This document shows, piece after piece, positions 1 to 64,000 of a stretch of 64,000 nt of DNA; the first letter of the stretch is position 1, and each line of letters starts with the position of its first letter. Under the pieces are notes generated by a model that was not told the DNA's origin, ran no database searches, and saw nothing but the letters and a program-made list of their open reading frames with translations. Made by a program: the position numbers and the translations under genes. This stretch comes from Sphingorhabdus sp. EL138 (lineage in GTDB: Bacteria > Pseudomonadota > Alphaproteobacteria > Sphingomonadales > Sphingomonadaceae): positions 930,001-994,000 of the forward strand of contig NZ_OGVD01000004.1 in NCBI RefSeq assembly GCF_900258045.1. The letters are read 5' to 3'.

Positions 1-1146
1 TCCCTGCGCCAGGATGATCAGCTTCTTGCCATCCGGAAATTCGACTTCATCGACCTGTGGTTTGATCTCGTTCCACTTCATGTTCTGCAGACCGGCAATC
101 TGGATCTCGCTGTCGAAATGGCCGATATTGCAGACAATCGCGCGGTCTTTCATCTCGCGCATGTGGTCGACGGTGATCACGTCTTTGTTGCCTGTGGCGG
201 TCACGAAGATATCAGCGCGTTTAGTCGCTTCTTCCATGGTGACAACTTCATAGCCTTCCATCGAAGCCTGCAAAGCACAGATGGGATCGACTTCAGTCAC
301 AATGACACGCGCGCCGCCATTCCGGAGGGAGTCAGCAGAACCTTTACCAACATCACCAAAGCCAGCCACACAGGCCACTTTACCGGCTAGCATAACATCT
401 GTCGCACGGCGAACGGCGTCGACCAGCGATTCTTTACAACCGTAAAGATTATCGAATTTCGACTTGGTCACGCTGTCGTTCACATTGATCGCCGGGAAAG
501 GCAATTTTCCCTGCTTGGCGAGGTCATAGAGACGGTGAACACCAGTGGTGGTTTCTTCCGAAACGCCCTTAATGGTCTCAACCGTCTTGGTCAGATAGCC
601 CGGACGTTCGGCCACAAAGCGCTTCAGCGTCGCAACAAAGACTTCCTCTTCTTCATTTTCAGGTGTGAACAGCTCTTCACCTGCTTCCACACGTGCACCC
701 CAAAGCGCGAACATGGTTGCATCGCCGCCGTCATCCAGGATCAGATTGCAGGTTTCTTCCGGACCCCAATCGAAGATACGCTCGACATAAGCCCAATATT
801 CTTCCAGCGTTTCGCCCTTGATGGCGAATACTGGCGTTCCACCAGCGGCAATCGCAGCGGCGGCATGATCCTGTGTTGAATAGATGTTGCAGGAAGCCCA
901 GCGGACCGTTGCGCCCAGTGCCAGAAGTGTTTCGATCAACACCGCTGTTTGGATTGTCATGTGCAACGAACCGGTAATCCGTGCGCCTTTCAAAGGCTGT
1001 TCAGCACCAAATTCTTCGCGCAAAGCCATCAGGCCGGGCATTTCAGTTTCGGCAATCTCGATTTCCTTACGACCGAAGTCGGCAAGGGAAATATCCTTGA
1101 TCACATAATCCTGTGTTTGTGTATCCGCTGCGGTAGCCACATTCAT
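1..1146 (-). CDS. ahcY: Adenosylhomocysteinase (3' end beyond window)
   Basis: S-adenosyl-L-homocysteine hydrolase: reversibly cleaves SAH to adenosine and homocysteine in the cytoplasm, relieving product inhibition of methyltransferases in the methionine cycle. The first 382 codons are present; the family is about 465-470 residues, so the C-terminus lies left of the window. The start [10 protein letters not shown] follows an AAGGAG ribosome site. Visible family signatures are the substrate-domain [13 protein letters not shown], the NAD-dependent segment [18 protein letters not shown] and the Rossmann motif [15 protein letters not shown] perfect palindrome at 1228-1251 lies upstream and may be its operator. 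Identification is certain. Confidence 0.98.
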
Positions 1147-1227
1147 TCTCCTTGAAAGACGAATTGCCGCACCGGAAATCCCGTGCGGCAGTTTCATCAT
1201 TCCTTAGCTTCTTGCGGCTTTGGAAGC

Positions 1228-1251
1228 AAATATAAAGATGTCTTTATATTT
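1228..1251. promoter_or_regulatory. Perfect 24-bp palindrome upstream of ahcY (candidate SAH-responsive operator)
   Basis: AAATATAAAGA-TG-TCTTTATATTT: 11-bp arms match perfectly around a 2-bp centre, about 80 bp upstream of the ahcY start and 13 bp from the end of the preceding gene. ArsR-family SahR regulators are known to control SAH-recycling genes in Proteobacteria through AT-rich palindromes. Assigning this site to SahR is inference from position and symmetry. Confidence 0.55.
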
Positions 1252-1263
1252 ATAATTTAGTTA

Positions 1264-1761
1264 CTAATTTTCGCTTGATGCGATAACAATCCCACAGCGA
1301 CCACCTGGCAAATTCGGTGACAATCCGTGAAATTGCGAAATATTGACCAGCGATGATAGCTTGCCGTCACTATCTGCCGCAGAATTTGCCAGATCTTTCA
1401 TGGTTTTGCATTCTGACAAATCACCGGAACCGGCACCGTATTTGTTGGCCAAGGAAACTGCATAGCGATCATAATGCTTCATCGCCTGTTTCTTGTTCCG
1501 GCCCTTCGCAAAATGTCCCCGAAGTATCCCGTTGCCAAGTTTTAACACCGGCTTTTTGTCGCGAACGAAGCGGTTATAATGAGGCAGAACATCATGTTCC
1601 GACTTCACGCAACGTAGCGCGGCAACCATGAGGCGGGATTGCAGGTCACGAACATGAGCGGCATCTGCTGCTGCCGGTGTCCAGCAGGCTGCTTGAGCGG
1701 ATCCCGCCAATGTGACGCTTGTGATTATCCCGACCAAAATGGATTTGTTAAACTTAGACAT
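1264..1761 (-). CDS. Small exported hypothetical protein, Cys-containing
   Basis: 165 residues beginning MSKFNKSILVGIITSVTLAG, a clear Sec signal peptide with a likely cleavage site after AQA. The mature part starts ACWTPAAADAAHVRDLQS and has four cysteines (within ACW, LRC, SEC and GRC), suggesting two disulfides in the periplasm. It is rich in basic residues in the middle and has no catalytic motif I recognise. A GGGGA ribosome site precedes the ATG. It is transcribed in the same direction as ahcY, but the palindrome between them suggests a separate promoter for ahcY. The coding call is good; the function is unknown. Confidence 0.8.
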   Translation of the reverse strand: MSKFNKSILVGIITSVTLAGSAQAACWTPAAADAAHVRDLQSRLMVAALRCVKSEHDVLPHYNRFVRDKKPVLKLGNGILRGHFAKGRNKKQAMKHYDRYAVSLANKYGAGSGDLSECKTMKDLANSAADSDGKLSSLVNISQFHGLSPNLPGGRCGIVIASSEN

Positions 1762-1897
1762 TCCCCTAATCCCCTATTCCCATTGAGGACTACACAGTTG
1801 TTCTTTCTGACTTAGGGAATTTCTAAAGGCGTTGGTTAAGCGATGTTCATCATCCAAGTAGCGATAATTATGGGATAATCGTAATCTTCACCTGATT

Positions 1898-2476
1898 TCA
1901 TGCGCTGCCAAACTGACCCGACAACATGCCTGGATCAATCCCTTGTGCCTTCCAGGCCATTTCCCATTTATCTTTGGCCTCGGTTTCATAGAGCCATTCT
2001 GGCTCGCCTTGTGTCACCGACCATCCGTTTTGGGTTAGTTCTTGCTCCAACTGCCCTGCTCCCCAACCGGAATAACCCAGCGCCGCGATCCATTTTTTCG
2101 GACCACGGTCTTTGGCGATAGCACCCAATATATCCAGCGAACTGCTCAATCCCCAGCGATCGCCAACCTGCAAAGTATCCGACAGATTGAAATCGAGACT
2201 GTGGAGAATGAAGCCCCGATGCACCTCAACCGGTCCGCCGACGAAAACATCGCGATCTTCCAAAGCTTCTGCTTCGATGTCAAATTGCTCCAAAATGCCG
2301 TTGAAGCTGATGTCCGTTGATATCTCACCAATATTGATGCCGAGTGCGCCATGCTCATCGTGCGAGCAAATTGCGATGATGGATCGGGCAAACCGCGGAT
2401 CAGCCATGCCCGGTGTTGCAAGCAAAAACTGGCCAGAAAAATAGAGCGGATCATCCATGTCATTAGCATAAGTCAC
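1898..2476 (-). CDS. YqgE/AlgH family protein (UPF0301)
   Basis: 192 residues, typical length for the family. Signatures are the N-terminal GQFLLATPGMADPRFARSI, the central GINIG, VGGPV followed by FILHS, and the C-terminal LGYSGWGAGQLEQEL. In other bacteria the family (AlgH/YqgE) is a cytoplasmic protein of poorly defined regulatory role and is often encoded near ruvX; here ruvX is about 47 kb away. The gene is divergent from the peroxiredoxin gene at 2608. The family call is certain; the function is not defined. Confidence 0.93.
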   Translation of the reverse strand: MTYANDMDDPLYFSGQFLLATPGMADPRFARSIIAICSHDEHGALGINIGEISTDISFNGILEQFDIEAEALEDRDVFVGGPVEVHRGFILHSLDFNLSDTLQVGDRWGLSSSLDILGAIAKDRGPKKWIAALGYSGWGAGQLEQELTQNGWSVTQGEPEWLYETEAKDKWEMAWKAQGIDPGMLSGQFGSA

Positions 2477-2607
2477 TTATCACGCCGTGCCCATGGTAAA
2501 TTCGATAAACGGAGCATTATCATTACATTGCTTGCAATTTCACGATGCTGTCACCACAACATAATAACAAACATCGATATCCCCAAAATTTGTAAGGAGC
2601 GACAAAC

Positions 2608-3084
2608 ATGATCAATAAAGGCGACAAAATACCCGAGGTAAACCTTGTAAAAGCGACAGAAAATGGCCCCGAGCAAGTTAGCTCCTCAGACTATTTTGCG
2701 GGCAAGAAAGTGGCCCTTTTCTCAGTCCCCGGTGCCTATACTCCTACCTGTTCGGCCAAGCATCTGCCTGGCTATGTCGAGAAGGCCGAAGAGCTCAAAG
2801 CCAAAGGCGTTGATGAAATCGCCTGCACCGCCGTCAATGATGCTTTCGTTCTCGGCGCCTGGAACAAGGATGCTGGCTCTGAAGATGTCACCATGCTCGC
2901 CGATGGCAATGGCGATTTTGCCAAGGCCGTAGGTCTTGAGATGGATGGTTCCGGCTTTGGTTTGGGCACCCGTGGTCAACGCTTCTCCATGATCGTCAAT
3001 GACGGTGTGGTTGAAGAATTGAATGTCGAAGCACCCGGTGATTTCAAGGTTAGCGCTGCCGACTATATGCTTGACCAGCTTTAA
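2608..3084 (+). CDS. Peroxiredoxin, Prx5/hybrid type
   Basis: 158-residue cytoplasmic thiol peroxidase that reduces hydrogen or alkyl peroxides. The peroxidatic Cys48 lies in PGAYTPTCS, the classical Prx5-group motif; Cys73 in EIACTAVND matches the usual second Cys of this group. The resolving reductant is probably glutathione/glutaredoxin or thioredoxin and cannot be decided from sequence. An AAGGAG site lies 8 nt before the ATG. It stands alone between divergent yqgE and a convergent aldo/keto reductase gene. Confidence 0.95.
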   Translation: MINKGDKIPEVNLVKATENGPEQVSSSDYFAGKKVALFSVPGAYTPTCSAKHLPGYVEKAEELKAKGVDEIACTAVNDAFVLGAWNKDAGSEDVTMLADGNGDFAKAVGLEMDGSGFGLGTRGQRFSMIVNDGVVEELNVEAPGDFKVSAADYMLDQL

Positions 3085-3108
3085 ACGACATAATGGCGGA
3101 CGGCTTGC

Positions 3109-4020
3109 TCAGCTTGCAAAGTCGTTCGCCATCTTTTCCCTCAACCTGCTATGTGGGACAGGCTTGTGGAGTACGGCAATGTTCTCCCGCATATGATCCA
3201 CCCGACTTGTTGCTGGAATGGTAACGGTGACTGCGGGATGAGAGACGATATATTGCAGCAGATATTGCGCCCAGTTCTTGCTACCGATTTTATTCGCCAG
3301 ATCGGGCAATACCCTGCCCCGTACTGAATCGAGCAACCGACCTTCCTGGAACGGGCGATTCACGATCACTCCGATATTCCGGTCCGAAGCTAATGGTAGC
3401 AATCTGTCCTCAGCTCTGCGATCGGCTATATTGTAAGAAAACTGAACAAAATCGATAGGTTCGTTTTTCATAATCTGCTCGAGAAGATCATAGTTGATGC
3501 CATCATAGCTGGTCACGCCAACATAGCGCAAATTGCCAGCTTCCTTCATAGCAAACAGCGTTTTCAGCTGCACCCGCCAATCGACTAGATTATGCACCTG
3601 CAGAAGATCGAATTTCGGCAAGTTCCATCTGGAGCGGCTTTCCTCTATCTGGCGTTGCCCTTCGGTTAAACCACTAGTCCAGACCTTGTCAGCAGAAAAC
3701 AGACCGTCGGCATTGTCCAGCTTTTGCACTGCGTTACCAATGACAGTCTGGGAACTGCCGTACATCGGAGACGAATCGACAACCCGGCCGCCGCAATCGA
3801 AGAACAACCGAAGGATGTCAGCTCGCGTTTCCAGAGCCGATTGATCATCTCCAATATCAAACGTCCGCCAGCTGCCCATTCCGATCACCGGAATATTTTC
3901 TCCGGATGACGGAATGGGGCGCAACAGGGTTTTCCGAGTGCGCAGCGGCGTGTTGGATGTCAAAAGTAGGGTAGAGGCCGCCAGGCCAGCCACAAACCTT
4001 CTTCTATCCAATTGTGCCAT
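3109..4020 (-). CDS. Aldo/keto reductase with Tat signal
   Basis: 303 residues. The N-terminus MAQLDRRRFVAGLAASTLLL carries twin arginines plus a hydrophobic stretch, so export by the Tat system is likely. The AKR tetrad is present: Asp and Tyr in RVVDSSPMYGSS, Lys in ADKVWTSG and His in LLQVHNLVDW. NADPH-dependent carbonyl reduction is the family reaction; the substrate is unknown. It ends next to the peroxiredoxin and starts 4 nt after the stop of the M2 peptidase gene, so the two are probably cotranscribed. The fold is sure; export needs testing because NADPH is cytoplasmic and folded export with cofactor would be required. Confidence 0.88.
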   Translation of the reverse strand: MAQLDRRRFVAGLAASTLLLTSNTPLRTRKTLLRPIPSSGENIPVIGMGSWRTFDIGDDQSALETRADILRLFFDCGGRVVDSSPMYGSSQTVIGNAVQKLDNADGLFSADKVWTSGLTEGQRQIEESRSRWNLPKFDLLQVHNLVDWRVQLKTLFAMKEAGNLRYVGVTSYDGINYDLLEQIMKNEPIDFVQFSYNIADRRAEDRLLPLASDRNIGVIVNRPFQEGRLLDSVRGRVLPDLANKIGSKNWAQYLLQYIVSHPAVTVTIPATSRVDHMRENIAVLHKPVPHSRLREKMANDFAS

Positions 4021-4024
4021 TAGC

Positions 4025-5863
4025 TCACCATCCGCAGGATTTGCCTTTATTCTCTTCCTTCAACCAATCCATCAGCGGCTCAAAATAGCTGATCATTGCT
4101 GACCCATCCATTTCGCGGGTGCCGGTAAAGGCTTCCAGTGCATCGGGCCAAGGTTTGGATGCGCCCAGCTCCAGCATCGCGTTCAGCTTGGCACCAACCT
4201 CTTTGTTGCCGTAGAAAGAGCAACGGTGGAGCGGGCCTTCCCAACCGGCTGCATCACAGGCCGCTTTGTAGAATTGAAACTGCAAGATACGCGCAAGGAA
4301 ATAGCGCGAATAAGGCGTGTTGCCCGGAATGTGATATTTTGCGCCAGGGTCGAACGCGTCCGCTGGGCGATCTACCGGCGGCGTAATACCCTGATATTGG
4401 CGTTTCAGATCATGCCATGCCTGCGTATATTCCGCTGGCTGGATATCGCCGGAGAAAACCTGCCAACGCCATTTATCGACCAGCAAGCCAAAGGGTAGAA
4501 ACGCTACCTTGTCCATCGCCTGCCGTAACAGCAATCCGACATCCTTGTCCTCGCTTGGAACTTTATCGGCATCAAGCAAACCAACCTGCACCAGATATTC
4601 CGGCGTGATCGACAGTGCAATCATGTCGCCAATGGCTTCGTGGAAACCATCATTGGCGCCGTCGAGATGCAAATAGCTCTGCTTGTTATAGGCGCGCTGA
4701 TAATAGTTATGACCGAGCTCGTGGTGGATAGTGACAAAATCATCACCATTGACCTTGATGCACATCTTGATGCGGATATCGTCGACATTGTCGATATCCC
4801 AGGCGCTGGCATGACAAACGACCTCGCGGTCTGCCGGCTTGGTAAACTGTGATCGTGTGTAAAAGGTGTCCGGCAGCGGATCAAAACCAAGGGAGGAGAA
4901 AAATTGTTCTCCGGCCTTCACCATTTTCATCGCATCATAGCCTTTGGAGGTCAGCAATTCGGTCGTATCGAAGCCAATGTCACCAGCACCTTCAGGCGCG
5001 ACTATTTGGTAGATATTACCCCATTCCTGCGCCCACATATTGCCGAGCAGGTCTGCGCGGATCGGGCCGGTTTTGGCCTGCACCGCATCACCATATTTTT
5101 CGTTCAACTTGTCGCGGGTATAACAATGCAGCTCATCATAAAGTGGCTTCACCTGGTTCCACAGCTTGTCTGTTAGCTTGGCAAAATCATCCGCCGGCAT
5201 GTCGTAGCCAGAGCGCCACATCGCACCGACATCGGCAAAGCCCAATTCCTTTGCGCCTTCATTGGCAATTTCAACCATGCGGGCATAATCATCCTTCATC
5301 GGCGCACCGACATTGCTGTGCCAGCTTGCCCACATTTCGGAGAGCTCGTCCGGGTTACGATTTGTGCCCATGGCCGCTTCGATGTCAGAACCGTTAATCT
5401 CTTCGCCTTTTAGCGTTCCTTTGCCTTTGCCATAGGCAGAGTTCAATTTGGTGGCGATGGTGTTCAATTCCGTTGCGGCGCCCTCCGTGGTTGGCGCGGG
5501 AAGCACAATACCGCCACGCAGCTTGTCGAGCTTGCGTGTGGTTACCGCATCAAGTCCCGCGACGTTGTTGAATTTGGCTGCATCAATCGCGGCCTGCACC
5601 GACATGGTAGTCCCTTCGGCACCGACCTTCGCTGCCAAGGCATCCGTATCCTCGGTGATATAGGTTGCATTGATCCAATAAATCCGCCCCGCATTGACCG
5701 AAAAATCGAACATCTTCTTTTCGGTTTTTTCGACAAATTTCTTAGCATCTTCTGCCGTAGGCTTGGCTTTATCAGCCATTTCACCACCTTCATGATGTTT
5801 TGCGTGAACCGGCGCGCTGAACGCTATGGTGGCAAGAGCGATGATCGAAGCGGCTGTTTTCAT
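4025..5863 (-). CDS. M2 family peptidyl-dipeptidase (ACE-like)
   Basis: 612-residue zinc metallopeptidase homologous to angiotensin-converting enzyme, expected to remove C-terminal dipeptides from periplasmic peptides. It has a Sec signal (cleavage near VHA-KHHEGG), the zinc motif HELGH near residue 380 within VTIHHELGHNYYQ, and the third ligand region EAIGDMIALS about 25 residues later. Length and architecture are those of bacterial single-domain M2 enzymes, common in Sphingomonadales. The His-rich KHHEGG at the mature N-terminus is notable. It is probably cotranscribed with the aldo/keto reductase downstream. Confidence 0.96.
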   Translation of the reverse strand: MKTAASIIALATIAFSAPVHAKHHEGGEMADKAKPTAEDAKKFVEKTEKKMFDFSVNAGRIYWINATYITEDTDALAAKVGAEGTTMSVQAAIDAAKFNNVAGLDAVTTRKLDKLRGGIVLPAPTTEGAATELNTIATKLNSAYGKGKGTLKGEEINGSDIEAAMGTNRNPDELSEMWASWHSNVGAPMKDDYARMVEIANEGAKELGFADVGAMWRSGYDMPADDFAKLTDKLWNQVKPLYDELHCYTRDKLNEKYGDAVQAKTGPIRADLLGNMWAQEWGNIYQIVAPEGAGDIGFDTTELLTSKGYDAMKMVKAGEQFFSSLGFDPLPDTFYTRSQFTKPADREVVCHASAWDIDNVDDIRIKMCIKVNGDDFVTIHHELGHNYYQRAYNKQSYLHLDGANDGFHEAIGDMIALSITPEYLVQVGLLDADKVPSEDKDVGLLLRQAMDKVAFLPFGLLVDKWRWQVFSGDIQPAEYTQAWHDLKRQYQGITPPVDRPADAFDPGAKYHIPGNTPYSRYFLARILQFQFYKAACDAAGWEGPLHRCSFYGNKEVGAKLNAMLELGASKPWPDALEAFTGTREMDGSAMISYFEPLMDWLKEENKGKSCGW

Positions 5864-5918
5864 GGCTTATCCTCTGTGTTTGAATTTTGGTATGAACTGA
5901 AACTTTCTCGCGGGATCG

Positions 5919-6446
5919 TCAAGCGCGTCTTTCGCGTCGGCGCCAGATCAGGGCAATGATCATGCCGATTGTGCCGATGATCCAGGTTGCGATCTTTATC
6001 GGTCGAGCTAAAGCGGCGATGCCCGCCAGCGTATCGCTACCCTTTTCCTGCAATAATTGCGTGATCTGACTCAGCGTCTCAACATAGTCAAACAGCCCGA
6101 ACAGAAAATAGATCAGCACCATGAACAGGCCAAGCTTCTTGAGTGATGGAGATTTGGCCTCCTGCCAGATCAGGCGTCCGCCCAATATCCCGCCAATGGA
6201 ATAAAGACCGATAAACACAAGATCGCCGATCATGGACCATTTGGCATAACTCATCTTCCCTGCCTCCGCCCAGCTTAGTTGAATGGCATCAACCCGCTCG
6301 GCCGTCGCCGCGCTTTGATGATCCAAAATTCCGGCAGGAGCGACATCTGTGATGAGCGGCCCACCGGTTGCCACCAGAACGAGGAACAACGCGAAACCGC
6401 CCAACCAGAAAATCCAGAAATTACGCCAACTTATATATCCCGGCAT
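5919..6446 (-). CDS. Hypothetical inner-membrane protein
   Basis: 175 residues with about four hydrophobic segments: residues 9-31, 70-92, 104-125 and 145-167, ending in a basic tail RRRERRA. The loop after the first segment (ILDHQSAATAERVDAIQLSWAEAG) is probably periplasmic. No family is recognised with confidence. The gene lies 15 nt downstream of the alpha/beta hydrolase gene and 55 nt upstream of the M2 peptidase start, so it could be cotranscribed with the hydrolase/GFA set. Function unknown. Confidence 0.8.
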   Translation of the reverse strand: MPGYISWRNFWIFWLGGFALFLVLVATGGPLITDVAPAGILDHQSAATAERVDAIQLSWAEAGKMSYAKWSMIGDLVFIGLYSIGGILGGRLIWQEAKSPSLKKLGLFMVLIYFLFGLFDYVETLSQITQLLQEKGSDTLAGIAALARPIKIATWIIGTIGMIIALIWRRRERRA

Positions 6447-6461
6447 CTGTCATTCTCTCCC

Positions 6462-7226
6462 TTATTGATTTGCGCTCAAAAAAAGCACCATCTCTTGCGC
6501 CATTTCGGGTTCTGTCACACTGCTCATATGCGTGCCTGGTACCGCAACATGATACCCGTGTGGCAGCAGGTTTGCCAGCGCCTCGGGGTCGCCATTGTCT
6601 CGATCTTCCGATCCACAAAGCACCAGCGTTGGTGTCGTGATAGTCTCTATGGCGTCCGGTTGCATATCCGAGAATGTCTTTAGCAAATGCGCAGCAGCCA
6701 CGGTATCGACTTTCTGGCTTTTCATAAACTGAATCGCCATCCAATGCGGATCACCACGTTTCGCCGTATCGCGCAGCTCAATCGCCTTGAGGAAGAAGCC
6801 TTGCCGCCGATCCCAACCTGCCAGGCCTTCCAGCCCCATACCCGCAAGGATCGCTTTTCCAGGTGCAATTTTTGTGGTGAGCAGTTTAGCGGTTGTCCGG
6901 GCGCCGAGTGAAAAACCGCCGAGATCATAATCGGGCAGATCGAAATGCTCAATCAGCGCCAGCGCGTCCTTGATCAGTACGTCCTGTGGATAGGCATCGC
7001 GTTCATGTGGCGCCTCGCTTTGCCCATGGGCACGCAGGTCGGGCATGATCACTCGAAAGCCAGCTTCCGCCAGATGACCAGCATGGCCAAATTTGATCCA
7101 ATTGGTCTCCGCATTGGAAAAAAGTCCGTGGAGCAGAATGACAGCGCGGCCCTGCCCCGTTTCATGGATTTTCAGTTTCACCCCGTCAAAGGAAGAGAAG
7201 TCCCAGCTTTTTATATCTACCATCAT
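6462..7226 (-). CDS. Alpha/beta hydrolase
   Basis: 254 residues of canonical alpha/beta-hydrolase fold: oxyanion strand VILLHGLFSN, nucleophile elbow GGFSLGART (Ser near 105), acid region LVLCGSEDRDNG and a C-terminal catalytic His near VPGTHMSSV. Cytoplasmic esterase or lipase-like; the substrate cannot be deduced. Its start overlaps the stop of the upstream GFA gene by 4 nt, indicating translational coupling. A second methionine (MVD) directly follows the first, so the start is uncertain by one codon. Confidence 0.9.
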   Translation of the reverse strand: MMVDIKSWDFSSFDGVKLKIHETGQGRAVILLHGLFSNAETNWIKFGHAGHLAEAGFRVIMPDLRAHGQSEAPHERDAYPQDVLIKDALALIEHFDLPDYDLGGFSLGARTTAKLLTTKIAPGKAILAGMGLEGLAGWDRRQGFFLKAIELRDTAKRGDPHWMAIQFMKSQKVDTVAAAHLLKTFSDMQPDAIETITTPTLVLCGSEDRDNGDPEALANLLPHGYHVAVPGTHMSSVTEPEMAQEMVLFLSANQ

Positions 7227-7666
7227 TGCCCCAAATTATTGCGCCAGGCGATCACATCGTCTGGCTGTGTCTGATGCTGATCCGTTTCCGGATCCAGCAT
7301 GATACCAGCCTGTTTTTTGGAAACCCATAAATGACCGACTGGTGCAATATTCTCTGAGTGATCGAAGGTGCCTACTTTCAGCGTTATCGCTGACGGCGGA
7401 TTGGTTCCACTATGCCACAGCCGCGTTCCGCAATCCCCGCAAAAATAATTGTATTTCCGTTTCCCACTATGTGCCGTGGTTTCAAACACCTTCGCCGTAC
7501 CGGTCACGGTCAAAACTTCATAAGCCATGGGAATGGACATTGAAAAAGCACTGGCGCTCTGTTTCTTGCACTCCCCGCAATGGCAGGCATAGGCTGGCGG
7601 TATTGGCCCTTTGAAGACGTAGCGCACAGCGCCACATTGGCAGCCTCCCGCATGCGTATCACTCAT
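7223..7666 (-). CDS. GFA family protein (CENP-V/GFA zinc domain), second of a pair
   Basis: 147 residues from the ATG that overlaps the upstream stop by 4 nt (ATGA at 7663-7666). A longer upstream reading is possible but lies inside the previous gene. Zinc-binding cysteines of the GFA fold are clear: GGCQCGAVRY near the start, ACHCGECKKQ around residue 30 and FCGDCGTRLW near residue 78. The family includes glutathione-dependent formaldehyde-activating enzyme, but most members are uncharacterised. It is a tandem paralogue of the gene at 7663-8112; the C-terminal HLWVSKKQAGI matches HFWVSSKQPWI in its neighbour. Confidence 0.92.
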   Translation of the reverse strand: MSDTHAGGCQCGAVRYVFKGPIPPAYACHCGECKKQSASAFSMSIPMAYEVLTVTGTAKVFETTAHSGKRKYNYFCGDCGTRLWHSGTNPPSAITLKVGTFDHSENIAPVGHLWVSKKQAGIMLDPETDQHQTQPDDVIAWRNNLGQ

Positions 7667-8112
7667 TCGGGACCAACATATTGCAGCCATTCTTCGCTCG
7701 ACTGCGGCTGCGTTTCGAGGGTTGGCACATCTTCGGGAATAGTGATCCAAGGTTGTTTGCTCGAAACCCAAAAATGCGCGGCGGGGCTTATGGTATTGCT
7801 GTTATCGAGGGTTCCGACACGGATACTGGCCAGACCGGCCCTTTGATCATTCGCAGCATAGATACGGCTCGTACATTTTGCACAGCCTGTAATGGTACTG
7901 ATCGCGCCACTGGGCTGCACAAATGTTCCCTCATTTAACTCGCCTTCAATGGTCAGATCCTTGGCCATGATACCCATGTGCAGACTGAACGCACTCCCGG
8001 TTCGTCGCTGACAATCCGTGCAATGGCAAGCATAGGGCCGCATCCTGAAACCGGGCTTGAGTTCATAACGGACAGCTCCGCACAGGCAACCACCGGTTAA
8101 TGTCCCTTCCAT
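7663..8112 (-). CDS. GFA family protein (CENP-V/GFA zinc domain), first of a pair
   Basis: 149 residues starting MEGTLTGGCLCGAVRY, chosen because GAGGAG lies just upstream; an in-frame extension to 8178 lacks a ribosome site. Cysteine pairs GGCLCG, ACHCTDCQRR and GCAKCTSRI form the expected zinc sites; the last CxxC is followed by SRIY rather than the usual GTxLW, so the third region is diverged from the paralogue downstream. First gene of an overlapping GFA-GFA-hydrolase operon. The reaction is unproved. Confidence 0.9.
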   Translation of the reverse strand: MEGTLTGGCLCGAVRYELKPGFRMRPYACHCTDCQRRTGSAFSLHMGIMAKDLTIEGELNEGTFVQPSGAISTITGCAKCTSRIYAANDQRAGLASIRVGTLDNSNTISPAAHFWVSSKQPWITIPEDVPTLETQPQSSEEWLQYVGPE

Positions 8113-8230
8113 CGCCCTACTCTCCTCTTTCTTGCCCGCCAAGTTACATCTTTGAACCGAGTAAAAGCCCACAGTCAATTTGCCATTGGTTCAAGCTGTG
8201 CGCCTTCTGTGACGTCGAAAAGCGGTAATG

Positions 8231-8878
8231 TCAGCGCTCAGCCAATCCCTTTTGTTTCATCCGCCAGACCGCCAGTTCGATCCGATCCTGTCCGAAAAAG
8301 GGTTCTCCGTCGAACATCAAGGTAGGCACGCCCCAGTGACCGGCGGCTTCCAGAGCTTTCTGATTGTCCGCGATTTCCGCATCCAGTTCTTCCGCGTTAG
8401 CCTCGGCTTCAGCTATTAATTCCGCGTGATTCAGTCCTGCCCGAGTGGCCGCTTGCTCCAGATGATCACCCTCATTCCAGCCCTGCACGCCGCCCCAGAT
8501 CAGCCGCGATACTTCATCGGCAAACTCCAGACCCTTACCGCGCCGGGAAGCCGCCTGCCCCATCCGTGTGAGTAGAAAGATGTGAGGCTGATCATCTGAT
8601 ATTTTGCGCGTGGCAATATCCTGCACAATTGGATCAGGATTGGGCGGCGCCATCGGAATATCCATATATTGCGCAACCCGAAAAATATCCTTGAACACGT
8701 AACCAAGCCAATTGGGATGGTTTTTCTCAAAGAAATCCGGCTCCCGGATTGCCAGCGGATAAACAAAACGCTGGTTGATCGAGAGATCATATTCCTGCGT
8801 TAGCGCAACATAACGGCGCGTCGCGAGATAGCTATAGGGTGAGCGGAAGGACCAATATACGTCTGCTTGTAAAGTCAT
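8231..8878 (-). CDS. 2-hydroxychromene-2-carboxylate isomerase / DsbA-like thioredoxin-fold protein
   Basis: 215 residues. The N-terminal VYWSFRSPYSYLATRRY carries the active-site serine of the HCCA isomerase/kappa-GST group in place of a CxxC, and the C-terminal WGVPTLMFDGEPFFGQDR is the family's cis-Pro loop and FxGQDR signature. Members use glutathione; HCCA isomerase acts in naphthalene degradation, but no aromatic catabolism genes surround this one, so a general glutathione-dependent role is as likely. It is monocistronic, with an ATG facing an AT-rich promoter region. Confidence 0.88.
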   Translation of the reverse strand: MTLQADVYWSFRSPYSYLATRRYVALTQEYDLSINQRFVYPLAIREPDFFEKNHPNWLGYVFKDIFRVAQYMDIPMAPPNPDPIVQDIATRKISDDQPHIFLLTRMGQAASRRGKGLEFADEVSRLIWGGVQGWNEGDHLEQAATRAGLNHAELIAEAEANAEELDAEIADNQKALEAAGHWGVPTLMFDGEPFFGQDRIELAVWRMKQKGLAER

Positions 8879-8988
8879 CGAAGTTCAATGCACTGAGATG
8901 CATTGTAAAGGCAAGTTTCAATACATGTTTGGCGCACGCAAGCATATATAGGCTATGCCAAAAATTTACCTGACGCATATCGCATTTG

Positions 8989-9390
8989 TTAACCGGCAGC
9001 CTCGCGAACGGCATTTGCGAACCAAACTGTCAAACCTTCGCCATGCTTGTCGATGTTTTTGCTAAACCGAGTATCGGTAACCCACATATCGGCAAGTGCG
9101 ACATGTGCTTCGCGGGTCAGCTGATAGAACCAACGGTCAATATGTTGTCTGTGACGTTCCACCAAAGTCAGTGCAGCGACGCTATCTGACGTTTCACCAC
9201 TATCCATTGCTTTGGCGGCATCGGTCCAGATCATCACCAGCTCTTCTTTGAGTTCTTGCCACTCGGATTCTCCATATTGCTTGGTTCTGCGCTTACTCTC
9301 TGACCAAGCTTCGGTTTTTTCCCATCGGCTTTTCGCTTCAGCTTCAAACTCATCCGGGTTAAAGCCGTCGAACAATGATTCATGATCCAT
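8989..9390 (-). CDS. TipAS antibiotic-recognition domain, C-terminal half of a split MerR regulator
   Basis: 133 residues from MDHESLFDGFNPDEFEAEAK to the stop. This matches the helical TipAS ligand domain: the ELFxGFxPxEYExEA-type start, KRRTKQYGESEWQEL, an HRQHIDRWFY-like helix and a C-terminal FTKNIDKxGEGL-type motif (here FSKNIDKHGEGL). In TipA proteins this domain is fused to an N-terminal MerR DNA-binding domain. Here the MerR half (9234-9746) is in a different frame and overlaps by 157 nt. The ATG at 9390 follows GAGGACCAGGAA, a possible ribosome site, so separate translation is also possible, comparable to the internal TipAS start known in Streptomyces. Confidence 0.85.
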   Translation of the reverse strand: MDHESLFDGFNPDEFEAEAKSRWEKTEAWSESKRRTKQYGESEWQELKEELVMIWTDAAKAMDSGETSDSVAALTLVERHRQHIDRWFYQLTREAHVALADMWVTDTRFSKNIDKHGEGLTVWFANAVREAAG

Positions 9391-9746
9391 TTCCTGGTCC
9401 TCTTTTTTTGTGAGTTATATTGTTCCAATGCGCTATCGATAGAGGCGATAATCCGATGTGTTTCGGACAATTTTTCCACCATTTGGCGGCGCTGGTTTTT
9501 CAGATTCGCAACTTGATCAAAGTCTGGATCGTCGAGCGAGCGCCTAATATCTTCAAGCGACCTTCCGAGCGACCGCTCTATCAATATCTGTTGCAAGCGC
9601 AGCAAATGCTGCTCGGCATATAGCCGATAATCCTTGGCTGACCGGTCAGCGATCAACAAACCTATCTCATCATAATATTGCAAAGTTCGAATGGACACCC
9701 CGGCGGAACGACCAACTTCAGCGACGGTCAAGAGTTTCTTCTTCAT
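9234..9746 (-). CDS. MerR-family DNA-binding domain, N-terminal half of a split TipA-like regulator
   Basis: 170 residues from MKKKLLTVAEVGRSAGVSIR. The winged helix-turn-helix (TVAEVGRSAGVSIRTLQYYDEIGL) and dimerisation coiled coil (to about residue 112, IIASIDSALEQYNSQKK) are typical MerR. After that the frame reads through a basic tail with no family similarity, while the true continuation (TipAS) lies in the -1 frame. An A7-G run at 9402-9409 contains the heptamer A AAA AAG in the correct register. The start at 9746 is preferred to 9767 because a MerR-type promoter overlaps the upstream codons. Either a programmed frameshift or a disabling mutation would explain the arrangement. Confidence 0.82.
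   Translation of the reverse strand: MKKKLLTVAEVGRSAGVSIRTLQYYDEIGLLIADRSAKDYRLYAEQHLLRLQQILIERSLGRSLEDIRRSLDDPDFDQVANLKNQRRQMVEKLSETHRIIASIDSALEQYNSQKKRTRKWIMNHCSTALTRMSLKLKRKADGKKPKLGQRVSAEPSNMENPSGKNSKKSW
9402..9408 (-). other. Candidate -1 slippery heptamer A AAA AAG
   Basis: On the minus strand the zero-frame codons are CAA AAA AAG AGG. Slipping back one base gives AAA AAA GAG GAC CAG GAA ATG, which joins the MerR coiled coil exactly to the TipAS domain. A AAA AAG is the heptamer used for programmed -1 frameshifting in E. coli dnaX. No strong downstream stem-loop was found by eye. Confidence 0.45.
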
Positions 9747-9752
9747 GCTCAT

Positions 9753-9783
9753 CGAATACGGTATCACGCAACCGTAGGGTCAA
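9753..9783 (-). promoter_or_regulatory. MerR-type promoter/operator with 19-bp spacer
   Basis: On the minus strand TTGACC (9783-9778) and TATTCG (9758-9753) are separated by 19 bp, the elongated spacer typical of MerR-controlled promoters. Within it lies an inverted repeat TACGGT-N8-ACCGTA (9757-9776). Transcription would begin about 7 nt beyond the -10 element, essentially at the ATG at 9746, implying a leaderless message and autoregulation. Confidence 0.55.
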
Positions 9784-9884
9784 GAGGTTATTTGCAATTT
9801 AACTGCGACTCCATCGCAAAACGAAAAGGTTGTGATTCCCCTAGTGCCCGGTCCCGGGAAATAACGAACGTTCCGGATGGACCG

Positions 9885-10910
9885 CTACCCCTTGTGCAAA
9901 TGCTTGCGCCCCAACAGCTCCGCAATCTGTACTGCATTGAGTGCAGCACCCTTGCGCAGGTTATCGGACACACACCAGATGATCAGGCCATTGTCCACGG
10001 TCGGATCTTCGCGCACGCGGCTGATATAGGTGGCGCTGTCGCCAACGCATTCGACCGGTGTGGTATAGCCTTCGTCCTCGCGCTTATCGACCAGCATGAT
10101 GCCAGGTGCCTCGCGGAGAATTTCCTGTGCCTGTTTGGCGGAAATCTCATTCTCGAACTCGATATTGATCGCCTCACTATGACCTACAAAGACCGGCACG
10201 CGTACGCAAGTTGCTGTGAGTTTGATCTTGGGATCGAGGATTTTCTTGGTCTCGACGACCATTTTCCACTCTTCCTTGGTCGAACCATCATCCAGGAAAA
10301 CGTCGATATGTGGGATCACATTAAATGCAATCTGCTTGGTAAAGATCTGGTTTTCTTTCGGATCCCCAACAAAAATAGCGCGAGACTGTTCGAACAGCTC
10401 GTCCATGCCGCCTTTGCCGGCACCCGATACGGACTGATAGGTTGAAACCACTACGCGCTTGATTTTCGCGGCATCATGAAGCGGCTTGAGCGCCACCACC
10501 ATCTGTGCGGTCGAGCAATTGGGGTTGGCGATGATATTGCGCGCCTTGTAGCCTTCAATCGCATCCGGATTCACTTCAGGCACGATCAATGGCACATCCG
10601 GATCCATGCGGTAGAGCGAGCTATTGTCGATAACCACGCAGCCCGCAGCAGCAGCCTTGGGAGCATATTCCTTGGTCGGACCGGAGCCGGCGGCGAAAAG
10701 TGCTATATCCCATCCGGAAAAGTCGAAATGCTCAATATTCTGCACTTTGAGCATCTTGCCGGTATCGCCAATCTCAATCTCTGTTCCCTGTGACCGCGAA
10801 GACGCCACGGCGGCGAGTTCATCAATCGGAAATTCACGCTCGGCGAGGATGGTCAGCATTTCGCGTCCGACATTTCCGGTCGCGCCAACAACTGCAACTT
10901 TGTAACCCAT
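9885..10910 (-). CDS. asd: Aspartate-semialdehyde dehydrogenase
   Basis: 341 residues, full length. Reduces aspartyl phosphate to aspartate semialdehyde with NADPH, the branch point to lysine/diaminopimelate, methionine and threonine. Seen: N-terminal nucleotide fold VVGATGNVGREMLTIL, catalytic Cys132 in NPNCSTAQM, SGAGKGGMDEL, and a catalytic His in the VFVGHSEAINIEF segment. An AGGAAAAG ribosome site precedes the ATG. It stands alone downstream of rplS, separated by a terminator. Identification is certain. Confidence 0.98.
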   Translation of the reverse strand: MGYKVAVVGATGNVGREMLTILAEREFPIDELAAVASSRSQGTEIEIGDTGKMLKVQNIEHFDFSGWDIALFAAGSGPTKEYAPKAAAAGCVVIDNSSLYRMDPDVPLIVPEVNPDAIEGYKARNIIANPNCSTAQMVVALKPLHDAAKIKRVVVSTYQSVSGAGKGGMDELFEQSRAIFVGDPKENQIFTKQIAFNVIPHIDVFLDDGSTKEEWKMVVETKKILDPKIKLTATCVRVPVFVGHSEAINIEFENEISAKQAQEILREAPGIMLVDKREDEGYTTPVECVGDSATYISRVREDPTVDNGLIIWCVSDNLRKGAALNAVQIAELLGRKHLHKG

Positions 10911-10938
10911 GAAACTTTTCCTGTGCTGAATATGAAAA

Positions 10939-10970
10939 CAGCCGGTTTTCCTTTTTGGGAGAACCGGCTG
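10939..10970 (-). terminator. Intrinsic terminator after rplS
   Basis: On the minus strand CAGCCGGTT ... AACCGGCTG forms a 9-bp stem followed by TTTTC, 25 nt after the rplS stop. It closes the ffh-rplS operon before asd. Confidence 0.85.
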
Positions 10971-10994
10971 CCTGAATTTGTTATGAAGCTTTCT

Positions 10995-11384
10995 TTACTT
11001 TGCTTCAGCGCCTTTGGCTGGCTGGTTCACGCGGCGTTCCGCAATACGGGCCCGTTTACCTGTACGGCCTCGCAGATAGTAAAGTTTCGCACGACGAACG
11101 ACACCGCGGCGGACCACCGTGATCGATTCGATATTGGGCGAGTAAAGCGGGAACACACGCTCAACACCTTCGCCGAAAGAAATCTTTCTTACGGTGAAGC
11201 TGGAGCCCATGCCGCGGCTGGTCCGTGCGATGCACACACCTTCAAAATTCTGGGTACGAACGCGCTCGCCTTCAACGACGCGCACACCAATGCGCAGCGT
11301 GTCGCCAGCGCGAAATTCCGGTATTTCTTTAGAGGCTGCAAATGCTTCTACAGCTTCTTTCTCAAGTGTCTGGATCAGGTTCAT
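10995..11384 (-). CDS. rplS: 50S ribosomal protein L19
   Basis: 129 residues. L19 sits at the 30S-50S interface. Conserved segments: [57 protein letters not shown] and [15 protein letters not shown]. The start overlaps the trmD stop by 4 nt. Last gene of the ffh-rpsP-rimM-trmD-rplS operon. A short Lys/Ala tail follows the core. Confidence 0.98.
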
Positions 11385-12127
11385 GACCGATCTTCCTTTT
11401 TCTGTCCTCGCGCACTAGAGGGCGACTGATCCGGAGCATCCCTGTGATGCTCCCATAAATCGGGCCGCCTTAGCCGTGTATCTTCCTCTGCTTTTTGTTT
11501 CCGCCAAGCAGCGATTTTCGCATGATCCCCCGATCGCAAGACTTCAGGGATGATACGCCCTTCCCATTTCTGAGGCCGGGTAAACTGCGGATATTCCAAA
11601 AGTCCGGTTTCGAAACTTTCGTCATCTCCGCTAGAAGACGCGCCCATTACCCCGGGAAGCAGCCGAATGCAAGCGTCTAAAAGCACTAAAGCACCCATTT
11701 CTCCGCCGGAGAGGATATAATCGCCAATCGAGACCTCTTCAATCGGCCGCGCATCGAAAATCCGCTCGTCAAATCCCTCGAAGCGACCGCAGAGTATGGT
11801 GACGCCGGGACCGGAAGCAATTTCCCGTACACGCTCCTGTTTCAGCGGCTTTCCCCGCGGTGTCATCGCCAGGATCGGGGCGTCAGGTTGCCGTTCCATC
11901 GCATGATCGACCGCCGACGCCATGACGTCGGCCCGTAACACCATGCCCGCGCCGCCGCCTGCTGGTGTGTCATCGACAGACTTATGTTTGTCAGTGGCGA
12001 AGTCGCGCATCTGGATGGGGTTACAGGACCACTTCCCCTCTTCCAGCGCCCTGCCCGCGAGCGACGTGCCGAGCGGTCCCGGGAACATTTCCGGGTAGAG
12101 GGTGAGGATTTGAGCAGTGAAGGTCAT
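11381..12127 (-). CDS. trmD: tRNA (guanine-N1-)-methyltransferase
   Basis: 248 residues. Methylates G37 of tRNAs with SAM, preventing +1 frameshifting. SPOUT-knot signatures: [48 protein letters not shown] and [13 protein letters not shown]. The C-terminal [11 protein letters not shown] and LRRPDLW are also typical. 4-nt overlaps with the genes on both sides show tight translational coupling. Confidence 0.98.
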
Positions 12128-12414
12128 TTTTTCTGGCTCGTCTTTCGGATCTCCATGATCGCGAACGTCATGATCGAAATCATCAAAGCCATGGCAGCAT
12201 ATATGATTATTGCTTTTAGCGGATCATCGCCAAAATTGCGATCTTCGGAGTAGGCAAGCCACGATATTCCAGGCGTTAGTATCAGCTGTCCCGCCACGAT
12301 AGTGCTCGCCATGCGGACGAACTGATCCGATTTCTGTTTGAATTTCCAGCCCGCAAAAGCTGGCAGAGCAACGATAATTACGATTAACGCGATAAAGAAA
12401 ATCGGCCCGGTCAT
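12124..12414 (-). CDS. Small membrane protein inside the rimM-trmD operon
   Basis: 96 residues with about three hydrophobic helices (residues 4-23, 34-53 and 66-86) and a short basic C-terminus RKTSQKK. No family is recognised. It overlaps trmD by 4 nt at its end and rimM by 4 nt at its start (ATGA junctions), so it is certainly cotranslated with the operon. In most bacteria rimM is followed directly by trmD, so this gene is an addition. Function unknown. Confidence 0.85.
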
Positions 12415-12899
12415 GGTTCGACAAATTCCGCTTTCACAATCGCTGGATCGTTCCGCATATCGATGGCACCGATCGGAATCATGAATTTCTTGCCGCTGGC
12501 CCGTTCAATCTCGATGACATCGCCCGCGCCAAATTCGTAGATGGCGAAGATTTTGCCCAGTTCCTCGCCATTGTCGGAGACACAGCGCAGACCGATGATA
12601 TCTATATGGTAGAATTCGTCGTCATCCAGCGCCGGTAGAGATGACCGGGGGATGGCCAGCTCAGTGCCGCGCGCGGCCTCGGCTGCATTACGATCGGTAA
12701 TTTCGGCAAACCGGGCTATGGCACCCATTTTATGGGGTTTGACGGATTTCAGCGTCAGTTTTCCGCCATTATAGCATTTATGCTGCTTGAGGCTGTCGAG
12801 TGCCTCGCAGAATAGTTTGAGCCGGACCTCGCCCGTCACCCCGTGCGCACCAATGATGACGGCGAGAGGGACGGACGTGTCCGGATCAACGTTGGCCAA
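12411..12899 (-). CDS. rimM: 16S rRNA processing protein RimM
   Basis: 162 residues. Ribosome-maturation factor that binds S19 in the 30S head. N-terminal RimM domain with VPLAVIIGAHGVTGEVRLKL and a C-terminal PRC barrel starting DEFYHIDIIGLRCV with GDVIEIE and FMIPIG. It starts 3 nt after the rpsP stop and overlaps the next gene by 4 nt. Confidence 0.97.
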   Translation of the reverse strand: MANVDPDTSVPLAVIIGAHGVTGEVRLKLFCEALDSLKQHKCYNGGKLTLKSVKPHKMGAIARFAEITDRNAAEAARGTELAIPRSSLPALDDDEFYHIDIIGLRCVSDNGEELGKIFAIYEFGAGDVIEIERASGKKFMIPIGAIDMRNDPAIVKAEFVEP

Positions 12900-12902
12900 G
12901 GA

Positions 12903-13433
12903 TTAACCCTCGGACTTTTCTTCGGTCGCTTCTTCTGCAGCAGGAGCCTCTTCAGCAGGTGCTTCTTCGGCTTTTGCTTCCTGGGCAGGCGCTTCAGCAG
13001 CCGCTTCTTCAGCGGCTGGTGTTTCTTCTGCAGGTGTTTCCGCTGGCGCTTCCTCAGCAGGAGCGGCAGCCGCTTCCTTGGCAGCTTCTTCTGCAGCAGC
13101 GGCTTTTTCGGCTTTCTCTTCAGCGCGCTCGGTGGCTTTTTCGCCCGGCTTGGCTTTGTTCGGGTTGTTCCGCGCTTCGCGCTTCATCAAACCGGCGGCA
13201 TCGAGGAAACGTGCTACACGGTCAGAAGGCTGTGCACCAACGCTCAACCAATGTTTCGCGCGATCCAGATCCAGAACAACGCGCTTTTCGTCATCTTTGG
13301 CGAGCAGCGGGTTGTAACTACCGATACGCTCGATAAATTTACCGTCCCGTGGAGCGCGGATATCCGCGATTACGATTTTGTAGTAAGGACGCTTCTTGGA
13401 ACCACCACGGGCCATTCTCATTGCTACTGACAT
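12903..13433 (-). CDS. rpsP: 30S ribosomal protein S16 with acidic Ala/Glu-rich tail
   Basis: 176 residues; the S16 core is the first 85 or so ([45 protein letters not shown]). The remaining 90 residues are a low-complexity Ala/Glu/Pro tail (repeats such as AEEAPAEE). S16 is usually 80-90 residues, although extended S16 is known in Alphaproteobacteria. The upstream MSVAM gives an alternative start at the second methionine. Second gene of the ffh operon. Confidence 0.97.
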
Positions 13434-13477
13434 AAATAAACCTTTCTAAAACAATATAATAAATTAAATTTCTAAAA

Positions 13478-14941
13478 CTATTTCTTCTTATTCAACAAAT
13501 TCGCAAGATCAGGTGGTAATCCGCCTGGAGACATGTCTGGTAGCCCCGGCATTCCGCCCATGCCGCCATTTTGACCGCCCATGCCCGCGCCTGCAGCACC
13601 GCCACCACCGCCAAACATCGACATTAAACCCTTCATCCCGCCCATTTTCTTGATCTTCTTCATCGCCTTGGACATTTCCTGATGCATTTTCAGGAGCTTG
13701 TTCACGTCCTGCACCGTGGTACCGGACCCCTTGGCTACACGCACTTTGCGCTTGGCGTTGAGCAAGCCGGGGCGCACACGTTCTTCCTTGGTCATCGAAC
13801 CGATAATAGCGTCCATGCGGACCAGAACCTTGTCGTCCATCGCGCCGCCCGCCATCGCCGCCTTGGCCTTCTTCATGCCCGGCATCATTGAGGCCAAAGC
13901 GCCCAAACCGCCCATTTTAGTCATTTGGCGTAGCTGCGAGCGCAAGTCATTCAGGTCAAACTGACCCTTGGCCATTTTCTCGGCCAGTGCTTCAGATTCT
14001 TCCTTGTCGACCGTTGCAGCGGCTTTTTCCACCAGACTGACAACATCACCCATTCCCAAAATACGGCCAGCGACCCGTTCCGGATGAAATTCTTCCAGCG
14101 CGTCGATTTTCTCGCCAATGCCGACAAATTTAATCGGCTTGCCTGTAACCGCCCGCATAGAAAGCGCTGCACCACCGCGGGCATCGCCATCCATCCGGGT
14201 GAGGATCACGCCGCTGAGATCGACTTGCTCGGAGAAGTTGGACGCAACGTTCACTGCATCCTGACCGGTCAAGGCATCGACAACCAGCAAGGTTTCCTGG
14301 GGCTTGGAGACATCGGCAACCGCCTTCATCTCGTCCATCAGCTGCTGATCGACATGCAGCCGGCCAGCAGTGTCGAGCATCAGAACGTCGAAACCCTGCA
14401 ATTTTGCAGCTTGAAGCGCGCGTTTGGCTATCTCGACCGGCTGTTGGCCTTCGACAATTGGCAGCGTGGCAGCATTAATCTGCTCACCCAATACCGCCAG
14501 TTGTTCTTGTGCCGCCGGACGATTGACGTCGAGCGAGGCCATCATAACCTTTTTATTCTCTTTGTCTTTCAGGCGCTTGGCGATCTTGGCTGTCGTGGTT
14601 GTCTTACCAGAGCCCTGCAGACCGACCATCATGATTATCGCGGGTGGTGCGACTGCGAGTTCCAGGCCACTGACCTTGGCACCCAGCATATCCGCCAGAC
14701 CGTCGTTGACGATCTTGACGACCTGTTGGCCAGGCGTGATGGACTTGAGCACCGACTGACCAACGGCCTGTTCGGTAACCTTTTCAACGAAATCCTTTAC
14801 AACCGGAAGCGCAACATCGGCCTCCAGCAACGCAATCCGCACTTCGCGCATCGCGCCGCGAACATCTTCTTCTTTTAGCGCCCCACGGCCACGCAGTTTG
14901 TCAAAGACGCCGCCGAGCCGGTCGCTTAACTTGTCAAACAT
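13478..14941 (-). CDS. ffh: Signal recognition particle protein Ffh
   Basis: 487 residues. SRP GTPase that recognises signal peptides on ribosomes and delivers them to FtsY. N domain, G domain with GLQGSGKTTTTAKIAK (G1), DTAGRLHVD (G3) and TRMDGDARGGAALS, then a Met/Gly-rich M domain with the RNA-binding GSGTTVQDVNKLL and a Gly/Met-rich end (GGGGGAAGAGMGG). First gene of the operon. Its partner ftsY is at 19037 on the other strand. Confidence 0.98.
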   Translation of the reverse strand: MFDKLSDRLGGVFDKLRGRGALKEEDVRGAMREVRIALLEADVALPVVKDFVEKVTEQAVGQSVLKSITPGQQVVKIVNDGLADMLGAKVSGLELAVAPPAIIMMVGLQGSGKTTTTAKIAKRLKDKENKKVMMASLDVNRPAAQEQLAVLGEQINAATLPIVEGQQPVEIAKRALQAAKLQGFDVLMLDTAGRLHVDQQLMDEMKAVADVSKPQETLLVVDALTGQDAVNVASNFSEQVDLSGVILTRMDGDARGGAALSMRAVTGKPIKFVGIGEKIDALEEFHPERVAGRILGMGDVVSLVEKAAATVDKEESEALAEKMAKGQFDLNDLRSQLRQMTKMGGLGALASMMPGMKKAKAAMAGGAMDDKVLVRMDAIIGSMTKEERVRPGLLNAKRKVRVAKGSGTTVQDVNKLLKMHQEMSKAMKKIKKMGGMKGLMSMFGGGGGAAGAGMGGQNGGMGGMPGLPDMSPGGLPPDLANLLNKKK

Positions 14942-15221
14942 GGCGTCTTCCTTTCTCTCAAACCGGCTGAAATCAGCCTAAAAACAAACCCAAAACCGGG
15001 CAACGCAAAAAACGCCGGTGGGCGAAACCTCGCTGACCGACGTGTGAGTTTTTTGAACTCGAAACTGAAACCACAACAGATAATCTGTCGTTATTTGAGA
15101 TGCCCCTAGTCGATCCTTAAGAGACTCGCAACCCTAGAAATCCCTTAATTTAGCGAAAATTAACCAGAAATTGAGAATTATTAAGGCAATAGGCAGCTTG
15201 AGAAATTAGGGGATAGCCGTC

Positions 15222-16886
15222 GTGGAGCAAAACATGACCGATTCAAATAATATCAAGGCCAGCAATAAATATGCAGTGTCGGCACGCAGAGATGTGGTGA
15301 CCAGCCTGATCGTTATATTTGCCATCTTGATGTTCGTTGGGACCGGCGGAACGGTAATAACCGAGGCAATCGCTTCTCTGTCTGGTTACGGCGGCGGCAG
15401 CGATAAAATGCTGGTTTCAGCTTTTCTCCTCAACATCGCCCTCATATTATTTGGCTGGCGTCGTTACCGCGACCTCGCGGCAGAAGTAACAGAGCGGGCT
15501 GCTGCAGAAGAACGGGCGCATTCTCTGGCGGTAACGGATCCGCTTACCGGGTTTTTGAACCGCCGAACTCTGACCGAAAAGACTTCGGAAATGATTGCTA
15601 CGGCGCGGCGTAAAAACAAAAGCACCGCATTTTTGATGCTAGATCTCGACAATTTCAAAACTGTCAACGACGTCCATGGCCACAGTGCCGGCGATATCGT
15701 GCTGAAAGAAGTAGCCGCGCGAATTTCAAAAGTTATTCCACCCAATAACCTCTTGGCACGGCTTGGTGGCGACGAGTTTGCCTGTGCTTTTATTTTTGAC
15801 CCGGATCAGCCTGAAATGGTGGATCGTATTGCTGATGATCTGATTGACAGTATTGCCATGCCGATTGTCGAGAACGGCAACCATCTGGTGGTCACCACCT
15901 CGATTGGCATGGCGCGTTTCGACTTTGAATCTGAAGGCGTCGATGTTCTAATGCGCCGCGCTGACATCGCGATGTATAGCGCCAAGAAACAGGGTAGAAA
16001 CCGCTTTTGCTGGTTTGATGTTTCAATGGAACAGGAACTGCAGACCCGCAATACCCTTGAATCCGGCATGCGCAGCGGTATTCCGGCAGGCGAATTTGTT
16101 CCTTATTTCGAACAACAGATTGATCTCGCGACTGGCAAGCTAACCGGTTTTGAAATGCTAGCGCGCTGGGAATCGCCGACACAGGGTCTTGTTTCGCCGG
16201 AAGTCTTCATTCCGATTGCCGAAGAAACCGGCATGGTTGGTGATCTTTCGCTCAGCATCATGCGACAGACATTTGAAAGTGCGAAACACTGGGACCCCAG
16301 CCTGACGGTTTCAGTCAATATTTCACCAGTTCAACTGCTTGATCCATGGCTGGCGCAAAAAATCGTCAAGCTACTGGTGGAAACGGGCTTTCCGCCAAAC
16401 CGGCTTGAAATTGAAATTACCGAGAGCTCATTGTTTGAAAATCTCAGCCTGGCTCAGTCTATTGTCGGTAGTCTCAAAAACCAGGGAATTCAGATTGCCC
16501 TGGATGACTTTGGAACAGGATATAGTTCGCTGGCTCACTTACGCGCCCTGCCCTTTGACCGGATCAAGATCGACCGCAGCTTCGTAACGTCGATTTTGGA
16601 AAACCCGGAAAGTGCGGCGATTGTGAAAGCGATTACCGGCCTTGGCGAAAGCCTTGGCATGCCAATTACCGCCGAAGGCATTGAAGACAAGGCTATCGAA
16701 AACGAGCTGCGCAACCTTGGCTGTGCCAAGGGCCAGGGTTGGCATTATGGTCGCCCGCTTTCGCTGGAACAGGCACGCAAAGTGCTTGGAAAACGCAATC
16801 TGTTGCCCGCGCAGCCATTGGACAAAGCAGAGGTTGATGAAGTTGCTGAACTACCGGTTGAACAACCGCAACTCAAAGCGGGCTAA
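15222..16886 (+). CDS. GGDEF-EAL membrane protein (cyclic di-GMP turnover)
   Basis: 554 residues from a GTG with GGGGA 9 nt upstream; an in-frame ATG at 15234 is the alternative. Two membrane segments (about 24-48 and 65-82), a GGDEF domain with intact LGGDEFACAF and no RxxD inhibitory site, then an EAL domain whose signature reads EML in TGFEMLARW. Other EAL active-site motifs are intact: EITESSLFEN, DDFGTGYSS, KIDRSFV and ITAEGIED. It may make or degrade c-di-GMP; the intact sites suggest both domains could be active. Monocistronic, with a TTAACCAG sequence in the upstream region. Confidence 0.94.
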   Translation: MEQNMTDSNNIKASNKYAVSARRDVVTSLIVIFAILMFVGTGGTVITEAIASLSGYGGGSDKMLVSAFLLNIALILFGWRRYRDLAAEVTERAAAEERAHSLAVTDPLTGFLNRRTLTEKTSEMIATARRKNKSTAFLMLDLDNFKTVNDVHGHSAGDIVLKEVAARISKVIPPNNLLARLGGDEFACAFIFDPDQPEMVDRIADDLIDSIAMPIVENGNHLVVTTSIGMARFDFESEGVDVLMRRADIAMYSAKKQGRNRFCWFDVSMEQELQTRNTLESGMRSGIPAGEFVPYFEQQIDLATGKLTGFEMLARWESPTQGLVSPEVFIPIAEETGMVGDLSLSIMRQTFESAKHWDPSLTVSVNISPVQLLDPWLAQKIVKLLVETGFPPNRLEIEITESSLFENLSLAQSIVGSLKNQGIQIALDDFGTGYSSLAHLRALPFDRIKIDRSFVTSILENPESAAIVKAITGLGESLGMPITAEGIEDKAIENELRNLGCAKGQGWHYGRPLSLEQARKVLGKRNLLPAQPLDKAEVDEVAELPVEQPQLKAG

Positions 16887-16959
16887 ACACGCAGCAGGAC
16901 CAACAGTCGCCTAATTCTATTGCTGGACTTGCCGCCCTGTCATCCCTAAATCGCCCATC

Positions 16960-17778
16960 ATGACTATCGGGCAATTTCACAAGATGCATGGACTGGGCAA
17001 TGACTTTGTCATTATCGATGCGCGCGCATCTGATTTGCCTGATGGTTTCGCCATGCCTCCGGCCAAAGCAGCCGCCATCGCCAATCGGCATAGCGGCATT
17101 GGTTGTGATCAGCTGATTGTGCTGAAACCGTCCGGCAAAGCCGATGTTCGCATGCAGATTTACAATGCCGATGGTGGTGAGGTCGAGGCGTGCGGCAATG
17201 CTACCCGCTGTGTCGTGAAATTGCTTGGCGATGGTACGTCGATTGAAACCGATGGCGGAATGATCTCTGGCCATGTTACGGATGAAGGTGCCATCGTTGA
17301 TATGGGTGAGCCCCGTTTCGACTGGAATGTGATCCCCCTCACCTATGCCATGGATACGCTGCACATGCCGGTTGGCTGGGAGGATTTGCAGGATCCGGCA
17401 GCTGTCAATGTCGGCAACCCGCATGTCATTTTCTTCGTTGAAAACAGTGACGCCATTGAACTGGACCGCCTGGGTCCGATGATCGAGGTTGATCCTCTGT
17501 TTCCCGAACGCGTGAATGTAAACGTAGCACATGTAAAAGATGGCGATCTGTACCTGCGTGTCTGGGAGCGCGGCGTCGGTTTGACCCGTGCTTGCGGCAC
17601 CGGAGCGTGTGCAACGGCAGTGGCCGCAATCAGACGCGGATTGGTACAAAGCCCGGCCAATGTGCATCTGCCCGGCGGCAAGCTTATCCTTTCGTGGGAC
17701 GAAGGTGGGTCCATCATGATGCAAGGCCCGACCACCTATGTTTTCTCCGGCGAAGCCAACTGGGATGATTTTGCATGA
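16960..17778 (+). CDS. dapF: Diaminopimelate epimerase
   Basis: 272 residues. Converts LL- to meso-diaminopimelate for peptidoglycan and lysine. Both active-site cysteines are visible, in EACGNATRC and RACGTGACATA, together with the N-terminal MHGLGNDFVIIDAR. Its stop overlaps the mtaB start by 4 nt; it heads the dapF-mtaB-ftsY-ispZ operon, in which every junction overlaps by 4 nt. Confidence 0.98.
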   Translation: MTIGQFHKMHGLGNDFVIIDARASDLPDGFAMPPAKAAAIANRHSGIGCDQLIVLKPSGKADVRMQIYNADGGEVEACGNATRCVVKLLGDGTSIETDGGMISGHVTDEGAIVDMGEPRFDWNVIPLTYAMDTLHMPVGWEDLQDPAAVNVGNPHVIFFVENSDAIELDRLGPMIEVDPLFPERVNVNVAHVKDGDLYLRVWERGVGLTRACGTGACATAVAAIRRGLVQSPANVHLPGGKLILSWDEGGSIMMQGPTTYVFSGEANWDDFA

Positions 17779-19040
17779 GTGGTCCTGATATTATCAGCAT
17801 GGGGTGCCGCCTGAATATCGCTGAGAGCGAAGCAATCCGCCAGACAATCAATGCCTCTAGGGTCAATGCCGATGAACTGGTTATCGTCAACAGCTGCGCC
17901 GTAACCAATGAAGCGGTGCGCCAGACCCGTCAGGCAATACGACGCGCCAAGAAAGATAATCCAGACAAGACTGTGGTTGTAACCGGATGCGCCGCACAGG
18001 TCGATCCGGAGATGTTCGCAGATATGCCCGAGACATCCGGTGTGGTCGGCAATTTCGATAAATATGAAGCCGATAATTTCAAATTCGGGCTAGACACCAA
18101 CAAGCCGGATATCCGGGTGTCAGATATCATGCAGGTAAGGGAAACCGCACCGCATATGGTCAGCGCCTTTGCCGAGCGGTCCCGCGCCTTTGTAGAAGTG
18201 CAAAATGGCTGCGATCACCGCTGCACCTTCTGCATCATCCCCTATGGCCGCGGCAATAGCCGGTCCGTGCCGGCAGGACAGGTTGTCGAGCAGGTGAAGT
18301 CGCTGGTTGACCAAGGCTTTAACGAGGTCGTGCTGACGGGGGTCGATGTCACCAGCTATGGTCCGGATTTGCCTGGTAATCCAAGCCTTGGCCTGCTGGT
18401 CGAGCGCGTTCTGAGCCATGTTCCGGAACTTAAACGGCTGCGCCTGTCCTCCGTCGACGGCGTGGAAATTGACGAACGCCTGTTTGACATATTGACGGGT
18501 GAAAGCCGGATGATGCCGCATGTGCATCTGTCGCTGCAATCGGGTGACAATATGATCCTCAAACGGATGAAACGCCGCCACAGCCGCGAGCAAGCCATAG
18601 AACTTGTCGCGCGGTTGAAGGAGAAGCGCCCCGGGATTGCCATAGGTGCTGACATTATCGCCGGATTTCCGACCGAAACCGATGCCATGTTTGCGGACAG
18701 CCTCGATATGGTTGATCAATGCGAGATAATTCACGGCCACATATTCCCCTATTCCCCGAGACAGGGCACGCCTGCGGCCAATATGCCCCAGGTTAATGGG
18801 GTCACTATCAAGGAACGCGCCCGGCTTTTGCGTGAGAAGGTGAGTGCAAAGGCACAGACTTGGCGCGACAATCTGGTCGGTAGCCGGCAAGATGTGCTGT
18901 GCGAGCTAAACGGCAAGGCTGGATATGCGGAAAATTTTGCCCATATCAGTTTTGAAAAAACCATGCCAGAAGGCCAGATCATCCCTGTTGAGGTCATTGC
19001 ATCCGATGGCCGGAAACTGATCGGAAGAAAAATAGTATGA
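17775..19040 (+). CDS. mtaB: tRNA t6A37 methylthiotransferase MtaB
   Basis: 421 residues. Radical-SAM enzyme adding a methylthio group to t6A37 in ANN-decoding tRNAs. N-terminal cluster cysteines are in SMGCRLNIAESEAI, VNSCAVTNEAV and TGCAAQVDPE; the radical-SAM triad is in CDHRCTFCIIPYGRG. A C-terminal TRAM-like region is present (LVGSRQDVLCEL). Second gene of the dapF operon. Confidence 0.96.
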   Translation: MSGPDIISMGCRLNIAESEAIRQTINASRVNADELVIVNSCAVTNEAVRQTRQAIRRAKKDNPDKTVVVTGCAAQVDPEMFADMPETSGVVGNFDKYEADNFKFGLDTNKPDIRVSDIMQVRETAPHMVSAFAERSRAFVEVQNGCDHRCTFCIIPYGRGNSRSVPAGQVVEQVKSLVDQGFNEVVLTGVDVTSYGPDLPGNPSLGLLVERVLSHVPELKRLRLSSVDGVEIDERLFDILTGESRMMPHVHLSLQSGDNMILKRMKRRHSREQAIELVARLKEKRPGIAIGADIIAGFPTETDAMFADSLDMVDQCEIIHGHIFPYSPRQGTPAANMPQVNGVTIKERARLLREKVSAKAQTWRDNLVGSRQDVLCELNGKAGYAENFAHISFEKTMPEGQIIPVEVIASDGRKLIGRKIV

Positions 19041-19966
19041 GTGAAAAACCGGGGTGGAGAGATCGCCTTTTTGGCGGGTTCAGCAAGACATCTGGCCGAT
19101 TGACCGAAAACCTGACCGGTCTTGTGACCAAGGCAAAACTGGATGAAGCGACTCTTGACGAGATCGAAGATGCGTTGATCATTTCCGATCTCGGCCCCGC
19201 GACGGCGGCAGCCATTCGTGAAAAGCTCTCAAACGAGCGGTTTGAAAAAGGCCTTAGCGAACATGCCGTCCGCGAAATAATCCAATCGGAAATTGCCGGT
19301 ATATTGGAACCGGTAGCTGTACCTCTGGAAATCGATGCGTTTCCGAGGCCGCAAGTCATATTGGTCATTGGTGTCAACGGCTCTGGCAAAACCACAACAA
19401 TCGCAAAGCTCGCGCACCTGTTTCTGGAACAGGATTATGGTGTGATGCTCGCCGCTGGCGATACCTTTCGCGCGGCTGCGATAGGACAATTGAAAGTTTG
19501 GGCCGAACGGCTTGGCGTGCCGATCATCAGCGGCAAGGAGGGCGGCGACAGCGCCAGCATTGTCTATGAAGGCGTTAAACAGGCCACGGCCACCGGCATT
19601 GACGTATTAATCGTTGATACAGCAGGCCGCCTGCAAAACCGCAGCGAATTGATGGATGAACTGGACAAGATCCGGCGTGTTCTGGGGCGGCTCAATCCAG
19701 AAGCCCCGCATGATGTTGTTCTTGTTCTGGATGCGACGACGGGACAAAATGCCCTGTCACAGATTGAAGTATTCAAGGAAGTGGCAAAGGTTACCGGCCT
19801 CATCATGACCAAACTTGATGGTACAGCGCGCGGTGGTGTTCTTGTTGCAGCCGCCAAGCAATTTGAAATGCCGATCCATGCCATTGGTGTCGGGGAGACA
19901 ATAGAAGATTTACGACCCTTTGACGCCAATGATCTGGCGGCGGCCATAGCAGGAATTGAAGAATGA
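19037..19966 (+). CDS. ftsY: SRP receptor FtsY
   Basis: 309 residues. GTPase receptor that docks the Ffh-ribosome complex at the membrane. NG domains: VIGVNGSGKTTTIAKLA (G1), DTAGRLQNRSELM (G3), TKLDGTARGG (G4) and GVGETIEDLRPF. It lacks the long acidic A domain seen in E. coli, as is normal for Alphaproteobacteria. Cotranslated with mtaB and ispZ. Confidence 0.98.
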   Translation: MSEKPGWRDRLFGGFSKTSGRLTENLTGLVTKAKLDEATLDEIEDALIISDLGPATAAAIREKLSNERFEKGLSEHAVREIIQSEIAGILEPVAVPLEIDAFPRPQVILVIGVNGSGKTTTIAKLAHLFLEQDYGVMLAAGDTFRAAAIGQLKVWAERLGVPIISGKEGGDSASIVYEGVKQATATGIDVLIVDTAGRLQNRSELMDELDKIRRVLGRLNPEAPHDVVLVLDATTGQNALSQIEVFKEVAKVTGLIMTKLDGTARGGVLVAAAKQFEMPIHAIGVGETIEDLRPFDANDLAAAIAGIEE

Positions 19967-20604
19967 GTGATGATGTCGTCAATGTAGAACCGAAGCAAGA
20001 AAACAAGGGTCTGGGCTTTGCCCTCGATTTCGGGCCTCTACTGGTCTTTTTCTTGACCTATAAGTTCGCTGTTCCCGGTGATAATCCGGTCCTGTCAGCA
20101 ATATATGGTACCGCAGCTTTCATGGTGGCTATCGTGATTGCGGTTATCGTTTCCAAATGGAAACTGGGCAAGATATCCCCCATGCTCTGGCTGTCAGCGG
20201 TTTTGGTGATCGGCTTTGGTGCACTCACGATCTATTTCAATGATCCACGCTTCATCCAGATCAAGCCGACAATTATCTATCTAGGCTTTGCGGTGATACT
20301 GGGTGTCGGATTGCTGCGCGGGAAAGCCATGCTAAAATATCTGCTGCAGGCCGCCTATGAAGGGCTTTCCGATGAAGGCTGGCTCAAACTATCGCGGAAC
20401 TGGGCGATATTCTTTGTCGCGATGGCCGTACTGAACGAAGCCATGCGTCTTTCCCTCACCTTCGACATGTGGCTGACGCTGAAAGTGTGGGGCATCACTA
20501 TATTGTCCTTTATCTTCGCCATCGCCAACGTACCGATGCTGATGCGGCACGGACTGGATCTTGGGCAGGATGACGAAGAGACAGAAGAAGCTGCCTCCAA
20601 ATAA
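19963..20604 (+). CDS. ispZ: Inner-membrane septation protein IspZ/YciB
   Basis: 213 residues with about six membrane helices. Signatures: N-terminal LDFGPLLVFFLTYKF, central LTIYFNDPRFIQIKPTIIY, and LSRNWAIFFVAMAVLNEAMR. The family (YciB/IspZ) affects septation and envelope integrity in enterobacteria. Last gene of the dapF operon; a hairpin lies immediately downstream. Confidence 0.95.
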   Translation: MSDDVVNVEPKQENKGLGFALDFGPLLVFFLTYKFAVPGDNPVLSAIYGTAAFMVAIVIAVIVSKWKLGKISPMLWLSAVLVIGFGALTIYFNDPRFIQIKPTIIYLGFAVILGVGLLRGKAMLKYLLQAAYEGLSDEGWLKLSRNWAIFFVAMAVLNEAMRLSLTFDMWLTLKVWGITILSFIFAIANVPMLMRHGLDLGQDDEETEEAASK

Positions 20605-20634
20605 AAACCGCGCCCCTTTTTTGGAAGGGCGCGG
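20601..20634 (-). terminator. Intrinsic terminator between ispZ and sodB
   Basis: CCGCGCCC ... GGGCGCGG, 8-bp GC-rich stem (20608-20615 with 20627-20634). On the minus strand it is followed by TTTTTAT, so it terminates sodB; on the plus strand it lacks a U tract but may still slow the ispZ transcript. Confidence 0.85.
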
Positions 20635-20659
20635 CCTCGAAATTCCGTTGTAAAAGCAC

Positions 20660-21265
20660 TTAGCCCTGATCAGCGCGACTTACGCCTTCACCGTCAAGGT
20701 TCTGGGCCACGAAGTCCCAGTCAATGGCATTGTCGAGCAATGCAGAGACATAGTCGGGACGCGCATTCTGGTAGTCCAGATAATAGGCATGCTCCCAAAC
20801 ATCGATGGTCAGCAACGGTTTCATGTCATGAGCAACCGGGCTGTCCGCATCATGCAGCGAAGTGATTTCCAGCTTGTCGCCGGTCAGCACCAGCCAGGCC
20901 CAACCGCTCGCAAAATGTCCAACGGCTTCCGCTTTGAACTTGTCCTTGAACTCCTGAACGGAACCGAAGTCTGCTTCAATGCGACTCTTCAATTCTGCCG
21001 GCACTTCCTTTTTCTCGGGGCTCAGGCACAGCCAGTAAAAGCTGTGGTTCCAGACCTGTGCAGCATTATTGAACAGGCCGCCATCGGCAGCTTTGATGAT
21101 CTCGGACAGTTTTTTACCCGCGTGATCCGTACCTGCAATCGCATCATTGGTTTTGGTTACATAGGCATTGTGATGCTTGCCGTGGTGAAAATTGAAAGTG
21201 GCCTCAGAGATCAGTTCTCCAAAAGCGGTTTTCGAATAAGGAAGCGGGGGAAGTTCAAAGGACAT
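20660..21265 (-). CDS. sodB: Superoxide dismutase, Fe type
   Basis: 201 residues. Converts superoxide to peroxide and oxygen in the cytoplasm. Metal ligands His27, His74, Asp155 and His159 are visible in FNFHHGKHH, VWNHSFYW and DVWEHAYYLDYQN. Gln70 in NNAAQVWNH and the FASGWAW segment favour iron over manganese. Single gene with its own terminator. Confidence 0.97.
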   Translation of the reverse strand: MSFELPPLPYSKTAFGELISEATFNFHHGKHHNAYVTKTNDAIAGTDHAGKKLSEIIKAADGGLFNNAAQVWNHSFYWLCLSPEKKEVPAELKSRIEADFGSVQEFKDKFKAEAVGHFASGWAWLVLTGDKLEITSLHDADSPVAHDMKPLLTIDVWEHAYYLDYQNARPDYVSALLDNAIDWDFVAQNLDGEGVSRADQG

Positions 21266-21440
21266 TGAGAATTTTCTCCATTGTTAGAATGACTTTCAGA
21301 AAGCGCATATGGTGACAAATGGTTTGCGGGGCAACTGTCCATAAGAGCGTATCTGACAGGATCAGCCTTTTTCCGTGACAAAAATGGCTTGAAGGCATAA
21401 TATTACTGCATTGTTACAGACAACACTGGGGGAGATTATA

Positions 21441-22007
21441 ATGGCGAAGTTTTTCGGGAATTTGAATTTGGTGATGCTGGTGGGCTTGTTGCTTGCCATA
21501 CTTGTTATCGTCGGCATCGGTTCGCTGGGTGACCAGGTAAATGGCATCTTTCGCTGGCTGCATACCTTTTTCGGTGTGCTCTGGATCGGCTTGCTCTACT
21601 ATTTCAACTTCGTCCAGGTCCCGCAAATGCCGAGTATTCCTGATGAAGCCAAACCGGCAGTGTCCAAGCATATAGCACCGAGCGCTCTCTTCTACTTCCG
21701 TTGGGCCGCTTTGTTCACGGTGATTACCGGATTGGTTGTTGCTCATCTGACCGGATATCTGACGCAGGCGCTGCTTCTGCAGGAAGGTTATTTGCTGATC
21801 GGGATTGGCATGTGGATGGCGCTGGTCATGGCTTTTAATGTCTGGTTCCTGATCTGGCCAAACCAGAAAAAGGTATTGGGCATGGTTGAAGCAGATGCAG
21901 ATGCCAAGGCTTCTGCAGCCAAAGTGGCGCTGATGGCTTCACGTACGAATACGCTGCTGTCTTTGCCGATGCTCTATTGCATGGTGAACGCTAATCTCGG
22001 CGGCTAA
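21441..22007 (+). CDS. PuuD-like (urate hydroxylase N-terminal domain) membrane protein
   Basis: 188 residues from MAKFFGNLNL, preceded by GGGGGAG. Four or five membrane helices with features of the PuuD/urate-oxidase-N membrane domain: FRWLHTFFGVLWIGLLYYFN, FYFRWAALFTVITGL, MWMALVMAFNVWFLIWPNQK and RTNTLLSLPMLYCMV. The C-terminal cytochrome c part found in active urate hydroxylases is absent, and no purine genes are nearby, so urate oxidation is not implied. Conserved His and Arg in helices could bind heme. Confidence 0.8.
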   Translation: MAKFFGNLNLVMLVGLLLAILVIVGIGSLGDQVNGIFRWLHTFFGVLWIGLLYYFNFVQVPQMPSIPDEAKPAVSKHIAPSALFYFRWAALFTVITGLVVAHLTGYLTQALLLQEGYLLIGIGMWMALVMAFNVWFLIWPNQKKVLGMVEADADAKASAAKVALMASRTNTLLSLPMLYCMVNANLGG

Positions 22008-22027
22008 CGTGATTTAAAACGATTTTG

Positions 22028-22056
22028 AAAAGAGGGCTTTACGGCCCTCTTTTTTG
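22028..22056. terminator. Bidirectional intrinsic terminator
   Basis: AAAAGAGGGC-TTTACG-GCCCTCTTTTTT: 10-bp stem flanked by A and T runs, so it can serve both the PuuD-like gene (+) and the convergent acyltransferase gene (-). Confidence 0.9.
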
Positions 22057-22078
22057 TCTTGGTCATAAGTGACCAGAG

Positions 22079-23437
22079 TTAGCCGAGCCGTTTTGCGATC
22101 TTATGGGCCGGACCGAAACCGATAAAGGCCGCACCGATAAATGGCATGGCAACAACCCACAGCCGGACGCCTGTCACACCCAGCGGACTTGCAATACTGA
22201 TTGCCGCAGTCGAGGCCAGACCGGCGCAAACGAACAGCAATCCGACAATCAGCCGCCAATGCGGCAGATCATCTCTATCGCCCTGCCCACCGGCTCCAGC
22301 CTGTTCATATTTCGCAAAAATCATGATCAGTGGGAGCAAAGCCGTGATATAGAGCGCAAACCAGATTGGTCGCGCCAACCACCAGGCACCACTTCCGGGC
22401 ACCACTTCCAGGCCAATTCCGCCCAGCAACCAAGCCGCGACCATGACGAAGACAAAGGCCGTCAAATGCCAGAGATAGGTCGTCATGATCATGCCGTTGA
22501 CCAAAACCACGCCCGTCCAGATTTTAAGGCTGTCTAGCATCCGCCGTGCCGCAGGTTCTAATGCGAGCGCAATACCGGTTTGCGCAATGCCAAGCGCTAA
22601 CAGGGCGATAGTCGGAGGCATGCTATTGCTCACTGGTTCGCCGGGCACGCCGATCATCGCGACCGGGTATGGGCCAAAGCCGACCAGCAATCCTAGTGCC
22701 GTCAAACCGCCAACACCCCATGCCAAAGCCTTTGCGGGATTGGCAAAATAGCCTTCACTCCATGCATAACCAAGTTGATGTACGGCTAGCCAGATGAAAG
22801 CAAAGTTCACAAAATTCACATGTGCTATTTGGAGCATGAAGGTCGCGGCATCGATCAAAATCGCGCCAGCTACCAGCCCCCAGAAAGAGGTCATGCCAAA
22901 GCGTTTCCAAGCCGCATGTGTTAGTGGGACCACTGCGCTGACCATCAGATAGACGGCCAGAAACCATACTGGAATCAGGGCCAGTTGGGCCGCAAGCTCA
23001 ACAATCTTGCGATCCACGCCCATTGCCGTGCCAAACAAGGCAAAACCTGTCCAGATCAGAAAAAGCGGAAGGACCGGGTTGATCAGTCGTCGCAAACGCC
23101 CGGTAAACCAGCCTGCATAGCTACCCTCTTTGCGCTGGTTGGCAGACCAGGACAGCGCGTGCGAAAAACCTCCGACAAGGAAGAAGATCGGCATCACCTG
23201 AAAACCCCAAGTCAGCCATTGCGTCCAAGGCAATATGCCCAGCAGATGGCCGCCTTGAACGGCACCATCTTCGATATATGGGGCCGCGACCAACCAGTGG
23301 CCGACTACAACGGCAAGGATTGAAAAGGCACGCAGGAAATCGACGTAGCGATTGCGTTCCGGAGGTGCTTTGCGGGCCATTTCTTCGGCCCGGGACCATA
23401 AAGTCCGTTTCGCCGCCGTCTCACCGCCTTCGCTCAT
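22079..23437 (-). CDS. Membrane acyltransferase family 3 protein
   Basis: 452 residues with 10-11 membrane helices. The N-terminal motif RNRYVDFLRAFSILAVVVGH contains the conserved Arg and His of the acyltransferase-3 family (O-acetyl or other acyl transfer to surface sugars or lipids). The extended N-terminus SEGGETAAKRTLWSRAEEMA is cytoplasmic. No glycan or lipid genes adjoin it, so the substrate is unknown. Single gene sharing a bidirectional terminator. Confidence 0.88.
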   Translation of the reverse strand: MSEGGETAAKRTLWSRAEEMARKAPPERNRYVDFLRAFSILAVVVGHWLVAAPYIEDGAVQGGHLLGILPWTQWLTWGFQVMPIFFLVGGFSHALSWSANQRKEGSYAGWFTGRLRRLINPVLPLFLIWTGFALFGTAMGVDRKIVELAAQLALIPVWFLAVYLMVSAVVPLTHAAWKRFGMTSFWGLVAGAILIDAATFMLQIAHVNFVNFAFIWLAVHQLGYAWSEGYFANPAKALAWGVGGLTALGLLVGFGPYPVAMIGVPGEPVSNSMPPTIALLALGIAQTGIALALEPAARRMLDSLKIWTGVVLVNGMIMTTYLWHLTAFVFVMVAAWLLGGIGLEVVPGSGAWWLARPIWFALYITALLPLIMIFAKYEQAGAGGQGDRDDLPHWRLIVGLLFVCAGLASTAAISIASPLGVTGVRLWVVAMPFIGAAFIGFGPAHKIAKRLG

Positions 23438-23553
23438 ATAATGCCCTCACATCCCAATGTAACAGATATTTACGTAATCATTGCCGGTCCCGGTTCAAGG
23501 CCCGATTCAAGGCAAGCATGGTGTGAGGCTAAGACCGTAATACTAACAAATAG

Positions 23554-24603
23554 CTATCCCAATAGGTCGTGGCGTTTCAGGGAATGGCGCAATTGATCAT
23601 AAGTGAGATTGAGCGCTTTGGCAGTTTGCCGCTGGTTATAACGTGATTTGGCCAAGGCGGTTTCCAATATACGTTTTTCGAAGGCTTCCACGGCTTCCTT
23701 CATATCATCGACCGCTGCATAACTCGGTTCCGCGGCAGGAGCAGCAGGCGCAGGTGCCTCCTCGACTTTGTCAGGCGCGTGATCAGCCGCAGCTGGCTGC
23801 GATTGCCGAGAAGGCATTTCTTTCGGCTTCCATGGTGATTCAAACGGATCAAAGACGATATGATCGACAGCGCGTGTGTAATCGCCCCATTGATAAACAG
23901 CACGCTCGATCACATTACGCAACTCACGAACGTTACCGGGCCATTGGTGACGTGCCAGTGCTTCGGATGCCAATTGACCGAAGCCCGGCCATTGTTCCCA
24001 TTCCAGTTCAGCCGCCATGCGTCGCCCGAAATAGTCCGCCAAAACCGGAACATCCCCCTCACGATAGCGTAGCGGCGGCAGCGTCACGACTTCAAATGAC
24101 AGGCGATCAAGCAAATCCGCCCGGAATTTCCCTTCGTCCGCCATCTTCGGCAGGTCGGCATTGGTAGCCGCCACGATCCGCACATCCACCTTTTGTGGTC
24201 TCGATGATCCTATTCTGGTAATCTCGCCATATTCAACCGCCCGGAGCAATCGCTCCTGCGCCGCGGAAGACAATGTTCCCAATTCATCCAGAAACAAAGT
24301 GCCGCCATCAGCTTCTTCAAAGCGCCCTACTCTATTCTTGGTCGCACCCGTAAAGGCACCGGCTTCGTGGCCGAACAATTCAGCCTCGATCAACGTTTCG
24401 GGCATGGCAGCGCAGTTTAATGTAACCAAAGGACCATCCCAACGCATGCTTAGTCGATGGAGACGTTCAGCGATGAGCTCTTTACCTGTACCGCGCTCTC
24501 CGATAACAAGTACGGGACGGTCCAGAGTGGCCGCCCGACTGGCTTTTTCGACTGCATCAAGGAAAGCTCCGGACTCCCCGACAAACTGATTTTCGCGCTC
24601 CAT
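23554..24603 (-). CDS. pspF: Phage shock operon activator PspF (sigma-54 enhancer-binding protein)
   Basis: 349 residues from the ATG at 24603 (MERENQFVGESGAFLDAV). No receiver domain: it starts directly with the AAA+ module, as PspF does. Walker A GERGTGKELIAERLH, the sigma-54 contact loop GAFTGA, Walker B GGTLFLDELG, then a linker of about 60 Pro/Ala-rich residues and a Fis-type helix-turn-helix (YNQRQTAKALNLTYDQLRHSLK). Divergent from the psp operon, whose -24/-12 promoter it should activate; in enterobacteria PspA inhibits it. Confidence 0.95.
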   Translation of the reverse strand: MERENQFVGESGAFLDAVEKASRAATLDRPVLVIGERGTGKELIAERLHRLSMRWDGPLVTLNCAAMPETLIEAELFGHEAGAFTGATKNRVGRFEEADGGTLFLDELGTLSSAAQERLLRAVEYGEITRIGSSRPQKVDVRIVAATNADLPKMADEGKFRADLLDRLSFEVVTLPPLRYREGDVPVLADYFGRRMAAELEWEQWPGFGQLASEALARHQWPGNVRELRNVIERAVYQWGDYTRAVDHIVFDPFESPWKPKEMPSRQSQPAAADHAPDKVEEAPAPAAPAAEPSYAAVDDMKEAVEAFEKRILETALAKSRYNQRQTAKALNLTYDQLRHSLKRHDLLG

Positions 24604-24702
24604 GGCCAATATATAGTGCAAATTCCTATTAAATAGCAATTAATACCATATTCATTTTTCCAAAAACTTATATTATCTAAATATATCAGTCAGTTAAAAA
24701 AC

Positions 24703-24718
24703 TGGCACGCCTCCTGCA
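24703..24718 (+). promoter_or_regulatory. Sigma-54 (-24/-12) promoter of the psp operon
   Basis: TGGCACGCCTCCTGCA: GG at 24704-24705 and GC at 24716-24717 with exactly 10 nt between them, matching the sigma-54 consensus. It lies about 50 nt upstream of the first small gene and between it and pspF, which encodes the matching activator. The AT-rich stretch upstream probably holds PspF binding sites. Confidence 0.88.
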
Positions 24719-24770
24719 ATGTTAGCTTCGAACCCGCAAGGGACTGGAAATCGACCAAACGGAGGACAAC

Positions 24771-24953
24771 ATGTCAGCAGCTACGAAAACAGGCAAATCA
24801 ATGAATTTGAGCAGAACCGACGTTTCTGCCATCATTTCCGTGTTGCTGTTTAGCCTGACGATTTTGATCAGCGCCGTGGGCCCTGCCGAAGCACAAGGCC
24901 CGACCATCTCTGAAGATGGTACAATTTCCCCAACTGTCAGCTATAAGGCGTGA
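24771..24953 (+). CDS. Small membrane or secreted peptide at the head of the psp operon
   Basis: 60 residues starting MSAATKTGKSMNLSRTDVSA after CGGAGGACAAC, a strong ribosome site. One hydrophobic stretch (about 19-38, ending AVGPAEA) followed by a short polar tail GPTISEDGTISPTVSYKA; the AEA-Q could be a signal-peptidase site giving a peptide of about 19 residues. It is the first gene behind the sigma-54 promoter. No homologue is recognised. The good ribosome site and position argue that it is real. Confidence 0.65.
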   Translation: MSAATKTGKSMNLSRTDVSAIISVLLFSLTILISAVGPAEAQGPTISEDGTISPTVSYKA

Positions 24954-25102
24954 CAGGCGAAATGGCCGGGACTCCTTCATTCCCCCTTGCCGAAGTACGG
25001 TCCCGGCCACCTTTCCAGATTGAAGACGTAGAATTTTATGAAGACCAGCCTGAACGTTCGAACCATTCCAGGCACAATGCTAGCAACTACCGGAGTTTAA
25101 CC

Positions 25103-25786
25103 ATGGGTATTTTTTCAAGAACGCGCGATATCATCGCCGCCAATGTCACGGACATGCTCGACAAGGCAGAGGATCCGTCAAAACTGATCCGCATGATCAT
25201 CCTGGAAATGGAGGAAACCCTTGTCGAAGTTCGCGCTTCTGCCGCACGGACCATTGCCGACCAAAAAGAAATGCGCCGGCATATTGATAAGCTGAACCAG
25301 CTGACTGAAGACTGGAACGAAAAAGCGCAACTGGCCCTTTCCAAGGACCGCGAAGATCTCGCCAAGGCGGCGTTGATCGAAAAACGTAAGGCCGCGGACA
25401 TGGCGGAACAGCTTACTGTTGAAATTCAAGTGCTGGATGATGCCCTGCGCGCTTCAGAAGGTGATATCGCCAAGCTGCAAAAGAAATTGCAGGAAGCACG
25501 CTCTCGCCAGAGCAGCCTGGTTAACCGGCTCGAAAGCGCCGAGAACCGCTATAAAATCCGTGAAATGTATAATGGCGACAAGGTCCATGATGCATTTTCA
25601 AAATTTGAATATCTGGAACGTCAGGTGGACCAGGCCGAAGGCCGTGCCGATGCGCTAACGATGGGCGGTGAGCCGGCGACACTGGAAAATCAGATTGCTG
25701 CGCTGGAAAGCAGCGACAAAGTTGATGATGAATTGGAAGCCATGAAGGCGGCCATGAAGAAGTCAGACCAGAAAGGTGACAAATAA
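25103..25786 (+). CDS. pspA: Phage shock protein A
   Basis: 227 residues from MGIFSRTRDIIAANVTDMLD (GGAG upstream; a longer in-frame reading from 24950 is rejected because PspA begins here). An almost entirely coiled-coil peripheral membrane protein of the PspA/IM30 (ESCRT-III-like) family that binds stressed membranes and, in E. coli, holds PspF inactive. The N-terminal amphipathic helix and DPSKLIRMIILEMEETLVE are typical. Its stop overlaps the pspB start. Confidence 0.96.
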   Translation: MGIFSRTRDIIAANVTDMLDKAEDPSKLIRMIILEMEETLVEVRASAARTIADQKEMRRHIDKLNQLTEDWNEKAQLALSKDREDLAKAALIEKRKAADMAEQLTVEIQVLDDALRASEGDIAKLQKKLQEARSRQSSLVNRLESAENRYKIREMYNGDKVHDAFSKFEYLERQVDQAEGRADALTMGGEPATLENQIAALESSDKVDDELEAMKAAMKKSDQKGDK

Positions 25787-26088
25787 TGGACTCGAACGAT
25801 CTTATCCCGTTTTTTGCGATTGTCACTCTGTTTGTCGCGTTCCCGTGGATCATTTTCCATTATGTTACAAAATGGAAAACGGCCGCAACCATCACCAATG
25901 AAGACGAGCAACTGCTCGACGATTTGCACATCATGGCACGCCGATTGGACGAACGCATGGAGACAATAGAACGGATCATGGCAGCAGACAATCCGGACTG
26001 GCGGCAGTCAGCATTACCGGGGGCAGGCAATGAACCCAAACCGACACTCGAAAATTTCGATAATCTCTTGAAAAAAGAAAGGCGCTAA
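25786..26088 (+). CDS. pspB: Phage shock protein B
   Basis: 100 residues: one N-terminal membrane helix (about 8-28), then a cytoplasmic helix with RRLDERMETIERIMAADNPD followed by W, the PspB signature, and an extra tail of about 25 residues. With PspC it senses envelope stress and recruits PspA. The ATG overlaps the pspA stop by 1 nt. Confidence 0.93.
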   Translation: MDSNDLIPFFAIVTLFVAFPWIIFHYVTKWKTAATITNEDEQLLDDLHIMARRLDERMETIERIMAADNPDWRQSALPGAGNEPKPTLENFDNLLKKERR

Positions 26089-26090
26089 TC

Positions 26091-26471
26091 ATGGCTTCGA
26101 TCCGCACAAAATTTTATCTTGATAAACAGCGCGCCAAATGGAGCGGAGTATGCGCCGGAATTTCCGACTATACCGGAATAAACGTTATGTGGGTCAGGTT
26201 AGCTGCCGTGATGGCCACCGTGACTTTCGCCTTTCCATGGACCTTGGTTGCTTATTGGATCGCGGCAAAATCGGCTGATCCCAAACCGATGGAACTTTAT
26301 GGCGACAGAGAGGAGCGGGAATTTTGGCAAGGAGTCCGTCAATCCCCCCGCCGCACGGCCAGAGACGTCAAATCACGCTTTCGTGAGATTGACCGCCGTC
26401 TTGCCGATATGGAATTATACTACACCAGTAATAACCGCGCACTTTCGAATGAGATTGAAAAGCTGCGCTAA
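26091..26471 (+). CDS. pspC: Phage shock protein C
   Basis: 126 residues. N-terminal PspC domain (TKFYLDKQRAKWSGVCAGIS, then the membrane helix around LAAVMATVTFAFPWTLVAYW) and a C-terminal helical region (EIDRRLADMELYYTSNNRAL). Inner-membrane partner of PspB. Starts 2 nt after pspB. Confidence 0.94.
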   Translation: MASIRTKFYLDKQRAKWSGVCAGISDYTGINVMWVRLAAVMATVTFAFPWTLVAYWIAAKSADPKPMELYGDREEREFWQGVRQSPRRTARDVKSRFREIDRRLADMELYYTSNNRALSNEIEKLR

Positions 26472-26498
26472 GCCACACAGAATTTAGGGAGACTGACT

Positions 26499-26798
26499 AT
26501 GAATTGGGGTGGACCGGGATTTGTTATCGCCATTATCGCCGTTTGTTATGCTGGCTATATAATCAATAATTGGATCCGGGCTAAACATGGCTATCCGCTT
26601 GAAGATGAGTGGGGCGGGACAACCGCTAAGGATGACCCAAAGGCCGATCGCAAAATTGAGCTGCTCTCTGCGGAAAATGAAGAGTTGGTTGGTAAGATCG
26701 ATCGCTTGCAGGAGCGTCTTGCAGTTCTGGAGCGGATCGCGACTGATCCAGCCAAACGAACAGCAGATGAAATCGAAGCGTTGCGGGAGAAGGGATAA
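26499..26798 (+). CDS. PspB-like membrane/coiled-coil protein, copy 1
   Basis: 99 residues, one membrane helix (about 7-26), the segment WIRAKHGYPLEDEWGG, then a cytoplasmic coiled coil ending in RLQERLAVLERIATDPAKRT. Same plan as PspB (compare RLDERMETIERIM). The GGGAG ribosome site is 7-8 nt upstream. Its stop overlaps the start of copy 2 by 1 nt. Probable role in the Psp membrane complex is inferred from operon position and architecture. Confidence 0.88.
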   Translation: MNWGGPGFVIAIIAVCYAGYIINNWIRAKHGYPLEDEWGGTTAKDDPKADRKIELLSAENEELVGKIDRLQERLAVLERIATDPAKRTADEIEALREKG

Positions 26799-27118
26799 TG
26801 GAGAGTATTTTAGCTAACCCCTCTATTTTGTGGCCCATCGGATTTGCTTGTGCAGTCGTAACGCTGGGATGGGTAGCAACAACCTGGATGCGGATCAAAA
26901 ACGGCTATCCGCTTGAGAATCAGTGGGGCAAAGCGGTTTATCCGAAAACGGATAACGAGGCGGTGGAACGCGTCAAACTGCTAACACAAGAAAATGCAGA
27001 ACTGCGCGCCGAGATCGGATCGATGAAAGACCGGCTTACCAATGTTGAGCGGATTGTGACCGACGATAGCCATCGTCTGACAAACGAAATCGAAGCCCTG
27101 CGCGCACCGAAAAACTAA
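26798..27118 (+). CDS. PspB-like membrane/coiled-coil protein, copy 2
   Basis: 106 residues with one membrane helix (about 11-29), then WMRIKNGYPLENQWG, closely matching copy 1, and a coiled coil with SMKDRLTNVERIVTDDSHRL and EIEALR. The shared xRxKxGYPLExxWG segment shows that copies 1 and 2 are direct duplicates. Translationally coupled to copy 1 (1-nt overlap). Confidence 0.88.
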   Translation: MESILANPSILWPIGFACAVVTLGWVATTWMRIKNGYPLENQWGKAVYPKTDNEAVERVKLLTQENAELRAEIGSMKDRLTNVERIVTDDSHRLTNEIEALRAPKN

Positions 27119-27128
27119 GGAGATCAAT

Positions 27129-27389
27129 ATGATTGAATATCTAGCCCTGTTGATCCCGTTTGCCGGCATCGGCGTTGGAGTTTTCGCAATTTGGACCAGT
27201 CATCAGCAGAAGATATTGAAGATGCAGTCCGAGATATCCGCCGAAAAAGCTGCTCAATATGCAGTCAGTAACAAACAACTGGAACAGCGGGTGCGCGTGT
27301 TGGAACGAATTGTTACGGACAAAGGCTTTGATGTTGCCGGACAAATTGAAAGTCTGCGCGATGAGCCAGAATTGAAGGAGCTGAACTGA
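27129..27389 (+). CDS. PspB-like membrane/coiled-coil protein, copy 3
   Basis: 86 residues: membrane helix about 4-22 (IEYLALLIPFAGIGVGVFAI), a WTSHQQKILK basic collar, and a coiled coil with QLEQRVRVLERIVTDKGFDV and IESLRDE. It is closest in plan to copy 4 (WTRHQSKMLE). AAGGAG lies 5-6 nt upstream. It overlaps copy 4 by 1 nt. Confidence 0.87.
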   Translation: MIEYLALLIPFAGIGVGVFAIWTSHQQKILKMQSEISAEKAAQYAVSNKQLEQRVRVLERIVTDKGFDVAGQIESLRDEPELKELN

Positions 27390-27658
27390 TGTTCGATGAA
27401 CTATGGGTGTTGATACCCCTTGCACCATTTTTGCTCGGCGGCCTGGCCATATGGACCCGTCATCAAAGCAAGATGCTGGAAAAGCAAAAAGAGCTGATGC
27501 TCCTTGGCGAGCGGCTGCCGGAAAGTGAAGATGGCCGGCGCATGCAGGAAGATATGAAATATCTGAAAGAGCGCGTGGCAACGTTGGAAAAAATTGTAAC
27601 TGACGAGCGCGGCGCAAGGGAATTGGAAAGTGAAATAGCGAAGCTGAGAGACAGCTAA
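27389..27658 (+). CDS. PspB-like membrane/coiled-coil protein, copy 4
   Basis: 89 residues: membrane helix about 6-23, WTRHQSKMLEKQKE, then YLKERVATLEKIVTDERGAR and EIAKLRDS. The terminal block is almost identical to copy 5, showing recent duplication or conversion. Coupled to copy 3. Confidence 0.87.
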   Translation: MFDELWVLIPLAPFLLGGLAIWTRHQSKMLEKQKELMLLGERLPESEDGRRMQEDMKYLKERVATLEKIVTDERGARELESEIAKLRDS

Positions 27659-27687
27659 GCAAGAAGCAATTGGAGGGAAGAGAATAA

Positions 27688-27948
27688 ATGAACCCGTTTG
27701 AAATGGTTGTTGCCATCATCATCGTCATCACGGTCGGAAAAGTAGTCAGCACGCGTATTCAGGCCAAACATGGCATTGCATCAGATGAAGAAGGCAACCC
27801 CGTAACCATGGTTGATCCCGATGCCGGACGGCTTCGTGAAGAGGTTAAATATCTCAAGGAACGCGTAGCGGTACTTGAGAAAATAGCCACCGATGATCGC
27901 GGCGCACGGGAATTGGAAAATGAAATAGAGAAATTGCGGGACCAATAG
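27688..27948 (+). CDS. PspB-like membrane/coiled-coil protein, copy 5
   Basis: 86 residues: membrane helix about 5-20 (EMVVAIIIVITVGKVV), RIQAKHGI (like copy 1 RAKHGY), then YLKERVAVLEKIATDDRGAR and EIEKLRDQ. Combines a copy 1-like collar with a copy 4-like tail, suggesting recombination between copies. GGAGGGAAG ribosome site upstream. Confidence 0.87.
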   Translation: MNPFEMVVAIIIVITVGKVVSTRIQAKHGIASDEEGNPVTMVDPDAGRLREEVKYLKERVAVLEKIATDDRGARELENEIEKLRDQ

Positions 27949-27990
27949 GTCGGTTCCTCAAAGAAGCAGGAAAAGAAGAAGGATAGCATC

Positions 27991-28221
27991 ATGCCAGAAC
28001 CCAGTTTTTACCTGATGATTGCTGCGTTTACCCTGATCGGACTAACGGCGGTCTCCCTTATCGCTCTGCGTGGGTGGAGGGACTGGATTGACCTCAAGTC
28101 CAAGGAATTGGAACAAAGGCGCGAGGAAAATCCCCCCAGTGCTACATCGCGAATTGAGGTTGCGGACCTGAAGGAACGCATCCGCAAACTGGAAGCGATC
28201 GCTGCCGGAGTGGAGCTTTAA
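27991..28221 (+). CDS. PspB-like membrane/coiled-coil protein, copy 6
   Basis: 76 residues and the most diverged: membrane helix about 6-25, then WRDWIDLKSKELEQRREE and a short coil with DLKERIRKLEAIAAGVEL. The ending falls where the others carry TD plus a second helix, so it is C-terminally shorter. Last gene of the psp transcript before sufE, 54 nt further on. Confidence 0.82.
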   Translation: MPEPSFYLMIAAFTLIGLTAVSLIALRGWRDWIDLKSKELEQRREENPPSATSRIEVADLKERIRKLEAIAAGVEL

Positions 28222-28275
28222 CAGCCAACCTTAAAAAGGGATGACGCGAATCCCCTGCCCTGCTAGCGGGCGGGG

Positions 28276-28686
28276 ATGAGCAAATTTGACAATCTTGTAG
28301 AAGAATATGAATTTCTGGAAGCTGATGACCGATACCGGCTTCTGATTGATTTGGGCAAGGAACTAGAACCGATGCCCGATGCCCTCAAAACCGATGCAAC
28401 ACTGGTTCGCGGTTGCTCTGCCTCGGTTTGGGTTTATCCGACAAAACAGGATGATGGCCGGCTGCATTTTCTTGCAGATAGCAATGCCGCCATTACCAAA
28501 GGTATCATCGCTCTAGTGCTCGAAACCGTTCAGGACCAACCGATTGATGCCGTTTTGAAAACCGACATTGCGGAAATGCTCGCACCATTTGATTTGAAAA
28601 ACCAGCTCAGTTCCAATCGTACGCAAGGCATACCGAACATGATTGCCTTGATCGAAGAAACGGCAATGCGGTATCAAAAGACCTAA
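28276..28686 (+). CDS. sufE: SufE-family Fe-S cluster assembly protein
   Basis: 136 residues. Accepts sulfur from the SufS desulfurase on its catalytic Cys, here Cys47 in LVRGCSASVWV. Typical start VEEYEFLEADDRYRLLIDLG and C-terminal LAPFDLKNQLSSNRTQGIPNMI region. No other suf genes adjoin it. Its 3' end overlaps the convergent J-domain gene by 4 nt. Confidence 0.95.
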   Translation: MSKFDNLVEEYEFLEADDRYRLLIDLGKELEPMPDALKTDATLVRGCSASVWVYPTKQDDGRLHFLADSNAAITKGIIALVLETVQDQPIDAVLKTDIAEMLAPFDLKNQLSSNRTQGIPNMIALIEETAMRYQKT

Positions 28687-29219
28687 ACCGGCTTCCAGAC
28701 CCGCCGTTCTTCGGCAATTTTCAGTACATCAAAGGCCGCCTGCGCCGCCTGAAATTTCTTGGCGGCTTCTTCATCACCGGGATTTACATCCGGATGATAT
28801 TCCTTGGCCATCGCGCGCCAGGCCTTTTTAACCGCCTCAAAATCAACATCGGGCGTCAGATCGAATATTTCCAGCGCCGTCATCTCATCCCGCGACCGAC
28901 TGCCATCGCCGGATCCCATCCAGCTACAATGTTTCGCTTCCTGATAGGCGTTGGCGTCACGTTGTTCGTCGGCTTCCCGTTTTGCGCGCTCTTCCTTGTC
29001 TAGCCCTTCGAAATAATCCCAGCCGCGATTATATTCCGCCGCATGTTTCTCGCAGAAATACCAGCGATCCGGGCTATTGGGTGATTTGGGTGCCGGGCAG
29101 TTACCTGCCTCGTTGCAGCCATGCCGGTCGCAAATCTTCACCTGCTCGGTTTCGCGCGAGCTTTCATAGCTGCCCCAGCGGGGAAAGCCCCAGTTATCGG
29201 ATCGTCTTGCTTTTGGCAT
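28683..29219 (-). CDS. J-domain (DnaJ-like) protein
   Basis: 178 residues from MPKARRSDNWGFPRWG, chosen because GAGAG lies just upstream; longer starts run into the RNase P RNA gene. The N-terminal part has a zinc-binding-like set of Cys and His (VKICDRHGCNEAGNC and WYFCEKHAAEY) and the C-terminal J domain carries the HPD motif in AMAKEYHPDVNPGDEEA. A co-chaperone that would stimulate DnaK ATPase; client unknown. This architecture is frequent in Alphaproteobacteria. Confidence 0.9.
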   Translation of the reverse strand: MPKARRSDNWGFPRWGSYESSRETEQVKICDRHGCNEAGNCPAPKSPNSPDRWYFCEKHAAEYNRGWDYFEGLDKEERAKREADEQRDANAYQEAKHCSWMGSGDGSRSRDEMTALEIFDLTPDVDFEAVKKAWRAMAKEYHPDVNPGDEEAAKKFQAAQAAFDVLKIAEERRVWKPV

Positions 29220-29264
29220 ATCACTCTCTAACAAAGGCCCCGCGCCTGTTCCAGCCATAATTAA

Positions 29265-29648
29265 ATACCAGAGGGTCTGTAAGCCGGGTTCTGTCCATCC
29301 TCTTGCAAGGAATAGCCAGTCATTCATCTCGGCGATGCATTGCTGCACCGCTCTAGCAACCAACCCGGGCTGCAGGCCGAAATAGCCATATGCCGCCCCT
29401 ATTTGGTTTTGCTCCAGGTGGGGTTTACCGTGCCGGGGCTGTTACCAGACCCGCGGTGCGCTCTTACCGCACCCTTTCAACATCACGGGACCGAAGCCTT
29501 CGCGACCTGCTTTCTGTTGCACTGTCCCTGAACAGGCGATCACTCCCCTGCCCGCCGGACGTTATCCGGCACCTTTAAATCGTGGAGCCCGGACTTTCCT
29601 CGCGAATATTTGTCATATTCCCGCGACTGGCCGACCCTCTGGTGCGCT
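29265..29648 (-). ncRNA. rnpB: RNase P RNA
   Basis: Catalytic RNA that trims tRNA 5' leaders. On the minus strand the 5' end CACCAGAGGGTCGGCCAG pairs with the 3' end GACCCTCTGG (helix P1); the universally conserved blocks GAGGAAAGTCCGGGCTCC and ACAGAACCCGGCTTACAG are both present. Length about 384 nt. The 5' end starts at or within 1-2 nt of the amidase stop codon, so its promoter must lie inside that gene or be shared. Ends are estimated from P1 pairing. Confidence 0.95.
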
Positions 29649-30341
29649 CTATTTAGTGATTCCACGCTCTCTGTCGAGCATTAAAGACAATAGTAGCGCC
29701 CGGCATTCACCATCGATAACGCCGTCGATGTTTTTAGGGCGAAAACGCCTCTGGAAAGCTACGACTGCATCTTTCTCAGCGGTAATATCATAGCCAAAGC
29801 GTTCCAGAGCCAACATGAAACCGCCATCTGTCCATGGCGGTTCGCCAAGATTTAGACGCGGTTTTTTGAGCGCGATGCCGTGTCTGGCAAGCCTATCCCA
29901 ATCGAACAGTTCGCCTGGATCCTGCTTTCGTGACGGCGCCAGATCGCTGTGACCGATGACATTGGTCGGCACAATAGCGTGGCGTTTGACAATATCATGG
30001 GCGAGCCGTGTGACGGCATCCATCTGCTCTTCGGGAAACGGCACATAGCCCCATTCATGGCCCGGATTTACGATTTCAATGCCGATACTGGCGCTGTTCA
30101 CATCTTCGATGCCGCGCCAATAGCCGCGTCCGGCGTGCCAGGCGCGGTTTTCTTCCTTGACCATGTTCACGATCTGGCCATCCTCGGTCACGACATAGTG
30201 AGCGGATACTTTGGCGTCGGGATTCGCGAGCCAATTTATGGCCGACGCGGCGTCCTTCATGCCGGTATAGTGCATCACCAATATGCTGACTGGCAGCTTG
30301 CGCTCGTCAAAATTGGGAGAAGGCGTCCAGATCATGTCCAT
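29649..30341 (-). CDS. N-acetylmuramoyl-L-alanine amidase, AmpD/AmiD type
   Basis: 230 residues. Amidase_2 zinc domain: His in LVMHYTGM, NRAWHAGRGYW, then IGHSDLAPSRKQDPGELFDW with the catalytic His, Lys and Asp. The C-terminal 60 residues form a peptidoglycan-binding domain (GFMLALERFGYDIT, AFQRRFRPKNIDG). No signal peptide is seen, so it may act in cytoplasmic muropeptide recycling (AmpD role), though the added binding domain resembles AmiD. Confidence 0.94.
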   Translation of the reverse strand: MDMIWTPSPNFDERKLPVSILVMHYTGMKDAASAINWLANPDAKVSAHYVVTEDGQIVNMVKEENRAWHAGRGYWRGIEDVNSASIGIEIVNPGHEWGYVPFPEEQMDAVTRLAHDIVKRHAIVPTNVIGHSDLAPSRKQDPGELFDWDRLARHGIALKKPRLNLGEPPWTDGGFMLALERFGYDITAEKDAVVAFQRRFRPKNIDGVIDGECRALLLSLMLDRERGITK

Positions 30342-30368
30342 CGTAAAAGCCTCCTTCAGTCCCTTTTA

Positions 30369-31007
30369 TCAGGCGACAATCGCGCCCAGCAAGAGTTCTG
30401 TACCGGAATCGGGCGATACCCGCAGGTCACCGCCATTCTCGCATGACAGTTCACGGGACATCCAAGCTGCAGCTGTACGGGCAGTCAATTCCGATTGCGG
30501 CAACGTGCCTTCCAATGCCGCACGAATACCGTCATCCAATGCGATTTTCGGTCCTTCAGCGCGGACCACAACTTCGATACCATTATCGCCCTGCTCCGCA
30601 CCAACATCCAGTTGCCCTCCGCGCACCAGCGCTTCCCGGGCTATAAGGGCCAGGTTCAAAAGAATCTTGATCGCTTTTTTCGGCAGCGTTCCGCTCTGAA
30701 CAGCCCAACCCAGCGTAATTTTACCTTGATCGCCGACCAGGCTTTCGACCAGCTGTTTTGCTTCGGCAGGATCGACGTCGTCGCCGAAACCGCCCGCGGC
30801 GCCAAAGGCCAATCGGAAATATTTCAGTTTGTCCGCCGATGCCCGGGCGCTGTCCGCAAGCAAATCCAGACAACGGTCCCGCATCTCAGGGTCCGTTTCG
30901 TCTTCCAGCAACTCCAGACCATTGTTGATTGCACCAACCGGGCTCAACAGATCATGACATAATTTTGAACAAAGCAATGCAGCGAGATCGACACCGGATT
31001 GAGACAT
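30369..31007 (-). CDS. chpT: Histidine phosphotransferase ChpT
   Basis: 212 residues. In Alphaproteobacteria ChpT passes phosphate from CckA to CtrA and CpdR, linking cell-cycle control to ClpXP proteolysis. Signature helix LLCSKLCHDLLSPVGAINNG with the phospho-accepting His18; the degenerate HATPase-like second half (PKKAIKILLNLALIAREALV) lacks ATP-binding motifs, as expected. 27 nt upstream of the amidase gene. Confidence 0.92.
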   Translation of the reverse strand: MSQSGVDLAALLCSKLCHDLLSPVGAINNGLELLEDETDPEMRDRCLDLLADSARASADKLKYFRLAFGAAGGFGDDVDPAEAKQLVESLVGDQGKITLGWAVQSGTLPKKAIKILLNLALIAREALVRGGQLDVGAEQGDNGIEVVVRAEGPKIALDDGIRAALEGTLPQSELTARTAAAWMSRELSCENGGDLRVSPDSGTELLLGAIVA

Positions 31008-31034
31008 GGGAATGGGCCCTTAACTTGTGAAAAC

Positions 31035-31466
31035 TCAATTTTCGGCTGTTTGGCCTTTTGTGCTTTGGCAATCAAGGGTGATTGGATCAAAGCGACCATA
31101 TATTTCGCCCTTTTGGGTTGCCTGCCATGCGGCTGCTTCCTCACCGTTGATAATAAGCCATATCCGTTCATCTGCCGCCGCCATAGCAGCATCTGTTTCT
31201 GACGGTTCCACATCACCGGACGGGTGTGAATGAAAATAGCCGATTATTTTGGGCCCTTCGTTCCGCATCGCTCGTTCCGCAGCAATTAGATCAGCGGGGT
31301 CGATTTCAAAATGCCGGAGGCGATTTTCCGCGATATTTAGCGTCGCCTTAAAGTGCGAAACTGTCCCATTATCGCCAAAGAGCAACCCGCAAGCCTCCTC
31401 AGGAGCCATTTCAAGGGCAAGTTGCTGCAAATCGCCCAATATCGCGCTTGATATGACCAGTCTCAT
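31035..31466 (-). CDS. JAMM/Mov34 (M67) metallopeptidase
   Basis: 143 residues starting MRLVISSAILGDL (ATG at 31475 is an alternative). The JAMM motif is complete: Glu in EEACGLLFG, then GYFHSHPSGDVEPSETD supplying two His, Ser and Asp. Bacterial stand-alone JAMM proteins of this size are often linked to sulfur-carrier processing (cysteine or molybdopterin routes), but no such gene is adjacent. It is divergent from rluD with only 16 nt between starts. Confidence 0.88.
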   Translation of the reverse strand: MRLVISSAILGDLQQLALEMAPEEACGLLFGDNGTVSHFKATLNIAENRLRHFEIDPADLIAAERAMRNEGPKIIGYFHSHPSGDVEPSETDAAMAAADERIWLIINGEEAAAWQATQKGEIYGRFDPITLDCQSTKGQTAEN

Positions 31467-31482
31467 AGCCCACATCTAGGCG

Positions 31483-32436
31483 ATGACAGCGGGGCAATCC
31501 ATAAAATCCGGTATCGTGCCAGAAACCGACAAGAAACAGCGTCTCGACGCGGCCTTGGCTGGCTTTCTGGATGATTTGTCGCGGGAACGGATCAAAAATC
31601 TGATCACAAACGGCAATTTGCTGATTGATGGAGCCACCTGCACTGATCCCGCATCCAAGAAATGTGCGGGCAAAACATTCGCACTGACGGTTCCCGAACC
31701 GATTGAAGGCCCTGCACAACCGCAGGATATCCCTCTGGACGTTGTTTTTGAGGATGATCATCTGATCGTCGTGAACAAACCTGCTGGACTGGTTGTTCAT
31801 CCTGCTGCCGGGCACCCCGACGGAACATTGGTCAATGCCCTGCTACATCATTGCAAAGGGCAATTGTCCGGTATTGGTGGTGTTACGCGGCCTGGCATTG
31901 TCCACAGGATAGATAAGGATACTTCCGGATTGATGGTGGCGGCCAAAACAGACAAAGCGCATCAGGGTCTGACCGCGTTGTTCGCAGCCCATGATATCGA
32001 GCGCCGTTATCTTGCGATATGCAACGGTCGACCGAATCCGCATTCGGCAACGATTGAAGGCAATATCGGTCGCAGCAATACAGATCGCAAGAAAATGGCC
32101 GTGGTCGGCGATGATAAGGGAAAGACGGCAGTTACACATTATACGACCAAAGAGCCGCTAAATGGTGCCACTTTGGTGGAATGTACGTTGGAAACCGGAC
32201 GCACCCATCAGGTAAGGGTCCATATGTCCCATATCGGGTATAGTCTTATCGGCGATCCGCTATATGGTACTCGTCGAAAATCATTGCTTTCCGGCAGAAA
32301 AGATATTCGATTTTGCCGCCAGGCACTACATGCTGCTATTCTTGGATTTGTTCACCCCATAACGGGGAAAAAATTGTTATTTAACTGTAACTTTCCACCC
32401 GATATGCAGGAACTATTCAGTAAGTTGCGTGTATAG
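31483..32436 (+). CDS. rluD: 23S rRNA pseudouridine synthase, RluD/RluA family
   Basis: 317 residues. S4 RNA-binding domain (KKQRLDAALAGFLDDLSRER) then the synthase domain with catalytic Asp in RPGIVHRIDKDTSGLMV and the TGRTHQVRVHMSHIG block. RluD makes pseudouridines in helix 69 of 23S rRNA; the S4 domain and length support RluD over RluA. Followed by rpoH after 74 nt. Confidence 0.92.
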   Translation: MTAGQSIKSGIVPETDKKQRLDAALAGFLDDLSRERIKNLITNGNLLIDGATCTDPASKKCAGKTFALTVPEPIEGPAQPQDIPLDVVFEDDHLIVVNKPAGLVVHPAAGHPDGTLVNALLHHCKGQLSGIGGVTRPGIVHRIDKDTSGLMVAAKTDKAHQGLTALFAAHDIERRYLAICNGRPNPHSATIEGNIGRSNTDRKKMAVVGDDKGKTAVTHYTTKEPLNGATLVECTLETGRTHQVRVHMSHIGYSLIGDPLYGTRRKSLLSGRKDIRFCRQALHAAILGFVHPITGKKLLFNCNFPPDMQELFSKLRV

Positions 32437-32510
32437 ATATTAGATACTATATGGAATGAGACCAATGGGTGCTTGATGAGGCCCGGCGGCAAACCAGAGA
32501 AGGAACAAAA

Positions 32511-33419
32511 ATGGCTAATAATAGCAATGTTCCGGCAAAAATCCCTGCCTTAGGGGGGGACGCGAGCCTGAACCGTTATCTTTCGGAAGTACGTAAATTT
32601 CCGTTATTAACACCCGAACAAGAATATATGCTGGCAAAACGCTATTCTGAACATAAAGATCAGGAAGCGGCTGCCCAGTTGGTAACGTCCCACCTGCGAC
32701 TCGTGGCAAAAATCGCCATGGGCTTTCGCGGCTACGGCCTGCCCGTCTCGGACCTGATTTCCGAGGGTAATGTCGGCCTGATGCAGGGCGTGAAGAAATT
32801 TGAACCCGATAGAGGTTTCCGCCTGGCAACCTATGCCATGTGGTGGATCCGCGCGTCGATACAGGAATATGTATTGCGGAGCTGGAGCCTCGTGAAAATG
32901 GGCACGACCGCCGCGCAGAAGAAGCTTTTCTTCAACCTGCGCCGGATGAAAAATAACCTTGAAGCGTTTGAAGATGGCGACTTGTCACCTGAAGATGTGA
33001 ACAAGATTTCCACCGATCTCGGCGTGGCTGAACATGAAGTAGTCAATATGAACCGCCGCATGTCCATGGGCGGCGATGCGTCGCTGAACGTGCCATTGTC
33101 GGAAGATGGCGATGGCGGCCAGTGGCAGGACACGTTGGAAGATGACGGGCCGCTGCATGACCAGCAGATTGCTGACGCGCAGGAAGCCGATTTCCGCCAT
33201 GATATGCTGACCGAGGCGATGGAATCGCTGAACGAACGCGAACAGCATATTCTTGCTGAGCGCCGTTTGTCGGAAGACCCCAAGACGCTGGAAGACCTGA
33301 GCAAGGTCTATGAAGTCAGCCGCGAACGGATCAGACAGATTGAAGTACGCGCGTTTGAGAAGCTACAAAAAGCGATGCTGCGTATTGCTGGAGAAAAACA
33401 ACTGCTTACAGCAGGTTGA
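32511..33419 (+). CDS. rpoH: Heat-shock sigma factor RpoH
   Basis: 302 residues from MANNSNVPAKIPALGGDASL with AAGGAAC upstream. Region 2: LISEGNVGLMQGVKKFEPDR and LATYAMWWIRASIQEYVLRS; the RpoH box QKKLFFNLRRMK; region 4 ERRLSEDPKTLEDLSKVYE and SRERIRQIEVRAFEKL. Directs transcription of chaperone and protease genes. A terminator follows the stop. Confidence 0.97.
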   Translation: MANNSNVPAKIPALGGDASLNRYLSEVRKFPLLTPEQEYMLAKRYSEHKDQEAAAQLVTSHLRLVAKIAMGFRGYGLPVSDLISEGNVGLMQGVKKFEPDRGFRLATYAMWWIRASIQEYVLRSWSLVKMGTTAAQKKLFFNLRRMKNNLEAFEDGDLSPEDVNKISTDLGVAEHEVVNMNRRMSMGGDASLNVPLSEDGDGGQWQDTLEDDGPLHDQQIADAQEADFRHDMLTEAMESLNEREQHILAERRLSEDPKTLEDLSKVYEVSRERIRQIEVRAFEKLQKAMLRIAGEKQLLTAG

Positions 33420-33451
33420 TTCTTCAACTTCCGAGAATTTCTAAAGTCTTT

Positions 33452-33489
33452 AGCGCCCTGAAACAGCATTTGTTTTCGGGGCGCTTTTT
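33452..33489 (+). terminator. Intrinsic terminator after rpoH
   Basis: AGCGCCC (33452-33458) pairs with GGGCGCT (33479-33485), followed by TTTTT. 20-nt loop. Confidence 0.85.
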
Positions 33490-33504
33490 CATTATTTGGT
33501 GACC

Positions 33505-34209
33505 ATGGCTGTAAAATCTCGCCGAAAATCAAAAACCCTGCCCTCGCGCCTCATTAAGCTGTTTTTCAAGCTGATAGTCTATTTCCTTTTGATAACGTTT
33601 GCCTGGGTGGGACTCATAGCATTCTTGCCACCCCCGATCACGGCTACGATGATCATGGACAACAACCGCATCACCAAGGATTGGGAACCGCTGGAATCGA
33701 TATCCTCCAATCTGACACGGGCTGTAATCGCTGCTGAAGACAGCAAATTCTGCAGCCATGACGGCTTTGATCGCGAAGCCATACGCTCGGCCATGAAGCG
33801 CAACGCCCAGGGCGGTCGCATCCGCGGCGGTTCCACGATATCACAACAAACCGCCAAGAATGTCTTCCTCTGGCAGGGCGGCGGCTATTTCCGCAAGGGC
33901 CTGGAAGCCTATTTCAAGTTTCTGATCGAGAAAATCTGGGGGAAAAAGCGGATTATGGAGGTCTATCTTAACGTTGCCGAGACGGGAATCGGGACGTATG
34001 GGGCGCAAGCCGGTGCCCAGCGTTACTATAAGAAAGACGCTTCTGAACTGACGAAAATTGAGGCCGCACGCATAGCCGCCGCCCTGCCCTTGCCAAAAAA
34101 GCGCGCTGTAAACGGTGCCAGCGGCTTTACCCGGCGCTACGGCAATACGATCGCCGCAAGGATTAATGTGGTGAAACGTCAGGGTTTGGATAAGTGCGTT
34201 TATAAATAG
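33505..34209 (+). CDS. mtgA: Monofunctional peptidoglycan glycosyltransferase
   Basis: 234 residues from the ATG at 33505; in-frame TTG and GTG codons just upstream are possible. One membrane anchor (about 18-38), then a GT51 domain: catalytic Glu in AVIAAEDSKFCSHDGFD, GGRIRGGSTISQQTAKNVFL, and MEVYLNVAETGIGTYGAQ. Polymerises lipid II into glycan strands in the periplasm. Confidence 0.96.
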   Translation: MAVKSRRKSKTLPSRLIKLFFKLIVYFLLITFAWVGLIAFLPPPITATMIMDNNRITKDWEPLESISSNLTRAVIAAEDSKFCSHDGFDREAIRSAMKRNAQGGRIRGGSTISQQTAKNVFLWQGGGYFRKGLEAYFKFLIEKIWGKKRIMEVYLNVAETGIGTYGAQAGAQRYYKKDASELTKIEAARIAAALPLPKKRAVNGASGFTRRYGNTIAARINVVKRQGLDKCVYK

Positions 34210-34336
34210 CCATTTTTGATCAGAACTCACACCCGCTGTAGGCTGTTTGATAGAGATCAATGTCCAATTTTCCAGTTTGCGCAATTGTTAATCTGAATTG
34301 GCAAAAGCCAGTGCGCATAAATTATGGGATGAGGAC

Positions 34337-35860
34337 ATGAGTGGAAAACAGAATGCCAAAGGCAATCATATAGACGTACTAATCGTGGGTGCAGGGATTT
34401 CAGGCATTGGGGCGGCTTGGCACATGCAGGATCAGTGTCCCGATAAATCCTATCTCATACTGGAAAAAATGGACAGTTTTGGTGGCACATGGCTGACTCA
34501 CAAATATCCCGGTATCCGGTCCGACAGTGACCTCTATACATTCGGCTATCGCTTCAAACCCTGGACGTCCGCACCAATTGCCTCTGGTGAAGAGATTCTG
34601 AAATATATGGGTGAAGTGATCGAGGAAAACCGGATTGACCGCCATATTCGTTATGGTCAAACGATTACGCATGCCAGCTGGTCGAGCGAGGACAGTTTGT
34701 GGACGGTCGACACCGTCAATGATCATGGTGAAAAACAGAACTACACGGCCAATTTTCTTTGGATGTGCCAAGGCTATTATAGCCATGACAAAGGATATAC
34801 TCCTGAGTGGGACGGTATGTCTGACTATCGCGGCCAGATCATCCATCCGCAAACATGGCCCGAAGATACCAACCTCAAAGACAAGCGCGTTCTGGTGATC
34901 GGATCCGGTGCGACCGCAGCAACACTGGTTCCCGCAATTGCCGGCGAATGTGAACATGTCGCTTTGCTGCAGCGTTCACCAACATATTTCTGGCCGGCGC
35001 AGAATGCCAATGAATTGGCTGATACCTTGCGTGAGATTGAACTGGACGAAGAGCTGATTCATTCCATTGTCCGCAAAAAGGCGCTGTTTGATCAACAAGA
35101 TCTGATCCGCCGATGTAAGGAAGAACCAGAGGTGATGAAAGAAGAGCTTCTGGCGCTGGCGCGTGAATATCTGGGCCCCGATTTCGACATCGAAAAGCAT
35201 TTTACGCCTAAATATCGCCCATGGCAGCAGCGTGTTGCTTTTATTCCTGACGGTGACCTGTTTCAAGGCATTGCGGCAGGTTCTGCGAGTGTGGTCACCG
35301 ACGAGATAGATCGATTCACGGAAAAAGGTATCCTGCTCAAATCCGGTGACGAATTGGAGGCGGATATCGTTATTACGGCAACTGGGTTCAATCTGTCCGT
35401 GCTTGGCGATATTCCGTTCGCGATTGATGGCGATCCGGTCAATTGGGCCGACACGATCACGTATCGCGGGATGATGTTTACTGATATTCCCAATCTGTTG
35501 TGGGTATTTGGCTATTTCCGGGCGAGTTGGACATTAAGAGTTGACCTGCTTGGTGATTTCGTTTGCCGCTTGCTGAAGCATATGGATGTAAAGGGTGCGA
35601 AAAGTGTGAAAGTGTCACTGCGCCCCGAAGACAAGGATATGGAAATTGAGCAATGGATTGATACCGAAGATTTCAATCCCGGTTATCTCCAGCGCGGAAT
35701 GGCAAAAATGCCGCGTAAAGGCGCAAAGCCAATATGGCAACATACCCAGGATTACTGGCGCGAAAGAGAGGAACTTCCGGCTATTGACCTTGATGGACCG
35801 GAATTTGTCTATGGCTCGGCTGAAGCAAAAATAGAAACGAGCAAGGTTGAGGTTGCCTGA
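34337..35860 (+). CDS. Flavin-containing Baeyer-Villiger-type monooxygenase
   Basis: 507 residues from MSGKQNAKGNHIDVLIVGAG with GAGG just upstream. FAD fold VLIVGAGISGIGAAW, the GGTWLTHKYPGIRSD active loop, the BVMO-like fingerprint YRGQIIHPQTWP, and the NADPH fold LVIGSGATAATLVP. Expected to insert oxygen next to carbonyls or oxidise heteroatoms; the substrate is unknown. Monocistronic. The downstream RidA/DJ-1 pair is convergent. Confidence 0.92.
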   Translation: MSGKQNAKGNHIDVLIVGAGISGIGAAWHMQDQCPDKSYLILEKMDSFGGTWLTHKYPGIRSDSDLYTFGYRFKPWTSAPIASGEEILKYMGEVIEENRIDRHIRYGQTITHASWSSEDSLWTVDTVNDHGEKQNYTANFLWMCQGYYSHDKGYTPEWDGMSDYRGQIIHPQTWPEDTNLKDKRVLVIGSGATAATLVPAIAGECEHVALLQRSPTYFWPAQNANELADTLREIELDEELIHSIVRKKALFDQQDLIRRCKEEPEVMKEELLALAREYLGPDFDIEKHFTPKYRPWQQRVAFIPDGDLFQGIAAGSASVVTDEIDRFTEKGILLKSGDELEADIVITATGFNLSVLGDIPFAIDGDPVNWADTITYRGMMFTDIPNLLWVFGYFRASWTLRVDLLGDFVCRLLKHMDVKGAKSVKVSLRPEDKDMEIEQWIDTEDFNPGYLQRGMAKMPRKGAKPIWQHTQDYWREREELPAIDLDGPEFVYGSAEAKIETSKVEVA

Positions 35861-35982
35861 CAGCCGTCACTCATGAACAGAATATTCATAGTTTATGAGG
35901 AACTTCCTTAGATTTAGGAACCGTAAGTCTGATGCCATACTGAGATCCAGCCCACTAGGGTCATGGAAGTCCATCAGCATGC

Positions 35983-36384
35983 TCATCGGGTGCCCGTTCC
36001 AATTTTGGCATGTCCCTCAATCTCAACAAGATAGTCCGGAGACATCAGGACCGTTACACCTACCAATGTCATAGCTGGAATATAATCATCTCCGAAAACA
36101 TCGTCAAAGGCTGTCATAAATTCTTCCGCCTCGGCATGAAATTTCACCATGTCGGCAACGTAAATTGTCAATTTTGCTATATCACCTACACCACCGCCAG
36201 CGGTTTCCACTACGGAAACAAGGTTAGCAAGTGCGACGGCCGCCTGTGTTGCAATGCCTTGAACAGTCTCACCGGTTGATGTGTCGACACCTATCTGACC
36301 GGAAATGAACAAATCATCACCAGATAGAATACCGTTCGCATGGGTCTGAGGCTGGTTAGCTGCATTTGGCTCAATACGTTTCAT
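35983..36384 (-). CDS. RidA family protein (enamine/imine deaminase type)
   Basis: 133 residues. Start MKRIEPNAANQPQTHANGIL, FISGQIGVDTSTGETV, a KLTIYVADM region and a C-terminal AMTLVGVTVLMSPDYLVEIEG. RidA hydrolyses reactive enamines; the residue usually supplying the guanidinium near the C-terminus (VRxxxLP in canonical RidA) is not obvious here, so this belongs to a side branch of the family. Its start overlaps the DJ-1 gene stop by 4 nt. Confidence 0.87.
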   Translation of the reverse strand: MKRIEPNAANQPQTHANGILSGDDLFISGQIGVDTSTGETVQGIATQAAVALANLVSVVETAGGGVGDIAKLTIYVADMVKFHAEAEEFMTAFDDVFGDDYIPAMTLVGVTVLMSPDYLVEIEGHAKIGTGTR

Positions 36385-37106
36385 TTCATGCTCTCCAAGC
36401 TGTCCCGATTACTGTTGAACTCTTGGAGGCGATTGGCCGCACCAAGCATAAGCTCGGTACGATTCTCAATATCCTCAGAGTTAAAATACCCCGTCACAGC
36501 TGCTAGAATTTCTGGCGATGCCTCTTCGGGTGTACCTGATGAGAATGGAGGACTAGGGGAGTATTCCATTGCCAATTGTACTTGTTGAGCCAGTTTTTCA
36601 TCACCGGAAATATGGGCCATAAGCGCGAGACCAAAATCAATGCCAGCAGTGACACCGCCGCCTGATGCGCGATTCCGATCAATCACCCAACGGCCCTCTG
36701 CGACTTCTACCCCAAAAGCGGGGAGCATATCTTTCGCCATCCAATGCGAAGTTGCACGATACCCGGTTAACAAACCTGCCGCAGCGAGCACAATGGATCC
36801 GGTGCAGACGCTCGTTACCCAATTTGCGTTGGTGCCACGCTGCTCAAGAAATGTGAGCACGTCTTCATTGTCCATTAGTGCAAAAGTTCCTGTCGTCCCG
36901 CCAGGCACAAATAAGATATCGGGATGGGCCCAAGCTTCATCGAAGCTATGCGTAGCATTCACGCTTAGCCCGCAGTCTGTCGGTATCGAGCCAACAGATT
37001 GTGCCACCAATTGAAACTTGGCACCCGGCCATTGGCTCCATGTTTGGAGTGGGCCAATAAGGTCAAGTAAGGTCATGCCGGGATAAATAAACATCTGGAT
37101 TTTCAT
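36381..37106 (-). CDS. DJ-1/PfpI family protein, isonitrile hydratase-like
   Basis: 241 residues from ATG 37106 (AAGGAG 8 nt upstream). Class-I glutamine amidotransferase-like fold with nucleophile Cys in WVTSVCTGSIVLAAAGLL, then ATSHW and GGGVTAGIDFGLALM, the pattern of InhA-type isonitrile hydratases and of the N-terminal half of GlxA regulators. Coupled to ridA and divergent from a GlxA-type regulator that shares the same fold, so this is a likely regulator/enzyme pair. Confidence 0.87.
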   Translation of the reverse strand: MKIQMFIYPGMTLLDLIGPLQTWSQWPGAKFQLVAQSVGSIPTDCGLSVNATHSFDEAWAHPDILFVPGGTTGTFALMDNEDVLTFLEQRGTNANWVTSVCTGSIVLAAAGLLTGYRATSHWMAKDMLPAFGVEVAEGRWVIDRNRASGGGVTAGIDFGLALMAHISGDEKLAQQVQLAMEYSPSPPFSSGTPEEASPEILAAVTGYFNSEDIENRTELMLGAANRLQEFNSNRDSLESMK

Positions 37107-37149
37107 CAAATTCACTCCTTGAAATCTTCTGAACAGATGGATAGACCGG

Positions 37150-37167
37150 ATAATAGATGTCTGTTAT
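37150..37167. promoter_or_regulatory. Imperfect 18-bp palindrome between divergent DJ-1 and GlxA-type genes
   Basis: ATAATAGA-TG-TCTGTTAT: 8-bp arms with one mismatch in a 70-bp intergenic space. Suitable as an operator for the adjacent AraC-type regulator or as overlapping promoter elements; purely positional evidence. Confidence 0.35.
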
Positions 37168-37176
37168 GACATTGAT

Positions 37177-38157
37177 ATGTCTATTTCTGCCAAAACCAAA
37201 CGTATCCTTTTTATTGGATTTGAAGGTCTACAGATGTTGGACCTCGTCGGACCTGCTGACGTATTCTCAATCGCGAGCATTCGCGTACCGGGCAGTTACG
37301 AGATTCACTATGTTGGAACTTCCCCAAGTGTAAGAGCCTCTAACGGTCTCAATTTTCAGCTTAATGCACTGCCAAAGGTACAAAGTACCGATATCATCAT
37401 CATACCTGGAGGTGTCGCCAGATCCATTCTTGCGGCAATTGCTGACGAGGTACTTCTGAAATGGCTGACCGAGGCCTCATCACTTGCATGCCGGGTTGCT
37501 TCAGTCTGTAGCGGTTCGTTTATGCTCGCTCATCTCGGCCTCTTGGACAATAAACGAGCCGTGACACATTGGTCCGCGATAGGTCATTTGACCAAACAGG
37601 CTCCCAAGGCGCATATCGACAAAGATGCGATTTTCGTTGAGGATGGAAAAATCTGGACGTCCGCTGGTGTAACAACCGGTATTGACCTTGCTTTGGCTAT
37701 GGTCAGACGAGATATTGACGAAACAACCGCACTCCAAGTTGCAAGGGATATCGTCGTCCACGTCATACGTCCGGGCAACCAATCGCAATATTCGACTCCG
37801 TTAACGCTCCAAAAGCAAACCGGACCGAATCTAGATAGGCTGATTCCTTGGTTAGAAGGTCGGATTACCGAAACAACAAGCGTCGCCGATATGGCAAACG
37901 AAATGGGTTTGAGTGAGCGTCAATTTCATCGTCAATGCTTGTCCCAGTTTGGCCGAACACCGGCAAAATTGGCACTTGAATTGAAGTTGGACCATGCCCG
38001 CAATTTTTTACAGGATGAAAAAATTCCTATTTCAATTATCGGTGAAATCTGTGGATTTTCTGATGGAGCAGCTTTCTCAAAAGCCTTTAAGAAGCAATTC
38101 GCCATTTCTCCTGCCATGTTTCGCAATCATTGGAAAATCCAAGACTCAAGAAAATAG
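37177..38157 (+). CDS. GlxA-type AraC-family transcriptional regulator
   Basis: 326 residues. N-terminal DJ-1/PfpI-like domain (RILFIGFEGLQMLDLVGPAD, SVCSGSFMLAHLGLLD, AGVTTGIDLALAMV) and C-terminal AraC double helix-turn-helix (MANEMGLSERQFHRQC and IGEICGFSDGAAFSKAFKKQ). In this group a ligand probably binds the amidotransferase-like domain. Divergent from the DJ-1/RidA genes, which it likely regulates. Confidence 0.92.
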   Translation: MSISAKTKRILFIGFEGLQMLDLVGPADVFSIASIRVPGSYEIHYVGTSPSVRASNGLNFQLNALPKVQSTDIIIIPGGVARSILAAIADEVLLKWLTEASSLACRVASVCSGSFMLAHLGLLDNKRAVTHWSAIGHLTKQAPKAHIDKDAIFVEDGKIWTSAGVTTGIDLALAMVRRDIDETTALQVARDIVVHVIRPGNQSQYSTPLTLQKQTGPNLDRLIPWLEGRITETTSVADMANEMGLSERQFHRQCLSQFGRTPAKLALELKLDHARNFLQDEKIPISIIGEICGFSDGAAFSKAFKKQFAISPAMFRNHWKIQDSRK

Positions 38158-38211
38158 CTGATAATAATCAGTGGGAAAGCGTCGGTTTTTTCGACTTTGA
38201 TACCCTAAGAG

Positions 38212-39483
38212 TTAAGCCGCATCTTCTTTTTTGGCTTTACTGCTCTTCGCAATCACCTTCACCGGCTCTTTCGTGCCGGCGACCACATCCTTATCGATGA
38301 CAATCTCGTCAACGCCTTCCAGATCAGGAAGATCGAACATGGTGTCGAGCAGGATATTCTCAACGATAGAACGCAAACCGCGTGCGCCGGTTTTCCGCTC
38401 AATCGCCTTGTTGCCGATGGCAACAAGGGCATCTTCGGTAAAAGTCAGTCCAACATCTTCCAGTTCAAACAATTTCGCATATTGTTTGACCAGCGCGTTT
38501 TTCGGTTCCTGGAGAATCTGAACCAGCGCGTCGATGTCGAGGTCTTCCAGCGTTGCTATAACCGGCAAACGACCAACAAATTCCGGAATCAGACCGAATT
38601 TGAGAAGATCTTCTGGTTCACCTTCGGCCAATAATTTACCGACCTTGCGTTCTTCGGGCGCAGCGACATGGGCGCCAAAGCCGATGGATTTGGCTTCCAG
38701 CCTGTCACCGATGATTTTTTCCAGACCAGCAAAAGCGCCGCCACAGATAAACAGGATATTTGTGGTATCGACCTGCAGGAATTCCTGCTGTGGGTGCTTG
38801 CGACCGCCTTGTGGAGGAACACTGGCAGTCGTTCCTTCCATAAGCTTCAGCAAGGCCTGCTGAACGCCCTCTCCCGACACATCGCGGGTAATGGACGGAT
38901 TTTCCGCTTTGCGGCTGATTTTGTCGATTTCATCGATATAAACGATGCCGCGCTGCGCCTTCTCAACGTTGTAATCGGAAGATTGCAGCAACTTGAGGAT
39001 GATATTCTCCACATCTTCGCCTACATAGCCTGCTTCGGTCAATGTCGTGGCATCGGCCATGGTGAAAGGCACGTCGAAGGTTTTTGCTAAAGTTTGCGCC
39101 AATAGCGTTTTACCGCAGCCCGTTGGTCCAACGAGCAGGATATTTGATTTGGCGAGCTCGATATCGCCGGATTTCGCGGCGTGATTGAGACGTTTGTAAT
39201 GGTTATGAACCGCCACAGACAAAACACGTTTTGCCCGATCCTGACCAATAACATAATCGTTCAGTACATCACAGATTTCCTGAGGCGATGGTACTTCACC
39301 ATCTTTTTTGCCGGTAATTGCGCCCTTGGTTTCTTCACGAATAATGTCGTTGCACAGCTCAACACATTCGTCGCAGATGAATACGGTTGGTCCGGCAATC
39401 AACTTGCGAACTTCATGCTGGGATTTTCCGCAGAAAGAGCAATAAAGAGTGCTCTTCGAATCAGATCCCGTCAATTTCGTCAT
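38212..39483 (-). CDS. clpX: ATP-dependent protease ATPase subunit ClpX
   Basis: 423 residues. Zinc domain [12 protein letters not shown] with [14 protein letters not shown]+ module with Walker [13 protein letters not shown], pore loop YVGEDVEN, Walker [11 protein letters not shown], the IGF-type loop in [10 protein letters not shown], and sensor [10 protein letters not shown]. Unfolds substrates and feeds them to ClpP, encoded 140 nt upstream. Confidence 0.98.
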
Positions 39484-39623
39484 AAAAAGTCCTTAAAACT
39501 GGGCTAGAAACTGCAATCTAACTTCCAAAATACAAAATGCTACCGGTTTTTTCGGCACCATCTTTTGCTATGCATAAGCCTATCAAAAGCGGCTTAATTT
39601 TCATTTAGGTGCGCGATAACGCC

Positions 39624-40250
39624 TTATTTAGCATCTTCATCGGCAGGTTTTGGCCGTTTGTCGTAAACTTCATCGACAATGCCAAAGGCTTTGGCTTCAT
39701 CAGCCTCCAGGAACGTATCCCGGTCCATCGCCTTTTCGATCTCTTTGATCGGTTTACCGGTATATTTGGCGTAAAGCTCGTTCATCCGGCTGCGAATGCG
39801 CAAGATTTCCTTGGCTTGAATTTCGATATCTGATGCCATGCCCTGAGCACCACCAGAAGGCTGATGCACCATGATCCGGGCATTGGTCGTCGCCATACGC
39901 ATACCAGGCTCACCGGAAGCCAGCAGAAAACTGCCCATGGAAGCCGCTTGGCCGACGCAAACTGTACCAACGCGAGGACGGATATATTGCATGGTATCAT
40001 GGATCGCCATGCCAGCAGTTACAACACCGCCCGGCGAGTTGATATAAAGATAGATGTCCTTTTTCGGATTCTCGGACTCCAGAAACAATAACTGGGCGGT
40101 GATGATCGAGGCCATACCGTCCTCTACCTGTCCGGTTACGAAGACAATCCGCTCCCTGAGCAAACGTGAGAAAATGTCAAAGCTGCGCTCTCCGCGGTTG
40201 GATTGCTCAATAACGACGGGAACAAGAGCGTCGACGATCGGATCATGCAT
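39624..40250 (-). CDS. clpP: ATP-dependent Clp protease proteolytic subunit
   Basis: 208 residues. Catalytic Ser104 in [12 protein letters not shown], His129 in [11 protein letters not shown], and Asp in [31 protein letters not shown] is the oxyanion strand. Forms the tetradecameric chamber with ClpX. A second ClpP-like gene is divergent at 40475. Confidence 0.98.
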
Positions 40251-40474
40251 GGTAATTTAGTGCCTTCTGTGAAAATCAGGATATGAAAATGGAGGTTCCG
40301 TGAACCGGAGTCCCCATCCGTTCAGCCCTACATCGGTGTATCTTAAGCAATGTTCAAGTCGGTTAAGGATTTTTTCCAAGCCATTATCGTCATTGGATGA
40401 CATTGCGCATCAAATAACCGCCGGCTATGCTTGTCGGATAATCAAGACACCCCCCGTTTTTGCAGGAGATAATT

Positions 40475-41086
40475 ATGCCATCATATTCGCCTTCCATTCC
40501 CGAATTTCATGCCGATGAGGACAATGGAGCGTCAAATCCTATGGCCTTCATGATGCAACGGATGCTGGAAACGCGGACGGTGATGATTTTCGGCGGAGTC
40601 GATCAAAAGCTGGCAGAACGGGTTTCCGCGCAGATGCTCTATCTTGACCATGTCAGCGACGAACCCATCAGGCTACTCATCAATTCACCGGGTGGTCATG
40701 TGGAATCGGGTGACACGATCCATGATCTTATCGAATATATCAGTGCGCCCGTTGCGGTGATCGGTACAGGTTGGGTGGCCAGCATCGCCACGCATATTTT
40801 CCTGGGCGTTCCGGCAAAACAGCGATTCTGCTTACCCAACACCCGGTTTCTAATCCATCAACCCTCTGGCGGAGCTGGCGGGAAAGCCTCTGATATTGCC
40901 ATTCAGGCCGAAGAAATCGTCAAAATGCGGGAACGTATCGCTCAAAAAATAGCCGAGGCAACCGGACAATCGATTGACCGCGTACGCAAAGACATCGATC
41001 GCGACTATTGGATGTCGATAGATGAAGCCAAAGAATATGGCATCTTGGGTACCGTTATTAACAAGGCAAGCGAAGTTAGCTTTTAG
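40475..41086 (+). CDS. Second ClpP-like serine protease
   Basis: 203 residues from MPSYSPSIPEFHADEDNGAS, AGGAG upstream. Diverged ClpP with Ser103 in GTGWVASIATHIFLG (normal ClpP has GQAASMGA), His128 in FLIHQPSGGAGGK, and Asp in DIDRDYWMSIDEAKEYG, so the triad is retained. Insertions near residues 60-65 are absent and the N-terminal axial loop differs from ClpP. A partner ATPase is not apparent. It could form mixed barrels with ClpP or work alone; similar extra ClpPs occur in Alphaproteobacteria. Confidence 0.9.
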   Translation: MPSYSPSIPEFHADEDNGASNPMAFMMQRMLETRTVMIFGGVDQKLAERVSAQMLYLDHVSDEPIRLLINSPGGHVESGDTIHDLIEYISAPVAVIGTGWVASIATHIFLGVPAKQRFCLPNTRFLIHQPSGGAGGKASDIAIQAEEIVKMRERIAQKIAEATGQSIDRVRKDIDRDYWMSIDEAKEYGILGTVINKASEVSF

Positions 41087-41102
41087 CGCCGCCTGCTAAC
41101 AT

Positions 41103-41137
41103 CACTAGCCGGAGCATGGATACATGTCCGGCTAGTG
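41103..41137. terminator. Strong hairpin between convergent clpP-like gene and tig
   Basis: CACTAGCCGGA (41103-41113) and TCCGGCTAGTG (41127-41137): 11-bp perfect stem; the 13-nt loop contains CATG twice and can extend the stem. No clear U tract on either side, so possibly a bidirectional or Rho-assisted terminator. Confidence 0.6.
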
Positions 41138-41150
41138 TATAAATTGAAGA

Positions 41151-42722
41151 TTATTTTTTCGCTGCAGGCTTTTTTGCTGCCGGCTTCTTGGCAGCTGGTT
41201 TTTTCGCGGCTGCTTTCTTGGCTGGCGCCTTAGCTGCAGCCTTTTTCGCCGGAGCTGCTTTTTTTGCAGCTGGTTTCTTCGCTGCCGGCTTCTTGTCCGC
41301 TGGTTTTTTGGCTGCCGGCTTTTTAGCAGCAGTCTTCTTGGCGGCAGCTTTCTTCGCCGGTGCCTTTTTCTTGGCTGGCTTGGCTTCCGCTTCGTCTTCC
41401 GCCTCGATGGCTTCTTCCAACTGCTCGCGAGTTACCGTTTTATCAGTGATCTCTGCTTTTTCGAACAGGAAGTCGACGACCTTGTCTTCATACATCGGCG
41501 CGCGCAGCTGAGCCGCAGCCATCTGGTCCTGCTGAATATATTCAACGAACCGCTGACGGTCTTCTTCGCGATATTGCTGGGCCGCCTGCTGGATCAGCAT
41601 GGACATTTCCTGTTGGCTAACTTCCACGCCATTAGCTTGTCCGATTTCGGAAAGCAGCAAGCCAAGGCGAACACGGCGGACCGCGATCTCGCGATACTCG
41701 TCCTTCTCGTCTTCCATTTCCTTCTTGGCCGCTTCAGGATCTTCTTCCTGAGCTGCTTCCTGCTCCAGCTGCTGCCAAATCTGGTTGAATTCAGCTTCAA
41801 CCATGGTTGGAGGTACTTCAAAGTCGTGTGACGCAGCCAATTGATCGAGCAACTTGCGCTTCATGTGTGTGCGAGTCAGGCCGTTCAGTTCCTGTTCGAT
41901 CTGACCTTTCAGCAATTCGCGCAACTGGTCGAGACCTTCCAGACCCATGGATTTCGCCATTTCGTCATCGGCCTTGGGTGCTTTCGCAGTCTGAACTTCG
42001 CCAATCACCACGTCGAACGTCGCATCTTTGCCCTTCAGGGTTTCGACATTATAATCTTCCGGGAAGGTCACTTTGACCAACACTTCGTCATTGGCTTTCT
42101 TGCCAATCAACTGGTCTTCGAAACCGGGGATCAAGCGGCCAGAGCCAAGCTCAATCGCCATGCCCTCACCTTTGCCGCCGTCAAATGGCACGCCGTCCAC
42201 TTTACCTTCAAAATCGATCAGACACTGGTCACCGATTTTGGCTTTGTAGCTCTTGGCTGCTGTTTCAAACTGCTTCTGGCTTTCGGCAAATTTGTCGAGC
42301 GATTCCTGAACTGTTTTCTCGTCTGTTTCGACCTGCAGACGCTCCAGTTTAATGCCATCAACGGAAGGTGTCGGAACCTCGGGCAGAATTTCCAGCTCGA
42401 CTTTCACTTCAGCATCTTTGCCGGCTTCATAACCATCAGCCAGGGTAACGCTAGGCTGCATTGCAGGGCGCAGCTTGTTGTCAGCGATTGTTTTTTCAAC
42501 GCTTTCCTGGACGGTGCTGCTCAGCGCATCCTGCATCAAGGCATCATTGTGCATTTTGCGAACCAGATTCGCTGGAACCTTGCCTTTGCGGAAACCCGGC
42601 ATATTGACCTGAGGAGCCAGTTTCTTGACCTCATTATCCACGCGCGTTTCAATGTCCTTCGCGGAGATTTTGATGTCATAGGCCCGTTTCAGACCTTCGT
42701 TCAGCGTTTCAACAATCTGCAT
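41151..42722 (-). CDS. tig: Trigger factor with Lys/Ala/Pro-rich C-terminal tail
   Basis: 523 residues. Ribosome-docking tail domain with GFRKGKVPANLVRKM (signature GFRxGKxP), PPIase domain containing DQCLIDFEGKVDGVPFDGG and GSGRLIPGFEDQLIG, and a C-terminal chaperone region up to about residue 440. Beyond it lies a tail of about 80 residues composed almost wholly of AAKK, PAKK and AAKKP repeats, resembling histone H1. Normal trigger factor ends around 430-450. First chaperone for nascent chains; the tail may add RNA or DNA affinity. Confidence 0.96.
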   Translation of the reverse strand: MQIVETLNEGLKRAYDIKISAKDIETRVDNEVKKLAPQVNMPGFRKGKVPANLVRKMHNDALMQDALSSTVQESVEKTIADNKLRPAMQPSVTLADGYEAGKDAEVKVELEILPEVPTPSVDGIKLERLQVETDEKTVQESLDKFAESQKQFETAAKSYKAKIGDQCLIDFEGKVDGVPFDGGKGEGMAIELGSGRLIPGFEDQLIGKKANDEVLVKVTFPEDYNVETLKGKDATFDVVIGEVQTAKAPKADDEMAKSMGLEGLDQLRELLKGQIEQELNGLTRTHMKRKLLDQLAASHDFEVPPTMVEAEFNQIWQQLEQEAAQEEDPEAAKKEMEDEKDEYREIAVRRVRLGLLLSEIGQANGVEVSQQEMSMLIQQAAQQYREEDRQRFVEYIQQDQMAAAQLRAPMYEDKVVDFLFEKAEITDKTVTREQLEEAIEAEDEAEAKPAKKKAPAKKAAAKKTAAKKPAAKKPADKKPAAKKPAAKKAAPAKKAAAKAPAKKAAAKKPAAKKPAAKKPAAKK

Positions 42723-42775
42723 GATTACCCTTTAATGCCTTCATTATTTCTATTTCGACCTGTTTTTCGGTGTTT

Positions 42776-42860
42776 TGGTGCGGGCGAAGGGACTCGAACC
42801 CCCACACCCGAAGATACCAGAACCTAAATCTGGCGCGTCTACCAATTCCGCCACGCCCGC
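42776..42860 (-). tRNA. tRNA-Leu (UAG anticodon)
   Basis: On the minus strand: acceptor GCGGGCG pairs with CGCCCGC, followed by discriminator A and encoded CCA; anticodon stem CCAGA/TCTGG with loop TTTAGGT giving anticodon UAG; long variable arm as in class II tRNAs; T arm GGGGGTTCGAACCCC. 85 nt including CCA. Lies 53 nt upstream of tig on the same strand. Confidence 0.97.
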
Positions 42861-43106
42861 ACGAGTTACACCGTCAAATCACTATCGAATTTTGATTGAC
42901 GCGTGCGCCTAGCGGAAAGGTGCCCAAAGGGCAAGGGCCGGTATTGCGATCTCGAAAAATGATATGAGATTCGGTTACTTTTCGACATCAAAACCCATAT
43001 TTTCATCTAACTGAGTATAGATATCATAGATTGGTCCTAAAAGGCTCAAATATATTGCATTTAAACCCGTTTGATTTAATCTATTGGATAGGATTCGGGG
43101 GGATTA

Positions 43107-43931
43107 ATGTACAAATCGTGTTGGTTGCGTCATGCTCAAATGGCGCGATATTTTGTTCGTCCGGTTCAAGCGACCGGACTGGCCCTACTATTATGTGCCA
43201 ATCAGAGTGCGGATGGTGGCAAAGTTGCAGGCGAAACCGATACGTTACCGTTTCTTTCACAAAATGCGGCACTTGTCGAAGCAGAGACTAACGTCACTCC
43301 GGAACCAATCGTCCTTCCTTTTAATACTCCCGTAACAGTGATGCTGGACGAAGAATTATCTAGCAAAATTGCGAAATCCGGAGATGAGTTTTCTGTCACC
43401 GTGTTGGATGACGTAAGAATCGGCGAAACCGTTATCATTCCTTCCGGCACCCAGGGATTGGGCGAAGTCCGTTTTGCGAATGATAGAGGTGGATTCGGTC
43501 GCGCCGGCCTTTTGGATGTGTCGTTGCGATATATCGACTTAGGCGATCATAAATTACCGCTGCGAGGCCGTTTTCGCCAAGAAGGCAAAAACAACAATGG
43601 GGCAACGGTCGCCACCTGGATTGCAGTTGGTGTCTTTTCCGGGTTTATTAAAGGAAAAGAAGGCGTTTTGTTAAAAGGGCAACAGCTCAAAGGCCGAACC
43701 GCATCCGATTACACCTTTGTGCCAAATAGTTTCGCTGCATCAAACGAACCAAGCCCTAAAGCTACGCTTTTGACTTCTGGCGACCATGAAGCTTTGGGAA
43801 TTCAGGAAGCATCACTAGCCTCAGATCCATTGAAAGCATCTGAAACCGAAGAGGAATCGGTGGACGCTATATCAGATGATCCATCACATAATGAAGGTTT
43901 AACTACAGAGGGAAAAAACAACGATGAATAA
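43107..43931 (+). CDS. Hypothetical exported protein, first of a two-gene module
   Basis: 274 residues. The N-terminus has a weak hydrophobic stretch (VQATGLALLLCA, a possible lipoprotein-like Cys). The core (about 65-180) has a beta-rich pattern: VLPFNTPVTVMLDEELSSKI, then IGETVIIPSGTQGLGEVRF and LDVSLRYIDLGDHKLPLRGR, resembling a secreted barrel domain also seen in TrbI-like proteins; that is tentative. The last 90 residues are acidic and disordered. GGGGGG lies 5-6 nt before the ATG. Overlaps the next gene by 8 nt. Function unknown. Confidence 0.8.
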   Translation: MYKSCWLRHAQMARYFVRPVQATGLALLLCANQSADGGKVAGETDTLPFLSQNAALVEAETNVTPEPIVLPFNTPVTVMLDEELSSKIAKSGDEFSVTVLDDVRIGETVIIPSGTQGLGEVRFANDRGGFGRAGLLDVSLRYIDLGDHKLPLRGRFRQEGKNNNGATVATWIAVGVFSGFIKGKEGVLLKGQQLKGRTASDYTFVPNSFAASNEPSPKATLLTSGDHEALGIQEASLASDPLKASETEEESVDAISDDPSHNEGLTTEGKNNDE

Positions 43932-44760
43932 AAACCAGGCGACCTCAACGATCGCATCAGTGCTGATCATGTTTGGTGGAACAACGATATATGCGATGGC
44001 GCAGGAAACCGTTCAGCCAGAACCACAGGCAGAATCAGGCATAACCGCGGTCGAAGAATCTGTTGTAGAAACAACTGCAAGTGAGGTCGACGGCCCAAGC
44101 GAGGCTGAGTCATTGAATGAGCCAATAGTACCGGCCGCGGTAGTTACTGAAGAAGCTGTTGCAGTTGAAACAGTAGCAACTGAACCAAAACCTGAATGCG
44201 AGTTGCATATTTTCCCATCTCTTGAGGGCGAGGCACAAACAACGGGTTGGCTGTCGGGCTTCGGGATTGTTGGTGCGATAGCCGATGCGGCCGCCAATGA
44301 TGGGAAAAACAAGAGCGAAGGTGACTATTTGCGCGACGCACTTGGTCCGCAAATGCAAGTCCAATCTTTGAAAAGCATTGAACTTGTCAAGGAACTGAAT
44401 CTTCCGGAAGCACAGATAATTTTTCAAGAGCCAATTGAGGATCGTAAGATAACCACAAAACAAAAGACCCGGCTGACTGACTCAACGGCAACTTGTTATG
44501 TGGAGTTTCTGGTTACTCAGAATTTCTATCGCAAGGCTGCCATTTATGGGCGTTCATTGAATAATCGCTTCATCTTTAAGGATTTCCGGGACGGGCTCGA
44601 AGAGACAAAACTGGTTAAAGGGCGTGGCGGGAATAGCCTGAAACATTTTCCTCCTAAAACACCTGAAGAAAGTGAAGCGGCAGAGGCTGATCTGCAGCAG
44701 GCATTCGTCGCAAACTTCAAGGAATTTGCCAAAAGATTTCACCGCAAAAAACGGCGCTAG
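43924..44760 (+). CDS. Hypothetical exported protein, second of a two-gene module
   Basis: 278 residues. Signal peptide (cleavage after AMA-QE), then about 60 residues of Glu/Val/Thr/Pro-rich spacer, then a folded region starting PECELHIFPSLEGEAQTTGW with GWLSGFGIVGAIADAAAN and a basic end FHRKKRR. A second Cys (TATCYVEF) may pair with the first (PECEL). It overlaps the first gene, so the two act together. No homologue is recognised; probably periplasmic. Confidence 0.78.
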   Translation: MNKNQATSTIASVLIMFGGTTIYAMAQETVQPEPQAESGITAVEESVVETTASEVDGPSEAESLNEPIVPAAVVTEEAVAVETVATEPKPECELHIFPSLEGEAQTTGWLSGFGIVGAIADAAANDGKNKSEGDYLRDALGPQMQVQSLKSIELVKELNLPEAQIIFQEPIEDRKITTKQKTRLTDSTATCYVEFLVTQNFYRKAAIYGRSLNNRFIFKDFRDGLEETKLVKGRGGNSLKHFPPKTPEESEAAEADLQQAFVANFKEFAKRFHRKKRR

Positions 44761-44770
44761 TTGATAGTGC

Positions 44771-44809
44771 TGGAAGAGGCTGCTGAGTTTGGTTAGGCAG
44801 TCTCTTCCA
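44771..44809. terminator. Hairpin between convergent genes
   Basis: TGGAAGAGGCTGC ... GCAGTCTCTTCCA: 13-bp stem with one G-T wobble and a 13-nt loop, between the unknown module (+) and gatB (-). Weak U tract; likely bidirectional stop. Confidence 0.5.
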
Positions 44810-44830
44810 AGATATTAACCTGAACTTGGC

Positions 44831-46318
44831 TTAACCCAGAACGTTTTTCAAAAGTTCATTCACGACTTGTGGATTGGCCTTCCCTTGCATCGCTTTCATC
44901 GTCTGACCCACGAAGAAACCGAACAATTTGTCCTTGCCGCCGCGATATTCGGCGACCTTGTCTTCATTTGCGGCCATGACGTCAGCGATGACTTTCTCGA
45001 TCGCGCCGGTGTCAGATTCCTGTTTCAGGCCCTTTTCTTCGACGATTTTAGCTGCGCCATCACCGGATTCGAGCATGATCTCGAACACCTGCTTAGCGAT
45101 TTTACCTGAAATTGTACCATCCGCGATCAGTCCGAGCAATTCTGCGGCCTGCTGCGGAGAAACCGGGCTTTGCTCGATAGATAGCCCCATTTTGTTGAGG
45201 GCACCGAATAGTTCGGAGGTCAACCAATTAGCCGCTGAACTCGCTATTTTCTCAGGCTCGTCGGTAGTTTCCAGCAATTCTTCAAACCACAGAGCGGTTT
45301 CATGCTCTGCTGTTAGAACGGCCGCGTTATAGGCGCTTAGGCCCAGAACATTCTTATACCGTGCGCGCTTCTCGTCCGGCAATTCTGGCAAGCTCGCTTT
45401 GCAATCAAAGATGAAATCATCTTCGAGTTCCAGCGGCAACAGGTCCGGATCAGGGAAATAGCGATAATCATGCGCATCTTCTTTAGAGCGCATGGAGCGG
45501 GTTTCGTTTTTATCCGGGTCAAATAACCGAGTTTCCTGAACGATTTCGCCGCCCTCTTCCAGCACATCGACCTGACGCTGGGCTTCATATTCGATGACCT
45601 GTTGGATGAAGCGCAGGGAATTAACATTTTTCGTTTCTGTCCGAATGCCTAGCTCGTCGCCGGGCTTGCGCACGGAAACATTAACGTCTGCACGCATGGA
45701 ACCTTGCTCCATATTGCCGTCACAGCTGCCAACATAGCGGAGAATTGATCTCAGCTTACGGACATAAGCTGCTGCTTCTTTGGGTGATGTCATATCCGGC
45801 ATGGATACGATTTCCATCAACGCTACGCCGCAGCGGTTGAGATCAACGTAGCTCATCGTTGGATGTTGATCATGCATCAGTTTGCCGGCATCCTGTTCGA
45901 TATGGATACGCTCAACGCCTACGGTCTTGCCGTGTGCGTCCGGGTCTTTCTCATCCAGTGAGATTTCGATTTTTCCCTCACCCACAATTGGATGATACAG
46001 CTGAGAAATCTGATATCCCTGCGGCAAATCGGCGTAGAAATAATTCTTCCGATCAAAACGCGAATATTTGTTGATCTGAGCGTTAATCGCAAGGCCTGTA
46101 CGTACCGCCTGACGGACGCACTCCTTGTTCAGCACGGGCAGCATTCCGGGCATCGCAGCGTCAACCAGACTAACCTGTGTGTTGGGCTCCGCGCCGAATT
46201 CGGTGGAGGCGCCGGAAAACAGCTTCGCGTTGGAGGTAATCTGCGCGTGGACCTCTAGGCCGATCACGACCTCCCATTCGCCGGTTGCGCCCTGGATACG
46301 ATATGTTGATTCAGTCAT
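44831..46318 (-). CDS. gatB: Asp-tRNA(Asn)/Glu-tRNA(Gln) amidotransferase subunit B
   Basis: 495 residues. Kinase-like subunit that activates misacylated tRNA. Signatures: [68 protein letters not shown] and a C-terminal YqeY-like tail domain ([20 protein letters not shown]). Starts 1 nt into the stop of the small gene upstream (TAATG). Confidence 0.98.
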
Positions 46319-46695
46319 TATACAACGCTTCTAGTAGTTGGTATTGAAATCGGCTTGTCCGCGTCTTTGTGCTTGAATTCAGTGCGGACTGAAAATTGAA
46401 TGCGCGTTACGGTTGATTGAGACTTTTCTCCTTCAGCTTCTGTACCAGCGCCCACCGACAAAACCTTCAATGAAAATCCACCTTTGGCCGACGCAGATCG
46501 TTCTGCCGACACGGCAATATCAAACGCCACTTCTTTAGGAGCATTATAACCATGGACGCCTGTTCCAAATGGAGAAGTCATTCGAGCATTAGGTTGCACA
46601 GCAGAAATACCATCCATTATCGCTTTCAAACTGCCCGAGACGAAAGATTTCAACTCACCAAAGTCTTCGTCATTTTGATCCACTGTATCGCTCAC
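46318..46695 (-). CDS. Trypco2-like small protein between gatA and gatB
   Basis: 125 residues from GTG 46695, which overlaps the gatA TGA by 4 nt (GGAG 8 nt upstream; two more GTGs lie just before). The N-terminal helix [20 protein letters not shown] is followed by a beta-rich core: [30 protein letters not shown] and [11 protein letters not shown]. This pattern matches the trypsin-co-occurring domain 2 family (Trypco2), predicted in bacterial conflict and signalling systems; the assignment is from memory of the pattern and needs a profile search. Translationally coupled to both gat genes. Confidence 0.6.
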
Positions 46696-48176
46696 CACCA
46701 CTGCTCCGGCTTCGCGACAAAGCCAGCGCGTTCTTCCATCGCCAGACCGGCGTTAAACACACTTTGCTCATCCAAGGCCTTGCCAATAATCTGCAATCCC
46801 AAAGGAAGCCCCTTCCCATCCAGTCCTGCCGGAACGGATATAGCTGGCAATCCCGCCAGGCTGCTTGGGACCGTAAACACATCGTTCAAATACATGGCCA
46901 GCGGATCATCGGCTTTCTCACCCAATCCGAAGGCTGCACTCGGTGCGGTTGGCGTTAGCAGCAGGTCACAGCTTTCCCAAGCCTTGTCAAAATCCTGAGA
47001 GATCAACGTCCGGACCTTCTGGGCTTGCGTGTAATAAGCGTCATAATAGCCCGCCGACAACACATAGGTGCCGATCATGATCCGACGCTTCACCTCTGGG
47101 CCAAAGCCGGATTCGCGGGTAGCGGCATACATATCCTGCAGCCCTGCCCCGTCCGGCAAGTCGCGCATTCCATATCGCACACCGTCATAGCGCGCGAGGT
47201 TGGACGAAGCCTCTGCCGGGGCGATGATATAGTAGGCCGGCAGTGCATATTTTGTGTGTGGTAGCGACACATCGACAATCTTCGCACCGGCGTCTTTCAG
47301 CCACTCTATGCCTTTCTGCCACAGCGCATCAATTTCCGGAGGCATATTGTCGACCCGATATTCCTTGGGAATACCGATACGCTTGCCGGTAAGGTCGCTT
47401 TTCAGGCCTGCTTCCCATTCGGGAACTGGCAGATCGAGTGAGGTTGAATCCTTGGGATCAAAGCCTGCCATCGCTTCGAGCATGATCGCGCAATCACGCA
47501 CATCATGGGCCATCGGCCCCGCCTGATCAAGCGAACTGGCGAAGGCAATCGTGCCCCAACGCGAACAGCGGCCGTAGGTAGGTTTAAAGCCGGTTATACC
47601 TACAAAAGCTGCAGGTTGGCGGATAGAGCCACCAGTGTCGGTTCCGGTTGCTGCTGGACAGATACGACCGGAGACTACTGCTGCGCTTCCGCCGGACGAG
47701 CCACCGGGCGCCAGATCAGTATTGCCACCATCATTGCGACGCCATGGCGAGATGACATTGCCAAAAGCACTGGTTTCATTGGATGATCCCATTGCAAACT
47801 GATCCATGTTCAGCTTGCCGAGCATGCCGGCACCAGCCTTGAACAGGTTCGCGGATACGGTGGACTCGTACTGCGGTGTAAAACCGTCCAGTATCAAGCT
47901 GCCTGCCGTTGTCGCCACACCTTCTGTGCAGAACAGGTCTTTCATACCAATCGGCACGCCAGCCATTTTACCAAGTGCTTCGCCGGCAGCTTTCGCTTTG
48001 TCCGTTGCTTCGGCGGCAGCCAACGCATGATCCGGTGTTTCCACCAGCACCGCGTTCAGCGACTTCGCCGCGCTTACCCGGTCAATGAACGTTTCGGCCA
48101 CTTCTTTGGCGGTGAAATCGCCCGAAGCCACACCCGTGCGGATACCTGCAATGCCCAGTTCAAAAATCTCCGCCAT
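46692..48176 (-). CDS. gatA: Asp-tRNA(Asn)/Glu-tRNA(Gln) amidotransferase subunit A
   Basis: 494 residues. Amidase supplying ammonia for GatB. Ser-cisSer-Lys triad in the amidase signature: Lys in [14 protein letters not shown] and the serines in [19 protein letters not shown] plus [32 protein letters not shown] near the end is also typical. Starts at the gatC stop. Confidence 0.98.
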
Positions 48177-48463
48177 TATTCGATCACCTTCGGCACGCCA
48201 AAGAAGCCATGTTCAGCCACCGGCGCATTGGCAAGAACCTTGTCGCGGACATTGCCATCACTGACCACATCATCGCGCAGGCGCAGTTTGTTGGGGATGA
48301 CTGCGGTCATCGGCTCCACCTTGGAGCAGTCCACTTCGCCCAGTTGCTCGACCCAACCGAGGATGTTGTTAAGCTCTGGCACCAATGCGTCGGCTTCTGC
48401 CTCAGTTACGGCGATCCGAGACAGGCTTGCGATCTTTTTGACGGTTTCTTTATCGACTGACAT
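48176..48463 (-). CDS. gatC: Asp-tRNA(Asn)/Glu-tRNA(Gln) amidotransferase subunit C
   Basis: 95 residues. Small stabilising subunit that wraps Gat[21 protein letters not shown] and [15 protein letters not shown] are diagnostic. First gene of gatC-gatA-(small gene)-gatB. Confidence 0.97.
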
Positions 48464-48593
48464 GATTCATTCTTTATCGGTTCATCTTTTTTCGGGTAAT
48501 AGCACACTATATTGTGTACTTCGCGCCGCTAGCATTGGCGCGAGGCCGCTTCAAGGTGAATGAGCGGCAATAGCCCAAATTGGAGTAAAATAA

Positions 48594-49718
48594 TTGGCGC
48601 GTAAGTTTCTTTATTTCGTTGCAGCCATGATCGTGTTGGTCATCGCAGGGGCATTTGTCCTGCGCATCTACGGCGAGGAACTCGCAGAAGTCGTATTCGT
48701 TCCCGACACCGAATTTCAGGCACAGGAAGTGCTGGAAAACAACATCTATGCCGATGTTGCCATGTGGTATGCCCGGCCCGAGATCAAAAAAGGTAATCCG
48801 GCTTTATGGCTGCCGCAGGGTTATGAGCCCAATGGCGACGCGCCCAAGGAAGACCAGCGTGCCGCGATATTTTTCATCCACCCCACATCGTTTATAGACA
48901 AATCAAAATGGAACGCGCCTCTCGGACATAAAGAAACAGAAGACCGTACAAAGATCTTCCTGCGCGGTCAGGCCAGCGCCTTCAACAAAGCAGGCGATGT
49001 CTGGGCGCCGCGCTACCGCCAAGCCACGCTCGGTGCCTTCCTGACCGAGAAGAAAGAGGGACAACAAGCTCTGGATGCCGCCTATCAGGATGTTTTGATA
49101 GCTTTTGACTTTTTTATCAAAGAAGTTCCGGATGACCGCCCGATCATATTGGCAGGCCATAGCCAGGGCAGCCTGCATCTCACCAATTTGCTGAAAGACC
49201 GGGTTGCCGGCACGCCGCTCGCCAACCGCATTGTTGCGGCTTATGTCGTTGGCTGGCCGGTGTCGATAGAGGCGGATGTCCCGGCTCTGGGCCTGGATGT
49301 CTGTGAAACGGCAGAACAAACTAATTGCCTGCTCAGCTGGGAAAGCTTTGCCGAACCTGCGGATTATGGCCGGATTGTCGAAGTTTATGACACGACCATC
49401 GGATTTAATGGTAAGCCACGCAAAGACACAAATCTGCTGTGCACCAACCCGATTAACGGCGACACTAATTCCGAATCGCCTGCGGAACTGAATCTCGGAA
49501 CGCTTGTACCCAATGACGAGTTAAGCGACGCAACTCTGGTCGAGGGCGCGGTGCCTGCGCGCTGCGATGATCGCGGGTTCCTGCTGATCGGCGACCCGCC
49601 GGATCTTGGGCCTTACACCCTGCCCGGCAACAATTATCATGTCTATGATTACAGCCTGTTCTGGCGTAACGTTCGCGAAGATGTGATAAAAAGGATGACC
49701 GCATTTCTCTCGCGCTAA
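48594..49718 (+). CDS. DUF3089 alpha/beta-hydrolase-like membrane-anchored protein
   Basis: 374 residues from a TTG start (GGAG upstream; no ATG fits). N-terminal membrane anchor (about 6-25, [18 protein letters not shown]), then a DUF3089 domain: [19 protein letters not shown], nucleophile elbow [15 protein letters not shown], and a C-terminal His in [18 protein letters not shown]. Probably periplasmic esterase-like; substrate unknown. Its stop overlaps the ruvX start by 1 nt. Confidence 0.88.
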
Positions 49719-50179
49719 TGACAGAGGATCGGAGCGCTTTCAGGACAGCCCTGCCCGATGGCGGGCGCTTGCTGGGGCTTGATGTTGGCACCAAGACGGT
49801 CGGCATGGCGCTATGCGATGCCCAGTGGATGATCGCGACCGCCGCCGAGACGATCGAAAGGCGCAAGTTTTCGAAAGATCTGGAACGAATCAAAACAGTT
49901 ATAGAACAGCAACATGTCACTGGCTTTGTCGTTGGCCTTCCGCTCAACCTTGATGGCAGCCAGAGCAAACAGACTCAGGCGGCCAAATCCTTTGCCCAGA
50001 ATCTACGTCCGGTTGGCCTCCCCATATTATTGTGGGATGAGCGCTGGAGCACACAGGCCGTGACCCGCGATCTTATTGCGGCCGATGTCAGCCGGAAACG
50101 GCGTAGTAAAGTGGTCGACCAGATGGCCGCCGCCTATATTCTGCAGGGCGCAATTGACGGGCTTGCCGCCATGGAATGA
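49718..50179 (+). CDS. ruvX: Holliday junction resolvase-like RuvX/YqgF
   Basis: 153 residues. RNase H-like fold: [48 protein letters not shown] and [15 protein letters not shown] carry the expected acidic residues. In E. coli YqgF is needed for 16S rRNA 5' maturation as well. 22 nt upstream of pyrB. Confidence 0.96.
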
Positions 50180-50201
50180 TGCCTCTATAGGGCTGACTTT
50201 A

Positions 50202-51206
50202 ATGACAATTGATCAAACAGGTTCACCGCCGACTGCCGGGCATCAGTTTCCCGCAGGATCGGACGCTTTTCCACATCGCCATCTATTGGGTATCGCCGGA
50301 CTGCAGCCCTGGGAGATATTGTTTCTCCTCAAGGAAGCCGAGCAATGGGTCGATCTGAACCGCCAGTCGAGCAAACATGTCGACCGGCTCGACGGCCTGA
50401 CGGTCATCAACGCCTTCTTCGAAAACAGTACGCGCACGCTACTTTCTTTCGAAATTGCCGGCAAACGGATGGGCGCAGACGTCGTGAACATGCATGCCGC
50501 GCAATCCAGCGTTAAAAAGGGAGAGACCCTTATCGATACGGCGGTCACGCTCAATGCGATGCGCGCCGATGCCATCGTCATTCGCCATGCCAGTTCCGGC
50601 GCCGTGCAACTCATTGCCGATAAAGTGGATTGCCCCGTGCTCAATGCCGGTGATGGCAGCCACGAGCACCCGACCCAAGGCTTGCTTGATGCACTGACCA
50701 TTCAGAGACGCAAGGGCGACATTAGTGGGCTGACAATTACAATCTGCGGCGACGTCATGCACAGCCGGGTGGCTCGTTCCAACATCTACTGCCTGACGAC
50801 ATTGGGTGCAAAAGTGCGGGTTTGCGCTCCGACATCGCTTTTACCGGCGGCTCTCGACAGGATGAATGTGGAGGCTTTTTCGAATTTTGAACAGGCATTG
50901 GATGGCGCGGATGTCGTGATGATGCTGCGGCTGCAGAATGAACGAATGAATGGCGATTTTATCCCCAGTCCCAGAGAATTTCATCATCTCTATGGATTAA
51001 CTAGAGAACGTCTAGCACTGGCAAAACCGGACGCTCTGGTCATGCATCCCGGTCCGATGAACCGCGGTGTCGAAATCAGCAGTGATATTGCAGATGATCT
51101 TGATCGGTCCGCCATTACAGAACAGGTAGAAATGGGTGTGGCCGTTCGCATGGCTTGTCTTGATGTTCTGACCCGACGATCTCGCGGTGTGGAGGGATGG
51201 TCATGA
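50202..51206 (+). CDS. pyrB: Aspartate carbamoyltransferase catalytic subunit
   Basis: 334 residues from [20 protein letters not shown]. Carbamoyl-phosphate site [52 protein letters not shown] and [12 protein letters not shown]. Joins carbamoyl phosphate and aspartate, the committed pyrimidine step. No pyrI regulatory gene; instead a dihydroorotase-like gene overlaps its end by 4 nt, as in ATCase class A organisms. Confidence 0.97.
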
Positions 51207-52423
51207 AAAAGACTTTCATCAACGCACAGGTTCTGGTCCCCGAGACGAAGGCCCCGCAATCCGTAAACGTGTCCGTGGATCATGATCGCATTGTCGAAGT
51301 CAGTGAAGACAAACCATCTGCAGATCACGAAACTGTCGACTGTGCCGGATCGCTGTTGGCGCCCGGTATCATCGATCTGGGCGTTTTTGCGATCGACAAG
51401 CCCGCTTTCCACTATGGAGGGATTACCCGTGCTGCCTTGATGCCGGACCAGGCACCGGTGCTCGATTTACCGGCAATGATCAAGCATAACGCTTCCGAAG
51501 GAAAACCTGATCTGTGGTCTCACCCTCTTGCAGCTGCGACTAAAGGGCTGAAGGGTGTCGAACTGGCGGAAATCGGATTGATGAAACAGGCTGGGGCCCG
51601 TGCCGTGGCCACTGGCAGAAGCTGGATTGCAGACAGCGGCATAATGCTCAAGCTGCTCCATTATTGCCGGTCGCTGGACATGCCGGTCATCGTCCATAGC
51701 GAAGATAGCGGATTGACCGGAGGTGCGGTGGCAACCGCAGGTGAAACCGCTACACGCCTGGGCCTGTCCAGCGCGCCTGCATCGGCAGAAGCGCTCTCCA
51801 TCGCCCGGGATATTGGTCTGGTCCGGGAAAGCGGCGCGCATATTCATTTCCGGCAAGTCACGACCATGCAAGGTCTGGAGTTGATTCGCGCGGCCAAATC
51901 GGAAGGCCTGCCGGTGACATGCGGCATTACTCCTGCTCATCTGTTCCTGTCCGATATCGCTATCAGTGAATTCAGAACCTTTGCAAAACTGTCACCGCCC
52001 TTGCGCAGCGAAGAAGATCGCCAGGCCTGTCTAGAAGCGGTCAGGGACGGAACGATAGATGTGGTTTCATCCGGCCATGACCCGCGAGGACCCGAGGATA
52101 AGCGCCTGCCCTTTGCGGAAGCAGAATTCGGCATGGCGGGTGCGGAGACATTGCTCGCACTGTCGCTCAATCTTGTTCGTGACGGACTGGTGGACATGCC
52201 TCGTCTGTTTGAGCTGCTATCGGCTACACCCGCACAAATATTGGGTGTCGAAGCCGGACAAATTACACAAGGTTATGAAGCCGACCTGATATTGATCGAT
52301 CCGGAAGCGCCGTGGCAGGTCGATACCCGAAAAATGGCCGCAGCGGCAGGCAATACACCATTTGACAAACTGCCGGTACAAGGCCGCGTTCGCGCAATAT
52401 ATAAGGGCGGAAAAGCGCTTTAG
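51203..52423 (+). CDS. pyrC: Dihydroorotase-like protein lacking the HxH metal motif (PyrC'/PyrX type)
   Basis: 406 residues from ATG 51203 (ATGA overlap with pyrB, GGAGGG upstream). Amidohydrolase fold ([48 protein letters not shown]), but the canonical metal-binding DxHxH after PGIID is replaced by LGVFAIDK, and TDHAPH is SGHDPRG. This matches the inactive DHOase-like subunit that supports ATCase in Pseudomonas. An active dihydroorotase should therefore exist elsewhere in the genome. Confidence 0.88.
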
Positions 52424-52437
52424 CTTTCCCGCCCTTA
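52402..52437. terminator. Long hairpin at the pyrC end
   Basis: TAAGGGCGG-AAAAGC loop GCTTTC-CCGCCCTTA: 15-bp stem with one mismatch. It overlaps the last pyrC codons and lies between convergent genes. Short U tract only; probably bidirectional. Confidence 0.65.
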
Positions 52438-52457
52438 AGATGTTGGTTTGGTTATAT

Positions 52458-53888
52458 TTAGCGTGCGGCGAGCTTTTGCGGTGCCTTGCTAGCCATTTGT
52501 GTTGGACGAACTTTTTCGACGTTGCGAACAATACATGCGCCGCCCTTGGCTTTAATGCCGACACACATGTCCTTGGCTGCCTGTTCATTGCCGAAGCCCA
52601 TCGCAGCCAGACGATAAAGCGTCTTGCCATTGCGCTGGATCGGCGAGCTTGCATATTGGAACGCCGCCAGGTCTTTATTTTTCGACGACAAAATACCCCA
52701 GGCGCGCTTCACATTTTCAGGTGAAGAGAATACGCCGAGCTGCACCAAATGCTTGCCATTGGAGATGGCTCGGGCACGCGGTGTGAAAGCCACTTTTTGC
52801 AATACAGGCTGTACCGCGGCAATAACTTGCTCCGCAGCCGTCGGAACAGGACCTGCTTTTTTGACCGGTGCCGGTGCGTCCGAACCCTCAACAATGAAAG
52901 TTTTTTCCGGAGCTGGTGCTACAGGCTTAGCAGCTTTCTTTTCCTCGGCAGCTTTACTTGCAGGAACTGCGACTTTTGTGACTTTGACGTTATTTTCCTT
53001 GGCCATAAAGTCGACGTCAGAATCTGCCACAGGTGCTGGACCGACAGCTGGAAGCGGTGTTTCTGTATCGAAACTGGCAACTTCCCGGCTATAATCTTCC
53101 GCAGGTGTCGCAGCAGCAACAACGGGAACAACAGGAGCAGCATTCAGTGCCAGACGAACAGGTTGACCTGGATCATTGGCAACGGGTTCAACGTTCAGCA
53201 AAGATGCTACACGCACTTCATAAGCACCCGGACGAGCCATTTGCGCCCATTGCATGATGCGGTTGTCGACAGTGGCAGGTGTCATATCCTGCATTGCCAT
53301 CAGTTTTGCTTCTTTCCAGCGTCCGTCCAGAGCATAGGCCAGTCCCAGATTCTGGCGGGTACGACCGGTAACGTTAGAGCTACGAATGGCTTGCTCGAGC
53401 TCGGCAATTGCGCCTTTGGAATCACCGGCCAGAGCCAAAGCCAGACCATAGTCTGCCGTTGGGATGAATTGCCGGTTATTCTCGATCAATTGTTTCGCCT
53501 TATTGGCTTTTCCCTGGGCCAGTTGTGACAGGCTCAGGCTCAAGATCGTGCGTGCGTCTCTCTTACCCAGTTCCATGGCATCAAGAAAACTGCGCTCCGC
53601 AGAATGGAAACGACCGGCGGCCAGGTAAGACTGACCAAGCAACGCTCGTGTCTCCGGGTCACTGCCCACACCGGCAACGGACCGCTCCGCATAGGCAATC
53701 GCTTTTTCGACCTGGCCTTTACGGAGAGCCTTTTCAGCTTTTTTGGCATATTTTGCGCCATCTTTTACCGTAGCAGGTTTGCTCGATGAAGATGCGACAG
53801 AACCACCTCCGAAAGGACCGCAACCGGTCAGAGTTGTCGAAATGACCATAGTCGAAGCGGCCAGTTTCAATATCGTATCGCGTTTCAT
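52458..53888 (-). CDS. TPR/SPOR-domain lipoprotein
   Basis: 476 residues. Lipobox STTLTGCG at the N-terminus, TPR repeats about 45-200 (AEKALRKGQVEKAIAYAERS, ALLGQSYLAAGRFHSAERSF), a Pro/Ala/Val-rich linker and a C-terminal SPOR domain (HLVQLGVFSSPENVKRAWGI, YRLAAMGFGNEQAAKDMC). SPOR domains bind denuded glycan at septa. Downstream of the RHH-like and parA genes and probably cotranscribed. Confidence 0.9.
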   Translation of the reverse strand: MKRDTILKLAASTMVISTTLTGCGPFGGGSVASSSSKPATVKDGAKYAKKAEKALRKGQVEKAIAYAERSVAGVGSDPETRALLGQSYLAAGRFHSAERSFLDAMELGKRDARTILSLSLSQLAQGKANKAKQLIENNRQFIPTADYGLALALAGDSKGAIAELEQAIRSSNVTGRTRQNLGLAYALDGRWKEAKLMAMQDMTPATVDNRIMQWAQMARPGAYEVRVASLLNVEPVANDPGQPVRLALNAAPVVPVVAAATPAEDYSREVASFDTETPLPAVGPAPVADSDVDFMAKENNVKVTKVAVPASKAAEEKKAAKPVAPAPEKTFIVEGSDAPAPVKKAGPVPTAAEQVIAAVQPVLQKVAFTPRARAISNGKHLVQLGVFSSPENVKRAWGILSSKNKDLAAFQYASSPIQRNGKTLYRLAAMGFGNEQAAKDMCVGIKAKGGACIVRNVEKVRPTQMASKAPQKLAAR

Positions 53889-53924
53889 ATTAATGCCCTC
53901 GCAATTAAATTCTGTATCGTTATT

Positions 53925-54629
53925 TTAAGCAGCGCCGCGTGACGGAATGCGCTCTGCCAAGTCGTCAAGTTCGGGGATAGACCTCAAATATTCGTCCACG
54001 GCTTTGGTTACCAACTGCTGTGCCGAAACATTCTTCACAGCCGTCGCCAACCGCAGTTTCAGGTGCCTGTCAGCGTCCAACCTTAAGGTAAACGCAGCCT
54101 TGGCTTTCCGTGTTCGCGACTTTTGTGCCGGACGACGTGTTTTCACTGCGGACTTCGCAGCATTTGCCTTCTTACGCGCAGGCGGAGCCACCCCGATGCT
54201 GGAGTTTTCAGCAACCGGCGCGACTTCACGGGAAATAGAAAGTGGAACAGGAACGGATTGTTCCTGTGCGGCAGGCTCGACTTTCTGTTCGGGTTCTGCT
54301 GCGGCTTCCTCTTCGCGTTGTGGCTGCTGGCTCAACTTCGCAGCAATTTCTTCCTGCTGTTTCTTGACCGCTGGAACAACCTCGGGAATTGCGCCTGCCA
54401 AAGGATTGTAGTGATATTGATCCGCATCGACAGGTCCGTTCGTTTCCGATTGGCCCGCTTCATGATCAGGATTGGTGTCATAACCCATGTCATTCCACCC
54501 CAAGTCTTCATTTTCATGATCAGACTGAGTTGGAAATGCCATTCCTTGACGCCGCATGGCAGGCTTGGCGCCGCCTTTGCGTGCCAGCAAGGAAGATGAC
54601 AGGGATGCTAATGGCTTAGGTTCGCTCAT
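53925..54629 (-). CDS. Ribbon-helix-helix-like protein, partner of orphan ParA
   Basis: 234 residues from MSEPKPLASLSSSLLARKGG with GGAGGAG upstream. A long disordered Glu/Gln/Pro-rich middle, a basic stretch (PARKKANAAKSAVKTRRPAQ), then a C-terminal domain FTLRLDADRHLKLRLATAVK with SAQQLVTKAVDEYLRSI, the pattern of a ribbon-helix-helix DNA-binding or dimerisation unit. Its start is 17 nt after the parA stop. Plausible ParA partner or cargo adaptor; function inferred. Confidence 0.78.
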   Translation of the reverse strand: MSEPKPLASLSSSLLARKGGAKPAMRRQGMAFPTQSDHENEDLGWNDMGYDTNPDHEAGQSETNGPVDADQYHYNPLAGAIPEVVPAVKKQQEEIAAKLSQQPQREEEAAAEPEQKVEPAAQEQSVPVPLSISREVAPVAENSSIGVAPPARKKANAAKSAVKTRRPAQKSRTRKAKAAFTLRLDADRHLKLRLATAVKNVSAQQLVTKAVDEYLRSIPELDDLAERIPSRGAA

Positions 54630-54646
54630 ATTCTCTGCTCCTCCCA

Positions 54647-55369
54647 TTAGGACCCGATGACCCGGCGACCGAAATTGCTTCCGGGCCGAGGAACTCCGAC
54701 ATTGGTTGTCGGCGCCATGGCAGGTGATGAAAATACGGTGCGGCGGAAATTCTTCTCGAGACGATCAGAAATATAACCCCAAAGCTGCTGGATTTCCTGA
54801 GAAGACCGGCCATCGGGATCCACTTCCATAACAGTACGGCCATCGATCATCGATCCGGCAAAGTCTGTCCGGTGATGCACGGTAATCGGGGCAACCGTAC
54901 CGTGCTGAGACAGCGCGACAGCGGCTTCCGAAGTGATTTTTGCTTTCGGCGTTGCGCCGTTCACGACAAACAATAACGGTTTGCCGGCACGTTCACACAG
55001 ATCGACGGTTGCACCTACAGCGCGCAGATCATGCGGACTGGGACGCGTTGGTATAACAATAAGCTCAGCCACCGAGATGACGGACTGAATTGCCATGGTA
55101 ATGGCTGGCGGGGTGTCAATCACTGCCAGTTTGAAGCCCTGTTGCCGCAAGATCGCCAGATCGGCAGCGAGGCGAGATACAGTGGTCTGCGCAAAAGCAG
55201 GCAGTTCTGCTTCGCGTTCGTTCCACCAATCGGCCAAAGAACCTTGTGGATCGATATCGATCAGGACAACCGGGCCGGCTCCGGCCAGTTGGGCTTGTAC
55301 GGCCAGGTGACCCGACAAAGTTGTTTTGCCGGAACCACCTTTTTGGGATGCCATTGCTAGAACTCGCAC
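54647..55369 (-). CDS. ParA-family ATPase (orphan, not next to parB)
   Basis: 240 residues from GTG 55369. Deviant Walker A KGGSGKTTLSGHLAV, Walker A' LIDIDPQGSLADWWNER, Walker B KLAVIDTPPAIT. ParA/MinD ATPases position cargo on the nucleoid or poles. With a RHH-like partner and a SPOR protein it could place envelope or division components; no parS sites were sought. Confidence 0.9.
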   Translation of the reverse strand: MRVLAMASQKGGSGKTTLSGHLAVQAQLAGAGPVVLIDIDPQGSLADWWNEREAELPAFAQTTVSRLAADLAILRQQGFKLAVIDTPPAITMAIQSVISVAELIVIPTRPSPHDLRAVGATVDLCERAGKPLLFVVNGATPKAKITSEAAVALSQHGTVAPITVHHRTDFAGSMIDGRTVMEVDPDGRSSQEIQQLWGYISDRLEKNFRRTVFSSPAMAPTTNVGVPRPGSNFGRRVIGS

Positions 55370-55632
55370 TCTATTCCCCTTAGTATCATCACGTGTTGAT
55401 CAGGACGTCTGAAATTCATTCATCGCCTTCTCTGACAGAACAGGGCTAAAATAGGGTTAACAAACGCGTGATGTTTTTTTGCGCGGGAAAATTATTTTAC
55501 ACGGCGTTAGATTTCGATTCAGTCACCGGTCAGATTTTCGGTTTAAGGTTACGAATAATTTGCAAATTGGCGTTAAGGACAAATTACGCATAAGATGACT
55601 GTCAGCAATTTGAATACCGAGGGCCTGATCAC

Positions 55633-56670
55633 ATGAAAAATTCCAAGATAGCGCGTCATATCTTAATGGCATCTGCGGTTTTCGGATTCGGCACGCCCGC
55701 ATTGGCCGATGTAAAAGACGGTGTCGATGCCTGGGGACGCGGCGACTATAAAGCCGCTGTTGCCGAATGGCGCGGCCCTGCCAGTGCCGGCGATGCCGAT
55801 GCGCAGTTTAATATGGGTCAGGCCTACAAGCTTGGGCGTGGTGTGCCCATGGATCTTACCCAAGCCGAACAGTTTTATAAGCGCGCGGCCGACCAGGGTC
55901 ATTTGCAGGCCAGTGACAATTATGGCCTGATCCTTTTCCAGAACCAGCGGCGGAAAGAGGCCCTGCCCTATCTGCAGGCCTCCGCCAACCGCGGCGAACC
56001 GCGTGCGCAATATGTATTGGGTACCGGGCACTTCAATGGCGATTTTGTCGAAAAAGACTGGATCAGGGCTTATGCCTTGATGACTCGCGCTTCTGCCGCC
56101 GGATTGCCACAGGCGACTTCCAATATGGCACAGATGGACAAATATATTCCCCTCGACAAGCGCCGCCGGGCCATCGAACTGGCCAGCCAGATGGAAGAGA
56201 ATGAAAAACGGGTCCGGACTGCACAGGTCGGTGGTTTGAGAGCAACGCCGTCCAGTGGCGCGATACAGACCGCACAATTACCCGCATCGAAAGCTGTTGC
56301 TCCGGTTCCGACTCCGGCGCCGAAACCTGTCGCTCCGCCATCAGTTGCAACGCCTCCGGCTCCAGCACCCGCTAAGGCACCGCCACTGGCTAAGCCTGCT
56401 CCGGCACCGGCCCCTGCCCCCGTTCGCACGGCAACAACCGGCAATTGGCGCGTTCAACTGGGTGCTTTTGGCGATCAGAACAAGGCCAAGGCACTATGGA
56501 ACAATCTGGAGAAACGGGTTTCTGCCCTGAACAATTTGCAGCCCTATCTGGTTGCGGCCGGTTCGATCACACGGTTGCAAGCTGGGCCTTTTGCTACCAA
56601 GGCGCAAGCGAGCAAGGTTTGCGGAAGTGTCAAGGCATCCGGCAACGATTGCATCGTAAAGTCACGATAA
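55633..56670 (+). CDS. Sel1-repeat/SPOR-domain exported protein
   Basis: 345 residues. Signal peptide (cleavage after ALA-DVKDG), Sel1-like repeats about 40-160 (QFNMGQAYKLGRGVPMDLTQ, AQYVLGTGHFNGDFVEKDWI), a Pro/Ala linker and a C-terminal SPOR domain (WRVQLGAFGDQNKAKALWNN, ITRLQAGPFATKAQASKVC). Divergent from parA. Two SPOR proteins flank this ParA locus. Confidence 0.92.
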   Translation: MKNSKIARHILMASAVFGFGTPALADVKDGVDAWGRGDYKAAVAEWRGPASAGDADAQFNMGQAYKLGRGVPMDLTQAEQFYKRAADQGHLQASDNYGLILFQNQRRKEALPYLQASANRGEPRAQYVLGTGHFNGDFVEKDWIRAYALMTRASAAGLPQATSNMAQMDKYIPLDKRRRAIELASQMEENEKRVRTAQVGGLRATPSSGAIQTAQLPASKAVAPVPTPAPKPVAPPSVATPPAPAPAKAPPLAKPAPAPAPAPVRTATTGNWRVQLGAFGDQNKAKALWNNLEKRVSALNNLQPYLVAAGSITRLQAGPFATKAQASKVCGSVKASGNDCIVKSR

Positions 56671-56689
56671 TGGGGCTCAGTAGAGCGAC

Positions 56690-57571
56690 CTAGTCGTTCA
56701 CCCAATGTTTAGAGCCGATGCCCTGCATGTATAGCAGGGCTCTAAGGTCGTTATGTTTGATCGCTGCATCAGCGGCTTGCGCCGCTTTTGGTTTGGCATG
56801 ATAGGCCACACCCATTCCGGCCAACGCGATCATCGGAATATCATTGGCACCGTCCCCCACGGCCATGCATTGATCGAGAGACAGTCCTGCGGATTTTGCG
56901 CTCTGCTTTAGCAATTCCGCTTTTCTTTGCGCATCGACAATTGCACCGGTCAGCTTTCCGGTCAAAATCCCGTCCGCTTCAGCCAATATGTTCGCTTCTA
57001 CGACAGAAAATCCGAGTTTGCGGGCCACCGGATCGGCAAATCGGGTGAAGCCGCCGGAAACCAATATGGTCTTCGTTCCACGCGCGGCCATGGTCTTTAC
57101 GAGCGTCTCGGCCCCCGGCATGGTTTCGACTTTTTCAGCAAGACATCGGTCAATCGCCGAAATGTCCAGCCCGGCGAGCAGAGCCACCCTGCCCCGCAAC
57201 GCCTCTTCAAAATCCAGCTCGCCGAGCATAGCGCGTTCGGTAATCTCTGCGATCTGGTCCTTGATTCCCGCATAGCCGGCGAGTTCATCTATGCACTCGA
57301 CAGTGATCATCGTACTGTCCATATCGGATATCAGCAGTTTTTTCTCCCGGTTTTCGGATGGCTGAACGACAAGGTCCGTTGCTTCTCCGTCAATTGGCAA
57401 GGCATCCCGCAGATTTGCGAGGTCGCCTTCGAGGAAGATATCAGCCGCTTTGCCGTCAATAACATCACCAATCCGGGAAATCTTCCCGCCCGCTTCCGTC
57501 AACCGGTCTGCGGCAGAACTTAACTCTCCCTTTTGTAGCTGATCTGCTGCTATTAGCGTGGCGATGAGCAT
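56690..57571 (-). CDS. serB: Phosphoserine phosphatase
   Basis: 293 residues from ATG 57571 with GGAG 7 nt upstream. HAD enzyme making serine: ISDMDSTMITVECIDELA (DxDST), VSGGFTRFA and GDGANDIPM. The N-terminal 85 residues form an ACT-like regulatory region. Its start overlaps the divergent miaA start by about 8 nt if miaA begins at 57564. Confidence 0.96.
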   Translation of the reverse strand: MLIATLIAADQLQKGELSSAADRLTEAGGKISRIGDVIDGKAADIFLEGDLANLRDALPIDGEATDLVVQPSENREKKLLISDMDSTMITVECIDELAGYAGIKDQIAEITERAMLGELDFEEALRGRVALLAGLDISAIDRCLAEKVETMPGAETLVKTMAARGTKTILVSGGFTRFADPVARKLGFSVVEANILAEADGILTGKLTGAIVDAQRKAELLKQSAKSAGLSLDQCMAVGDGANDIPMIALAGMGVAYHAKPKAAQAADAAIKHNDLRALLYMQGIGSKHWVND

Positions 57572-58496
57572 ATATTCTCCGAAAGACAAGAAAGACGTGG
57601 CACTGATCGTTGGCCCTACGGCCAGCGGCAAGTCCGCATTGGCATTGGAGCTGGCCAAAAAGCAACCCTCTGTGATCATCAATGCTGACAGTGCTCAGGT
57701 TTATGCCGATCTACAGGTTCTGAGCGCCCGGCCTGACGAACAGGAAATGCAGGGCGTAGATCACCGGCTTTACGGCTATATAGATGGTGCCGAGACCTGT
57801 TCTGCTGCGCGCTGGGCCAATGATGCCAAGAGTGAAATAGCGGCGGCTCATGCCAAAGACATATTACCGATACTGGTTGGCGGAACAGGCCTCTACGTCC
57901 GCACATTGCTCGACGGGATCGCACCGATACCCGAAATCGCCCCTGCTATCCGCGCGAAGGTGCGGCAAATGGACATCGCTGACGCCTTTGCAGCGTTGCA
58001 AGACGCAGATCCGGTGTCTGCACAGCGTTTGAATGCCAGAGATTCGAGTCGGGTCATGCGCGCGTTGGAAGTTATTCTGTCGTCGGGAAAGACCATGGGG
58101 CACTGGCACGCTCAAATGGCCGGCGGGATAGCTGGCGAGATCAATCTGCACCCTCTGCTTCTGCTACCGCCCCGTGAATGGTTGTACGAACGATGTGATC
58201 ACCGGTTCCAAATCATGTTGGACAATGGTGTGGAAGAGGAAGTTACGGCGCTTCTGAAGAAAGACTTGCCATCAGGCTGCCCGGTCATGCGCGCCATTGG
58301 TGTACCGGAGATCAGCGCCTGGCTCCATGGTGAAGTCAATCTGGAAGAAGCACAGACCCGGGCCATGGCCGCCACGCGGCAATATGCCAAGCGCCAGTAC
58401 ACATGGTTCCGTAATCAATGCCCGGGCGATTGGCCTCGCCATGAAGGGATCATAAATAATGATAATATCGAGGATATTATTATATTATTACAATAA
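57564..58496 (+). CDS. miaA: tRNA dimethylallyltransferase
   Basis: 310 residues. Adds the isopentenyl group to A37 of UNN-decoding tRNAs. P-loop VGPTASGKSALALEL, INADSAQVYADLQVLSARP, VGGTGLYVRTLLDG and TRQYAKRQYTWFRNQ. The start could instead be GTG 57597; the ATG at 57564 has no clear ribosome site. It overlaps the divergent serB 5' end. Confidence 0.95.
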   Translation: MSIYSPKDKKDVALIVGPTASGKSALALELAKKQPSVIINADSAQVYADLQVLSARPDEQEMQGVDHRLYGYIDGAETCSAARWANDAKSEIAAAHAKDILPILVGGTGLYVRTLLDGIAPIPEIAPAIRAKVRQMDIADAFAALQDADPVSAQRLNARDSSRVMRALEVILSSGKTMGHWHAQMAGGIAGEINLHPLLLLPPREWLYERCDHRFQIMLDNGVEEEVTALLKKDLPSGCPVMRAIGVPEISAWLHGEVNLEEAQTRAMAATRQYAKRQYTWFRNQCPGDWPRHEGIINNDNIEDIIILLQ

Positions 58497-58547
58497 TTGA
58501 GCTTGACATAATATATATAAATATGTAGCGCCGCCCGGTTCGAGCGG

Positions 58548-58640
58548 ATGTTGTGCGGAATCTTGCAGATTGCCTTGCAGTGCAGCATCGCCTATCAAAC
58601 GCCCGCCTGTTGCGGGCTTAACAATGATTATGGAGCTTAA
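58548..58640 (+). other. Candidate leader ORF overlapping the ilvB start
   Basis: ATG-initiated 30-codon reading frame (MLCGILQIALQCSIAYQTPA then CCGLNNDYGA) behind GAGCGG, ending inside ilvB. It contains four Leu and three Ile but no run of them. A GCCCGC/GCGGGC hairpin (58601-58617) lies in its second half, just before the ilvB ATG. Leader-mediated control is possible but unproved. Confidence 0.3.
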
Positions 58641-60387
58641 AGTGGCCGAAAAAAGCGGTGCGGAAATATTGGTTCAAACCCTGCTCGATCTGGGTGTCGA
58701 CACCGTATTTGGCTATCCCGGCGGCGCTGTGCTGCCGATTTATGATGCGCTCTATGACCATCCCAAAATCAAGCACATATTGGTCCGCCATGAACAGGCG
58801 GCGACCCATGCAGCAGAGGGTTATGCCCGTTCAACCGGCAAACCCGGTGTTGTTCTGGTCACATCCGGTCCCGGCGCAACCAATGCGGTTACGGGGATTA
58901 CCGATGCTTTGATGGATTCTATTCCGATGGTTGTCATCACCGGTCAGGTTGCGACAAATCTCATCGGTTCCGATGCTTTTCAGGAAGCCGATACGGTTGG
59001 CATTACCCGGCACTGCACAAAACATAATTATCTGGTAAAGCAGCCATCTGACCTCGCTGGCGTTCTGACAGAAGCTTTTCATATCGCCACGCAAGGCCGT
59101 CCAGGCCCGGTTGTGGTTGATATTCCCAAAAATGTTCAGGTCGCCGAAGCCGAATTCCGCTCACATAACGGAAAGATAAATCCCCGTTATCAGCCGCAAA
59201 TTGATGGTGATTTCAAAGCCATAAACGAGGCTGCTGAGATGATCATGAAAGCCAAGGCGCCGATACTATATACCGGCGGTGGCATTATCAATAGCGGCCC
59301 GAAGGCGAGCGAAACACTTTGCCAGTTGGCGGAATTAACGGGCGCTCCGGTGACGTCGACTCTTATGGGGCTTGGCGCTTTTCCGGCCTCTTCTGAACAA
59401 TGGCTCGGGATGTTGGGCATGCACGGCACGTTTGAAGCCAATATGGCGATGAACCGCGCTGACTTGGTGGTTTGCCTCGGCGCGCGTTTTGATGACCGTA
59501 TTACAGGCCGGATTGATGCATTCTCGCCCAATAGCAAGAAAATCCATGTCGATATTGACCGATCCTCCGTAAACAAGACAATCCGCGTCGATTTGCCGGT
59601 TATCGGTGATGTCGGACGGGTTATGGAGCAACTGCTCGCTGTCCTGAAAGGGCGCAAATTCAGCGCTCCCGACTATGAGGAATGGTGGGCGCGGATTAAA
59701 GGATGGCGTGCAACCAATTGCCTAGCTTATCCTGAAAGCAAAACCGAAATCATGCCGCAAGAGGCTATACGCAAGCTGTGGGAAGCCACGCATGAGCGCA
59801 GCCCGGTCATCACCACCGAAGTCGGCCAGCACCAAATGTGGGCGGCGCAGCATTTTGATTTTGAGAAACCCAATAAATGGCTGACGAGCGGCGGTCTTGG
59901 CACCATGGGTTACGGTCTGCCTGCCGCCATCGGCGCGCAATTGGGTGATCCTGATGCTCTGGTTATTGATATTGCTGGTGAGGCATCGATCCAGATGAAT
60001 ATTCAGGAACTGGGTACAGCGAGTCAATATCGCCTGCCGGTCAAGATTTTCATCCTCAATAACGAATATATGGGCATGGTTCGCCAATGGCAGGAACTGA
60101 CCTATGAGAGCCGTTATTCAAATAGTTATTCCGATAGTCTCCCGGACTTTATCAAGTTAGCCGAGAGCTATGGCTGGACTGGCATATTGATCGAAGACCC
60201 TGCAGACCTGGAAGCGGGTATCCGGAAAATGATTGAAACCGATGGTCCCGTACTGGTCGATTGCCGCGTTGCAAAACTGGCCAATTGCTTTCCGATGATC
60301 CCATCAGGCGCCGCCCATACGGACATGTTGCTGACGCCAGAGGACGTCAAAGGCACGATGGACGATAACGCAAAGGCACTTGTTTAA
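58624..60387 (+). CDS. ilvB: Acetolactate synthase large subunit
   Basis: 587 residues from ATG 58624 (58630 possible; a longer frame from 58570 is unlikely). ThDP enzyme of branched-chain amino acid synthesis: catalytic Glu in VRHEQAATHAAEGYARS, FGYPGGAVLPIYD, central FAD-binding domain with ARFDDRITG, and the ThDP-metal motif region IDIAGEASIQMNIQEL (GE where many enzymes have GD). The ilvN start overlaps its stop by 1 nt. Confidence 0.97.
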   Translation: MIMELKVAEKSGAEILVQTLLDLGVDTVFGYPGGAVLPIYDALYDHPKIKHILVRHEQAATHAAEGYARSTGKPGVVLVTSGPGATNAVTGITDALMDSIPMVVITGQVATNLIGSDAFQEADTVGITRHCTKHNYLVKQPSDLAGVLTEAFHIATQGRPGPVVVDIPKNVQVAEAEFRSHNGKINPRYQPQIDGDFKAINEAAEMIMKAKAPILYTGGGIINSGPKASETLCQLAELTGAPVTSTLMGLGAFPASSEQWLGMLGMHGTFEANMAMNRADLVVCLGARFDDRITGRIDAFSPNSKKIHVDIDRSSVNKTIRVDLPVIGDVGRVMEQLLAVLKGRKFSAPDYEEWWARIKGWRATNCLAYPESKTEIMPQEAIRKLWEATHERSPVITTEVGQHQMWAAQHFDFEKPNKWLTSGGLGTMGYGLPAAIGAQLGDPDALVIDIAGEASIQMNIQELGTASQYRLPVKIFILNNEYMGMVRQWQELTYESRYSNSYSDSLPDFIKLAESYGWTGILIEDPADLEAGIRKMIETDGPVLVDCRVAKLANCFPMIPSGAAHTDMLLTPEDVKGTMDDNAKALV

Positions 60388-60902
60388 TGCATATTAAGGA
60401 AGAAAAAGCCGAACGCCATGTCCTGGCCGTTCTGGTTGACAATGAAGCGGGTATTTTGGCGCGCATCGCCGGGATGTTTACCGCACGCGGCTATAATATC
60501 GAAAGCCTGACCGTCGCCGATATCAGCGCCGATCACGCGATCAGCCGGATAACCATTGCCACAAACGGTCCGCCGCATGTGATTGAGCAGATTATTGCCC
60601 AACTCGACCGGTTGGTGCCGGTGCACAGTGTCCGCGACCTGACCGAAGCCGGCCCGCATGTGCAACGTGAGCTGGCTCTGGTAAAGGTCTCTGGAAAAGG
60701 CGAAAACCGGATCGAAGCGATGCGGCTTGCCGATGTTTATCGCGCGCGGGTTGTAGATGCGACGACCGAGAGTTTTGTATTCGAAATTACCGGTGCACCC
60801 GACAAGATCCAGACATTTGTCGGCCTGATGCGGGAAGTTGGATTGGTTGAAGTCGGACGCACCGGTGTAGTTGCCATCGGCCGCGGACCGGATGCAGCAT
60901 GA
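60387..60902 (+). CDS. ilvN: Acetolactate synthase small subunit
   Basis: 171 residues. Regulatory subunit giving valine feedback inhibition; N-terminal ACT domain VLVDNEAGILARIAGMFTAR with GYNIESLTV and a C-terminal domain. Coupled to ilvB by TAATG; ilvC follows after 44 nt. Confidence 0.97.
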   Translation: MHIKEEKAERHVLAVLVDNEAGILARIAGMFTARGYNIESLTVADISADHAISRITIATNGPPHVIEQIIAQLDRLVPVHSVRDLTEAGPHVQRELALVKVSGKGENRIEAMRLADVYRARVVDATTESFVFEITGAPDKIQTFVGLMREVGLVEVGRTGVVAIGRGPDAA

Positions 60903-60937
60903 ATAACCTAGTACTAGCTCTAAATATCTGAATATAA

Positions 60938-61966
<1,029 letters not shown>

Positions 61967-61980
61967 ACCATAGCCTTTAA

Positions 61981-62025
61981 GGGCCGCGCCGTTCTGGCTT
62001 GCCTAAAGCTAGGCAGCGCGGTCCC
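61981..62025. terminator. GC-rich hairpin between convergent ilvC and BLUF gene
   Basis: GGGCCGCGC (61981-61989) pairs with GCGCGGTCCC (62016-62025, one bulge), with an inner TGCCT/AGGCA stem. No U tract; overlaps the last BLUF codons. Probable bidirectional terminator. Confidence 0.4.
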
Positions 62026-62407
62026 GGGCTTCGGCAAAGCTCATCAGTTCATTTGCCACGTCACGGTCGCAGTCACTTACCAGTTCCTTGACGGCGGATA
62101 GCAGACTGGCATCACCATCCACATATCTCGAAGCCATTTCCCATTTGGGAAACTGGCGCCGCCCGATATAGCCATTTTTTAGCTGGATTATCGCGGAATG
62201 ACGTCTGTCAGCGGATATCCGAGCAAAAGTCTCTTCGACCTGCTCTGCTTCACCTTCCAGATATTGGAGAAATCGCCGTTTATCCTGGATTAAAAGACCG
62301 GTTATGCCGTTCCTGACATTATTCCGGCGCCCGACACGAAGAATATCTGTCATTTCTGACCGGGTGATATCCGGTTTTGGTGTGCTGATATAGACAAGTC
62401 TGTACAT
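62009..62407 (-). CDS. BLUF-domain blue-light sensor
   Basis: 132 residues, a short stand-alone BLUF protein. FAD-contacting residues are visible: Tyr6 in RLVYISTPK, Asn33 in RNGITGLLI and Gln48 in RRFLQYLEG, with the typical DRRHSAIIQL helix; SxM-type Trp/Met switch region is FPKWEMASRY. No output domain, so it must act through a partner. It may regulate c-di-GMP, stress or pigment genes; nothing adjacent decides this. Confidence 0.93.
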   Translation of the reverse strand: MYRLVYISTPKPDITRSEMTDILRVGRRNNVRNGITGLLIQDKRRFLQYLEGEAEQVEETFARISADRRHSAIIQLKNGYIGRRQFPKWEMASRYVDGDASLLSAVKELVSDCDRDVANELMSFAEARDRAA

Positions 62408-62482
62408 TCTGCACCTTGCAAACGCGTCGAGAGATGCAAGGTTATCTGATTCCGGTTAATTTTTGCCTATACGTCAAACAAA

Positions 62483-62514
62483 AAGGGCGGCAGAATCACG
62501 TTCCACCGCCCCTT
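62483..62514 (-). terminator. Intrinsic terminator of the first YHS gene
   Basis: On the minus strand AAGGGGCGG ... CCGCCCTTTTTG: GGGCGG/CCGCCC core stem extended by A-T pairs and followed by a T run; 15-nt loop. It lies just downstream of the gene at 62534. Confidence 0.85.
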
Positions 62515-62533
62515 CTCGTTATTTGGACCGCAC

Positions 62534-63082
62534 TTAAGCGTCGTCGTAACGTGCATCCGCTGGAATTTTCGGGAATTCCTGGTCCGCTTTTTCGATAAAG
62601 CCGGGAATATCCTTGTTCCAGGTATCCTGAACTTTCTGATTGAAGTTCAGATATAGCTTACCGTCGACAACAGCATAGAGTTTCGGATCACCCGATGCGA
62701 GCTTGCCGCGTGAGGCCGCCCAAGCGCAGTGGCCACCATATTGGGGAGCAAACTTTGCAGGTTCGGCTTGGAATTTCGCCGCATTTTCGGCTGAAGCAAA
62801 GTGATATTCAACGCCATTATATCTGACGCGATGTTCCTTGCTTCCTTCAACAGGCACGCCGTCGCCTTCAAAATAGCTGACCGTGTCATAACCGCTTACA
62901 GCCACATTTTCAGATCCGGCAGGACCGGTGAAAACAGGTAATTCCATATCATCGGAAACTTCTATAATTGCGGCATCGACCGTTTCAGCTGTTTCCGTTG
63001 TTTCTGCTGTTTCAGACGAAGGGGCGGAGCAAGCGATTGGCAACGTGGCCATCATGATCGCTGCTAAAAATGTCTTGTTCAT
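62534..63082 (-). CDS. YHS-domain lipoprotein
   Basis: 182 residues. Signal with lipobox TLPIACSAP, an acidic Glu/Thr-rich spacer (about 22-45), then a YHS-like domain: VAVSGYDTVSYFEGDGVPVE, VEYHFASAENAAKFQAEP and KFAPQYGGHCAWAASRG with a Cys in GHCAW, ending DGKLYLNFNQ. YHS domains occur in metal (copper, silver) handling proteins. A close paralogue is encoded at 63525. Confidence 0.9.
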   Translation of the reverse strand: MNKTFLAAIMMATLPIACSAPSSETAETTETAETVDAAIIEVSDDMELPVFTGPAGSENVAVSGYDTVSYFEGDGVPVEGSKEHRVRYNGVEYHFASAENAAKFQAEPAKFAPQYGGHCAWAASRGKLASGDPKLYAVVDGKLYLNFNQKVQDTWNKDIPGFIEKADQEFPKIPADARYDDA

Positions 63083-63105
63083 TTGTTAAATCCTTTGGGT
63101 AATCT

Positions 63106-63151
63106 GTTTGAGGGGGCACTGGTGTCTTAACATAAGCTAACCCCCTCAAAC
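63106..63151. repeat. Perfect 11-bp inverted repeat between YHS gene and Cys-rich gene
   Basis: GTTTGAGGGGG (63106-63116) and CCCCCTCAAAC (63141-63151) with a 24-nt loop. On the minus strand it lies 24 nt upstream of the YHS ATG and 10 nt after the Cys-rich stop, so it could end one transcript or control the next. No U tract. Confidence 0.6.
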
Positions 63152-63160
63152 CACTATTCT

Positions 63161-63463
63161 TTATTGAGGTGCACAGGCCGCTGCGCAGGCACCGCAAGCG
63201 GCGGGTTGAGCAGCGCAGACTGCGGCATCAGCGGCACATCCTGCGGCGCAGGCAGCAGCAGCGCAGTCCGCAGCAGCACAAGCACCGCATGCAGCGGCTG
63301 CACAAGCTCCACCAGATGCAGCACATGCTGCTGCACACGCACCGCAGGCTGGTTGAGCTACTGGAGCAGCTGCCGTGCAGGTAGCAAGCGCTGCAGAAGG
63401 TGTGGCCAGGGACAAGCCGCCCATGACAGCGAGCATGGCGGAAACTTTGCGTTGGTTGTTCAT
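63161..63463 (-). CDS. Exported Cys/Ala-rich low-complexity protein
   Basis: 100 residues. Signal peptide (MNNQRKVSAMLAVMGGLSLA, cleavage near ALA-TC), then about 72 residues with 14 cysteines among alanines. CGAC occurs three times (residues 40-43, 59-62, 90-93), and CGACAAACA repeats at both ends. No aromatic residues in the mature part and few charges. The CxxC spacing suggests metal binding or thiol exchange, and the flanking YHS genes suggest a metal theme. No recognised homologue. In-frame signal, ribosome site AAGGAAAA and syntenic setting support it as real. Confidence 0.78.
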   Translation of the reverse strand: MNNQRKVSAMLAVMGGLSLATPSAALATCTAAAPVAQPACGACAAACAASGGACAAAACGACAAADCAAAACAAGCAADAAVCAAQPAACGACAAACAPQ

Positions 63464-63524
63464 GGTATTTTCCTTTGATGTAAGTGTTTACGTTAAATGG
63501 TTGCGTGACGAATGGGGGCCCCGA

Positions 63525-63995
63525 TTAGCCGCCGAATTTGGCGTCATCCGGGAATGTTGGCCATTTGATATCAGCTTTGCTGATGAAGCCGGCGATATCT
63601 CCAAGCCAGGTTGTCTGAACCTGCTTGTTGAAGTTCAGGTATAGTTTGCCATCAGTAACTTTGTAGATGAGTGGATCACCGGGAGCCAGTGAACCGCGAG
63701 ACAAAGCCCATGCGCAGTGCCCGCCATATTGCGGAGCAAATTTTGCGGGATTTTCTTTAAATTTTGCAGCATTCGATGCGTTGCTGAAGTGATAGTCTAC
63801 ACCCTTATACTTAACCCGATGGGCCTTGCTGCCTTTAACGGGTTTACCGCTGCCGGTGAAATAGGATGTAACGTCATATCCACTCACAGCGATGTTTCCG
63901 CCTTCCACACCGGTAAAGGTCGGACCGGCAATTGCCGCATCTATCGGCAATGCAAAAGTGGCGGTGGTCGCGGCGAGCGCGAGTGCGATTGGCAT
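63525..63995 (-). CDS. YHS-domain exported protein (start probably beyond window)
   Basis: At least 156 residues. The first visible methionine gives MPIALALAATTATFALPIDA, a hydrophobic signal core lacking the usual basic N-region, and the frame stays open to the window edge, so a start just beyond 64000 is likely. YHS-like core: IAVSGYDVTSYFTGSGKPVK, VDYHFSNASNAAKFKENPAK, YGGHCAWALSRG and DGKLYLNFNK. Strongly similar to the protein at 62534 but without the acidic lipoprotein spacer, so a tandem duplication interrupted by the Cys-rich gene. Confidence 0.87.
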   Translation of the reverse strand: MPIALALAATTATFALPIDAAIAGPTFTGVEGGNIAVSGYDVTSYFTGSGKPVKGSKAHRVKYKGVDYHFSNASNAAKFKENPAKFAPQYGGHCAWALSRGSLAPGDPLIYKVTDGKLYLNFNKQVQTTWLGDIAGFISKADIKWPTFPDDAKFGG

Positions 63996-64000
63996 AATCA

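Follow-up and report, generated by a model that had tools for sequence, protein, structure and literature searches.

In this study, a window of 64,000 nucleotides from Sphingorhabdus sp. EL138 was analyzed. Six short genes, designated c1 to c6, were found 3' of pspA, pspB and pspC at 26499-28221. The gene layout confirmed the original prediction of a phage-shock (psp) operon with six tandem small membrane-coil genes 3' of pspC. A pspF-type sigma-54 activator gene (23554..24603, − strand; Pfam Sigma54_activat E 3.9e-62, HTH_8 E 5e-7) was divergent from the operon and held an equal position in related loci. The sigma-54 promoter proposed ahead of pspA was supported by an exact match to the −24/−12 pattern TGGCACG-N5-TGCA (24703..24718, + strand), a promoter-like site. 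Related loci were compared as 80 named loci, and counts over these lean to near relatives because the best 80 were taken from 234 loci ranked by how closely their PspC resembled that of the window. A relaxed sigma-54 pattern lay <600 nt from pspA in 66/76 related loci among these best 80. A 60-codon ORF with a hydrophobic stretch (24771..24953, +), between promoter and pspA, had matches solely in the 20 named loci closest to the window (L032-L051). It was followed by pspA (25103..25786, +; TIGR02977 279 bits, cut-off 243), pspB (25786..26088, +; PF06667 88.1 bits, cut-off 25.6) and pspC (26091..26471, +; TIGR02978 118 bits, cut-off 104), with the C-terminal tail RLADMELYYTSNNRALSNEIEKLR. The pspB of this operon was the one canonical PspB match genome-wide.

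The first gene of the row, c1 (26499..26798, +), was predicted to encode a membrane helix (6-30) and a long helix (47-98), with a GYPLE..WG collar and a coil of the PspB/PspC-tail type. The same plan and the same collar, as had been predicted, were seen in c2 (26798..27118, +), with a PspC-tail-type coil indicated by orthologue matches to TIGR02978. Membrane helix and coil were also predicted for c3 (27129..27389, +), whose orthologues match the PspC and PspB models TIGR02978 and TIGR02976; for c4 (27389..27658, +); and for c5 (27688..27948, +). The last gene, c6 (27991..28221, +), had a long N-terminal helix (4-46), a short helix (51-71) and the near-invariant stretch SRIEVADLKERIRKLEAIAAGVEL. 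Intergenic gaps in the row were short, and internal sigma-54 sites were few. Downstream, a G+C-rich hairpin without a U-run (28250..28277, +) extended into the start codon of sufE; the RNA fold of 28222-28290 gave −25.6 kcal/mol (z −2.64). The sufE gene (28276..28686, +; PF02657 E 5.2e-35) was a conserved downstream boundary of the row and is probably outside its function. It was 3' of the row in 76/80 named loci; the other four had no sufE in the locus DNA.

AlphaFold2 models predicted a membrane helix at the N-terminus and a coil after it for c1 (mean pLDDT 70.4) and c6 (mean pLDDT 83.8), and hydropathy of orthologues predicted the same plan for c2-c5. Compared with each other by hhalign, once X-containing sequences, length outliers and c1 matches under 48% identity had been removed, c1-c5 scored 96.8-99.9%. 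At the sequence level, c1-c5 are clearly paralogues, and the predicted single plan with a common core held for them; c6, whose descent is uncertain, is a remote or doubtful sixth member. In the tree, c3, c4 and c5 each formed a group (support 0.92, 0.86 and 0.78), and c1, c2 and c5 together formed one clade (1.0). Grouping of c1 with c2 was weakly supported (0.29), and c2 alone had 0.37. The tail common to c4 and c5 (72% over 123 nt) and the mixed nature of c5, with c4-like tail DNA and a tree position with c1/c2 (support 1.0), agreed with the original prediction. A divergent c5 allele was present in the sister genome L032. In c3-c6, the core was more conserved than the membrane half.

The copies had been called PspB-like, and profile comparison with PspB was the check. 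No copy among c1-c6 exceeded the curated cut-offs of PF06667 (25.6 bits) or TIGR02976 (51.7 bits); the best scores were 13.1 (c3) and 12.8 bits (c4) against PF06667 and 15.8 bits (c4) against TIGR02976. A combined c1-c5 profile, built from every fourth sequence (73), matched PspB of 16 outgroup loci at 94.9% (E 4.5e-8) and outgroup PspC at 84.6% (E 6.9e-6), the latter alignment spanning the PspC tail; reversed controls gave 1.2 and 8.0%. Singly, c1 reached 94% with PspB and 55% with PspC, and c3 reached 95% with PspB. Matches of c2 (PspB 42%, PspC 14%), c4 (57%, 1%) and c5 (77%, 19%) were weak. Against the outgroup PspB profile c6 scored 1.7%, which gave no homology at profile level, and no C-terminal PspC-tail coil was found in it.

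The tails of the copies were of the PspC type. Against the sphingomonad PspC tail, c1 and c5 scored 77-88% by hhalign. NCBIfam scans covered the c2, c3, c5-type (A8) and c6 alignments, Pfam scans covered c1 and c5, and for c4 the scan used only the protein of the window. At E<=0.01, the PspC model TIGR02978 matched 15/15 c2 orthologues (best 5.7e-5), and 8/13 c3 orthologues matched TIGR02978 and 6/13 TIGR02976. PspC (tail) and PspB were the recurring NCBIfam models for c2, c3 and c5-type proteins. Pairwise similarity of the copies to PspB was nil; pairwise likeness went to PspC. A W-R-type ending, a criterion derived from the sequences of the present analysis, was found in 63/81 PspB and 0/395 c1-c6 proteins (best 80 of 234 loci; these and the copy counts omit the four loci without sufE). 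The name PspB-like was therefore half right, since the PspB-type architecture and the profile match of c1-c5 stood, and the copies lack the W-R ending and end like the PspC cytoplasmic tail. Canonical PspB membership was ruled out by the cut-offs and the absent ending. Truncated PspC copies were also ruled out by absence of the head domain, for which c1-c6 gave no PF04024 match at E<=1 and 0.1-0.35% by hhalign. The full-length PspB-type profile match of c1-c5 would suit silencers or decoys, whose coils pair with the PspC tail, keep it off PspA, raise the threshold and end the response after induction. The PspC-type tails, the missing W-R ending and the pairwise likeness to PspC oppose this role, which has a minor share of the probability.

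The homology of the copies rests on short coils. When solved structures were searched with the c1 profile, six matches were found (E 0.02-0.1), most of them to GCN4 constructs; the PspB of the window matched none. Heptad repeats raise scores, and the copies might be generic one-helix coiled coils that resemble PspB and PspC by coil likeness and are linked to psp by location alone. A one-helix FtsB control, built from 25 of 30 loci, scored 62% with c1-c5 combined (56% in the other direction, 2-59% singly), below the value for PspB. Some reversed controls also scored highly, with 70% for c2 paired with its own reversed sequence and 50% for the PspC tail paired with reversed PspC. The Pfam scans gave mainly assorted coils: PspB was matched by 0/14 c1 and 1/14 c5 orthologues, and bZIP_1 recurred in 8/14 c1 orthologues. 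The c1 profile also matched one probable chance coil (L148 in G487), within a 441-aa ORF and rejected by eye. However, among 18,950 NCBIfam models (E<=0.01), PspC and PspB were the sole recurring models for members of alignments A7 and A8, and the PspC model matched 15/15 in A3, where one other model matched 7/15. FtsB scored <5% against PspB. The c5-type profile, searched over 289 genomes of the class, had matches in four genomes from other families: a coil pair adjacent to dut, two PspB genes in psp operons and one extra psp-operon coil gene. For the two PspB genes and the extra coil gene, the per-genome E was 3.9e-4 to 8.1e-4. With the search landing on PspB genes, coil likeness alone is an improbable explanation.

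The copy-number survey found that the row was not peculiar to the EL138 genome. All psp loci counted in Sphingomonadaceae had 1-8 copies 3' of pspC, with sufE nearly always the end. Genus representatives had 3-7 copies in 31/31 cases; these were chosen among the genomes listed as matching c2 and cover 31 of 48 matching genera. The 20 family genomes listed without a c2 match had 1-4 copies (20/20; 2/20 loci incomplete at the DNA end), and 65 further genomes without this match, which may contain more Sphingomonadaceae, were outside the count. Six further families of the order contributed 16 outgroup loci, of which 14 had no copy and two had one; three of those without a copy (L159, L161 and L170) were <2.4 kb or had no sufE found. 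A c6 match was present in 79/80 named loci (best 80 of 234). Nearly all copies among the database matches listed were named hypothetical protein. Median dN/dS was 0.037-0.119 for c1-c6 and 0.024-0.059 for pspA/B/C (up to 8 loci each, 4-8 yielding a ratio); these ratios are rough because dS was saturated in most pairs. From the sequences, all copies look to be under purifying selection. The range of 1 to 8 copies would fit neutral or decaying duplicates, but these were ruled out by dN/dS, and the largely fixed gene order and near-invariant cores likewise make them extremely improbable.

Relatives of the coil were also found outside psp operons, 3' of a sigma-70 gene (family f8) and adjoining dut (G481, the coil pair above), so the link between the coil module and PspA does not hold in all lineages. 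These relatives, the purifying selection and c6, which is unlike PspB/PspC yet nearly invariant at its C-terminus, are consistent with an independent effector or scaffold role, in which the copies would form a hetero-oligomeric lattice of membrane coils that stabilizes the inner membrane and has no part in PspF control. The psp-operon location in all counted family loci and the tail likeness to PspC argue against such a lattice, and it is rather unlikely.

Five copies akin to PspB/PspC and rows of 1-8 in relatives suggest that a stress sensor was multiplied and diversified in the family. The explanation given somewhat better than even chances is that c1-c5 are old tandem PspB-type single-pass membrane coils with a PspC-type tail, acting as PspA docking or adaptor coils, and that c6 is a fixed last partner. 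It builds on c1-c5 homology, the arrangement of the operon, the family-wide conservation and the stronger conservation of coil than membrane half in c3-c6. Membrane stress would free PspF, and the operon would then yield PspA and several membrane anchors. The cytoplasmic coils of these anchors may mimic the PspC-tail surface that docks PspA, or may pair with PspB. Extra docking or adaptor coils would keep PspA at the membrane and off PspF, and so would govern how strong the response is and how long it lasts; divergent N-terminal halves could select partners or membrane sites. A bolder and rather doubtful proposal is that the pspC-sufE space is an adaptor cassette array with a constant docking C-terminal coil and a variable sensing membrane/collar half, in which 1-8 genes are gained, lost or replaced by recombination. 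If true, the duplicated PspC-tail/PspB-type module would form a multi-input, one-output stress sensor. Sphingomonadaceae have a sphingolipid-bearing envelope, to which the adaptor array is perhaps tied, as a conjecture.

The conversion of membrane damage into PspF release by PspB/PspC has been studied so far with a single copy of each. In Sphingomonadaceae, several natural variants of the docking-coil type would stand side by side under selection. The row is a natural variant set for mapping coil binding to PspA, PspB or PspC, and a test case for whether a stress response is tuned by adaptor number.

The copies share with PspB (PF06667/TIGR02976) the N-terminal membrane helix and coil, a core of the RLxERxxxLERI type, the colinear profile match of c1-c5 combined and, as expected of PspB, a psp-operon place adjoining pspC; unlike PspB, they lie under the curated cut-offs and have neither the W-R ending nor pairwise similarity. 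With the PspC tail (TIGR02978, about 71-121) they share the core and a TS/TD...L..EI..L ending; unlike PspC, they have their own membrane helix in place of the head domain. The cytoplasmic tail of PspC is the PspA-binding part in Yersinia. In E. coli, one determinant of the interaction with PspA was described as a putative leucine zipper in PspC (PMC3068692). A fusion of PspC to a 'divergent C-terminal PspB' has been described, and PspB duplicates in the pspFABC operon, e.g., AOL22920.1, have been mentioned in a single published clause (PMC11237479). Like c1-c6, these duplicates add PspB-type genes to a pspFABC operon; the passages concerned do not say which organism is meant, how many copies there are, what type of tail they have or how conserved they are, and the duplicates could overlap with the present case. 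No earlier description of the row extent and PspC-type tail was found in open-access papers, supplements being outside the search. In an alphaproteobacterial psp operon of family f19 (L304), a 74-codon helix-plus-coil gene lies between a PspC-head ORF and pspC. This extra coil gene is a single copy, whereas Sphingomonadaceae carry a row.

The psp operon of the window belongs to a Parasphingorhabdus-type sphingomonad. The window PspC showed 89% identity with that of Parasphingorhabdus marina, and 90–99% identity with PspC of five uncultured Sphingomonadaceae. A sigma-54-type site was recognized by its sequence pattern at 24703–24718, at the start of the operon, and a pspF-type activator gene lay divergent from the operon. 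The site was followed by a 60-codon ORF, pspA, pspB, pspC, six small genes (c1–c6, each coding for a predicted membrane helix plus a coil) and sufE. The order of site, psp genes and six small genes was as described in the original prediction. The products of pspA, pspB and pspC passed the NCBIfam cut-offs, and only one PspB family match was found in the genome of the window. The 60-codon ORF (24771–24953), located between the sigma-54-type site and pspA, contained a hydrophobic stretch; among the 80 named loci, which are the best 80 of 234 related psp loci by PspC likeness to the window, it was matched only in the 20 nearest. At the other end of the row, a strong G+C-rich hairpin (28250–28277) reached into the start codon of sufE, and its 3' arm covered the likely ribosome-binding site of that gene. 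A second PspC-head-like stretch was present elsewhere in the genome of the window (G000:C1:308081-308236; 33% identity, E 5.6e-5).

The number of copies varied within the family Sphingomonadaceae. Both pspC and sufE were present in 76 of the named loci (best 80 of 234), and the matched small genes between them numbered 2 (3 loci), 3 (4 loci), 4 (8 loci), 5 (44 loci), 6 (13 loci), 7 (3 loci) and 8 (1 locus). In 31 genus representatives, chosen among family genomes with a c2 match, 3 (2 loci), 4 (10 loci), 5 (10 loci), 6 (6 loci) or 7 (3 loci) copies were found, and sufE closed the row in 30 of the 31. All 20 family members examined that had no c2 match carried 1–4 copies. The survey of sphingomonad psp loci that had been proposed for copy number gave 1–8 copies per counted family locus. 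Within the order, 212 of 297 genomes had a c2 match; among the matches listed, 211 of these 212 came from the family itself.

In the other families of the order, the copies were mostly absent from psp loci. Among 16 psp loci from six families (f2, f3 and f5–f8), 14 had no copy; the remaining two, each with one copy, were two of the three loci from family f8. A gene coding for the PspC head only adjoined the copy in both. The copies may possibly have arisen when a duplicated pspC was split into separate genes for head and tail, a guess based on this adjacency. Coil genes of this type were present in 16 of 32 f8 genomes; some of these genes lay inside the psp operon, and some lay behind a gene identified as a sigma-70 factor in the one case scanned. 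That case was L284, where the sigma-70 factor gene adjoining the coil gene was assigned by Pfam. The gene beside the coil gene in L278, L285, L286, L289, L290, L292 and L295, also from f8, resembled the L284 gene by eye. The f8 psp operons L275, L277, L282, L291, L293 and L294 contained a short PspC-head-only gene, the coil gene and then another gene, which in L275 carried an L,D-transpeptidase (YkuD) domain. Outside the order, two coil genes of the same type adjoined dut in genome G481 (L147, 1243–1725).

Extra PspB-type genes in the psp operon are noted in a 2024 paper (PMC11237479), and a row of small genes after pspC is not mentioned in the accessible part of a 2022 paper (PMC9239133). Zymomonas belongs to the same order as the host of the window. 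In the available portions of three Zymomonas papers, upregulation of psp genes is described in response to ethanol (PMC3495753), in medium containing xylose (PMC8645129) and in a study on temperature (PMC8237431). ZMO1062, named 'pspD' or hypothetical and a possible counterpart of the 60-codon ORF, is numbered just before pspA in those portions, which contain no word on the copies. Among the matches listed, no Pfam domain was given for 120 c1-family and 120 c6-family proteins, and all but a few were named 'hypothetical' or 'uncharacterized'. The exceptions included a 'predicted negative regulator of RcsB-dependent stress response' and Tara labels generated by machine. One c1-family protein (P0049) was named 'FIG00636713: repeated hypothetical protein', so the repetition had already been noticed by an annotation scheme.

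The median dN/dS values of c1–c6 were 0.037–0.119, versus 0.024–0.059 for pspA, pspB and pspC, with dS mostly saturated. Replacement of a single copy was indicated by two named loci about equally near to the window. In L032, the copies other than c5 were 98–100% identical to those of the window, whereas c5 was a divergent allele (76%) whose protein tail was identical. In L033, c5 was of the window type (97%). These sequences indicate that the c5 gene of L032 was replaced by recombination.

Contact between PspC and PspA in E. coli is determined in part by the putative leucine zipper of PspC (PMC3068692). Copies that carry a PspC-type tail on a membrane helix of their own and are encoded together with PspA would serve as additional docking coils that hold PspA at the membrane. 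They probably bind PspA, PspB or PspC. The opposite action as silencers, in which the coils of the copies keep the PspC tail off PspA, is considered less likely. In c3 (0.71 versus 0.44), c4 (0.72 versus 0.57), c5 (0.67 versus 0.46) and c6 (0.89 versus 0.54), the C-terminal core was more conserved than the N-terminal part; the difference was smaller in c2 (0.73 versus 0.63) and c1 (0.66 versus 0.63). PspB was reversed relative to the copies, with a core (0.47) less conserved than its N-terminal part (0.58).
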